The notes under the pieces were generated by a model. The model did no database searches and had not been told where the DNA came from. It saw nothing but the letters and a program-made list of their open reading frames with translations. This document shows, in pieces, positions 1 through 64,000 of a stretch of DNA of 64,000 nt (position 1 is its first letter; every line of letters starts with the position of its first letter). The stretch spans positions 4,092,001-4,156,000 of the forward strand of contig NC_003283.11 of the NCBI RefSeq assembly GCF_000002985.6. The letters run 5' to 3'. Both the position numbers and the translations under genes were made by a program. The DNA is from Caenorhabditis elegans (taxonomy: Eukaryota > Nematoda > Chromadorea > Rhabditida > Rhabditidae).

Positions 1-3000
1 TTTATTGGGTGATAAGATATCTGCCACTAGAACTTCAGTGTAGTGGATATCATTTTCTTGTAGTATCTTTGAGTATGATGAGTATGATTCTCTCAAAATT
101 ACGGTACGGAGAATCCTGATTCGTTTTGCATGGAATTTTTTGAGAACTCTAAAAAGGGATTAGATAAGATCACATTGTATTCAGCAAGTCAGAAGACACG
201 GTTTTTGTGTCTTGGCACAGTTTTTAAAGTATCGTTAGTATGTAAGTCCAAAACGATCAAAAAGTACATCACAAAACTAAAAAAAAGACTTTTCTCAAAA
301 TTTGATAGTGTCAAGTTTTCTAAAAAATTTGGGCTTTTAGTTATTGTCTTATGTATTTCGTATATTTTTTTTGTTGATTTAAACACATACCCTAGGTATG
401 CCTACAATGCCAAAAAAACCTCTAATATGTAAAATAAGACACCAAATACAAAAATTAAACGTCCCACAGCTGTGACACTGTAAAATAGACACAATTGGAA
501 ATTTTAGCTAAAACATGGCAGATGAAACGCTACAAGAATTTTTTAAACCTGTTTTTGAAAATGCTCATTGTGCAAATTGGTCTTCATAAAGCAATTCTCC
601 GTAGAATTTTAAAGCCCTATTGACTTGCTCAAACAAAAAATTGCTTTTATATAATTAAACTACTACGTGTAGGCAACGCATAAGGGATCAGATAAGATGA
701 GCAGATGAGAGCCGGTCATTAGTGATGGCTCAAAAATATTGCCGCTAACTTAAGTAGTAAGAGACTGGTGGTGTATTACATAATTGGGGATCGACCTAGT
801 TTTCACTTTTTTTTTTGGAATTTTTCAAAACATTTTATCTGTTCATTCATATTTTACCTGAGACTTTGTTTGAATGGTGGAGTAGTGAATTTTGAGTTTT
901 TGCTCTGTTAGGCACAAAATGGCCCAAAATTATGAAATTTCAAAATAAGACATTTTGAAAAAAGATGCAATTTTCCGCTAAATTCTCAAATTTTTAAGAA
1001 CTTAACTATTTGATATCCTTTATTTGAATCATTTCCCACCGTACAATTTTCAGATATTTTTCATTCTTCAACTTCCTTCTTTTTTGTATCAAAATTTATG
1101 CTCAATAATTGTCTACCTTCTTCGTTCTCACACTTATGTCTAGATTGCTCTTTTGGTATTGCCAAGAAAGATCGCACGATTTCTCATTTCAAGCTCTTCT
1201 TGTAGTCGCACATTTTTTTTATTGCTCATCGCCTCTTGCTGATTCACATTTTTCCAAAAACAAGTTAATCTGTGAACTCGGTGTTACTTCAGTTGGTGCA
1301 AATTTACAAAGGTTTCAATTTTTTCGAATGATCACTTTGCCCTTATTTAATCTTTGCTGCATCGAATTTTTGCACGTGAAATAGATAACATATTTTTGCT
1401 TTTCAAAAGTGATCTTACTCCAGTTTTTGATTTTAATTATAATGAATTTAACCGGGTAAAGTTGTCAAGCGTAAACACCTGATATTTAGTGAACAAAAAA
1501 GGTCGACGAAAATGTTAGCATGTATATTTTTTCGGTTTTTGTTTGATACATAATTTGGACATTTGAGACTAAAAAAGTGGCTTGACTGTGAATTTAAAAA
1601 AATTTTAGATACAGAAAAAATTGAAAAATTACGAAAAATCCAACTTTTTTTTTTGATATTTCCCTGTTTGAAAAAATCAAATTTTTTACAACATGTATTT
1701 TTTTTCAACTTTGCAAAGTTTGAAAAAAAATAATTTGGAAAAAAAATTTGCTACATGATTTGTAAAAAATTTTTTTTTGCAAAATTATAAAAAATTTAGA
1801 ATGTTTTCATAAATGTTTTCATAGTTATATTTTGTTATTCGAAATAGACAACGATAATATTACTGTACTCCTGGCAGTAACCAAACATAAGTTTAGTTTA
1901 GTGGAAGTCAATAGAAACACCTCATAGATTCTGTAAAAATTCTGAAAAAAACAGAAAAGGTCGCCTTTCGGCGAACATGATTACCAGATAATATTCATGT
2001 GACATGGTTTCGCTGAACTCTTTTGTTTTGTGTTATTATAGTTATGAAGAGTTCAAAAATGTTATAGAATGAGAATATTCGGGAAATTTTTTTTGTGGTT
2101 TTTGGGGGTGCTACGCAAAATGGAAATATAAAAAGAAAGAAAACATTTTTTAATTGTATTTTTTACAACTTTCTGGAAAGTTTTCAACGTAAAAATGTTT
2201 GCGAATGAATTCAATTTTTTTTTAAATTTTCTGCAGAATCACCACAAAAGTTGGAATATTTTAAGCCAAAAATTTGAAAGGCAATTTTTTAACTTAAATT
2301 TTCAAAAAATCAATGTTACCTGATTTTTTGATGTAGAAATTCAAGTTCAAAATGTTTTCTCACAATTTACCATGTTTTGCCAGGAAACAACAAATATTTC
2401 AGATTAAAGATTAATGCGGACTGTTTGCTGACGTGTTTTCGTTAATTAAATATCTCTTGATGAGCCTTGGTGAAACTTTGAAGAAAACAAGACTGTGACT
2501 ATGTCATTGAATTTTTCACAAACATGTTGATTCTATTTTTCGAGTTTTGAGAAAAAAATTCTCATGCTAAATTGTATGGGCAAAAGTTAGCAGGTTGTCC
2601 ATTTTTCAGTTTTTGGTAAATTGTCTAATTAAAGCTTGGTTTCCTACTACAGAAAAAAATGCTTGAAACAAAAATTATTTTGATCAACTCTCAAATATTA
2701 CTGACCATTTCAACTTTTGTTCTATTGACCTCCAATGCAAATTCAGTACTGTAAATGAATAGATCAAAGAAAAAGAAAGATCAAATGTACACAGAACAAG
2801 TAGGAAGACGTTGTGGAAAGATGAGAGAGTGACGTGAGAAATATACAAACGGAAGATCCTGTCTGAATGAATGGCGCTACTAGGAGACGGGGCGAACCGT
2901 ATTTGTTAGGATCAAACAAGACACAAAATTTCGCGTGCAGATTGACAATGCATTCTTGGAAAACTGTTCATTGGTGTTTTGTCATATTTTGATCTCTTGT

Positions 3001-3054
3001 ATTATTGTCTTCTTAATTTTTATCATTCTAAATTTTTTTATTTACTTCAGAATT
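1..3054. other. AT-rich intergenic stretch, no gene recognised
   Basis: Long runs of A and T with scattered short open frames. None shows a domain, a plausible splice partner or a family resemblance. AGATAAG-type (GATA-factor) motifs occur near 9, 162 and 686, but they are common by chance. The last bases before the next gene (TTTACTTCAG, ending 3050) form a trans-splice-like acceptor. A hydrophobic 100-codon frame at 130-432 is left uncalled. Confidence 0.6.
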
Positions 3055-6000
3055 ATGCTAACATCGTTTCTGGATCCTCGACCATCATCCTCGTCATCAT
3101 CCGTATCAACATCTTCTATGTCGTCATCACCATCCACGTCATCTGAGTCTTGCGCTGTTTGTGGCGATTCGGTTAATGGGAAACGGTACGGTGCGCCTGC
3201 CTGCCTCGGTTGTATCGTCTTTTTTCGTCGGGCCGTCATCAACAAGAGTCAGTACAAGTGCTGGAAGAAAGGGAACTGTGTCATCACCTTTGGTAAGTGT
3301 GTTTTATGAAATGATTCATTAGACTTTTTGTTGATTTGAAAATTTCCAATCATCGTATTTAGCGTCACGATGCGTCTGCCGATGCTGTCGATTACGAAAA
3401 TGTTCCCATGTTGGAATGAAGCCGGAGGGTTAGTTTAATGATGGGGAGAAACTGGAAACGTGGGATGCTTGTAAAATTAATTCAAAATTTAAACAAAATG
3501 TATCAAGAGCAGAAACAAAAATTAATGAAAAACAGTGTTGCAATTTATCAATAAAAATTTAGTTTTTGAGTCGATGTTTTCTCAAAAACTGATTTTTTGG
3601 AAAAATATTATCATTAAAATTGAGCCATCGATAAAACCTTTCACATTTAGTCAATTTCTGTAATTCAAACAAAAAAATTTTACGCTGAGATTATCGATTT
3701 TTTTTCCGAAGTATTCCACCTTTTTTTGTATTTATAAAATCAAACAGGTTTTGTGAGAGAACTTTTTTAATTTTTCAAAATTTGAAAACTTTAAAAAGCA
3801 AATGTCTATAATTTCACTTTTTGTAACCTTTCCAAAACTCTCATTTTGTTTTAAAACAATTATTTTTAAGTGATTTTTGAAGTTTCTCAAAATTAATTAA
3901 AAAAGACATTTTGGTAGTTTATTTCCCGTTTTTTGATAATATATTAGATTTCTCTATAGGTACAAAACACCGACAAAAAAGGAAAATTTTAAAGCTTACT
4001 TTTAAATTTTTTTTTTGAAGATTTCCAACCGACACTGATAAAACTTTGGAAGTATAAGTTTTACCTTTTTTAGATAGAAATTTTTAAATAACAACACTTG
4101 GTAATTTACTTTCTAAAAAGTACAGACATTAGTTAATTCAAGTATTCGTATTACACTTCTGTAAATTTTTATTACAATCTTACATTTCTAGTTTAATTAT
4201 TATCTTCCACTGTCTTACACTTTCCACTGGACGGCGTCCAAACTATACACAAGAATTAAGCTGAGAAATAATAAAAGTGAAGCGATTACAATCATGGTTC
4301 CGGGTTGTTAGCCGAAGAATCATATACCCGTTCGTAATTGAAATGATTTCTTGCTAGTTTTTAGAATATCAAAACTTTAATGGTCAGACTGCACACTCTG
4401 GGATTTTCGAAAGTGAATATTTTCATACTCGGCAATTGTGGAATTAGAAAATGTTTTTTTGATTTTTTTTACTTTTAAAAATTATTGAACGCGATTATTT
4501 TTCGAGTTTTCGAATTTCCAAATTGGCAAAGTTTTCCAATTGCCACCCAACCGACTACTCTCGAAATTTATCAATCGATCCTTGGACTTTTTTGTTCCGC
4601 AGAGGCTGCCGGAGTTTACAAGCGTACAACGTGGTTCAAATTTTATTTAAAGCTTTTTAAATGGGACACAGATGAAGATTTCGAATGCTAAATGCAAAAA
4701 GAAACAGCAAAAAAGCCCCCCTTGAAAAAGATAATAATTTTATTTTTTAAACAACACTACATACAATCATTTTCAATTAACATGCAGCCCTCTCACAAAA
4801 CCCGATTCAATAAAGATCTTATCTGCGACTTTTTTTTTTGTTGGAAGCGCACTTCGAAAAGGACTTAACGAACCAATCTCCATCGTCAAAACTACCGTAA
4901 TCCAAAACCGCCTTGCAATGTTGACAGTTTATTAACTTCCTTTAGCAACTTTAGAAATGCAAATCGGAAAAGTCGGCTTGCTAAACTTTGTTGAAAAGTT
5001 GTCAAAATATGTGAGAAGTTCCTTGAGATGGTTAAAAAGGTGTGGGTCACTGAAGTTGGTTGGAAAAATGTTAAAATTGGCCGAAAATAATAGGAAATAA
5101 AAAATGCATGTACTGAAACTGATCAGAAACTGTGCTGATCAGTGTACTGAAAAGCAGCAAAATAACAATGACAGAGAAATTAATTCAAAACTAATTTTAT
5201 AGCGTAAAACTGTCTCATTTCCAAATTAAAATCAGGGCCTAAATAATTTTTGGAATCAATTTTAGATTGTTTATTTTAATTTTAATTTCGGGATTTTCTT
5301 GAAGTAGTATATCGAAGTCATCAGAAGATAAAAATGTCTACATTTTTTGCGCAAAATATCTCTTAGCGATTTTCTACTGTATCATTAAAATAGAAATAGA
5401 AAATAGAAGATTTAATGCAATGCAATTTTAGAAATAGGCGCGAAAATTCATCAGTCGGTGCTATTTTAAATTTACTAATAATTTAGAGCGCCACAACTGT
5501 AGGCATTCTCATATTCACAAAATAACCCGGCAATAAAAAAAACACCACCACACTCGGGACCATCGAAACAAAGTGTAGCACCTGCACATTTCCTTAGTGT
5601 CACTCTTCCATTCTCCTATTTATTTCAGCTATTCAACGACGAGATCTTCTTGGACCACGCAAGCCAAAGACTATACTCACGAATGACATTAGCCAATCAA
5701 TCGATGTTGCTCTCAATTTCCTGTCGAGCCCACATTCGAGCTGTGAAAGTGATACTGGAGGTGAGTCTTGTGGGTTTTTTTCTCGTGAATTCCTTAATGG
5801 CAGAGTAGCGCCAGTTGGGAGATTATAACTGGATTTATGATGGTGATAATGTTTTAAATAATTTAATTTTAAAACAATTTCAGAATATTCAAACACGACG
5901 TTTGACATTGACAGTCTCGTCCGCCTTCAACACGATCAACGCTCGCAACACGAGGCGTACGGTATCCATCACATCGACACGATTGGTTGTTTTCAAATGA

Positions 6001-8306
6001 AAAATTCTGGAAAGTACCACAAAAGAGCCCGAGCCAGCGACATCAACTTTGTGCTAAAATTAGGACTCGAAAATGCGAATGAGTGGGGAAACCAGTTTGA
6101 GCCATATCGACGGTTGAGCCAGACGGATAAGAACTCGGTTTTGTCAGAATTCGGATTCGCATTTCTGTTGATCGATCAAGGGTATAAAACTGCACAAAGG
6201 GCTGACGAAGGATTCTGGTTATTGCAAAACGAGACTTTTATGCATCCAAATTACTTTTTCGCACTTTCAGTTGAGGATGCAATGAAGGAAAATGCGGAAC
6301 AAAAAGCAGAGTGAGTTTTGTTCTTGAAATTAAAAAAAAACCTTCACTGAAAGGTAAAGTAGTGCGAATGGAACAATAAAATATTTATTTTAATTGCCGA
6401 AAATTATGAAATACCACAAAATTAAAACGAAAACAAAAATTATAAATAATGAAAATTCCAACGGTTAAAAAACGTATTTTCAATTTTTACAAAATTACCT
6501 GTTTGAATTACCACCAAATCGAGCCCACTTTCGGACCAATCAGCGGCTTCGAACTCCGCAAACTTTATCTAATTGATTAAAAAGAGAGCGGAGAAAATTG
6601 CTGATTGGTCTTGCAGTTCTCATTTTGGAAGAAATTCAAACAGGATTATGAAAATCAAACAAGACTTTCTTTTTACTCGTTTAATAATGTTTTTTTTTTG
6701 GTGCTTTTTCGGAATTTTATCAAAATTCCCATTCAGGCACTTTACTTAAACAATTTTTAAAAATCCAATAATTTTTATGTTGATCGAACATGTAGAAAAT
6801 TTATTTCAGCTTAAGTAGCAATTGAAACCAATTTTATAATTGATATAAGGACTTCAAAATTTCCAAAAAAAAAAACCAAGATTTGCCTCAAATTTCTGAC
6901 AAATAAATTGTTTTTTATGTGTTTTGCAAAAGCCAAGCCTTTAAAAAAATGAAAAAATACACATATGAATCTCATTAAGTGACAAAAACTACAAAAATTT
7001 TTGATGACCTATTGTCAAACCTTTATTTAATTGATATGCTTTGCATTCCTGGAGTTTCTGCTAGCATTTTGTGACTACCCGCGTATCTCATAAGATTTAC
7101 CAAATAGATAGGAAGAAAAACGACATTTTGAATTGAAGGATTTTCCTATAACCTTGTAGTGAAACAATTTCAATTCCTCAATTTGAAACTAGGAGCGATC
7201 GGTGGTGCGCTGAAATTTTCACAGTTTAATTTGTAAATCAAATAATCAAAAATTTGATTCACAAATCAAAGAAATTAACGTAGTAATTTTGATATTTTAT
7301 TATAGATTTTTAAGAGAAAGTGTTTCTATATTTTGATAATTTTGGCAATTAACAGCAATGAAAAATTTCGGGAATTTTGAACAAAAAAAAATTGAAATCT
7401 AAAACTTTAAATTTTACATAATCAATTTCATCACTTTTGCAGGCTTCATCATTCTTTCGTCAACGAACTTGTGAAATGTGTAAGCGATCCGTTCAAAAAT
7501 CTACATATTGACGAGTTCGAATGTGCCATTCTCAAGACTGTACTTTTACTAACTCGTGAGTTTTGAAAATATTTTTCAAATTAATTTTCAAGTGGATTCC
7601 TGTTAAATAATGCCAAAGAATTTTCAAATGTATGAATTTTGTCGAACTACAATTATAAAAATCCAAAATGACCGAGCATCAAAGTAAGACACTCTAAAAA
7701 TTGGAGTTTTCATAATTTCCAGTCAAACTTATGATGAGTTACCTAATTTTCCAAAATTTTAGACTTTTTGAGAAATTTCGAAGATTGCTTCAGATTTGGA
7801 CCCCTAGAAATTTTAAATACAAATAATTTAAACAAAATTAAAATATAAAAATTGAAAAAAAAAACTATGTTTTCGGCGTACTTCAAAAAGTATAATAGGG
7901 GAAGAAAAAGTTATCCTATGTTTTTTAATGTAAAAGAAAATTTACAAAAATTAATAGAAAATAGTTTGATCTCCAAACAAGTCGGGGAAATTTTTTATTA
8001 CAATAACGAGAAATCATTAGGTATTTCTCCAACATTTTCTTTAAATTAAAGTACTTTTCAGCATCATTCCCGGGTCACGTAACCTACAAAGATCTACAAT
8101 ATTTGCACAACAAATGTATGTCAGAACTCATGGATCATTCAATTCAACGATCTCCCGACGCGGGTCCAGAACGATTCGGGGAAATAATTCTGTTGATCAG
8201 CTCAATTCGATGTGGTGTCAAGGCAATTTATAATCAAACAAGAGTCTCTGATATGTTCCATTTGATGACTTTTGACCCATATGTGAGGAACATTTTGCTC
8301 TCCTAG
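3055..8306 (+). CDS. Nuclear hormone receptor (supplementary nematode NHR type), 406 aa
   Basis: Zinc-finger transcription factor expected in the nucleus. Exons I join: 3055-3292, 3363-3428, 5629-5760, 5884-6310, 7443-7555, 8062-8306; total 1221 nt, all phases agree. Residues 1-32 are Ser-rich. The DNA-binding domain starts at Cys33: first finger CAVC, 13 residues, CLGC; second finger with the C-x5-C-x9-C-x2-C spacing, ending CSHVGMKPE. The P-box region (CLGCIVFFRR) differs from vertebrate receptors but is typical of the expanded nematode family. The remaining ~280 residues form a divergent ligand-binding domain. The start is chosen because an acceptor-like TTTACTTCAG ends 4 nt upstream, suggesting SL trans-splicing. 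Intron 2 is 2.2 kb and intron 4 is 1.1 kb; the rest are 70-506 bp. No ligand can be inferred. Confidence 0.9.
3429..5628 (+). other. Long intron 2 of the nuclear receptor
   Basis: A 2.2-kb intron between the DNA-binding-domain exons and the hinge exon. It is AT-rich and contains no second gene I can support; a 68-codon frame at 4485-4691 has no recognisable features. It may hold regulatory sequence, but none is visible. Confidence 0.5.
6496..6655. repeat. Small interspersed repeat with inverted ends
   Basis: Starts around ACCTGTTTGAATT and ends GAAATTCAAACAGGA, so the ends are inverted copies. The interior has GATTGGTC and TTGCAGTTCTCATTTTGGA. Related copies lie near 12046-12180 and 18240-18360, sharing CGCTGATTGGT and the CAAAC/CAAAT tail. 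It sits in intron 4 of the nuclear receptor. Probably a MITE-like element. Confidence 0.55.
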
Positions 8307-8730
8307 TTACATTTACTCCTGGTGCTTGTCTGTACATTCTGTTAATTTATTCTATTTATTTTTTATTTTTAAAAACTTCCAAAATCTCACTATTACTCAT
8401 ATCTACCTCATTGTGATTATTATTCACGATTTTCCTTCCAATTTATTATTATCTCTTCCAAAAAATTGATAAACCAATCAATTCATAATGTTCTATGTTC
8501 TATAGTTTCTCAAATATCCGGACAATAAGAAACCAATGGTCAATACGAGTGATCACTTTCTCCGAAACATTGTTTTCAATACGATCTCTAAATTTGCAAA
8601 GCGACCAATCATCAGAAAAACATTGAACGGGAAGTTGAGTACGGTGTTGTTTCAAATTAATTGTTTTTAAGGAGGAAAGGGATTTTCTATTAGCTGACTA
8701 ATGAGAAAAGCAATTTTACATTCATATCAG

Positions 8731-9475
8731 GGGTGAGCGGCAATTGAACATTACCGGTAATTTTGGCGATTGCCGGTTTTGGAAATTTTCGGCAACCGGC
8801 AATTTTCGGCAATTGCCGAAATTGACGAAATTGCCGATAGCCGGACATTTTTGGCTATTTTCAAACCTAATTTTTCGGAAAATGAAAAAAACCCTCACAA
8901 AAAAAATCGGCAAATCGGCAAATTTCCGAAATTGAAAATTTCCGGCATATCGGCAAATCGGCAAATTGCCGGAATTGAAAATTTCCGGCAAATCGGAAAA
9001 TTGTCGGAATTGAAAGTTTCCGGCAAATCGGCAAATTTCCGGCAAATCGGCAAATTTCCGAAATTGAAAGTTTCCGGCAAATCGGCAAATTTCCGAAACT
9101 GAAAATTTCCGGCAAATTAGCAAATTTCCGAAATTGAAAATTTACAAATCGGCAATTGGCAAAAATTTTCAGCAAATTGAAGTGTCCCACATGTGTTTTT
9201 TTTTAGAATTTCAATTTTAATCGGCAAAATTGTACGCATCTTATGAATGCTCCTATATCTAATTTGAAAAGTTAGCAAGTTATATGAAAATATCTAAAGA
9301 AAACGAGAAAAAATTCAAAAATGCACAGTTTTAAGTGTTTCCGTCTTAAAAAAAAGTCTCTCTAAAGACTTTCGGAAAATCGATATTCGACGAATCGGCA
9401 AATTGATGGAAATGAAAATGTCCGGCAAATTGGCAAACCGGCAACTTGTCGATTGCCCGAACTTGCCGGATATCG
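8731..9475 (-). repeat. Dispersed element with GCCGGAAATTTT/TTGCCGATTTGCC satellite arms
   Basis: 8731-9177 is a degenerate tandem array of CGGCAAATCGGCAAATTTCCGG-like units. A non-repetitive core follows, carrying GCACAGTTTTAAGTGTTTCCGTC, then a shorter second array at 9386-9475. The same core and arrays occur in the other orientation at 43680-44113, and related arrays at 48870-49432 and 54400-55110. The units stay open in several frames, so they give spurious open frames. The flanking intergenic bases 8307-9866 hold nothing else that I recognise. Confidence 0.8.
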
Positions 9476-9866
9476 AGAAATGTGAATGCACTTCTCGATA
9501 TACCTTGCTCATGAGATCGATGTACTGACCAGGAAGAAGCTGAAAAACACCAAATGTTCAATAGAACCACTTCCCCGGCACAAAAATGTTTATCATAACG
9601 CTATGTCTTTTTGAACGATCATATCGCCCAATAACCTGTATATGGCTGTTTTTCTACTGTGATAATACCGGATATTACTCCGAAGCACACTATTTGTACA
9701 GTAGCATATAAACTTTGAAATTGATAACTAACATGACATTATGTATTTTTGAACGATCATTCCACCTAATATCCTTTCTGACTGTATATCTCACGGAACC
9801 TGTGCACACGCCCCTCAATAACACAATAAAAGCAGTTCCTCGTCCTCTATTTTCAGTTTTCAAGCA

Positions 9867-11893
9867 ATGCTCACCAACTGGATCTACGTTTTTCTGCCAA
9901 GAATTTCCTGTGCTTTGGCATGGGTTGTAAACCCTATTTTCATTTATTTGATTTTTACGGAAAGTTCAAATAAATTCGGAAACTATCGGTTTCTTCTTTT
10001 GTATTTTGCACTTTTCAATCTAACCTATTCAATTGTAAATATAGTTGTTCCAATTGTGAGTTTATTTTTTTAAAGCGTACTTACTAATAAGCAGGCGACG
10101 CTCGAGCCTAATGTTTGATTTACTCAAAAAGAGGCCTCAAGACTAACTTCTGAATGTCGATTAGCTATCTTTGAAAAGTGATAAAATTTTGACGAAAATT
10201 GTTTCACGCCTTTCAAAATTATAAAATTAGACGCTTTTAATTTCATCTTCTATGTTAAGAAATCAAGCGCTCATTAAGAAAAAAAACAGATCGGCATAGT
10301 CTTTGTAAAAATAGTCGTTGTAATGTTCTAGGACATCATAACCTACCGTTACTCTTACATGGTAATCCTGAGAGATGGTTGGTTTGTGGAACTCTCCGAC
10401 TTCAACTTCAGCTTGTTGTCAGCACGTTGCTCATTGGTCGGTGCAACATTCGCTCTTATCCTTGTTCATTTCGTATATCGATACTTGGCCATCCAGAATT
10501 CTTCTCTGACACGAGAAAACTTTCATTGGTATATGACCGGATCGATCTTTGTCTCAGTTTTCCATTTTTCTATTTGGCACTTGACTTGCATGTACTTCAC
10601 GCATGCTGAGGTTGAAATGAGACAGTATGTGATTCCTGGTATAAGAAGAACTTTTGGTAACGAAACAATTGATTTCAATATTCTTGGAGGTGCTTTTCAT
10701 GTGGGTTGTTTTTTTTTTCAATAGCGTAATGTTTTCATCAAACGTAAAATTGAAAAAAGAAACCGAAACTCATATACAGTAGAACAGAACTTTAAATTTC
10801 CGGTTATCAAGCATTTTGGGGTCTTTTGATTAGTGCTTTGAACAGTTGCTCCAACTGCTCGGAGTATTATAATAGTTCAAGTAGATTTATAGCCCAAAAA
10901 AATTACATATCAAATTCAAAAATCAAATTATTTTTCTAGGAAGTACCGAACAATGTCATAAAACGAACTTGGATTGCCGTGGCAATATGCACATCTATCT
11001 CCGTTCTGACTGTTACACAATTCATTGTTTTGAGTAGAATGGTGGGTTTCCTTTGAATTAATTTAATTTTTTTTTTGAAAGTTTTAGATAATCAACAAGC
11101 TCAACAGTATGTCCATCACGGTAAGCAAAAAAATTGCACGTTTCCAATTTGAACTTCTTCGTGCTCTGATCGTTCAAACGACCATACCAATTGTAATCAG
11201 TTTTGCTCCGTGTTTGTTTTGTTGGTTCATTCCCATTTCTGGAATCGAGTTGCCAAGGTGACTATACTGAATCGGGTTGAATATACCGCCATAACAATTC
11301 TTTAATTGAAAAATCTTCATTTAATGGAGGAATAGCTCCAGTGGGGATTTTTTCATGCACGACCATTAAAACTCGAAATGACCGATCACATGACAAAATA
11401 CCGCAAATTTTTTAAAAGATTTTTGGATATTTTCAGAGAAAGTGTTGGTAAATTGCTAAATTCACAGAAAAAAAAAACTTTTTGAAAACTTATAGCGATG
11501 TCGAATGTTTGAAGACCTAAAATAGCGAAGTTCAACATTTTTGAAATTTGACTGAAATAAAAATTCAGGTGCGTCTTTTTGGCTGCAAATTCAAAAATTG
11601 TCATAATAAAAATAAATCAACAAATTTGGATTACTGAAAATTCTCGTCTAACAAATGAAGCTTCCAATGCAAAACTGACTTGAAAATTGATTTCAATGAA
11701 AAAAAAAATATTCACATCAAATTACAGACCGTTTAACTACTATGAAGTCAGTGCTTTTGGGATTTTTCCATTCGTCGATCCAATTGCAATCATCTTATGC
11801 CTCCCCATCTTCCGAGCCCGAGTTTTTAGTTTTTTGAGTTCAATTGCTTCAGTTTCCTCTGAAAAACCCAGTTGTGCTTCACCAACCAAATAA
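9867..11893 (+). CDS. Seven-transmembrane chemoreceptor, Srj/Str superfamily type (copy A), 331 aa
   Basis: Putative chemosensory G-protein-coupled receptor of the plasma membrane or cilium. Exons: 9867-10055, 10332-10700, 10940-11041, 11088-11257, 11728-11893 (996 nt, phases consistent). The first exon encodes an N-terminus (MLTNWIYVFLPRIS) and two hydrophobic segments. The last exon encodes the Str-superfamily TM7 signature FGIFPFVDPIAIILCLPIFR. TM5-6 carry PIVISFAPCLFCWFIPISGI. Residues 35-63 (NKFGNYRFLLLYFALFN) resemble Srj members, so Srj is my best family call; Str or Srd is the alternative. An acceptor-like CTCTATTTTCAG ends 10 nt before the ATG. Its downstream neighbour is a near-identical copy with the same exon lengths. 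Confidence 0.85.
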
Positions 11894-12045
11894 TTTTTCT
11901 TAATAAATTGCAATATATTTGTATACTCCATGATATTTTTTTAATATATGCATTATTACATTAAAACCACAAAACTTTATTATTTTTTAATAAATTCTAA
12001 TAACTTCATAATACTCCTACTAAAAAACCCCTTGCAGTTTTCTTG

Positions 12046-12180
12046 GCATTACTTTAGAAATTACTGAACCGTCTGATTGGTTAATAAATCGGTCGAGCTA
12101 ATCGCTGATTGGTCATGCAGTTTTTTAAGCAATGCTCACCAAAAGATTTCTAGGAGGATTCAAATAGGGAGATCAACCAA
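12046..12180. repeat. Second copy of the GATTGGT small interspersed repeat
   Basis: Contains CTGATTGGTTAATAAATCGG and CGCTGATTGGTCATGCAG, then GGAGGATTCAAATAGGG. This matches the element at 6496-6655 and the partial copy near 18240-18360. It lies in the gap between the two tandem chemoreceptors; the rest of that gap (11894-12597) is AT-rich with no gene. Confidence 0.45.
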
Positions 12181-12597
12181 AATTACCGCGATTTTAAAAG
12201 TTGGATACATTCATTCTTGGGGTTTTTTTCAAATTTTTTTCCGTTTGAGGTAATTCAGATTTCCAGACTACTTTAAAGCAAAATCCCATGTTACTCCACT
12301 TTTAACTGTTCAAGTCAAATTTAGCTTGATAGAAATGCACTATTTCAGTAATTTCCAAAATTTTTCAATCATCAAAGTTCTAGTCAGAGAGTAGCGTAAA
12401 ACACACCGTTTGTACAGTAGCCTAAAACAATACACTTTCAGTCAAAAAATTCTTGGAACACTGGGAGTTATTGAATGATCATTTTACCCAATTTCCTTTC
12501 TAGCAGGAGAGTTGGTACCGGAACTTGTATGCCCGCCCATATCTTGCCAAAACACATCCAATTCGGTTTCCAATTTGCCATTTTTAGTTTTCAAGCG

Positions 12598-14244
12598 ATG
12601 CTCACCAACTGGATCTACGTTTTTCTGCCAAGAATCTCATGTGCTTTGGCGTGGGTCGTGAACCCTATTTTCATTTATTTGATTTTTACAGAAAGTTCAA
12701 ATAAATTCGGAAACTATCGGTTTCTCCTTTTGTATTTTGCACTTTTCAATCTAACGTATTCAGTTGTGAACATAGTCGTTCCAATTGTAAGTTTTTATTC
12801 AAATTTTTTACTTAAAAAACCTTAAAAGGTTCAAAATGACTTCGTATGCTGATAGTTGGCGCTAGAGTCATCTGGACAAATTTTGCATTCCAGATATTTA
12901 ATATGCTTCATAATTCATGCGGAAAACAAGATCAACCATTTTAATTACACAGCCTGCGCTTAATTGCAAAAAATAAAATTTCACAGTTTTGCTAAAAATT
13001 GTTTGCGTGTTCCTAAAAATTTATTTTCAGGACATCATAACATACCGTTACTGCTTCATAGTGATTCTGAGAGATGGCTGGTTTGTGGAACTCTCCGACT
13101 TCAACTTCAGTTTGTTGTCTGCACGTTGCTCGTTGGTGGGCACCACATTTGCCCTGATCCTGGTTCATTTCATATACCGATACTTGGCCATCCAGAATTC
13201 TTCTCTAACACGAAACAACTTCCATTGGTACATGACCGGATCGATCTTTGCATCGGTCTTTCATTTTTCTGTGTGGCACCTGACTTGCTTGTACTTCACG
13301 CGTGCCGAGTTTGAAATGAGACAGTATGTGACTCCTGGTATAAGAAGAACTTTTGGGAACGAAACAATTGATTTCAATATTCTTGGAGGCGTTTTTCATG
13401 TAGGTTCTTCCAATGTTCCTGGTGCCGCATCGTGATGCGTTTCCGTAAAAGCAAATTAGCAAAACAGGAAACATGTGACGTTAATATATCGTTGTTAGAC
13501 GTTCTGAAAATGCATAGCAAAACATCTAATTTCCGGTCAATACGTTTTTTTCAGAATTTCTGATTATGATCAGCAATGGTACATGCTATCTGAACATATA
13601 ACATAAAAGTACTACATAGTATGTAAAGTCACAAAATCATTTTTTAAGGAAGTGCCGAACAGTGTCGTAAAACGAACATGGATTGCCATACTAACATGCA
13701 CTTCTATCTCTGTCCTGACAATCATCAAATTCATAGTTTTGAGTAGAATGGTGGGTTTTCTTTGAAATAATTGAATTTTTTTGGAAAGTTATAGATTATC
13801 AACAAGCTCAACAACATGTCTATCACGGCTAGCAAGAAAACTGCACGTTTCCAATTTGAACTTTTTCGAGCCCTAATCGTTCAAACAACTATACCCATTG
13901 TGATCAGCTTTGCACCGTGTCTCTTCTGTTGGTACATTCCAATGTTTGGAATTGAATTGCCAAGGTATAGATGTTTGATTTAAATGTCGTCATTATCTGA
14001 ATCTGAAACTAGAAATAATCTCCTCGTGCTTACATGTACATAGTTCTACGTAAAGGAAAATCATATAGTTAATTACAGAGCCTTCAATTATTATGAAGTC
14101 AGTGCCTTTGGAATTTTTCCATTCGTCGATCCAATTGCTATCATCTTATGCCTCCCCATCTTCCGAACCCGAATTTTCCGTTTTTTGAGTTCAATTTCTT
14201 CTGGTTTCTTTGAAAAACCTAGTAATGCTTCCCGAACCAAGTGA
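12598..14244 (+). CDS. Seven-transmembrane chemoreceptor, Srj/Str superfamily type (copy B), 331 aa
   Basis: Tandem duplicate of the preceding receptor. Exons: 12598-12786, 13031-13399, 13649-13750, 13795-13964, 14079-14244; each exon has exactly the length of its partner in copy A (189, 369, 102, 170, 166), so the 331-aa product is collinear. Most differences are conservative (EFEMRQYVTPG versus EVEMRQYVIPG; IFRTRIFRFL versus IFRARVFSFL). The acceptor of exon 3 is TTTTTTAAG, weaker than copy A's TTTTTCTAG. An in-frame upstream ATG at 12475 exists, but homology to copy A and an acceptor-like CATTTTTAG just upstream favour 12598. Intron lengths and intron sequence have diverged much more than exons. 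Confidence 0.85.
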
Positions 14245-14372
14245 TGGAATTTTTCTTCGGTTTTTTTTACTTATGTTAAAAATGATATATTTTTCTGTCC
14301 CTTCAGGCTATTTTTTTTCAATGATATATTTTTCAAAAAAAAGTTTTAAATTTAAAATTAGGTTAAAAACAT

Positions 14373-16138
14373 TTATAACTGTGGAATTGACGATATACTG
14401 ACAACGCTGATTTTGCTTCTCTGAAATTAAAATTTTTAATTTCATAAGGAATTCTGATAAAACTCACTTTAGGTGTAGTATCAAAACTAATCAACTTCAA
14501 CGCTGTATCACGGTATTGTGATGATATTAGCATGCAAATAACAAAATGGAAACTTGTGTTAATAGTCAAAAGCATCGAAAAAAGATATCGACAGTATAGG
14601 AAAATGAGTCTGGAAGTTTTTGATAATTGTTGTGGAACTAGAGATTTGACCTACTGCAACCCGGGAGTATCGATAAAAAACCAAGTGATCGCAATGCTCA
14701 CACCAAGAGGAAACTCGGCAACAAAGAAGAATATTGTGTTATAGAAGACAAGTTGTGTTGTTCTTCGATAATCTTTGGTTTTATTGAAAGATGTTGAGAC
14801 TTTCCTTCTTTTTTCCGCTTTTCTTATTTCTTTTACAAGTACTATAGTGATTAATGGAAAGATGATGCAGGGGATGATCTGAAAAAAATAATGCGGCAAC
14901 TGTTATGCTCTGTTACTTCTACTAGTCAGTTTTTCGAATAATTTCAATTATGAAATTCGAAAAACCGAACTATGGGCCGATTCTATGCACACGTGGAGTC
15001 AGAAAGTCCCATTTCGCTTTGTTCTTCGAAAAATGTGGGAGGTGATACGCAGGCATCTAATCTGATTTCGCATGGTTAAGAGCGTGCTGACGTCACAATT
15101 TTTCTGGGAAAAAAATCCCACATTTCTTGTAGATCAAGCTGTATAAGGATAGCCTGACACCACGTGTATGCACGGCCTACTCCGACTGGGTGGAACAGCT
15201 GTATATTCATTGTAAATCTATTTTACTCCTGTGTACTCCTATTGTACTACCGCAAAAATTCTAGATGCGACGAAGAAAAGATATGCGGGCGCGAGTGAAC
15301 CCGCATGATGTCGGCTGCACGCTTATAAAACTTTTTTGTGTTGCTCAGAGCTTACAGAGCAAACATAAATAGCAGATAAATCAAACTAAAATCGAAAAAA
15401 CTCACATGAGAAAATAGTGCAGTTGTGAACGTGGAAACTTTCAATAAAAATCCATCATTTCTCCAAAATAAATTGGTGACAACTTGCCCGTAGAATGCCA
15501 CTCCTTTTGAATTGCATTCTGATGGTAAAACGCCAATTTTTTTAATTTTATTCTCAAAAAAATAGATAATTGAGAATAAAGTACAAGTGCCGGATACTCC
15601 AAAAATCACAGAAAATGAGGCAGACGAGTTCGACAATTTCTCATTTTTATGGCTCATTGGATTTCGAATAACTAGGGTTCGGATTGTCACAATTGAAAAT
15701 AGAAGCCACGTGGAGCATCTCCGTGCGTACTCCTTCAGTTGATGGAGTAACGAATTTATCAGCACCGCGGCATATGAAGAATCATTGAAACAGGCATTAT
15801 AAGAATAGATTATATCAACAATAGTGATCTCTAAATTTAAAAGAAATGAGAAAATATCGAATGCAGCGACTGCCGCCATAATGAGGTTAATTGAAGAAGT
15901 TCGCATCGGTTTCCTTGTTAAAATGATGATATGAGCAATATTTATCAGAAAGCAAATAATTGATACAATGTACTCATAATTTGTAATTAGGTATACAACC
16001 GATCTGCAAAAAAAATCCTAACGGGCCCTGAAAACCATCAGCCTACATGAATTTCTTCTGAAATTCGCATAAACTCTTCGCAGTTCTATTACCAAACTTT
16101 GGGTATAAATATTGAGATTGCTCACCACAGTATGGCAT
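14373..16138 (-). CDS. Srw-type seven-transmembrane receptor (copy 1), 367 aa
   Basis: Srw receptors are nematode chemoreceptors resembling FMRFamide/peptide GPCRs. Exons in transcription order: 16047-16138, 15406-16003, 14655-14878, 14468-14609, 14373-14420 (1104 nt). Short N-terminus MPYCGEQSQYLYPKFGN, then TM1 YEYIVSIICFLIN. TM3 region has the family motif RRCSTWLLFSIVTIRTLVIR followed by NPMS. TM5 IIPCIIFPLITIVLV, then a basic loop with KRRKVS; TM6 TTQLVFYNTIFFFVAEFPLG, where FPLG is typical of Srw. The TM6 exon ends with donor GTAGGT immediately after GGTTGCA. The C-terminus ends SISSIPQL. The same exon arrangement recurs in the two copies to the right. Confidence 0.85.
14990..15166. repeat. 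Palindromic CACGTG-ended foldback element (copy 1)
   Basis: Begins CACGTGGAGTCAGAAAGTCCC and ends CTGACACCACGTG. Imperfect inverted arms carry ATGTGGGA / TCCCACAT and a central TGACGTCA. It lies in intron 2 of the first srw gene. It is the only copy outside the 47-63 kb region. No open frame; a non-autonomous element. Confidence 0.8.
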
Positions 16139-16725
16139 TTTGAGTGTATTTTCAATAAAATGCGGAAATGGAGAATGACAGCATAGAGTAATAATACAAA
16201 TTGAATTCACAATAGGAGAATATAATTTTCTTTATAAAAAACTAACAACGCCTAACCTATGTTATTGTGAGTCAGTAGTTATAGGGATGCATTTTGCATG
16301 TAATTTAAGTTTTTGCGGAGCTCGAAAACATGACGTATAGTTGATTATTTTGATTTCCCTTGTTTTTTATATGATAATTGGGGAACCGGAATTATTTCCG
16401 GGACAAAGACTAAATTACTCATCGCAAGCCAATTTGTGAGAATGTACAGGGTGGCCCACATTTATGGGGACACGTTCTTAGGGCTATAACTTCACCAAAG
16501 TTGTTTTATGTGTTTGTATAATTTTTTCACCATAAAACTTAAATCATGATACCATCTTTAAAATCAGGGCAAGTTTTTACCCGCGCGGAAGGCTTAGTAG
16601 AGACATCACGTTCCAATTGTTACTTCATTATTTTATTTGTACAAATTTTGGAAAAAGTTTTCAATTATAATCAAGTTCATTCATTTTATTCATTTATTCT
16701 CATTCAAAACACAAGAAACGAGATA

Positions 16726-17921
16726 TCACTTTTGAATTGATACTGCTTGTTCACTCATTCCTGATCTACTATCACAGCAACCGACCATTCCAGAAACAAT
16801 GCAAACAGCCAAATCGAGAAGACCAGAAATAAGGCAAAGATACGGACTATATCCAGCCTGAAATTTATTTGTTTAATTATCACAAAAACTGAATCAAGAA
16901 AATATAGTGTAGTTATATTCTAACCTCATATTCAACTTCCATCAATTTGTCGTTTTTATTGTGGGTTATATTTTGAGACATTAAACCAATCGAACCCGTC
17001 AGCGAAAGAAGCATAATAACGATAGATACTCCGAGAATTGCGGAAAATGTTCCACGAACACCGGCCAATCCTAATTCTCTTGCTTTACAGCTGGAAATAA
17101 TTGAATTGAATTCATTCGTTATTTTTGCCGTTGTATTTGTTAGTACATTTATGAATTTTCACATAAATTAAGTAGTTATTTTGTATTCTAAACTTAGGGG
17201 GCAAATAGCTCAGTCGGTGGCTTAAATTAATAGACCCACTATTAATTTAAGCCACCGACTGAGCTATTTGCCCCCTAAGTTTAGAATACAAAATAACTAC
17301 TTAATGATCACCACCAGGCAGTGTGCCTGACTCGCAGTGCATAGCACTTAAAGAACGGATAGTCCTTTAATCCGTTATTCTTTAATTAAATAACTGGGGT
17401 GGTAAACAAGTCCTGGGGCTTAACTTTTAAAAGGGGCTTAAAAAGTTTAAAAAAGCCTGAAAGAAATGGCTTCTCGTTGGGACACTTGGGGGCTTTTTTT
17501 AATTTATTTCAAATGATAATAAATAAATAAATAAATAAAATATCCACAGTTTCAAAAAACATTGGAACTTATTTACCCTTTTAATAATATATAGTAACTT
17601 ACTATGAGGGAACAAAAACGATAAGACGAATAAGATGAATGACAAAAGAAATGCCAGCAGCAACTTTAGCCAAAGAAAGTCCATATCTCTGAAAGAGAAA
17701 TACTGAAAACTGAAATGTAAAAATAACATTTCACTTACTTTATCTTCTTTGAGTGGAAAAATTCCAATGTAGTCAACATAGGACGTGAACATGTTTCGAT
17801 TCTGGTCCAGGTAGATGTATCTTGTTCTAACAACCCAGTTTTGAGAGAATAATCCAACGCTGTACATGATGGAACTCAAGAACACAAAGCATGCAAGGAA
17901 TACCAGACGACTGTTATACAT
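16726..17921 (-). CDS. Tetraspan membrane protein, claudin/Clc-like architecture, 188 aa
   Basis: Exons: 17739-17921, 17603-17688, 16925-17090, 16726-16857 (567 nt, phases consistent). Four hydrophobic segments are predicted: residues ~6-25 (LVFLACFVFLSSIMYSVGLF), ~66-87 (KVAAGISFVIHLIRLIVFV), ~101-122 (FSAILGVSIVIMLLSLTGSI) and ~149-172 (YLCLISGLLDLAVCIVSGMVG). After TM1 comes SQNWVV, placing a Trp where claudin/PMP22-like and nematode Clc-like proteins have one, but the usual W-GLW-C-C signature of the first loop is not visible. The product therefore belongs to the tetraspan class only by topology; molecular function is unknown. It lies on the same strand between two srw genes. Intron 2 holds the long perfect inverted repeat listed separately. 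Confidence 0.75.
17167..17305. repeat. Perfect 67-bp inverted repeat, 5-bp loop, with tRNA A-box in each arm
   Basis: Left arm 17167-17233, loop ACCCA 17234-17238, right arm 17239-17305. All 67 positions are complementary. Each arm holds TAGCTCAGTCGG, an exact match to the RNA polymerase III A-box consensus TRGCNNAGYNGG, in the context GGCAAATAGCTCAGTCGGTGG that resembles the 5' end of a tRNA. No convincing B-box (GGTTCGANTCC) is visible nearby. Downstream (17306-17410) are further short inverted segments (AAAGAACGGAT / ATCCGTTATTCTTT). It sits within the second intron of the tetraspan gene. Confidence 0.9.
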
Positions 17922-18595
17922 TCTTCGAGCACAAAGTAAAACGGCAAAGTGACTTGGTATTGTTGGGAATAATAGTTTTTATTGATAGAGGTTGTAAATA
18001 CACGCAGCTTGAAAAGTGAATCACGTGAAAATTGAAATTAAGCATTATTTTGTTTCATGGATCAAGATTTTTTTTCCGAAAAATCCTTATTTGTTTTAAT
18101 TTTCCCGAAAAAGGACGTGTGGTGAATATACCGTACAAAATTATTTAAACTCACAATCAGCACAAAGATCGAAATTGTACGGTATTAAGCTTTTTGAAGA
18201 TAGAAAAAAGATTCTAAATGTAAAGTTCAGTAGTAAACTAATAGAACCTTCGAACTCTGAACAGTCTATCTGATTAGGTCAATATTGGGCGGGGCGAATC
18301 GCTGATTGGTTGCAGTTCTCATTTTGGAGGAAATCCAAACAAGGAGGTGACAAAAAAGAAATTTCTTTAAGTTGGATTTTTTAATGTATTTTCCACGTTT
18401 TGTTTCTGTATTTATTTCGTGGAGTTTCTGATTTTCATACTATTCTATGTTTTTTGGAGCAAAATCCTCATTTACGCTACTCCATCTTTAATCATAAATG
18501 ATTGCAAAATCTCAAAAAACTGAATTATTTATTGTAAGCTGTAGAAAAAAAGTAATAATATGGTATTTAGACTCAATTGAAATATTCCGTCGCAG
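17922..18595. other. Intergenic gap with a partial interspersed repeat
   Basis: Between the tetraspan start and the srw copy-2 stop. It contains a copy of the GATTGGT repeat near 18240-18360 (CGCTGATTGGTTGCAGTTCT). The rest is AT-rich and shows no gene. Confidence 0.5.
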
Positions 18596-20616
18596 TTATG
18601 TAATTGCTGACGCGCTGACAACGCTGATTTTTTTTATTCTGAAATTTGAATATAGAACTAGAAAGCCCCCCTTCGAAAAACAACCGATTGAAAACAAGTT
18701 CATCGCAGTTTTCCGGTATTGAGATGACATTAGCATGGAGATAATAAAATGGGAGCATGTGTTAATTGTCAAAATCATGGAAAAAAGAAATAGGCAGTGG
18801 TTGCAAATTAGTCTGAAAACAAAAATAACATGGATTTGTAGAGTTTCAAAATTAAACTGACTGCAATCCGGGAACATCTACAAAAAACCAGGTAATTGCC
18901 ATGCTCACACCAAGAGGAAACTCAGCGATAAGGAATAGGATTGTGTTATAGAAAACCAACTTTGTTGTTTTTCGAGAATCTGTGATTTTCTTGGAAGATG
19001 TTGAGTTTTTCCGTCTTTCATCAGTTTTTCTTAATTCTTTTACTAGTAAAACAGTGATGATTGGGAAGATTATGCATGGGATGATCTGAAAAATATCAGG
19101 GAATCGGTTATGTTTTCTTGATTCTCTGAAGCCGCCGCCTTTAAATTTCAAGTTTCCCGGAAGAATTGTTTTATTTTTTTGTTTGAAAAACTAATTTTTG
19201 AACGTCACATCAAGGTTTCAGAATACGTTCCATGTAATTGTTGAGCAGCCTGACCTTACTTCTATAACTAGGGTGTTTCAATGTAAAAACTGAAATTCTC
19301 TACCGAAAATGTTCGAATTTCTTGGTTGAAATTTTTTCGCATTTTACAGCTAAATTTTAGATAATCGCACCGTAAATTGGCAGAAATCGGTTCTTCTCGC
19401 GCCACGCCTTCTGGACCCGGGATGTCCACCGGTAATACATGGAAGCAGCTGGGGAGGCCCTTCCCAACGGAGCACCCGCTCTTTCAACAGATTGCAGTTA
19501 ACTGAGTTTAATGGGGTTATTTGAGAAGTGTCCAAAATTTAAAAAGTATTTGAATACACTTTTTGATCATGTGACACAAAAATATGTATTGAACGCAAAA
19601 TGTGAGAAATGTCAGAATATTACGGCACAATTGTATTTAAATACACTTTTCAATTTTTCGACACTACTTGAATAATCCCATAAATCTCGAATTTTCCAAT
19701 GGAATTTTTCCATTAAAAATCATACCAAATTCCTAAAAATTTCTGTCACAATTTAAAAATTGTGTTTTTTTCAGGAGATGCTGATTATGTTACAAACATG
19801 ATGCGGAAAAATGAGTTCAAACTTAATAGGGATAGGCTTAATAGCTTTGATGGCACAGTATAAGTTAGTAAAAAACCTCACATGTGAAACAATCGCTGCG
19901 GTGAATGTGGAAACTTTCAGTAAAAGTCCGTCATTTAACAAGAATAAATCACTGATAGTAAATGCATACATTAAAACACCATGTGAACTACATTTTGATG
20001 GTTGTTTTCCAACAACTCCAACATCGTTCTCGAAAACTGTACTAATTGAAAAAATTATGCAGATGGCGGAAACTCCGAAAATCACACGTAGTGCAGTAGA
20101 TGGCTTCGATAGTTCAGTATATTTAGGATTCATGGGATTTCGAAGAACTAGCGTTCGAATGACTGCAACGCTGAATAAGAGCCACGTAGAACATCGGCGG
20201 GCGTATTGATTAACCAAGTATAGGAGCAAATCGACCGACACTAAATGATAGGACATAGTATTGAAACATTTTGAATACCGAGAGATAATTTCAATGGCAG
20301 TGACTTCGAAAGTTGAAAAAAATGAGAAAATATCGTAAATAGCAACTGCTGTCATGGTTATGTTGATACAAGACGTTCTCATTGATTTTCTTGTTAGAAC
20401 AAGAATGTGAACTATATTTATCAAGAAGCACACCACAGAAGCAATGTATTCGTAGCTAGTAATTTGGGTCACAATTGCACTGAAATGAAAACTAATCAAG
20501 TTCTGCCTAAAAATGTAAACCTACACAAAATTCTCTTGAAATCGGCATAAGATAATCGCAGTTTTTTTTTGAAACTTAGGATAGTACTGATGAAATTGTA
20601 TGTCGCATTGTGCCAT
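18596..20616 (-). CDS. Srw-type seven-transmembrane receptor (copy 2), 376 aa, last intron exonised
   Basis: Exons: 20525-20616, 19882-20479, 18862-19085, 18596-18812 (1131 nt). The first three exons have exactly the lengths of copies 1 and 3 (92, 598, 224). Motifs: RRCSTWLLFSVAVIRTLVLR then NPMN; IIPCIIFPIITVLLV; TTKLVFYNTILFLIAEFPLG. The oddity is the 3' end: where copies 1 and 3 have a 45-47-nt last intron starting GTGAGT, this copy has only 32 nt starting GGGGGC, so the donor is gone. One extra A in the following A-run brings the shift to 33 nt, and reading straight through stays in frame to ...ISVVSASAIT. Intron 2 (19086-19881) contains a GC-richer block at about 19395-19500 that I do not recognise. 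Confidence 0.85.
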
Positions 20617-20876
20617 TCGGTTTGTTCAGCAGCTGTGATCGTCAGATAAAAAAGTTATGCCGAAAGCCGGATCTTTGTGAAGAATCGAATTTACAATAAA
20701 TGAATGTAATTTATGGCATTGGAATAGACTAGTCTAATAACATGTTATTATGACCGATCAGCATTCTTCATGGTTTGATCGGCTTATAATTTCATGCCAA
20801 ATCAAAAATCTCGGTTTATAAAATTGATAAACATGAAAATTCACAGGAAAAAAGTAAGAAATAAACAAATTAAAGA

Positions 20877-21010
20877 TGGAGTAGCGCCAGTGGGGCAAGT
20901 ATTAGAAACTACTCCTATGGTGCCAAAATGATCGAATTTCAAAAAAAATCTTTTCAAACATTTTTTGAAAATTGTTTATTTACTTTCAAAAAATGACAAT
21001 TACTCAGTTT
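20877..21010. repeat. Dispersed GGAGTAGCGCCAGTGGGG repeat
   Basis: The start GATGGAGTAGCGCCAGTGGGG followed by AAACTACTCC and, ~100 bp on, ATGACAATTACTCAGTTTTT recurs in related form at 32493-32680, 33378-33510, 46330-46480 and 47163-47320. A degenerate piece lies near 11323. No coding potential; an intergenic dispersed repeat between srw copies 2 and 3. Confidence 0.65.
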
Positions 21011-21334
21011 TTTTTAAGTCTACCAAAAGAAATTTGTCTTCCTACATTTTTATACTTTAATTTTGTTTCAATTATTTGTATTAAAACATTTTAGGGGTTG
21101 GAGTATGCAACATTGCTTCGGATTTCCTCAAAAGCTTCTACTTTTCAAAATTTCGGAAATTTTCTAAAACTTTGACTGGAAATTATGAAAAATCTAAAAG
21201 TGTTTGGAGTGCTTTATTGAGATATTTGGTTGTTTTAGATCATTATTAGTGTATTTAAATAATGTCCCAAAAATAAGGCAAAATTACTAAAACGTTTAGT
21301 ACAAGAAAGCGTGAGTAGAGACTTCGTGGAATGC

Positions 21335-22727
21335 CTAATATTTACAATGTGTACTTGAAGCAGTTTGCGATAAGCTGCTGATGCTGACTTTTTTATTCTG
21401 AAATTTATTTCAACAATTATACAATCCTGTATCACACACTCACCTTCAATAATTCAACATTAAATATTAGGATCTTTGCATTGTTCCGGTATTGAGATGA
21501 CATAAGCATACAAATGACAAAATGTGAACTTGTGTTAATAGTCAATACCACGGAAAAAAGATATTGGGAGTATGAGAATATTAGTCTGAAACAATACTTT
21601 TCGGAATATTTTTCAAAACTGAACTAACTGTAATCCGGGAACATCGACAAAAAACCAAGTAACAGCCATACTGAAGCCAAGAGGAAACTCTGCGATGAGA
21701 AATAATATTGTGTTATAGAAAACCAATTTTGTTCTGTTTTGAGAATCTTTAGCCTTATTGGAAGATGTGGAGCTTTTTCGTTTGACATCGATTCTTCGGA
21801 GTTCGTTAATAAGAATAATAGTGATTATTGGAAAAAGAATGCACGGGATAATCTGAAAAAATATTTCAGAAGTCATGAGATGTACATATGTCTTCATAAT
21901 ACATAGATAGCCATTTATATGAGAGCAACACTTTTCTGGAATTTCCCCAAACCCACTATTCCTTCCTCAAGTTCAAATAAGCAAAAACTTTACATGTGAA
22001 ACAATTGCAGTGGTGAATGTAGAGATTTTCAGTAAAAACTCGTCGTTTTGCCAGAATAGTTTGGAAACAACATGTCCATATGATATAACACCTTTTGAAT
22101 TGCATTCTGATGGTTTTCTATCAATAATTTCAATTTCATTTTCGAGAGCAGTATTAATAGAGAAAATAATGCAGATGATGGATACTCCAAAGATCACGCG
22201 TAGTGCAGTAGATGAATTTGACAGTTTAGCATATTTGGGGCTCATTGGATTTCGAATAACTAGTGTCCGAATTACTGCAACGCTGAATAAGAGCCACGTG
22301 GAACATCGGCGGGCGTACTCGTTGATAAAGAATAGACAATTATTCAGGAATATCATTTGATAAGACGACTCATTGAAACATTTTGAATACGATGAGATAA
22401 TTCTGACGGCTAGAGTTCCGAAGTTTAGTAGATATGAGCAAATATCAAATATAGCAACTGCGGTCATTATAACATTAATTGAAGATGTTCTCATTGATTT
22501 TCTAGTCAGAACAAGGATGTGAACAACGTTTATGAGAAAGCATACACATGAAGCGATGTACTCGTAAGCCGAAATTTGTGACACAATTTCACTGAATCAA
22601 AAATGTTAAACGGAGCCCTTGAACTGTAAACCTACATTAATTTAAATTGAAACTGGCATAAACTAATTGCTGTTTTATTCTGGAAATTTGGATAAAAATA
22701 TTGAAATTGCTGATCGCATAGTGCCAT
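21335..22727 (-). CDS. Srw-type seven-transmembrane receptor (copy 3), 372 aa
   Basis: Exons: 22636-22727, 21994-22591, 21629-21852, 21444-21585, 21335-21397 (1119 nt). N-terminus MALCDQQFQYFYPNFQNKTA, then YEYIASCVCFLINVVHILVL. The TM3 motif RRCSTWLLFSVAVIRTLVIR is intact, followed by NPMS. TM6 FYNTILFLIAEFPLG is present. The last exon is 63 nt and ends SSTHCKY. The last intron (46 nt) has a normal GTGAGT donor, so this copy shows the ancestral state lost in copy 2. Closest to copy 2 over exon 2. Confidence 0.85.
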
Positions 22728-23191
22728 AATTTGTTTTCTCTCAGAAAATGAAATATGAATGTATTGCTTGACAATCATGAATGATTATTTTGGAATTATT
22801 TTTTAATAAATTCAATTTAGACGAAGAGAACATGGCAGCATTAAAATAATATGCAATAGTGACTAAGAAATTCGTCTGGTGAGAAATTAAGTTATTTTCC
22901 AGCTTGTGTCACTTCAATGAAAATCAGAAATCATATGAGCTCCAAGGAAGTTGTTCGAAATAGTCACCTAGCAGAGGCGGCCAATTTCCAAAACGTTCGG
23001 TTATGCGCCAGTCACCGGTCACCATCAAATAACAAAACTAATTTTGTCCCCGATCCGTATCCACTTTTCGAAATTAATAAATTATTCTAAGTCATTGAAA
23101 TATTTATAATTGGTATCTATATGGAGTGGTCAATTCCATTCAATAACCATAAGTATGCACAAGTCAATTAAATACATAAATCCAATTCAGT
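22728..23191. other. Gap between the srw and ShKT clusters
   Basis: AT-rich sequence upstream of srw copy 3 and downstream of the first ShKT gene. It contains the ShKT-1 3' UTR, with its conserved element at 23122-23138. Nothing else is recognised. Confidence 0.5.
23122..23138 (-). promoter_or_regulatory. 3' UTR element of ShKT-1 (diverged)
   Basis: On the gene strand TGGAATTGACCACTCCA, 54 nt after the stop codon. It is the most diverged of eight copies of GGAACTGACCATTCC found after the stops of all intact ShKT genes here. Confidence 0.6.
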
Positions 23192-24149
23192 TTAACAGAT
23201 TCTGCAGGTAGTGGCACATCTCGATCGGCGTTGGGCAACTGTGTAGAAGGTATTGGTGCAGAATCCGTTGGTGGACCAGGCGGCACAGTTGGAGGAGCTG
23301 TCGGCGATGTATGAGGTGCAGGTTCCGGATGTTACAGTTACGCTTCCAGCTGCGGTGGTTGATGGGCATCTTCCACAGGTTCTCTGGCAGTAGGTGTTCA
23401 CGAAGGTTTGCATTCCGATGTTTTGGCAGATGCTCAGATCAGTTCCGCAGTTAGTAACAGCATCGACGCATCCCGCTTGGTTGCAGAATCCACAAGCAGA
23501 TGGGCAATCAGCGGCAATGATCGTTCTCCAGGCTGGGGAGTTGCATTGAGAAAGTGTGATAGAAGCGCAGTTGAGACGAGGATCTGAATTATAATTCCTT
23601 ATTTTTTTCCAAAACTTAAGATAAATAGAACTTACAAGCAACGTTAGGGCAGTAGTACGCATCAGTTTGACAGCAGAGTCCACACGTCTTCGGGCAATTG
23701 GCAGCAGCAGCAGTTTTCATGTCCTGAACTACGGCAGCTGGGGTGGCAGTAGCAGTCGTATAACAAGCCAGTGGTCTTCCAGCAGCATTTCCAGCGGCTG
23801 GGAATCCCAATGTATCGGTGGTTGGGTATAGGATAGCGCACGATGCGTCAGAGATAGTGTTCGAGCAAGCAACTGCTGAAGGGGTCCACACGAACTGTAA
23901 TCAATAATTTGAATTTATTCAGTAACATTCAGGATTTTATTTTAGCATGATCAAATAGGGGTTTATGATTATTCTTTAGTGACTGTAGCATTTAAAGCGT
24001 CCTTAACATCATCGAAATCATATTTTCTACAACGATTTGTATCTTACCGCTGTTCCATTATAAGTTGTGCAGTTCAAATCTCCACCAATCACAGCAGAAG
24101 CTTCTGGGGCGAACAATGAAACAAAGAACAATGAAACTAAAGCAATCAT
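23192..24149 (-). CDS. ShKT-1: secreted four-ShKT-domain protein, phat-like, 250 aa
   Basis: Exons: 24048-24149, 23636-23894, 23192-23583 (753 nt). Exon 1 is a signal peptide (MIALVSLFFVSLFAPEASA) followed by VIGGDLNCTTYNGTA. Exon 2 holds one six-Cys ShKT-like unit ending CPKTCGLC. Exon 3 holds three more, ending DCPSACGFC, CQRTCGRC and CATTCRIC, with an STTAAGSVTVTSGT linker before the last. ShKT modules are the ~35-residue disulphide fold named after sea-anemone ShK; in worms they occur in many secreted proteins, including pharyngeal-gland products (phat, pharyngeal gland toxin-related). No enzyme domain is present, and a toxic action is not shown by sequence. Same three-exon, phase 0/1 layout as the seven other genes here. 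Confidence 0.9.
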
Positions 24150-24208
24150 TTTGTTTAATAAAAGAGATAGAACCACACTGGTTGATGTCTATTCAAAACC
24201 ATTCCCTC

Positions 24209-24338
24209 CTTTTATACTAATTTCCGAACGCATTCCCTAATCTTTGCACAACTGTTCGTCTTGTGCGCTAATTTTCCATTCTCGGTTTCCAATAGAATCG
24301 TATGAAAAAGACTCCTCTTTCGACCATTTGAACAGGTG
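24209..24338 (-). promoter_or_regulatory. ShKT-1 promoter: TATA box and E-box
   Basis: TATAAAAG (24209-24216, gene strand) lies 60 nt before the ATG. An E-box CACCTG/CAGGTG at 24333-24338 sits within TTTGAACAGGTGTAAA, the same block found upstream of ShKT-2, -3 and -4. Confidence 0.65.
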
Positions 24339-24589
24339 TAAATTTGTATCGGTTTGACAACAAAGCATTTTTCAGTACAACAAGTATCGCCTCCACAACA
24401 CACTTTGCTAAAGGTGTCTTATTAGATCAGCTTTTGAGCTTCTTGATTTCATTACTTAGAGTGTTGGTAAAATTATTTGAACTGTACTGGGTAACTCAAA
24501 AAATTATAATCAAATTTTCATAAATCTGTGATTTCACAAGGTTGAATTCATAAAATACTCTTCAAATTGATCCCTTACCAAAAGCGGGT

Positions 24590-24746
24590 GGTCCTAGCCC
24601 AGGAGGCACAGTTGGAGGAGCTGTCTGCGATGTATGAGGTGCAAGTTCCGGATGTTACAGTTACGCTTCCAGATGTAGTGGTCGATGGGCATCTTCCACA
24701 GGTTCTCTGGCAGTAAGTGTTGACAAAGCTTTGCATTCCAATTTTT
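24590..24746 (-). pseudogene. Truncated ShKT gene fragment
   Basis: About 155 nt closely matching the middle of exon 3 of ShKT-2 and ShKT-4: from the SFVNTYC segment through CQRTCGRCPSTT and GSVTVTSG to SSSNCASWA. It has no exon 1, no exon 2, no final Cys-rich segment, and unrelated sequence on both sides. Matching ends abruptly at TTGCATTCCAAT on one side and GGTCCTAGCCCAGG on the other. A dead remnant of a former copy between ShKT-1 and ShKT-2. Confidence 0.85.
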
Positions 24747-25500
24747 TCAAAGTCAAAATAAAGGTTTGCTCAGAAAACTGCACTTTTTGACTTCCACCCA
24801 GGAGCAGAAAATAATTTCGAAACAGAAAGGCATTGGTTTTTTCTCCGTGAGATTTCCGACATGCACACAAATTATTACAGACTCAGCACGCAGTCCCACG
24901 TCATCATCGACAAGCGAAATGCGTTTGTGGTAACATGAGGTCGAGAGAAGACTCGAAATAAATGAGAGACGGATTCGAGTGTAGCCAAACTTGCAGCAGT
25001 TGCTCATTGCATCAAATGAACTTGTAGAATAATAATAAAAATATTCCTACTTTTATATTTTTATTTTATTATTTTGGAAACCAATGTTTTTGCCTAATGA
25101 TGTTCGCCTTTCAATATATTTTTATTATCATTCTTATTTGCATCATTTGAATTGCAAACATATGAATTATCAAATTTTCGAGATTTTTTTAGTAAAGATA
25201 CCTTGGCGAGTTTCTATGATTTTCTAGAATCCATCAATTTTAATCAGTTTGCTTTTCACGGAAAAGTACCGGAAAATAACCACATGAAAGCAAAAAGAAT
25301 TAAAATCGGTTAGCGTAGGTACTGCACTGTATATTGAAAAACCCGTATGCTAGGCACTTATTTTCGGAAGCCCATTTAGATGCAATACTATAAGAAGGCG
25401 CAACACTAATAGATGCGTCATATTTGTATACATAGATTGTAAAAAAAATCAAAGAAAACATTTATATTTATTCACTAGTCAGTCGCTTAGAAATGTACAT

Positions 25501-25515
25501 GGAATGGTCAGTTCC
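25501..25515 (-). promoter_or_regulatory. 3' UTR element of ShKT-2
   Basis: GGAACTGACCATTCC on the gene strand, ~70 nt after the stop; exact match to the family consensus. Confidence 0.7.
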
Positions 25516-25584
25516 AGTTAATAAATATGAGTTGTCGGATGAGTTGAAAGAAAACTGGGGATATTGTGAGAAGTTATTGTCGTT

Positions 25585-26432
25585 TTAGCAGATTCTGCAG
25601 GTAGTGGCACATCTGGATCGGCGTTGAGCAACTGTGTAGAAGGTGTTGGTGCAGAATCCGTTCCTAGACCAGGAGGCACAGTTGGAGGAGCTGTCAGCGA
25701 TGTATGAGGTGCAGGTTCCGGATGTTACAGTCACGCTTCCAGATGCAGTCGTTGATGGGCATCTTCCACATGTTCTCTGGCAGTAAGTGTTAACAAAGCT
25801 TTGCATTCCAATGTTTTGGCAGATGCTCAGATCAGTTCCACAGTTGGTGACAGCATCGACGCATCCACCTTGGGTGCAGAATCCACAAGCAGATGGGCAA
25901 TCAGCGGCAATGATCGTTCTCCAGGCTGGGGAGTTACATTGAGAAAGAGTGATAGAAGCACAGTTAAGACGAGGATCTGAAATATTTATTTTTTGGCAAA
26001 ATAACTTCATAAAATTAAACTTACAAGCAACGTTAGGGCAGTTGTAAGCTTCAGTTTGACAGCAGAGTCCACATGTTCTTGGGCAAGTGGACGCAGCGGC
26101 AGTCTTCATGTCTTGAATCACTGCAGCTGGTGTAACTGAACCAGTGGTGTAGCAAGCCAGTGGTCTTCCAGCAGCATTTCCAGGAGCTGGGAATCCCAAG
26201 GTATCAGTGGTTGGGTAGAGAACAGCACACGATGCGTCGGAGATGAAGTTCGAGCAGGCAACTGCTGCAGGTGTCCAGACAAACTGAAAATTAAGAGTTA
26301 CAGCTAGGTGAGTCTATCAAGTAGCCCTACCGCAGATCCATTGAAAGTGGTACAATTTAAATCTCCTCCAATAACTGCAGATACATCTGGAGCCAAGAAA
26401 GAAACGATCATCATTGAAATGAGAGCAATCAT
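25585..26432 (-). CDS. ShKT-2: secreted four-ShKT-domain protein, 250 aa
   Basis: Exons: 26331-26432, 26025-26283, 25585-25976, each the same length as in ShKT-1 and ShKT-3. Signal peptide MIALISMMIVSFLAPDVSA. Exon 2 unit ends CPRTCGLC; exon 3 units end CGFC, CGRC and CRIC. It differs from ShKT-1 at scattered sites (CTQGGC for CNQAGC; NCASWSRNGFC for NCAAWSTNGFC). Introns are 48 and 47 nt. The next gene on the right (ShKT-3) shares its signal peptide, so these two look like the most recent tandem duplicates of the minus-strand row. Confidence 0.9.
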
Positions 26433-26504
26433 TTTTGAATGTTTCAGAGGAAGCTCTGGAAAATGAGCTGCTGGAAAGTATGTTTTCTGCAAGAAAATAG
26501 TCCA

Positions 26505-26621
26505 CTTATATACCAGGTTTTCATTCTTTGTACAACTGCACCTATATGTGTTGCAACGTTTTGTACTACAGACACAATGAAACCCTCGCAAAATTTCATT
26601 TTTGGGCCGTTTGAACAGCTG
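26505..26621 (-). promoter_or_regulatory. ShKT-2 promoter: TATA box and E-box
   Basis: TATATAAG (26505-26512) is ~75 nt before the ATG. CAGCTG (26616-26621) lies in TTTGAACAGCTG. The whole stretch including AATGAAACCCTCGCAAAAT is shared with the ShKT-3 upstream region. Confidence 0.65.
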
Positions 26622-26639
26622 ACGAAATGAGGTACATGT

Positions 26640-27800
26640 GTTTTTGAAACAAAAGAATTTTGTTACATGGCAAGTCTATGCGCAGTGCAAATGTATAGAG
26701 ACGGTTCTAGTGCATCATTTTTCTTTGGGTGATAATATAAAATTTGATGAGAAAAAAAAATTTTTGAAAAAAGTTTCACTATTCTGTGTACTTTAAATAA
26801 TCATTGTTTTCTTTTATATTTCACCCAAAAGCGGCGAATCTACTACAACTCGAACGTATTAATTAACACAGAAAATCCAGAACCGAAACCACTAATTGTC
26901 TGGAAACTTTTATTGGTAAATTGTTTTTTTTTCTTCAAGAAAGTAGCGTATTAATATGAGCGAATGTAATCGAGAGGGCATCAACACGTGTCAATAGAAC
27001 TGAACTAATTTTTTTGATATTTATTTGTTCCCGATTTAACGTCATCGTGGTTTCGACTCAGATCTATGATTCTCACGGACACAATAATTTTTATATGTCC
27101 AAATGATTCAAAGTTGCTACTAAATTATTATAGTCTAACTATTATAGTTGTTGTATGCCTTGTACTTTCGAGTTAAATGTTTTGTGGGTTTATCACAGCT
27201 TTTAAGGTTTTTAGGGTTCTTTTACAAGTTCCCATAATTAATTATCATTCAAACACAACTTTCATCCTGGAAATCGATACTAGCTTACGATACTAACTTG
27301 ATATATAAATGTTTTTATTGAAAAATAAAAATAGTTGGAAGTTTTATCAAAAGTGGTGTAATGTAAATAAAAGTTACCATGTTAATTTCAAATTAACTTC
27401 TAAAATTAAGTTTGAAGCAATTTTTCATCTATCTTCAATAGAGTATTTATACATACATGATTGTTTTCCAGAAGCCTGGTTTGGATTTCATCAAGCTAAT
27501 TTTGTGATTTTGCCTCAGTCGTGCTGAAGCACTTTCAGTGCACTAGCCGACCCCAATTTTTCAGCACTTGCGGTATTTTTTTCCATATTTTTGGATAAAG
27601 GCGTTTAGGACATAAAAGTGTGAGTTTTTCTCTTGTCGCTCTGCTTCAGGTTGTTATAATGCTTTTCCGGATTCGCAGTTTAACTTTTAACTCTTGATCT
27701 ACGTATACCAGTCTATATCAGATCTGTAGATCAGTGTTGGTTGTGAAAAAAATCAAATAAAACATTTATATTTATTCACAAGTCAGTCGCTTAGATTTGT
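26640..27800. other. Intergenic region between ShKT-2 and ShKT-3
   Basis: AT-rich. It includes the region upstream of ShKT-2 beyond its E-box and the 3' flank of ShKT-3. A 72-codon frame at 27309-27527 has no recognised features. Nothing else is supported. Confidence 0.5.
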
Positions 27801-27804
27801 ACAT

Positions 27805-27819
27805 GGAATGGTCAGTTCC
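27805..27819 (-). promoter_or_regulatory. 3' UTR element of ShKT-3
   Basis: GGAACTGACCATTCC on the gene strand, 70 nt past the stop codon; the surrounding ~60 nt are also nearly identical to the ShKT-2 3' flank. Confidence 0.7.
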
Positions 27820-27889
27820 AGTTAATAAATATGAGTTGTCGGATGAGTTGAAAGAAAATAGGGGGAAATTGTGAGAAGTTGAAGTCTTT

Positions 27890-28729
27890 CTAGCAGATTC
27901 TGCAAGTTGTGGCACATCTGGATCGGCGTTGAGCAACCGTGTAGAAGGTGTTGGTGCAGAATCCATTGGTGGACCAGGCAGCACAGTTGGAGGAGCTGTC
28001 GGCGATGTATGAGGTGCAAGTTCCCGATGTTACAGTCACACTTCCGGATGCGGTGGTTGATGGGCATCTTCCGCAGGTTCTCTGGCAATAGGTGTTTACG
28101 AATGTCTGCATTCCAACGGTGTTACAAATGCTGAGGTCGTTTCCGCAGTTAGTGACGGCATCGACGCATCCGCCTTGGTTGCAGAATCCGCAAGCAGATG
28201 GGCAGTCAGCGGCAATGATCGTTCTCCAGGCTGGGGAGTTGCATTGAGAAAGAGTGATAGAAGCGCAGTTAAGACGAGGATCTGAATAATCAATTATGTG
28301 GGATTTTCTAAACAACTATCTTACAAGCAACGTTAGGGCAGCTGTAGGCATCAGTTTGACAACACAATCCACACGTTCTTGGGCACGTGGAAGCAGCGGC
28401 AGTCTTCATGTCTTGAATCACTGCAGCTGGAGTAACTGAACCAGTGGTGTAGCAAGCCAGTGGTCTTCCAGCAGCATTTCCAGGAGCTGGGTATCCCAGT
28501 GTATCAGTTGTTGGATAGAGAACAGCGCACGATGCGTCGGAAATAAGGTTTGAACAAGCCACAGCTGCAGGTGTCCAGACAAACTGAAAACTAAGAATTA
28601 CTTGCAGATGTACTCATCCTAAGCTACCGCAGATCCGTTGTATTGTGTGCAATTCAAGTCTCCTCCAATAACTGCCGAAACATCTGGAGCCAAGAAAGAA
28701 ACGATCATCATTGAAATGAGAGCAATCAT
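27890..28729 (-). CDS. ShKT-3: secreted four-ShKT-domain protein, 250 aa
   Basis: Exons: 28628-28729, 28325-28583, 27890-28281. Signal peptide identical to ShKT-2 (MIALISMMIVSFLAPDVSA), mature start VIGGDLNCTQYNGSA. Exon 2 ends CPRTCGLCCQTDAYSCPNVA; exon 3 carries CNQGGCVDAVTNCGNDLSIC and the STTASGSVTVTSGT linker before the last ShKT unit. Introns are 43-44 nt. The stop is TAG, against TAA in ShKT-1 and -2. Confidence 0.9.
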
Positions 28730-28801
28730 TGTTGAATGTTTCAGGTAAAGCTCTGGAAAATGAGTTTTTGGAAAGTATGTTTTCTGATAGGAAATTGTCC
28801 A

Positions 28802-28912
28802 CTTTTATACCAGGTTTTCATTCTTTGCTCAACTGCTGCATGTCTCGTTTTGTACCACAGACACACAATGAAACCCTCGCAAAATGTCATTTTTTGCCCG
28901 TTTGAACAGGTG
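28802..28912 (-). promoter_or_regulatory. ShKT-3 promoter: TATA box and E-box
   Basis: TATAAAAG (28802-28809), ~73 nt before the ATG. CAGGTG (28907-28912) sits in TTTGAACAGGTGCAAA. Flanking AATGAAACCCTCGCAAAAT is shared with ShKT-2. Confidence 0.65.
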
Positions 28913-28939
28913 CAAAATGTTGTACATGAGATATTATAA

Positions 28940-29522
28940 CAAAAGGGTTTGCGTACATGTAAAATCTAGCTCAGAGTCATTTGCTACATATTATCCTGTC
29001 GTTAATCATTGTAAATTCAAGGAGAAGTAAGTATGTATAATTTGCATTTCAAAGTTAAAATTGAATGGTTTCTGTGTTTTTTTTAAATTTTTTTTTCAAT
29101 TATACTGAAAATATTGACGAACAATTTGGGCAAGTTTTGTGTTTTTATTTTTTAATCAGAAATTTGATAAGAACTTTCCAGTCAGTAGACGACTGTTTGA
29201 ACGGCTGCCATATCTAATGCTACAAAACTTCTAGTTTGAATACGTAAGATTATATGAATCAGTTCTACAACAATTGTCCAGTGAGGTTTTCATCGAGCAA
29301 AACTATTTTCAGTTCTACCAATTTAAAAATTATCTCGAGAACCCATTTGTATACCTGTTCTCTTTCAATTTGTATTTCCAACATATTGTTTCATTAGTCA
29401 CAAAAGTATCATTTTTCGCAACTTATGTACATTAAGAACACTTGTGAGATTTGCTGTATTACTAAATTTCATTCAATTCGAAAATAATGTGCATAAAATA
29501 TTTATTCACTAGTCACGTATTT
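28940..29522. other. Intergenic region between ShKT-3 and ShKT-4
   Basis: AT-rich; no gene, RNA gene or clear repeat recognised. Confidence 0.5.
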
Positions 29523-29537
29523 GGAATGGTCAGTTCC
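29523..29537 (-). promoter_or_regulatory. 3' UTR element of ShKT-4
   Basis: GGAACTGACCATTCC on the gene strand, 71 nt after the stop, although the rest of the 3' flank has diverged from ShKT-2 and -3. Confidence 0.7.
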
Positions 29538-29607
29538 AACTAACAATAGATATAAGTACATGAATGTCTTGAAAGAGTCGAGGTCAAAGTTGGGATGATT
29601 ACATCAT

Positions 29608-30469
29608 TTAGCAAATTCTGCATGTGGATCCACATCTAGCTCTGCGTTGATCTACTGTGTAGAAGTTGTTCGTGCAGAATCCGTTCTTAGCCCACGAGGC
29701 ACAGTTGGAAGAGCTGTCGGCGACGTATGATGTGCATGAACCTCCTCCGTTGTTGTAACCGGAAGTGGTTGTAGATGGGCAACGTCCGCAACTCTTTTGG
29801 CAGTAAGTATTGACGAAGCTTTGCATTCCAATGTTTTGGCAGATGCTCAAGTCGTTTCCGCAGTTGGTGACGGCATCGACACATCCTCCTTGTCCGCAGA
29901 ATCCGCAGGCAGATGGGCAATCAGCGGCGATGATGTTTCTCCAGGCTGGAGAGTTGCATTGGCTGTTGGTGATTGTGGCACAGTTGAGACGTGGGTCTGA
30001 AAAATGTCATCCAGATCATAGCCTGGCTCTTCAATTTTTGGTAAACTTACAATCAGCGTTCTTGCAGTTGAAGGCATCTGTGTTGCAGCAGAATCCACAA
30101 GTCTTTGGGCAACTTGCAAGGGCAGCAGTCTTCATGTCAAGTACGACAGCTGCTGGGGTGACTGTAGCAGTGGTATAGCAAGCCAATGGTCTTCCAGCGG
30201 CATTTCCAGCAGCTGGAAGTCCCAATGTATCGGTGGTTGGGTAGAGGATAGCACATGATGCGTCGGAGATGGTATTCTGGCACGCAACGGCTGCTGGGGT
30301 CCACACGAACTGAAATTCAAGTTATGTGTTATGGATTTTTTATGAAAATGTTATAATAGAAACGTACCATGGTTCCATTGTATACAGTGCAGTTCAGGTC
30401 ACCTCCGATGGCAGCGGAGACTTCTGGAGCCAAGAATGAAGCGAAGAGAATTGAAATGATTGCAATCAT
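29608..30469 (-). CDS. ShKT-4: secreted four-ShKT-domain protein, 249 aa
   Basis: Exons: 30368-30469, 30051-30309, 29608-29996 (750 nt). Signal peptide MIAIISILFASFLAPEVSA. Exon 2 unit ends CPKTCGFCCNTDAFNCKNAD, so the exon-2/3 junction residues differ from the NVA of ShKT-1 to -3. Exon 3 has CGQGGCVDAVTNCGNDLSIC and a Gly/Asn-richer linker (TTTSGYNNGGGS) replacing the SVTVTSG segment. The last unit ends CGSTCRIC. More diverged than the three copies to its left. Confidence 0.9.
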
Positions 30470-30538
30470 TTTTGTTAGATTGGTAGGAGCTGGAGAAGAA
30501 GAACTTCTGAGCTGTGAATTTCACCATTATTTTTTCCT

Positions 30539-30682
30539 CTTTTATACTAATTTCCATATAGCCTTAAAAGATTTGCACATCTGTTAATATTCATCTGTTA
30601 GTCTCTTTTAGAATACAATGAAACTGTCTCAGTTTCTAACCATCTCGTGAACTATTTCATCTTTCGACAATTTGAACAGGTG
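30539..30682 (-). promoter_or_regulatory. ShKT-4 promoter: TATA box and E-box
   Basis: TATAAAAG (30539-30546), 70 nt before the ATG. CAGGTG (30677-30682) sits in TTTGAACAGGTGCAAA, identical over 16 nt to the ShKT-3 block despite diverged surroundings. Confidence 0.65.
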
Positions 30683-30689
30683 CAAACTG

Positions 30690-31228
30690 TATCAGTTTGG
30701 CGGGCGTTGGAAACAATGAATATCGGAGCATGTGATGATTTATCGCCTTGTGTGGTGTGAAAATAGTATTGATGGTGTTGAGAGGGTGCTAGGTGGTTGT
30801 TGGCTCAGCTTTTTTCGAATTATTTATCGAAAATTAGGAATCTCATTTATCTTTTTTGTGCGGTTTAGAGAGTTGTGACTCAATCAGAATATGCTAAACT
30901 TTTAGCTGAAATTTAAATTTAAGTGCGCTGACAGACTTAAAAATTTTTGAATTTGATTCTATACAGCTATAAAGTTCGCTTCATGTTTTACTTTTTTCCC
31001 TTTTTTTGTGAGTCATCAATTCAATCATATTTTTTTCAGATTCTCATATTGCATACAACGAGAGCAGGTTCTAAAAAAAATTGTGAAAACTTCTCTTCGA
31101 ATTGGCGCAAGAAGTAAGTCCAACACTTTGTGTTTGATAAAATCATGAAGTCAGTCATAACTAGAACAAATTCAATACTAGAGATTTATTGAAAAACAAA
31201 ATAAATTCAGAAGTATGTATTAATCAAC
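30690..31228. other. Intergenic region between ShKT-4 and ShKT-5
   Basis: AT-rich with no recognised gene. GGAAACAATGAA near 30709 recurs upstream of ShKT-8 (37810). Confidence 0.45.
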
Positions 31229-31243
31229 GGAATGGTCAGTTCC
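31229..31243 (-). promoter_or_regulatory. 3' UTR element of ShKT-5
   Basis: GGAACTGACCATTCC on the gene strand, ~86 nt past the stop. Confidence 0.7.
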
Positions 31244-31328
31244 ATGTCACCTGAGGTCGTTTGTTGAAAATAAAATTAAAGTTGGGGAATGTAGAAGTAG
31301 TTGTCAAAGAAGTAGTAGATCAATCGAT

Positions 31329-32862
31329 TTAGCAGAGCTTGCAACTTGTGGCACATCTGGCTTTGCGCTGAGCAACGGTGTAGAAGGTGTTGGTGCAGAA
31401 TCCGTTCTTAGCCCAGGAGGTACATGAGGTTGATGAGTCGGCGGCGTAGGAGGTGCAGGTGCCAGAGGTGACAGATCCAGATGATGCGGTGGTTGATGGG
31501 CATCTTCCGCAAGTCTTTTGGCAGTATTGATTGACGAAGGTTTGCATTCCAACAGTGTTACAGATGCTCAAGTCGTTTCCGCAGTTGGTGACGGCATCGA
31601 CGCATCCACCAGAGTTACAGAATCCGCATGCAGATGGGCAGTCTGTAGCGATGATGGTTCTCCAGGTGACTGAGTTACATTGAGCTTTGGTGATTGTAGC
31701 GCAGTTGAGTCGTGGGTCTGAAATATACATTGACTGTAGATTTAGTTAATAAGAGAAGCTCTGAAAACTTACAAGCAGCATTGGCACAATTGTAGTCGTC
31801 AGTTAGGCAGCAGAATCCGCAAGTTTTTGCACAAGATGCAATTGCAGCAGTCTTCATGTCAGCCACAACAGCAGCTGGGGTAGCTGTGGCGGTTGTGTAG
31901 CAAGCATAAGCTCTCTCAGCATCATTTCCAGCAGCTGGGTATAGGGTGTCCGGGGCAGCATAAAGAACCTGGCAAGAAGCATCCGAGATAGCGTTCGAGC
32001 AGGCAACCGCAGCCGGGGTGTAGACGAACTAGAAAGTAGGGATTATTAAAAGTTAGGGCTCTAGAGATTGGCGGCAACCAAATTTTGGGCCATACGATAA
32101 TTTGATAATTCAAATTTTTTGACAATTTGGGGATTCTAAAATTGCCGAGCTCAAAACTTGTGCAATAAAAACTACTGTTGTATTATAAACTTATCTTAAA
32201 AATATGATGATTTTTTTTCGATAATACGAATCTGAACATATTACCACTTTTATTGCCGAGTTTCAAAATTTCCGATAGTAAGATTTTTCGTAATTGAAGC
32301 CAACTCCTAATTTAAATCAGGAACTTTTTTGAAAGCTTAAACCTAGATTCCTATCAAAAGTTATACATATAATGTGTTATAAGCAAATTTTTAAAGTTTA
32401 TATCATCTGGATATTCAGTTTTCCGGAATGAATTTTTCCAAATTCAAGTATTTATGTATGTTATGAAACTTTCAAACTGGAACACCCTTTAAAGGTGGAG
32501 TAGCGCAAGTGTGGAAAGTGTTAAAAACCACTCCAAATGTTCCAACATGATCAAATAATATAGTAAAACTTTTCAAAAAAATTTTGGAAATTTTTTATTT
32601 ACTCTCAAAAAGCGACAATTACTCAGTTTTTGCCACTCATTTTTGGAATTTGACCCGACCAAAAAAACTTTTTTCTACGATACCTATACTATGTATAATT
32701 TTGCCCACTGGCGCTAACCCATAAGCCCTCTAAAATGAATTTTCCAAATCTCAAAATTGTACTATCACATACCGATGTTCCATTGTAGCTGGTACAATTC
32801 AAGTCACCACCGATAACGGCGCTGCTGAATGGGACGAAGAAGAGGCTGATGAGGAAATACAT
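31329..32862 (-). CDS. ShKT-5: secreted four-ShKT-domain protein, 244 aa
   Basis: Exons: 32773-32862, 31773-32028, 31329-31717 (735 nt). Signal peptide MYFLISLFFVPFSSA is the ShKT-8 type, not the MIAL type of ShKT-1 to -4. Exon 2 unit ends CAKTCGFCCLTDDYNCANAA; exon 3 units have CNSGGCVDAVTNC, CQKTCGRC and a last unit ending CATSCKLC. Intron 1 is 744 nt, far longer than the ~50 nt of its relatives, because it holds a dispersed repeat (32493-32680). An in-frame upstream ATG at 32916 would add MVGLKSIEHF..., but it lies against the TATA box (32922-32929) and relatives start at MYFL. Confidence 0.85.
32493..32680. repeat. Dispersed GGAGTAGCGC repeat in ShKT-5 intron 1
   Basis: GGTGGAGTAGCGCAAGTGTGG ... 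ACCACTCC ... GCGACAATTACTCAGTTTTTGCCAC, matching the element at 20877-21010. Confidence 0.6.
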
Positions 32863-33377
32863 TGCTGCAAAAGCGAATGATTTATAAAAGTGTTCGATAC
32901 TTTTTAGCCCGACCACTTCTCCTTATATACCACGACATTTACTGTATGTACAGCTTTCTGTTCTCACACCATTCGCCTTTTTTTATATCGATCTGCACTA
33001 TTCGTCTGTGTGTTCCAGACACATAGTAACAAAGAGACATGGAATTTTTAGGATCGATCCGAACAAAAATGAGAGAGATGTTTGAATGGCAAATGGATAA
33101 TTGTTTGCCCTGAAACACATGAAAAAAGTACTGGAACAATTGGGAAGTTATTGTTAGCTCAGGTAGCTTGTACTCTTTGTTATTTTAGTTCCACGGCTGC
33201 TTTTGGATATGGGTCACGTGAAGCCCAGAAGCTAATGAACAAATAGAGAGCGCTAATCTGAAATTTGTTTTGCAGAATTAGACTGAAATTCTAGTCAGCT
33301 CTTGGCAATTCTTACTTCGTTTTATTTTTTTAATTAGTTAATTGATCTGTGTTTTACTTGAAATTTCGATCTTAACG

Positions 33378-33830
33378 GTGTAGTAACTCCAGTGTAAAAT
33401 CAAAATGGTCTAATATCAGTGAAACTTTGAAAGTGAAACTTTTCAAAAAATGTTTTAAAATGTTTTATTAGTCAAAAATTGTCAATTTATGAGTTTTCGC
33501 CATTTTTAAAGTAAATTGTAAAACTGACGCATGTTCGAATCACTACTATATTAATATTGGAAAATATATGCTTCCAAAGGAGGCCGTTTTTTTCGGGGCC
33601 TGCCTCAAACGTGCCGACCTCTCGCCTTATTTCTACACTATGGCGAGAAGTCAAATCCTTGGTGTTTACATCACATAGTGCGAATGTCGGTTTTTTCAAC
33701 GCGGCCGACACTTTTCGGGTTCCGCGCCGCTCGTTACACAAAGCACGGTGCCCGGCGCGAGGCAGGCGAAGGTCGCCGAAAGGTGGTCCCGGCAGGCGTT
33801 TTCGCGCCTTCATGGGAGCCCTAAAGTAGA
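33378..33830. repeat. Dispersed repeat followed by an unusually GC-rich block
   Basis: 33378-33510 is a degenerate copy of the TAGTAACTCCAGT / GTCAATTTATGAGTTTTCGCC dispersed repeat. 33575-33830 is strikingly GC-rich for this window, with GCCTGCCTC, GGCGCGAGGCAGGCGAAGG and GCAGGCGTTTTCGCGCC. Both strands stay open over ~90-130 codons, but nothing resembles a known protein and the flanks are repeat-like. Probably a dispersed repeat; the wider gap 32940-34255 contains no gene I can support. Confidence 0.55.
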
Positions 33831-34077
33831 CCTCAAAACGAATTCCAAAAAAATGGCAAAAACTGAGATTTTTCCAATTTTCCAAAATCGTAGAAAATTT
33901 TTTAAATATTTATAATTCGAGTTACCGTGTGATTTTTTCGGAAAAATGTCTTTTGATTGCATTTTTTTAAATATTTTATTTTATGTTTGGTTTGCAGAAA
34001 AGCAGAGGAAAACAGTGAAAATAAAAATTTTCAGAAGCTAGTTGCAAAAAATGTTGACGTTGCTCTATAATCTGGCA

Positions 34078-34093
34078 CCCCCCCCCCCCCCCC
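34078..34093. repeat. C16 homopolymer tract
   Basis: Sixteen consecutive C (G on the minus strand). Matched by G17 at 62002-62018 and G15 at 63745-63759. Confidence 0.95.
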
Positions 34094-34257
34094 TTCTTTT
34101 TAATTATAAAATTCAATCAATAACTGTTGCGTTTTTGCAAATGTGGTCAGTTTGACATGAAATGTTTGTCAAGCTGCAGTCAATGCTGGCTACCTACTCT
34201 TTTCTGACAAAGTCACACAAAATTAAAAATAAGCGTTTCATTCATATTTATTTAGAA

Positions 34258-34272
34258 GGATTGGTCAGACCC
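34258..34272 (-). promoter_or_regulatory. 3' UTR element of ShKT-6 (variant)
   Basis: Gene strand GGGTCTGACCAATCC, a variant of GGAACTGACCATTCC at the expected distance (~46 nt) after the stop. Confidence 0.55.
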
Positions 34273-34318
34273 TTAGTCACACAGTTTGGTAAAAGTAATA
34301 AATTAATTAGGAGAAAAA

Positions 34319-35535
34319 TTAGCAAATCTTGCAAGTAGTTGCACAATATGATTTTCTTTGAGCACTTGTGTAGAAAGCATTGGTGCAGAATCCATTGGCT
34401 GCCCAGTCGGAACAGAGAGATGAACTATCCGCATTATAAGAAGTGCATGTGGAGGAAGATGAAGCTGTGGAGCTTGATGATGCAGTAGTAGATGATGGGC
34501 ATCTTCCACATGTTCTTTGGCAGTAGGTATTCACGAAATCTTGCATTCCAACTGTAGTGCAGATTGAGATATCAGTGGCACAGTCAACAAGAGCATCAAC
34601 ACATCCTCCCTCGTTACAGAATCCGCAAGCAGATGGGCAGTCGGTGGCAATGATGGATCTCCAGATGATAGAGTTACATTGAGCAGTGGTGATTGTTGAG
34701 CAGTCGAGGCGTGGGTCTGAAAATGGGAAAAAGTTAGAAGACACATTTTTGAAAACTTGGCTCATGGCTCAAACTATCAGCAATTAGATATTAATCCTTC
34801 ACAAAAGTACAATCAAAATGTAAATTGTATTGCAAAAATTGTCTCTTGATGGAACTTAAGCATTTTTTGGTGAAAGATCTGATAAAAGGTAGTATAGTTT
34901 ATAGTCTGTATGTTCAGAAGGAACTGAAGCATTTCATTGTTTAGATATGTATATCTCTCCTTTGTATGACGGAAATTTACTCCATTACCGGTTTTTCAAA
35001 TTAAAAATTGGACTGCGCAGTCGATTACAGTTTGACAATTTTCATAACAGGATTGTCTGCTCTGCTAAGCAAAAGGCAAGGGTTTACTCAATATCCATAT
35101 TTTCAAAAAAATAAACTAAAACTCACAAGCAACATTACTGCAACTGTATGCATCCGTCTGACAGCACAATCCACAAGTCTTGGCACAAGTCTCCAAAGCA
35201 GCAGTCTTCATATCCTGAACAATAGCTGCTGGAGTAGCTGTGGCGGTTGTGTAGCAAGCCAGTGGCCGTTCAGCATCTGTTCCAGCAGATGGGTATCCGG
35301 CAGTGGTGTCTGGAGCAGCGTAAAGAGCTTGGCAAGCTGCATCGGAGATGGTGTTGGAGCAGGCTACGGCGGCTGGGGTGTAGACGAACTGAAATTTTGA
35401 GATTGAGGGAATATTATAATTGGAGGTAATAAGATAAATTACCGAAGTTCCGTTGTAAGAAGTGCAATTCAAGTCCCCTGTTATAGCTGCGTTAGCTGTA
35501 AATGGGACTAAAAGGAGGGAGAAAATGAAAAGCAT
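34319..35535 (-). CDS. ShKT-6: secreted four-ShKT-domain protein, 250 aa
   Basis: Exons: 35443-35535, 35127-35388, 34319-34716 (753 nt). Signal peptide MLFIFSLLLVPFTANA, then AITGDLNCTSYNGTS. Exon 2 unit ends CAKTCGLCCQTDAYSCSNVA. Exon 3 has CNEGGCVDALVDC, CQRTCGRC, a Ser/Thr-rich linker of about 15 residues before the last unit, and the end CATTCKIC. Head-to-head with ShKT-7, whose exons are nearly identical. The two introns are 54 and 410 nt. Confidence 0.9.
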
Positions 35536-35867
35536 ATCTGGAATTTTTGATGTCTACCATACTTTCCTGCCATGCTTATATAGTACATGACCATTACCTG
35601 GAGACAAGTTTGTCCTTGGACAATTTGCTCAGCTTCTTGCTGTTAATTGAGACATAGTTCAGCAACAAAGTGGTGACCGTGCACTGCACCCTCCCTAATT
35701 TCAATGCTCTTCGAGTTGACGTGGTTAAACAAAAAAGGATAACTCTTTGTTGCATGTTCTGGTACAAAATTTCTAAAATTTTGAAATTAAATTTGGTTCA
35801 CTGATCAGCAACAAGAGGAAGGAGGTATATAAACCAAAAAATATTCTCGAAAAGTCATCAATCAATC
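35536..35867. promoter_or_regulatory. Shared divergent promoter of ShKT-6 and ShKT-7
   Basis: The 332 bp between two start codons on opposite strands. TATATAAG for ShKT-6 at 35575-35582 (minus) and TATATAAA for ShKT-7 at 35826-35833 (plus), each ~35-40 nt from its ATG. The TTTGAACAGGTG block of the minus-strand row is not recognisable here. Confidence 0.7.
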
Positions 35868-37602
35868 ATGATTTTCATATTCTCGTTCCTATTGGTCCCA
35901 TTGACCGCTAACGCAGCCATTACTGGTGATTTGAACTGTACTTCTTATAATGGAACTTCGGTACGAATTTGAAGTCTAAAATATTTTCAGTTAAACATAA
36001 AAATTAGAATTTTAGCAAAATTTAACGTAGAACTTTCCGATTATAAACTTCATAAGTTTCAGTATATATAGAGTTTCTTGGAAGAACGTCACACAAATTT
36101 TTGATTTTTTTTAATTTTTAAAGAATCCACAAAACTCAAAGATTTCTTTTGAAAATAGAAAATCGTCCACTCTTCAAATTTTCAAAACTTCAAGTCAAGC
36201 AGTTTTTTCAATTTTTTGGTTTCAAACAACTTTTAAACATAAAGCAACTCCCAGTACCTAAAAACCTTAAGTTATCTTCACCTTTTATCGATTTTCAGTT
36301 CGTCTACACCCCATCCGCTGTCGCATGCTCTAACACAATCTCTGATGCAGCTTGCCAAGCTCTCTACGCTGCTCCAGACACCACTGCCGGATACCCATCA
36401 GCTGGAACCGATGCTGAACGACCATTGAACTGCTACACAACCGCCACAGCTACTCCAGCAGCTATTGTTCAAGACATGAAGACTGCTGCTTTGGAGACTT
36501 GTGCCAAGACTTGTGGATTGTGCTGCCAAACTGATGCATACAGTTGCAGTAAATGTTTGAAAATTCTAAGAAAATTCAATTGCATCAAATCCAAGAAATA
36601 GGTGGGGCCACTTCATGAGTTTGAAAGAGATTAACACCAATTTGAAATAGTTACTTTGTGAATTCTACTTCCGTAATTGTGAACGAATTGTTATAAGGCA
36701 TTTACGGCAAATCGATTCTCAAAAGTCACGTATTCCGAACACTGAACCCAATGGTTTTTGACTTGGGGTACTACAAAAACTACAATTACGTTTTTAAAGT
36801 TTCAATTAATGTTATAATTATTGAAATTTCCTTTATGAAAAATTAAATCTTAAAGGGAAATTGTTAAGATTTAAAAATAAATTAAAATGTTTCGATAAAG
36901 TTACATATACATTGATCGAAGCCGACTATCAGATTGACACAAACAAAAACAGGTAAAAAACTGATCATCAAAGTTTTCTAATGATCAATTAAACGAAAGA
37001 AATCAAAAACAGAACCTGTTAATGATCTGTAAAATATATCAAATTGAACACATTTTTTAAAAATTCAAATGTATCAGATAAACCCATTAAAGGGTTAGAA
37101 CTTTTTAAGTGAGAATTTGTAAGAAATTAAAATTTTTTTCATCGACAGGCTAACCTAGCAGGCTCCTCTAACAATTCCACCAATAAATTATTTTCCAATT
37201 TCAGACCCACGCCTCGACTGCTCAACAATCACCACTGCTCAATGTAACTCTATCATCTGGAGATCCATCATTGCCACCGACTGCCCATCTGCTTGCGGAT
37301 TCTGTAACGAGGGAGGATGTGTTGATGCTCTTGTTGACTGTGCCACTGATATCTCAATCTGCACTACAGTTGGAATGCAAGATTTCGTGAATACCTACTG
37401 CCAAAGAACATGTGGAAGATGCCCATCATCAAGTACAACCTCTTCAAGCTCCACAGCTTCATCTTCCTCCACATGCACTTCTTACAATGCTGACAGTTCA
37501 TCTCTCTGTTCCGATTGGGCGGCCAATGGATTCTGCACCAATGCGTTCTACACCAGTGCTCAGAGAAAATCTTATTGTGCATCGACCTGCAAGATTTGCT
37601 AA
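35868..37602 (+). CDS. ShKT-7: secreted four-ShKT-domain protein, 246 aa, shifted exon-2 donor
   Basis: Exons: 35868-35960, 36299-36548, 37205-37602 (741 nt). Signal peptide MIFIFSFLLVPLTANA. Exons closely match ShKT-6. The usual exon-2 end (AATGTTGCT then donor GTGAGT/GTAAGT) is altered to AGTAAATGTTTGAAAAT; the only sensible donor is GTAAATG, 12 nt earlier, which keeps phase 1 and merely removes four residues (SNVA). The product joins as YSCNPRLDC. Introns of 338 and 656 nt are much longer than those of ShKT-6. Poly(A) signal AATAAA at 37722-37727. Confidence 0.85.
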
Positions 37603-37693
37603 TTTTTGTCTTCACATAATTTATCACCCCCGCCCCATTTTTTTTTCCAGCCCAGTGACGCTTTCTGAACCCAATTACCTTATTCATTCTAAC

Positions 37694-37708
37694 GGAACTG
37701 ACCAATCC
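37694..37708 (+). promoter_or_regulatory. 3' UTR element of ShKT-7
   Basis: GGAACTGACCAATCC, one mismatch to the consensus, 14 nt upstream of AATAAA. Confidence 0.65.
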
Positions 37709-37787
37709 AGTAAAAATATCGAATAAAAAGCGTTGTGATTTTTAATGTACAAATGAATGATTGCATGGAAAGCTAACATTGTTTGAA

Positions 37788-37882
37788 CAAGCAAAAAACG
37801 TTGGTAAAATGGAAACAATGAATTCATCGCTGTGCACTATTGTCAGACAGGTGATCAAATATGATGAATAGGAGTATATAAG
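37788..37882 (+). promoter_or_regulatory. ShKT-8 promoter: TTTGAACA block, E-box, TATA box
   Basis: TTTGAACAAGCAAA (~37788) resembles the TTTGAACAGGTGCAAA block of the other promoters but without the E-box. A CAGGTG E-box follows near 37849, and TATATAAG at 37875-37882, 56 nt before the ATG. Confidence 0.5.
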
Positions 37883-37937
37883 AGATATCGGTTTGTCGAG
37901 TAATCATCCAAGAATTTCAACAGCAATTCATCCAGCA

Positions 37938-38797
37938 ATGTATTTCCTCATCAGCCTCTTCTTCGTCCCATTCAGCAGCGCCGTTATTGGTGGTGACTTG
38001 AATTGTACTACTTACAATGGAACAGCGGTATGTTTTTAGGATAGCGTTTCGAAGGGCCTCTAATAGTAAGAATATTAAAATTTCAGTTCGTCTACACCCC
38101 ATCCGCCACAGCCTGCTCGAACTCGATTTCCGATTCATCGTGTGCTGCTCTCTACCCACCAGCAGATGCGGCTATTGGATACCCAGCTGCTGGAAATGAT
38201 GCTGAAAGACCATTTGCTTGTTACACAACTGCCACTCCAACTCCTGCTCCAGTTGTTGCTGACATGAAGACTGCTGCCTTGGCCAACTGCGCCAAGACCT
38301 GTGGATTCTGCTGCTCAACTGACGCCTACAATTGTCCAAATGTTGCTTGTAAGTTCCTATTTTTATTTTAGTATTCCTAAAACACGCTCCCACTTCTTTC
38401 AGTCCCACGTCTCAACTGCAACACAATCACCAAGGCTCAATGCGACTCTGTCACTTGGAGAACCATCATCGCCGCTGACTGCCCATCTGCCTGCGGATTC
38501 TGCAACCAGGGAGGATGCGTCGATGCTGTCACCAACTGCGGAAACGACTTGAGCATTTGCCAAACCGTCGGAATGCAAGATTTCGTTAACCAATACTGCC
38601 AAAGAACCTGCGGAAGATGCCCATCGACAACTGGATCCGGAACTGTCACCACTGCATCTTCGGGATCTTGCACTTCATTCGCCGCCGACTCCAGCTCATC
38701 TTGCTCAGCTTGGGCCGCCAACGGATTCTGCACCAACACCTTCTACACAGCTGCTCAACGCAAATCCAGATGTGCCACAAGTTGCAGACTCTGCTAA
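37938..38797 (+). CDS. ShKT-8: secreted four-ShKT-domain protein, 248 aa
   Basis: Exons: 37938-38027, 38087-38348, 38403-38797 (747 nt). Signal peptide MYFLISLFFVPFSSA is the same as in ShKT-5. Exon 2 unit ends CAKTCGFCCSTDAYNCPNVA; exon 3 units end CGFC, CGRC and CRLC, with a TGSGTVTTASSGS linker. Third-position bases are noticeably richer in C (AAC, ATC, TGC) than in its neighbours, which in this organism usually marks higher expression. Introns are short (59 and 54 nt). AATAAA at 38889-38894. Confidence 0.9.
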
Positions 38798-38865
38798 TCT
38801 ATTAATTTATCAATTTTCTCTGACATTTCTCCTTACTTCTTTCAAGACACACATCGGGTGACTAT

Positions 38866-38880
38866 GGAACTGACCATTCC
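38866..38880 (+). promoter_or_regulatory. 3' UTR element of ShKT-8
   Basis: GGAACTGACCATTCC, exact consensus, 69 nt after the stop and 9 nt before AATAAA. Confidence 0.7.
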
Positions 38881-39134
38881 TTCCGTACAATAAATGTTTT
38901 AACGTGCAAGTTTTTGGTGAACAGTTTACAACAATAAAACAGGCATGTTTTCAGGCGTACCTTGTACCTTATACCTACCAGAACTTTTCCGTTTTCTCAG
39001 TTATTTTACCGTGGTTTTTTGCAGAATTTGAGAAGTATTAACAAGCATTTTGGTTATTAAAGACTAAAGGTTTAAGTTCATTTTGGCGGTAGGCAGGTGT
39101 AGGTCATGTTCCACTAGATGTGTGTCTATCCACC

Positions 39135-39936
39135 TACGTGTCTTATGAGTGACAAAATGGGTAACGGGAGGCCAGAATTCTGGCTTTTACATTATTATCA
39201 GCATTGTTAAGGAAAAGGCGATAGAGGGCGATACAGATTATTTTTCATAACTGCAACAAAAAATTCGGTTCATTTTAAATTCATATCGCAGTTAAAACTA
39301 TTTTAAACGTTTGATCTTCTACTATTTGAATAATTTGATTAGCTGATTGGCTTATGACATCAGCTGCGGGAAGTCATTATGCAAACGTGAATAATTTGGT
39401 AGTACGTGTGTTTTATTGTTTTCTATTTTTTGAATTCAATAACTTGAATAAGAAAAATATAATTGAAAACTAACAATGATGCAAACAAACAAAATAAACT
39501 TACATCATATCTTTCGCTTCTTCAACTCAAAGAGTGTTTATTGTACTTTACTTTTCTCTCTCTCCCTCTCACTCTCCATACCTTTTTCATTTCCCAAGTG
39601 TCTATCAACAAAACATACACAAAAAGAGGCGTAACTCTCACTCAAAAGATCAGCTGGAGAACTATGCGTACGTGATTAGTGGAACGTCTAACCTCCCGCG
39701 TCTCCACATTCAATCGATCACTATCCGAACAAATTGTCATCGTTTTCGGAAAACCCAGACCTCGCTGTAATTTTTTGCATGATTTCCATCTTTGAGACAC
39801 CATTTTGGTTTGCATTTCTCACGTAGACTTCCTGGAGGTCACCGGTCTTTTATCTTATCAATCGTAATTGTTAGACTATATAAAACGTGCGGTGTTCAAC
39901 TACATGCTTTTGTATTTTTAAAGAGTGAATCAAGAG
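39135..39936 (+). promoter_or_regulatory. Upstream region of the second nuclear receptor with HIF-type and GATA sites
   Basis: Four TACGTG hexamers, the hypoxia-response core: 39135-39140, 39403-39408, 39669-39674 (plus) and 39820-39825 (minus). A GATA-type site TGATAA (minus strand, 39855-39860) and TATATAAAA (39877-39885) lie 52-82 nt before the ATG. The CT-rich stretch 39550-39590 is also notable. The remainder of 38900-39936 shows no gene. Confidence 0.6.
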
Positions 39937-42716
39937 ATGTTGGTGGCTCGCGAACGAAAATATTGTAGTGTGTGCCATCAGTTAGGAGATGGTTATCACT
40001 TTGGGGCTATCGCTTGCAAGTGAGTTTTTTTTTTAATATTTGTTTAAAATTTGAATAAGAATTAAAGATGGAGTGAAGTCAAAAAAATTGTTTGCTTTAA
40101 TTTTAGAAACAATTTGAACAAAAACTGAGATGAAGTTGAAATTTGACTGAAATAAAACAGCGAAAATCAATTTTAAAAACTCAACAAAATTTGAATTCTT
40201 ACGCTATGGTTAAAATGAATTAATTCTTGGAACATGTTTTCATATTTATTTTTATTTTTTTGTCAAAAAATCCACACCATTTTAAATAACATAAAATAGG
40301 CCCAAATGACCGAATATAACTGTTAAAAATTGTTTTAATTCTCCAAATTTTTATTGATATGTTCAATTTTTCAAAAATCATTAAAACGGCCGAATTACAT
40401 TTGAATTCCCGCGCGAATGAGTGACGTCATTTTCGATATTTTTGCGTTTCCTGGCTAAATTTTTCGGTTTTTTTCTTTTCACAAATTGAGCCAGAAAATG
40501 CAAAAATATCGAAAATGACGTAACTTATTTGAGCGGGAATTCAAATTTAATTCGGTCGATTTTTCGTCTTTTGAAAAATTTTAAAAATCAATGCAAATTT
40601 GGAAAATTAAAAAAAAAATTTGCAAAGCAAGGCAATTTTTTCTTCTTCTCCACTTTTAAGTTGTTAGCAAAAATAGACAAATTTACAGAGCATGTGCCGC
40701 GTTCTTCCGTCGTACGACTTCCATGAACTTGGCTCCAAAATTCGTATGCCGGAAAAAGAACGAATGTGTGATAAAAATGAGCAGCCGGGATAGCTGTAAA
40801 TCATGTAGATATGCGAAATGTCTTCACGTCGGAATGAATCCGGAAGGTTCGATTTTTAAATTTTATACAATGTTTTAGTAGTTCGTAAAATTGCACGCCA
40901 TGGCTGATTGTTGATATTCGGAAAATTAAAAATTCCAAAAAAGAACCCTTGGTTTTATACTTGAGCTAGTAGTCGCATTCTTTATTTTTGTAACTATTGC
41001 AAACTTTAGTTACAATTTCTTGATTTTCTTTGGGTTTTCCAAAAACTTTTCTAAATTTATATATTCTTTTGGAATTGTTTAAAATCAAAAAAAAATTAAT
41101 TTTTTCGAACGAATTTTGGATTCCTGAAATTTTGTTATTATTTGAATTACTAAAATTATAGAAACTCACCCAATAAAATATATACCCTAAGCTTAATTTT
41201 CAGTTGTTCAAGCAATCCAACAAGCCGCAAAACAAGCAAATTCACCTGGAATCGAAAGCCTTCCATCCTGTTCATCTTCCCCTGCATCATGCAACAGCCC
41301 GATTCTCAGTGTGAGCTCATCTCCTCGCCTCTCTTGAAAGTATTATATTTCTTCTAGCTGGAACTCGGTGACTATGACCAAATGACTCCGACTCTGTGTG
41401 GAGTGATGGAGAGCTATCAGAAACTGTACAAGAAGCGATACGATCTACATGCCCCGAAATTGGTGAGCTAGTGAAATTGTGTATTTTCTTGTGCAAATAT
41501 AGGAGAATTCAGACACCAAGAGCCACAAACTACGGGGAGTTTTGCAAAATCTACTCGAACGATGTATATCTTCAATTTGAATTCTTGGAGGGCAGTTTTC
41601 CACAGTTTAAGGAAATGGGCGGGTTTGAGAAGAAACACGTTTTTAAATACTTTTTCGTATCATTTTTGATTCTTGAAATGGGATATCGGAGTTATCAAGA
41701 AGGAACTGACGCAATTGTTTTGGCAAATGGAGATTTTATTGATACTATGAATTTGGATGAGTTTTACTATGATCCGGAGAGTCTAGAAAAATGCAAACCT
41801 ACAGACGCGATGAAGTAAGTTTAAGCTTTGATTAAAAATATATTCAATTAAAAATTCCCACTTTTCAGAATGTACCGCCCGAACTTTGACCAGATGAAAC
41901 GCAATGTGTTCCAACCTCTCTCACATCAAAAACTATCGCTTATCGAGTTTCTCGCATTGGTATCCCTGTGCACGTGGAATGAATGTAAGCTCCAAGTTCT
42001 TAGGGAACCACTAAAGAATTTTGAAATTTTTCAGCACTAGATGGTCAGCCGGATTGTTACTATCCGTCTTGCCGACCAGTACGACAGAGCGTGATTGCAG
42101 ACTTGAAAGCATTTTACGAGAAAGACTCGCCAGACGTGGATCCAGCTTACCGGCTTTCCGGGCTTCTGATGTTACTGCCAGCTCTGGAGGTAATCATTTT
42201 AGAGCTAGGTTTTATTTGGTGTTTTGGCTAGTCTTTGGATTATTTGTTGATGGCTAAAAAGATATAAGCTTAGGCCTAGGCTCAGGCGTAGGCTTAGGCT
42301 TATTCTGGGCTAACTAACTAACAGTAAGAAAGAGAGAAAAATGAAATTATAGAAAATTCAAGAATTCAGAAAAAATAAAAAAAAATACACAGAAAACATG
42401 ACAAAAAGAATAAAATTTCTGAAAAAAAAATGCAAAATTGTTTCCACCAATTTTTGCAGTCTTTTCGATAACTCATTTTTACATGTATATAATTTTCACA
42501 AGGCACAATAAAGCGGCCAAGTCAGAAACAACTTGTCAGTTAAACATTTTTCGATAGCATTTGTAATTTATGATTGTGGGTTAAATAACTTTTTTTCAAC
42601 TTCTTCACAATTTTCAGCGTTCCGTGGAACTATTTCTTCAAACGATGGAAGTCAAACGCCTTTTCCGCTGTTTTCCATTCCACGACAAAATCTATAAAAT
42701 CATTGATGGACAATAA
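39937..42716 (+). CDS. nhr-57: Nuclear hormone receptor, probable nhr-57, 374 aa
   Basis: Exons: 39937-40019, 40689-40846, 41204-41310, 41358-41462, 41513-41814, 41869-41984, 42035-42189, 42618-42716 (1125 nt). The DNA-binding domain starts almost at the N-terminus: CSVC, 13 residues, CKAC with P-box CKACAAFFRR; second finger C-x5-C-x9-C-x2-C, ending CLHVGMNPE. The ligand-binding domain fills residues ~130-374. Intron 4 (50 nt) has a decoy AG ten bases before the true acceptor; only ATTCAG at 41512 keeps frame. The symbol is inferred from context: nhr-57 is, as I recall, a chromosome V HIF-1 target beside phat genes, and this gene has four TACGTG sites upstream. The receptor call is firm; the symbol is moderate. 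Confidence 0.85.
42262..42303 (+). repeat. Short degenerate TTAGGC-like array
   Basis: GCTTAGGCCTAGGCTCAGGC followed by GTAGGCTTAGGCTTAT: about six degenerate copies of the hexamer that forms nematode telomeres. It sits in the last intron of the nuclear receptor. Confidence 0.6.
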
Positions 42717-42946
42717 CTATTTGAACCAGATCTCTTCTTTTTACATTCCATTTTTAACCTTATGTAAATATGACATTTCACACTTCAAATGTCCCAAACG
42801 TGAAATTCTCAAGTTATTTGAAATTTGTGAGGTTCCAGAGAGTGCGTGCTTGGTACGAAAGTATTGTTTTACATATACTTTTTATACACTTTTTTGAATA
42901 TATTCGTCTACTAACAAGTTTTTTTTTTGAAATTTTTGTACATTGT

Positions 42947-45900
42947 ATGGTTGTAAAAAGTAAAAAAATGTTGAAATTGTATTTTACACTTTGCCTTCTA
43001 GTTATTCCAAATTTTTTGGCACAAGATATGACGAAAGCTGAGAGTAAGTTCAGTATTGTTTCAGAGTAATGTGAATAACTTTTTGTTCAACTAACAATAA
43101 ATAAATAAATAAATTTCAGTGGCAACCTACAACAAATTTCTCGCCGATCAAAAACGGCTTTGGGATGATTTATTCAAAGATTATGACCCGACATTAAGCG
43201 CTATTTATACATTACGTAATGAACTTTTTCTACAGATTCAGCACAGGTTATTGAACAATTTTTCAGATAAATCACAATGGATTAATCAAACTGCAACGAT
43301 ACATCCACCAATAACAGAGCTGAAATTAACAATGGCTATGCTGAAATTGGTAGATGTGGTAGGTTTAAATTTATTAGCTTCTGGGGTGCAAATTGGAAGT
43401 GTTATTTTTTGTGAACCATTTTTCATTTCTCACTTCACTTCAGAGTTTTTCCGAATTTCAAAATTTTGTTTGAAAAAAAATAGTTCAGGAAATTGTAAAA
43501 ATTAACATGTTTGATTAATAAACGGCCAAAGAGTTATAAGAAAGTTATACTATTTTTTTGAATTCGGCAAGTTTTTAACGCATAATAAAAAGTAAAACAG
43601 CAGCAGTCCTACACCTAAAACATAATTATTGATTTTTTTTTGCCCTATCACATGTCGAAGCAGGAGTGGACGGCAATTGTTGTTCCTCAATCTTTCGGCA
43701 AATTCGGCAAATTGGCAAATTGCCAGTTTGCCAATTTGCCGGAAACTTTTCAATTCCGGCAATGTGCCAGTTTGCCGATTTGCCGGAAATTTTTATTTTC
43801 GGCAAATTGAGGATTTGCCGTTTGCCTGATATCAATTTGCCGGAAATTTTTAGAGGGATTTTTTATAAGACAGAAACACTTAAAACTGTGCTGTTTTGAA
43901 AATTTTTTCCAGTTTTTTTAAAGGTATTTTCATAGAATATGCTTACTTTTCAAAATGGATGTAGGAATATTCATAGGATGTTACAATTTTGCTGATTAAA
44001 ATTGAATTTCTGAAATTTCCAACAAAAAAAATGAGCAAAACCACAATTTACCGAAATTTTTAAATGACAATTGCCGTTTTTTCTGCAATTTGCGGATTTG
44101 CCGATTTGCAGGAAAAAATTTTTAAAAAATTGTTTCCCGCCGATCTGTAAATGTGCGCATTTTTGTTAACAACTTAAAAGTGGAGTAGAGTCGAAAAAAA
44201 TTTCACAACTGATTGAGCTTTCAAGTGCCCATTTTCCAGGTTGAATTCAAGTGTCCATTTTCCAGGTTGAGGTCGAAGAGAAAGTCACATTTCTATTTGA
44301 CTACTTAGCTGAATGGACAGACCAACGCTTGAAATGGAATCCATTAGAATATGGTGGCATTAGCCACATTTATGTTCCACAGAGAATGATTTGGTTGCCA
44401 GAGGTTACAATTGCTGATGCGTAGGAAACTCTTAATTTTAGGAACGAGATCGGTTAAGTTTCAATTTTTAGACATGAAGTTAAGTTTTTCGAGTCTGACG
44501 ATGCTCCGAGAACTGCATGGGTGAGCTTTCTAAATTGAAATAATTTTTTTTTACTTTTTAAATTAAAATAATTCAGATCAACTACAACGGAACTACAGGT
44601 TTTTATACCTCAACTGTTTCCTCAGTGATTTGTCAGTTAGATGTGTGTATTAGTTTAGTAGTATTATTGATTAAAATTGATAAATATTAAGGTTTATAAA
44701 TTCCCATTGGATCGCCATGAATGTGGTGTGAGCGTTTTATTTCACACCTACTTTGCTGATGAATATGTAATCAAAAGTGATATGGAACCTTTACCAAAAC
44801 CATTGTCACAACTGGTACGGTTTTTTCGTTTTTTAGTTTGTCAGCAGATCTGTTGCAAAACACAAATTTCGACCAAATTTAAAATATTTTTTGTTTCAAA
44901 TTTGAACCAAAAAAAAACAAAAAACAAAAAATCGATTTTTTTTCACTGTAATAACTAACTTAAAACATAACATTTTTGAAAGACAATTTTTTGTTTTTGT
45001 TTTTTGGTCTGAAAAACAAAAAAAAACCAAAAAACGACATCCCTGAGTAGATCTACTAAATTAAAAATCAACTTTTAAAAAAAAGGCATTCTTTATTTAA
45101 AGGTGATGTTGTCAAATTTTTTATTGCTTCATTAGATCCAAATTGTCTAAAAACACCGAATTTCGTAATGAAACTTCTTGAAAACTTTTCAAAAAAAAGT
45201 TATAACGGCTCAAAAAAAGCCTGAAATTAGTTAAAATTTGAATTTTGACCTATTTGTTAATGTCTTCAAAATACCTAGATGAACTTGAAAACCCAAGATA
45301 TTCATATTGTATACTCAAAATTTGACAGTGATTTCAAAAAAAATTGGTTCCAGCCGCTGACAAGTCAAAATTCAAATTGTAACTAATTTTAGGCCATTTT
45401 TTGAGCCGTCATTACTTTTTTTTGAGAAGTTTTCAAAAAGTTTCCTATGAACGTTGGTGTTTTCAGACAATTTCAAGTCTAAAAAAAATTAAAAAAATTT
45501 GACTACACCGCTTTTAAAAAGTGACAAAGTTGGTTTTTTAACAAAATCCTATCCAGGGCAATGGCGAATGGAAAGTGACATATATTGGAGTAGCCGAGGA
45601 AATTGGCAACGGGAATTTCTCAGCTGTGCAGCGGTTTGTGGCAAGAATCGAGAGGAATCCGGGATTCTATGTGACTCTGGTTATGGTACCCGCGTTTTTC
45701 ATCAACTTCCTGTCGATTATTGCTCTGTGCCTTAATATTGAAAATGTTGGAGAAAAGGTGATTGAAGTTCAAAGCTAAAAAAATAATCCATAGTGTTTTC
45801 AGATAACCGTGGGTCTCACCAATATTATGGCGATGACTTTCATATTGGTAATTTTAGCGCAGGATCTGCCGAAAACCAAGAGAATTCCACTTTTAGGTTA

Positions 45901-46801
45901 GACATTTTTATCAATACATTATATATTTCTAACTAACGAATTTCAGCAATTTATGTGATTGTTGGATTGGTAATTGTGATGGCCTCAATTGGTGTAGTGC
46001 TTACACTTCCCTTGATTCGAAATCATTTGAAAAAGCGGCAAAAAGGAAAAGAAGAGAAGCCAGTTGAGACAAGGTAGGTTTTCAATCGGTTTGAGTATAA
46101 TTTTGACAGAAAAAAATTAGTCAAATTGGAGACCTGTGTCAAAACGGGGTTCGTAAATTTACAACACGTTTTGCTCACTTAAAAATTTTTTGTTTAATTT
46201 GTATGAATTAATTTTTCAGCAGTGAATCTGAAAAAAAAATCTATCAACCAATCTATCGGGCTCAGGTTTGAATTTTTAGGCCTATGTTTTCAGGCTTAGT
46301 TGGAAAGCTGAAAAATGGTTTTAATTTAGTATTTTTAAGCTTAAATTTACCCTCCAAAATGGCTAAATATCATAGTTAATTTTTTTTCAAAAAATATTAA
46401 AAAATTTTTTTGCCAGTGGCAATTACTGAGTTTTTGCCACTTTTGCGGGAAATGTCACATTTTAAATTCCGAGGATTTTTTAATAAAACTTCTTAAAAAA
46501 ACAAAATAAACTTAATAAAACAGGATTTGAAAAAAAAAACAGCGTGTGCCTTTGAGCTAACATGTCAAAATCGCGCGAAATTACGACAGAAATTTAAAAA
46601 AATTGAAATAAAATAAGTGAGCAAAAAGTGTTGTGAATTTACTTGTCCGTCTTTGTAAATTCAAAATTTAAAATTAAAAAAAAATAAATCGTAATTTCTT
46701 TTAGATTCTCCAAATGGTTCGGCTGGCTAACAGTCGAGTACGTTGTGATGTTTGTCTTCCAACTCGCCAATCTCATCAACTTTATAATTCTGTTCATATG
46801 A
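42947..46801 (+). CDS. Cys-loop ligand-gated ion channel subunit (copy 1), 398 aa
   Basis: Membrane receptor subunit. Exons: 42947-43043, 43120-43215, 43267-43358, 44266-44420, 44472-44520, 44577-44642, 44692-44814, 45557-45757, 45803-45896, 45947-46073, 46705-46801 (1197 nt). Signal peptide near residues 8-24 (LKLYFTLCLLVIPNFLAQ); a second in-frame ATG at 42968 could also serve. The Cys-loop CQLDVYKFPLDRHEC has the canonical 13 residues between cysteines. M1 is NPGFYVTLVMVPAFFINFLS; M2 follows GEK as ITVGLTNIMAMTFILVILAQ; M4 ends the protein. The GEK border suggests cation permeability. No vicinal Cys pair is visible where alpha acetylcholine subunits have one, and the M3-M4 loop is only ~25 residues. 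Ligand unknown. Intron 3 and intron 7 contain repeats. AATAAA at 46841. Confidence 0.9.
43680..44113 (+). repeat. Dispersed element with TTTGCCGG satellite arms, in channel copy-1 intron 3
   Basis: 43680-43855 is an array of CGGCAAATTGGCAAATTGCC-like units. Then GACAGAAACACTTAAAACTG, the core also seen (inverted) at 9325-9345. A short second array at 44065-44113 closes it. Confidence 0.75.
45085..45525. repeat. Foldback repeat in channel copy-1 intron 7
   Basis: Left arm has TTTATTGCTTCATTAGATCC, AATGAAACTTCTTGAAAAC and CCTGAAATTAGTTAAAATTTG. The right arm holds their reverse complements (CAAATTGTAACTAATTTTAGG, GAAAACTTC-type block, GACAATTTCAAGTC). Same family as 51830-52425. Confidence 0.7.
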
Positions 46802-47017
46802 TTCTTATTCTACCTCAAATTCAATTCCCCCCCATTCTTCAATAAACTTTAGTCTTAAATAACATGTCTCTTGTTTGTCTCTAATAGGTCACACAGCTGT
46901 AACTGAATGCGTGGTGGCTCCGCCGAAATTCAATCCAGGTAGCAACTTCTCGAATAGTTTCTGATGTATGCATGTTTAAATGTGTCGAGCTTGAGGTCAA
47001 ATAATCATTTGTTTCAG

Positions 47018-47039
47018 GTTATTTGCGCTAGAGCCAATC
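47018..47039 (+). promoter_or_regulatory. Possible trans-splice acceptor before channel copy 2
   Basis: TTGTTTCAG ends at about 47018, 21 nt before the ATG and ~170 nt after the poly(A) signal of the upstream channel gene. This spacing allows, but does not prove, SL2-type operon processing. Confidence 0.4.
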
Positions 47040-50000
47040 ATGTCTAGAATATATTCGCTTTTATTTTATTTAATGGTCCCTCTCTGGAGCACTGATTCAC
47101 AGAGCATGACGTCAGAGCAAAGTGAGATAATTTATTTATTTTTTTATTTTCTGAGAAATTTGAAGGTGGAGTGCCAAAGCGCTAGTGCCAAAATGACCAA
47201 ATATCATAGTAAAAACATTCAAAAAAATTCCAAAAAAAGTTCGATAATTTTTTATTTTGTTTCAAAAATAACTATTCCGATTTTGCAAAAAGTGGCAAAA
47301 ACCCATTAATTGCCACTTTTTGATTGCCAATAGAATGATTTTAAAAAAATTTTCGAAGAGATTATTTTGCATTTAAAGCTCACCTGCCTATGTGCCTACC
47401 TACCGCCTAATTTATTTTGGCATAAGCTCCAATGTTTCTTGTTGCCGATTATCAATTTTCTCAGTTATCTGTTAAAATTACTAAAATCTGCAGGCACGTT
47501 TGTAGGCCTCCTTATAGACAGGTATTTAGGTTGGTAGGTAGGTAGGTACCATTAGGTATTTATTACACAAAAATCAAAAGATCTGAATTTTTCCAGTGGC
47601 AAACTACAAACGGTTCCTCGGCCACCAGGATCGACTCTTCGAGAAGCTCTTCAAATCATATGATCCTGGAATTAACGCAATTTATACATTACGTAAGCGA
47701 TGTGGTGTCAGGCTGCCCTATTTCGATGTGATCTACTATAAATGCGGGAATTTTCGCCCGAAAAAATGTGACGACAGCACAGTTCTAAGCATGCGAAATC
47801 AGTGCGTCTCTTCTCCCGCATTTTTTGTAGATCTATGTAGACCAAACCGAAATGAGACACCACGTGGATCTATAAATGTTTGTTTCAGATAGTGTACCAG
47901 AAACAAACGGAACAGTTCATCCGCCACGTTTTGAGATCACAATTCAACTGTCGATGATGAAGCTGGTGGAAGTTGTGGAGCCAGAGGAGAAGGCCACGTT
48001 TCTTTTTGATTATCGAGCGGTAATTTAACGAGCATTTTTAGGTGAAAACCAGCGATGTTTGATCTCTGAAAATTGCGGGAAATTTACTTCCCGCAATTTC
48101 TCGAGGTCAAACGGTGGAGGGGCCATCTTTCCTTCAAAATCTCAATTCATTATATTCTAGGATTGGTACGATACCCGCCTCTCCTGGGATCCGGAAGATT
48201 ACGGTGGCATCAATCACATTTACGTGCCGAGATCGAAAGTTTGGATACCGGAAACTACAATTGTTGACTGGTGTGAAATTGTCTAACGAAATACAAAAAA
48301 AAAATTAATCTTTAAAATAGTTTCAGCTCTGAAATAAAAGTTTTTGACAATGAGTACACGCGATATGCCTGGGTGAGTTGTTTTCCTCCGAATTAACGTG
48401 GTGTCAGAGTGTCTCATTTTGGATTGATCTACGTTGATCTACAAAAAATGCGGGAAAAGAGACGCAGAGTTCTCATCTGATTTTGCATGGTTAAGAACGT
48501 GCTGACGTCACAATTTTTGGGCAAAAAGTTCCCGCATTTTTTGTAGATCAAACCGTAATGGGACAGCCTGGCACTATGTGCGAATTTAGTATTAGAATTA
48601 TGAGAAAAAAATATATATATAGCTCCACTCAAACGGCTCCATTGGAATGTACATCGCTAGTGTCACCTCTGTTGTGTGCCAAATGGATGTAAGTTTTTTG
48701 GTCTATATTCTTGGAGCTCTACATTTTAATTTCCAGGTTTACAAATTCCCAATGGATACGCATACATGTAGTGTAAACTTCTTGTTCATGACGTATCAAC
48801 TGGAAGAGTTCACAATTGTTGGAAAAACTGGAACCCTGCCAAGACCTGTTGAACAATTGGTAGGCTTTTTGGCAAGTTTATCGGCAAATTGTCGATTTGC
48901 CGACTTGCCGGAAATTTGCGATTCCGGCAAATTATCGGTTTGCCGATTTGCCGGAAATTTGCGATTCCGGCAAATTGTCGGTTTGCCGATTTGCCTGAAG
49001 TTTTCAATTCTGGCAAATTGTCTGGTTGCCGATTTGCCGGAAACATTTTATTCCGGCAAAATGCAGGTTTGGCGATTTGCCAGAAATGTTCAATTCTGGC
49101 ATATTCCCGGTTTGCCGATTTGCCGCCGGAAATTTTCAATTCCGTAACTTCCCGGTTTGCCGATTCGCCAGAAATTTACCTAAATTCCGGCAAATTGCAG
49201 GTTTGCTGATTTGCCGGAAATTTTCAATTCCGGCATTTTGGAACATTCATAGGACACGTAAAATTTTTCCGATTAAAATTAAAATTCTGAAATTTCCAGA
49301 AAAAAAATATGCAAAACCAGAACATTTCTCGGCAAATCGCTAATTTGCCGGTTTGCCGATTTGCCGAAACTTTGCAATTCCGGCAATTTGCCGATTTGCC
49401 GATTTGCCGATTTGCCGGAAAAAATCAACATTTAAAGAACAAAATTTTCAGGGAAACGGCGAATGGCAGATGAAATCCATTCAAATCGCATTTGAACCAG
49501 TCGTTGATAATTTGACGTACCTGACTAAATTTGAAGCGACTTTTTCGAGAAACCCGGGATTCTACATAGTTCTTGTGATGATTCCCGCGTATTTCATTAA
49601 TGTTCTGTCAATTGTTGCTCTATTCATGGATATTAATAATCGATCGGAAAAGTTCACAGTTGGCATGACAAATATCATGTCGATGAGCTTTATCCTCGTG
49701 ATTTTAGCAGAGGATTTGCCGAAGACGAAAAATTTACCGATTTTGGGTGGGTTCACGCGCGTAGTGTCAGGCTGTCCCATTACGGTTTGATCTACAAAAA
49801 AATGCGGAATTTTTTCGCCCAAAAATGTGACGCCAGTACGTACTTAACCATGCAAAATCAATTGAAAACACCGCCTCTCTACCCCCTTTCGGTTTGATCT
49901 ACGTAGATCTACAAAAAATGCGGGAGTAGAGACGCAGAGTTCCCAACTGATTTCGTATGGTTAAGAACGTTCTGACGTCACATATTTTGGGCGAAAAAAT

Positions 50001-51120
50001 CCCGCGTTTTTTGTAGATCAAACCGTAATGGGACAGCGTGGCACCACGTGATGGGTTTTCTAGCAACGAATTTTCAAAACCAAGTTTCTTTCAGCAATCT
50101 ACACGGTCACAAGTTTAGCGATTATGTTGTGCTCGTTAACCGCCGTTGTGGCCCTACCAAAGCTTAAAGCCTACTATGCGAACCGATCATTGGCGCGGGG
50201 AGAGAAAATTCCGAAAAATGATGAAGTACCAAGGACTTTGTAAGTATTTCCCGTTATTATTATAATACTATTACGCACGTGGTGTCCAGTGCCAAACCGT
50301 CCCATTTTGGTGTGATCTACAAAAAATGCGGGAATTTCTTGCAGAGAAAAATGTGAAAATGTGACGTCAGCACGCTCTTAACCATACGAAATCGTCTAAA
50401 TTCCCGCTTTTTCGGTAGATCACACCTTTGGCACCACGTTGTATTACCGGTACAGAGAGTGTAGATAGTTGAAGAGACCCAGACATCCCGGGGCCCTAGG
50501 GGCGGGGCGCGGGAAGAGACGCTTTATGTCGATTTACGAAATGATGATAACGAGGAAAACTCTGTAAATCGACACAAATCGTATCTTCCCGCGCCCCGCC
50601 CCTTGGCTCCCGGGACGTCTGCGTCTCGTCAACTAGCTACACTCTGTACCGGTAATATTACGGGAACAAAAATTATGAAAATGTGTATTGCACAAGATAT
50701 CTGACGCGCAAAATATCTCGTAGCGAAAACTACAGTAATCCCTTGAATGACTACTGTAGCAGTGGTGTCGATTTACGCAGCTCGTTATTCGAAATTAATT
50801 TCTTTTCGAATTTTGACAGCGAAATTTAATTTTTCATCAATAAATAGGAAATGAACACAAAATCGGACCAGCGCTACAGTAGTCATTTAAAGGATTACTG
50901 TAGTTTTCGCTATGAGTTTTCGCTATATTTTGCGCGTCAAATATGTTGCGCAGTACGATTTCTCAAAATTTTGTGTTACCGTAATAATTAGTGTTTTTTT
51001 CTCAAAAAATATCAATATTTCAGCTGGGAACGAATAAAGTTCTATTTCAAAGTGGAGTACGTCTTTATGTTGGTCTTCCAAATTGCAAACTTTGTCAATT
51101 TTATCATTATTTTCACCTGA
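47040..51120 (+). CDS. Cys-loop ligand-gated ion channel subunit (copy 2), 396 aa
   Basis: Exons: 47040-47121, 47597-47692, 47889-48019, 48161-48270, 48327-48372, 48623-48688, 48737-48859, 49452-49746, 50095-50239, 51024-51120 (1191 nt). Signal peptide MSRIYSLLFYLMVPLWSTD. Cys-loop CQMDVYKFPMDTHTC; M1 NPGFYIVLVMIPAYFINVLS; M2 after SEK is FTVGMTNIMSMSFILVILAE. Paralogue of the gene just upstream: many exon boundaries coincide. This copy has an extra intron after FLFDYRA, but lacks the intron before VEPEEK and the one between M1 and M2. Again there is no vicinal Cys pair. Introns 2, 5, 8 and 9 are largely foldback or satellite repeats. AATAAA at 51139. Confidence 0.9.
47699..47866. repeat. Palindromic CACGTG-ended element in channel copy-2 intron 2
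   Basis: Starts GATGTGGTGTCAGGCTGCCC, ends GAGACACCACGTG. Arms carry AAATGCGGGAATTTT / CCGCATTTTTTGTAGATC. The central TGACG site is degraded (TGACGACA). Confidence 0.8.
48396..48580. repeat. Palindromic element in channel copy-2 intron 5
   Basis: AACGTGGTGTCAGAGTGTC at one end and GCCTGGCACTATGTG at the other. Centre contains GCTGACGTCACAATT. It makes up most of a 250-nt intron. Confidence 0.8.
48870..49432 (+). repeat. TTTGCCGG satellite element in channel copy-2 intron 8
   Basis: Tandem units of TTTGCCGATTTGCCGGAAA with TTCAATTCCGGCAAATTG, ~40 bp per double unit, interrupted at 49240-49320 by the GGAACATTCATAGGACACG core shared with 43920-44020. Confidence 0.8.
49754..50050. repeat. Two adjoining or nested palindromic elements in channel copy-2 intron 9
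   Basis: A first partial copy (GTAGTGTCAGGCTGTCCCATT ...) runs directly into a complete arm pair ending GGCACCACGTG. Two CGGTTTGATCTAC starts are present but only one closing end. They suggest insertion of one copy into another. Central CTGACGTCAC at ~49975. Confidence 0.7.
50276..50440. repeat. Palindromic CACGTG-ended element in channel copy-2 last intron
   Basis: CACGTGGTGTCCAGTGCCAAAC at one end and TTTGGCACCACGT at the other, with GTGACGTCAGCACG centrally. Confidence 0.8.
50444..50656. repeat. GC-rich foldback element in channel copy-2 last intron
   Basis: ATTACCGGTACAGAGAGTGTAG at the left, CTACACTCTGTACCGGTAAT at the right; inner arms GGGGCGGGGCGCGGGAAGA / CTTCCCGCGCCCCGCCCC. No relation to the CACGTG family. 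Confidence 0.8.
50656..50988. repeat. Foldback element with ACTACAGTAAT / CTACAGTAGTCATTTAA arms
   Basis: Ends ATTACGGGAACA / TGTTACCGTAAT. Arms carry CGAAAACTACAGTAAT, AATGACTACTGTAG and GTGTCGATTTACG with their inverted copies. A second copy is at 56616-56955. Confidence 0.8.
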
Positions 51121-51829
51121 TAAGCCGCCGCTGTCGAATAAACTTTTTTGATAAGACCACCGAATTCTGAATGTTTTCCCACATAATTTACACGATTTAT
51201 TGATTTTTTCTCCGATTTTCTGGGCCTAAATTCGTATAAATATTGTTTCCAAAAACCTTTTTATTTATCATGTGACCAGCTTTATTGGATGTGTGTGGCA
51301 GCGAGACAGCGCGCGTTTCGCAGAGACGCAGAGATTCGAGAGTTCAATGGAGCGCGCTTTCACCCTTTTGTTTTTATCATTTTCAATGTTGATTTTGCCC
51401 ATTTTTACCTGTTTGTTCTTTGTATTTTCGTTTTTTTAAAGGCAATTTGGAGTTCTAAAATGAATTTTAAAGATTTTTAAAAATTAAAATTCAATGAAAA
51501 CGCAGAAAAAACATGAAAATTTAGCTGGAATACTTAATTCTCTCACTTTTTCCACATTTCATGCCATTTGAAAGTAATTTTGCGTTTTTGAACGCACTTT
51601 TTCGCTAAAATTAATTAAATGTTTTAAAATCCGCATTCAGGAAAGAATGCACTCATCAACCGTAATTTCCGCTAGAAAATTGAAAAATCCGGGTTTTTTT
51701 GCTGTTATTAGCTGAAAATAAGCCCAAAGTGGTTTATTTTGTTTAAAAATATAATTTACGACTGCTGAAACACGGAAAAGATAGCAAAATTTAAAGATTT
51801 TAGCCGAAATTTTTTTTTTTCGATTTTTG

Positions 51830-52425
51830 AACCGCCATAAAAAATTTGTGGGGTTTTTGAAAAATCTAATTACGAAATTCTCCTTTAAAGATTGTGCAGT
51901 CGAATTTTTATTGCTTTATTTGATCCAAAATTGTCTGAAAAAGCCGAATTTCAAAATGAAACTTCTTGAAAACTTCTCAAAAACTGGCCTAAAATTAGTT
52001 AAAATTTGAAATTTGACTTGTCAGCGGCTGGGAGCTATTTTTTTTGAAATCACCGTCAAATTGTGGGTTTACAATTTAATTATCGTGCGTTTTCAACTCG
52101 ATTTAGGTATTTTAAAGTCGATGAACGGCGAGATTTTTTTAAAAAATTTCACCAAATCTCGCTTTAAAATACCTAAATCGAGTCGAAAACGCAATTACAT
52201 TGTATACTCAAAATTTGACGGTGATTTCAAAAAAAATGGTTTCAGCCGCTGACAAGTCAAATTTCAAATTTTAACTAATTTTAGGCCATTTTTTGAGCCG
52301 TCATAAATTTTTTTGAGAAGTTTTCAAGAAGTTTCATTTTGAAATTCGGCTTTTTCAGACAATTTTGAGTCTAATCAAGCAATAAAAATTCGACTAAATA
52401 CGCCACCTTTAAATAGTGATTTTTT
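51830..52425. repeat. Large (~600 bp) foldback repeat
   Basis: The centre is near 52140. Left arm contains GTGCAGTCGAATTTTTATTGC, AATTTCAAAATGAAACTTC, CTCGATTTAGGTATTTTAAAG; the right arm has AAAATACCTAAATCGAGTC, GAAGTTTCATTTTGAAATTC and CAATAAAAATTCGAC. The surrounding gap (51121-52518) shows no gene. Confidence 0.8.
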
Positions 52426-52518
52426 TTTCAATTTTGAGCGATTTTTACTACTCGTAAATGGATTTAATTTCTATTTTCCCCCTAAATACCTTCAATTTTT
52501 CCAGATTCATCTCTAAAC

Positions 52519-55264
52519 ATGGATGGTATTTTCCGCCTATTCTGTGGATGCTGCGGAATACAAGGCGAAGAAGAGCCGCCATACTCACAGCTCCGCCACG
52601 ATTCGGTCACCCCGATTCGTGATCCACCACTCCAGCAGGGAAATCGCCAGGCGACGAATGGAGCACATCAGCATAATCCTCTTCAGCATCAAGGATTCGT
52701 GAATCCGGTTCACGAATAGTATGTTTTATCCGGCCAAAATCGTTGCAACTCTTGAGAAAGTTACAGTAATTACGACGCCACCGATGGGCCGAACATGTAT
52801 CCATCGGACCATCATGGAATGCATTCGGACTCGGCGTCACCACCATCCGGTGATTTTGATGAGGAGATCGTTGAGGATGAGGGCCGTGAAAAGGAGCAGC
52901 TTGACAATATTGTCGAGAGCACGCAGCACGTATGGAATTTTTTTTCCCGGCAAATGCTCAAAACTGGCCAAATCCGGAGTTTTAAGCTAGAATTTGACCT
53001 GTTTTCGGAAATTTTCAGTATGGTTCATCACGAAAATCAGTAGTTTTGGGCGTTTTGATGTTGGAAAATTGAAAAAAAAAGAAAATCATAAATTTCTTGA
53101 TAATCCAATTTTTGATCTAAAATTGATATACTTGATATAACGTAGAAAAAAAGTTGTTCTATCTAAAAAATAACGTTAATTTTTGTTGAAAAGCTTGAAA
53201 AATACCTCAAATCGGCACTATTTTAGGTCTTTTCAAGCGTTTCAACAAAAATTATCGTTATTTTTGGATCGAACAACCTGTTTTCCGCATTTCTATATCA
53301 ATTTTAGAACAAAAAATTGGATTATCATGTCGAAATCAGCCATTTTTGTGCAGTTCCTGGAAAAAGCTGCATAACCGAATATATGTGAAAAATATATAAT
53401 CTTCCAAAATTAAAACGCCTAAACCTACCGAAATTCGTAATGAACCATACTGAACGTACTGAAAATTTCTCAAAAAAAGCCATATTGGTTCAAAATTTCG
53501 AAAAAAAACGTCAAATTCTAGCTTAAAACTCCAATTTTGGTCACTTTTTTCGTCTCGCAGCAGTCCGAAGTTGACTTTTTTTTAGAAATCCCGTTATTTC
53601 ATTGATTAAAGTTAATTTTATTAATTTTTCAGCTTAATCAACATAATATATATATATTTCAAAAAAGTAAACTTCGGACTGTTGCGACACGGAAAAGTGG
53701 CCAAAATTGGACTTTTAAGCTAGAATTGGCCATTTTTCCGAAATTTTCACCACAAAATTTGGTAGCTCTGGCCGTTTTGGGTCTAAATAACCAAAAAAAA
53801 ACCTAACAATAATTAATTTTAAAAATCAATATTACAGAGCATCATCGCTGTTGGACAAACCGACGTTGATGGTGTTATCATGCCGGATACACAATACCGC
53901 GAGAAGGCATATCGGGCGAAAGTTCAAAAGATGGCGTGTGCTCCACCGTCGGTTATTCATTACACTACAAGTAACTCTGCAGATTTTCAGAAAAAAAACA
54001 TTATTTTTTCAATTTTCAGTTTATGATTTCGAGTTTGAGCCGACACAGACGCCGATCCAAGTTCCCATCAGATATGACGAGATATCTGCAACAATAGAGC
54101 CGTCGCCAATCGAGCGGATGCCATTCTCGGCTCCGGATTTCAATCAGTTGAAGCTTGCAAGAACTATGGGCGCCAAGAATCCACAATTCCTTGTCGAGCA
54201 TCCAGATCTGAAGTCTGCTGGAAGATCTCAGGGAATCACCAGTTCCATGAAGGCGAAGGTTATTATTTTTGTATGCTCTGCCGAGCATAAAAAAGGCCTA
54301 AAAATGAAGTGAAACTCCTGCGTAGACTTGCGTGGTCTTGCATAGAAATCTAGGATTCTTGCCAGAATCTTGCGTAGCTTTTCGGCCGGAAGTTTTCAGT
54401 TTTGGGCAAATTGCATGTTTTCCGATTTGCCGGAAAATTTAATTTTTGCCAAATTGCCGTTTTGCCGGAAATTTTTTTTTTTGGTAAATTGCTGTTTTGC
54501 CGGAAATTTTCTTTTTTCGTAAATTGCCGGTTTACCAATTTGCCAGAAATTCTCATTTTCGGTAAGTTTCCGATTTGCCGGAAATGTTCATTTTCGGCAA
54601 ATAGATGTTTTGCCAATTTCCCAGAAATTTTCATTTTCGGCAAACTGCCGATTTGCCAGAAATTTTCATTTTTGCCAAATTGCTGTTTGTCGATTTACCG
54701 GAAATTTTCATTTTTGGCAAGTTGCCGGTTTGCCAGAAATTTTCATTTTTGGCAAATTGTCGATTTGCCGGAAATTTTCATTTCTGGCAAATTGCCGATT
54801 TGCCGGTTGGCCGGAAACTGTCATTTACGGCAGGTTGCCGATTTGCCGGAAATGTTCATTTTTGGCAAATTATCGATTTTCCGGACTTTTTTCATTTTTG
54901 GCAATTGCCAGAAATTATCAATTTTGAAAAATTGCCGATTTGCGGGAAATTTTCATTTTTGGCGAATTGCCGGTTTGTCAATTTGCCATATATTCTTATT
55001 TTCGGCAAATTGTCATTTGGAAAATTGCCAGTTTGCCAATTTGCCGGAAATTTTCATTTTTGGCAAATTGCCGATTTGCCGGAAATTTTATTTTCTTTCC
55101 ATTTTCACGGATCGGCAATTCAATTTCAAAAGTACAAGTTTTCATAATTTAGATTTAAAATTTTAAAAAATTTCCAGGTAACTCAAGTCCTCGACGAAGT
55201 TCACCAAGGTGTCGTTGGAGTTGAAGTGGAACCACGCGATCTGATTGTCAGCATGGATTTCTGA
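52519..55264 (+). CDS. Probable LAMTOR1/p18 homologue (Ragulator lysosomal anchor), 273 aa
   Basis: Exons: 52519-52718, 52767-52929, 53838-53970, 54020-54258, 55178-55264 (822 nt). LAMTOR1 tethers the Ragulator-Rag complex to lysosomes through N-terminal lipidation. Here the N-terminus is MDGIFRLFCGCCG, cysteine-rich like MGCC of p18, but with Asp not Gly at position 2, so myristoylation would not be expected; palmitoylation could be. Residues ~105-145 (EQLDNIVESTQHSIIAVGQT then QYREKAYRAKVQKM) match the family's Glu-Gln ... Ile-Ile ... Tyr-x3-Ala pattern; the end (KVTQVLDEVHQ, DLIVSMDF) matches its last helix and tail. It is much longer than the ~161-aa human protein because of an N-terminal Gln/His/Pro-rich stretch and a ~75-aa middle insertion. 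An acceptor CAATTTTTCCAG lies 14 nt before the ATG. The family call is inference from memory. Confidence 0.65.
52955..53565. repeat. Foldback repeat in intron 2 of the LAMTOR1-like gene
   Basis: GGAGTTTTAAGCTAGAATTTGA and CAGTATGGTTCATCACGAA at the left; GTAATGAACCATACTGAACG and CAAATTCTAGCTTAAAACTCC at the right, centred near 53260. A partial extra arm repeats at 53565-53800 (AAACTTCGGACTG / CAGTCCGAAGTTGAC). Confidence 0.75.
54400..55110 (+). repeat. TTTGCCGGAAATTTTCATTTTTGG satellite in intron 4 of the LAMTOR1-like gene
   Basis: About 20 degenerate units of GCCGATTTGCCGGAAA plus TTTTCATTTTTGGCAAATT. A 254-codon frame runs through it, but it spans a normal intron with GT and TTTCCAG borders and encodes only the repeat translation. 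Confidence 0.85.
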
Positions 55265-55705
55265 ATATCTGACCAACTTCCCCATCTCTCGTGTGATGAT
55301 GATAACCCGATAACTTATCAAAAATGAATACAAGTACCCCCGCCCAAAAAATTAATTTTTTCCAATTTCCAGTGTTTCGTGTATCTTATCGTTATTCTTT
55401 TCCCAGTCTCTCGCGTCGCCCAAACATTTTTTTCCAATTTTCACCAAAAATTTAAATTTTTTTCTTCCCCCGTTTTTCTATGTATGCTATGTTAGTTCCG
55501 CCCGTCCCCAAGCCCAAGCCAATCCAAGAGAACTTGTCAAAAATTGCAACAAAAAAAATGACTTCTTATTGAAATTCAATTGTATATATATATATAGGAA
55601 ATATGTACCAGTAGATTCGGGGAGTTTATGGTTTTTTTGTGAAGAGGGGAGAAATTGTTTCAGATATGTCAAACGATATACGATTTTTGGCGGCGGCGGT
55701 GGTGA

Positions 55706-64000: not shown

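Follow-up and report, generated by a model that had tools for sequence, protein, structure and literature searches.

A perfect 67-bp hairpin in a Caenorhabditis elegans intron, very probably formed by inverted duplication inside a decayed tRNA-derived SINE

A perfect hairpin with 67-bp arms was found in an intron of a claudin-like gene of C. elegans, and comparison with dispersed repeats of the same genome indicated that it very probably arose by a one-off inverted duplication, through template switching or foldback, inside a decayed tRNA-derived SINE. The locus lies in a 64-kb stretch of DNA (positions 4,092,001-4,156,000 of contig C5), all of which was analysed and which we call the window; positions given below are those of the window unless stated otherwise. 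Genome-wide searches covered seven contigs (100,286,401 bp). The locus was divided into the following features.

17091..17602, - strand: intron holding the whole hairpin and SINE feature, 512 nt, with GT...AG boundaries assigned by eye; the SINE is antisense to the gene
17167..17196, + strand: the outermost 30 nt of arm 1, which are intron flank directly upstream of the SINE, with no other match in the genome searches that covered them; similarity to the SINE begins at 17197
17197..17216, + strand: SINE positions 1-20, the tRNA-like 5' end with the A-box, from alignment with SINE copies
17217..17238, + strand: SINE positions 151-170 plus two extra bases, with small changes, from alignment with the SINE copies L021 and L038; the last 5 nt form the loop
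17239..17305, - strand: arm 2, the inverted copy of 17167-17233 and the putative inserted segment, replacing 4 nt that read GAGG or GTGG in relatives
17306..17392, + strand: 3' part of the SINE from position 175 on, running from GATCACCACC to the TTTAATCC tail; the 39 non-self matches listed start at 17304-17306, and an 18-nt word count agrees

The two arms (17167-17233 and 17239-17305) are each 67 nt long, are complementary at 67 of 67 positions and enclose a 5-nt loop, ACCCA. Given the base composition of the window, the chance expectation for an inverted repeat with an arm of at least 67 nt and a loop of up to 20 nt in 64 kb was 8e-33. The runner-up exact palindrome in the window, with the same loop limit, has arms of 15 nt, and no arms of at least 25 nt with a loop of up to 20 nt were found in 217,692 bases from other loci, an overlapping and SINE-biased set from which the window's own seven loci were excluded. 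The A-box word TAGCTCAGTCGG occurs once per arm, at 17206 on the + strand and at 17266 on the - strand, and nowhere else in the window; the chance expectation for this 12-mer, with both strands of one arm counted, was 2.4e-6 at the window's base composition. These results confirmed two claims of a preliminary description of this DNA, namely a perfect intronic hairpin with 67-bp arms and a 5-nt loop, and an exact A-box in each arm.

The host gene is on the - strand. Its four exons, joined by eye, matched the Pfam family Claudin_3 (PF06653; E 2.5e-13; 50.7 bits against a cut-off of 28.7), indicating that the gene is claudin-like and not a tetraspanin, so that the name 'tetraspan gene' used earlier was not borne out. 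The stretch 17393-17510, in the part of the intron from the SINE tail to the splice donor, contains repeated GGGGCTTAA words and an imperfect inverted repeat of 18 nt (83%; 17440-17457 and 17491-17508). A genome search with 17377-17560 returned the self match only, and the stretch was rejected as part of another repeat.

To place the locus among repeats, the segment 17100-17520 was compared with the genome, which gave 41 matches from the 40 candidates scored out of 193. Two of these were self matches, one direct and one to the inverse of the locus; all 39 non-self matches listed from that scored set started at query positions 205-207, corresponding to 17304-17306, the end of arm 2. The first 18 nt of the SINE 3' part, GATCACCACCAGGCAGTG, occurred at 215 places in the genome at up to two mismatches (window copy included), against three for the reversed control. 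Full copies of the family start with GGGGGCAGATAGCTCAGTCGGTAGTGG, contain GAGTTCAAGTCC and finish in TTTAATCC repeats. Their head carries an A-box, a B-box and GGGGG/CCCCC ends, and a B-box lay within 90 nt of the A-box in 25 of the 28 distinct copies examined, a sample biased by best-hit selection. This promoter suggested that the family is a tRNA-derived SINE. Full copies with a tRNA-like head and a B-box, for which the preliminary description had proposed a genome search, were found. ARAGORN, run with bacterial settings, reported no tRNA in eight loci comprising the window locus and others (L003, L004, L005 and L038 hold full copies); Rfam found nothing in the region 1300-1620 of L021, which contains one SINE copy, and free folding of the first 78 nt of the SINE gave no cloverleaf.

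The window copy was also compared with 28 control copies for target-site duplications. Its longest shared word was 6 nt, a length reached by 522 of 1000 shuffles. Among the controls, the longest word was 24 nt in L012, 9 nt in two copies (reached by 2/100 and 1/100 shuffles) and 4-7 nt in the remaining 25. The L012 copy (C5, about 506,659-506,748) has a clear 24-nt terminal direct repeat, which is likely to be a target-site duplication. Six other copies (L006, L014, L015, L017, L042 and L069) have 5' ends with runs of 13 to 21 G, as if G had been added or had slipped. A different repeat adjoins the 5' side of the copy in L013 (C3, about 7,604,354-7,604,704); query positions 1 to about 187 of that locus matched at least eight other places at 93-96% identity, with 40 of 336 candidates scored, and the element is possibly nested or chimeric.

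Alignment of the window copy with these relatives revealed homology over the head, the middle and the 3' part, as in a damaged member of the family. The segment 17197-17218 is identical to L038 at 22 of 22 positions and to most copies listed at 21 of 22. The 13-nt piece that follows the head (17217-17229) is exact in many SINE copies, and the loop ACCCA corresponds to GCCCA of the SINE. An internal deletion of 130 nt, which includes the B-box, joins the SINE head (positions 1-20) directly to position 151. We then removed one arm at a time and realigned the rest, with L021 and L038 as stand-ins for the ancestral SINE. When arm 2 was removed, both copies became collinear with the window sequence from the first base of the SINE to its tail, leaving the 130-nt deletion, the 4-nt loss and an 8-nt gap; with L003, the third copy tried, the head was not recovered. 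When arm 1 was removed instead, scores with all three copies were lower (125.2, 114.4 and 127.2) and no head match was obtained. The untouched stretch scored slightly higher than the stretch lacking arm 2 (146.4 vs 144.2 for L021, 145.0 vs 143.8 for L038 and 141.4 vs 139.2 for L003), because cheap gap extension strings many tiny blocks together. The argument for arm 2 as the putative insert is the collinearity with L021 and L038, as read from the alignments, and not the score.

The loss of the B-box bears on an alternative in which the hairpin is the product of a Pol III promoter or of a small-RNA gene under selection, with a miRNA-like or siRNA-like output. An exact A-box is present on both strands, and the 139-nt hairpin is predicted to fold with -112.0 kcal/mol on the + strand and -112.5 kcal/mol on the - strand. 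Lax Rfam searches of 17000-17600 also returned matches to miRNA families at small E-values, of which mir-1298 came closest to its cut-off (59.8 of 70 bits; E 3.6e-12). All 21 of these lax matches fell below their gathering scores, at which Rfam found no match in the whole window. Eighteen of the 21 were to miRNA families, several of them with unrelated names, and six families matched on both strands, so that the matches are best read as an effect of the perfect stem. No B-box (GWTCRANNC) was present on either strand of the 800 nt from 16901 to 17700, which makes Pol III transcription unlikely. The bipartite promoter is incomplete in the window copy, with the A-box kept and the B-box gone, as in a broken member of the family and not a working SINE. 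The earlier suggestion that a Pol III complex could start inside the hairpin was accordingly not upheld, and we consider this alternative very unlikely. Among the candidates screened, a Pol III foldback gene was rejected on the missing B-box, a miRNA on the finding of sub-threshold Rfam matches only, and a tRNA gene was not reported anywhere in the window by ARAGORN (bacterial settings). Nothing in these results pointed to a selected function of the hairpin.

A second alternative is that the foldback formed during library preparation or cloning and is absent from the worm. Inverted template-switch artefacts do occur in amplified DNA. Against this, the finished reference was presumably assembled from overlapping clones, and clones tend to lose palindromes more readily than they gain them. 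An artefact of assembly or cloning is highly improbable.

The copy number of the arm and its composition bear on two further explanations. A genome search with one arm plus the loop, at E values up to 10, listed the two arms only and gave no second copy of the whole arm; this search was insensitive to short matches and missed SINE heads to which 22 nt of the arm can be matched. The word AAATAGCTCAGTCGGTGGC (19 nt), which spans the junction left by the deletion, was exact in the two arms only and occurred with two mismatches at four other places, one of which is the full SINE copy in L038. The 30-nt flank found no other match in the genome, whether the query was 17100-17520 or the arm plus loop. 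The preliminary description had also proposed a genome search for the arm, and within the sensitivity of this search the two arms were all that appeared. Its proposal of a tRNA-derived, SINE-like foldback held in large part: the arm does contain nucleotides 1-20 of a dispersed SINE with a tRNA-like head (A- and B-box in 25 of the 28 copies), and the notion of a repeated foldback element failed on the absence of a second whole-arm copy and on the junction 19-mer.

A perfect intronic inverted repeat around a short loop could also be explained by a DNA transposon of foldback or MITE-like type that carries a tRNA-like word in its terminal inverted repeats by chance, and the C. elegans genome is known for palindromic DNA elements. 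The same searches argue against it, since no second whole-arm copy was found and the junction word is exact in the two arms alone; furthermore, the arm is itself composed of flank joined to pieces of SINE, and SINE sequence takes up again where arm 2 ends on its outer side. A DNA transposon end was therefore rejected as a candidate, and we regard this origin as extremely improbable. Two independent SINE insertions in opposite orientation, tightened to a hairpin by deletion, are scarcely credible either: inverted SINE pairs such as inverted Alu pairs are described as a source of intronic hairpins (PMC11263572), but the arms here share the 130-nt deletion junction, the small changes and the 30-nt flank, which independent insertions would not do.

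The one-off inverted duplication can be placed in a relative order. The inverted copy runs 30 nt into the flank, indicating that the SINE was present before the duplication and that the event took place at this locus. The deletion of 130 nt is present in both arms, as are the small changes, so that these preceded the duplication or came with it. Departures from the relatives (for example, AATAG for ACAG) are common to both arms, and the arms differ from each other at 0 of 67 positions. The SINE 3' part differs from the commonest version at 6 of 74 aligned positions, in addition to the 8-nt gap; at this rate, which may include differences of the source subfamily, about 10.9 differences would be expected between arms as old as the SINE insertion, and the probability of none is 2e-5. 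The corresponding probabilities are 0.0012 at 5% divergence and 0.018 at 3%. The shared departures and the identity of the arms suggest that the duplication came last or that the arms were later homogenised, in agreement with the earlier view that the hairpin is young or kept by conversion. Long inverted repeats of C. elegans have been proposed to be actively maintained (PMC1803023).

On these grounds we infer the following course of events. A tRNA-derived SINE would have inserted into an intron of the claudin-like gene, antisense to it, and would then have decayed, losing 130 internal nucleotides together with the B-box. Later, DNA synthesis may have departed after CCCA, run back through the SINE head and on into the flank, copying 67 nt, and rejoined at GATCACC. 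The reverse-complement insert between CCCA and GATCACC would then form the perfect 67-bp hairpin, and a single DNA-synthesis event with two switch points would account for the structure. This event could have been a switch during replication, or foldback priming at a break followed by end joining; the order of the steps, their reduction to one event and the origin in DNA synthesis are all read back from the present sequence. At the entry point four ancestral bases are gone, so that microhomology is unreadable there, and at the return point none was seen by eye against the relatives.

Whatever the route, the predicted fold implies that RNA of the intron would carry a 67-bp duplex. The host pre-mRNA therefore likely contains this perfect duplex in its intron, where it may be a substrate of ADAR or Dicer, and the formation of dsRNA at the hairpin is plausible on the predicted structure. 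It is conceivable, though unlikely, that a single template switch in the decayed SINE has just made an intronic 67-bp duplex that feeds ADAR or RNAi; the hairpin would then be an RNA gene at birth, derived from a SINE's Pol III head and transcribed by the host gene. The one-off inverted duplication is of interest in either case as a clean example in a model animal, in which a dead SINE, and not two inverted insertions, would have given rise to a perfect intronic hairpin in a single step, and in which comparison with sister copies of the SINE makes the switch points readable. If editing or siRNAs occur at the hairpin, it would serve as a natural experiment on the handling of new dsRNA; otherwise it is a curiosity.

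The SINE family is probably CELE45. This label is tentative, as PMC6873666, in the text available, names two C. elegans SINEs, SINE1 and CELE45. CELE45 is described as a putative SINE of C. elegans with 583 annotated copies, and 95% of its active copies are bound by Pol III (PMC8457455). The family found here and CELE45 are both dispersed in hundreds of copies, and Pol III binds most active CELE45 copies; the window copy differs in that it has lost its B-box. A-to-I editing of intronic inverted repeats of C. elegans, and their immunoprecipitation as dsRNA, have been reported (PMC4282642). The hairpin resembles those repeats in being an inverted repeat within an intron that could form intramolecular dsRNA. 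Unlike them, it is perfect, has a short loop and would come from one duplication, and its 512-nt intron is below the 1-kb limit that the paper, in its available text, set for counting inverted repeats.

With regard to origin, foldback inverted duplications with end capture have been described at DNA breaks, and in yeast they rely on microhomology and mostly span about 5-34 bp (PMC11724301). The present case likewise shows a local inverted duplication, of which one end would have been made by synthesis and the other by end joining; it differs from the yeast events in its 67-bp arm and in the unreadable microhomology. A literature search of titles and the beginnings of abstracts, made by neither gene name nor coordinate and saying little about what is in print, returned nothing on this locus. 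Template switching yields perfect stems in one step, and some microRNA loci have been proposed to start in this way (Monttinen and Loytynoja 2022, PMC8794818). As in the template-switch mutations of that study, an adjacent stretch appears here to have been copied as its reverse complement to give a perfect hairpin. The differences are that the source is a decayed SINE head with its flank, in a worm intron, and that the hairpin is known from one sequence, as a candidate stem. The kind of event is thus already known, and the hairpin is a tidy example of it and not a new genetic element.
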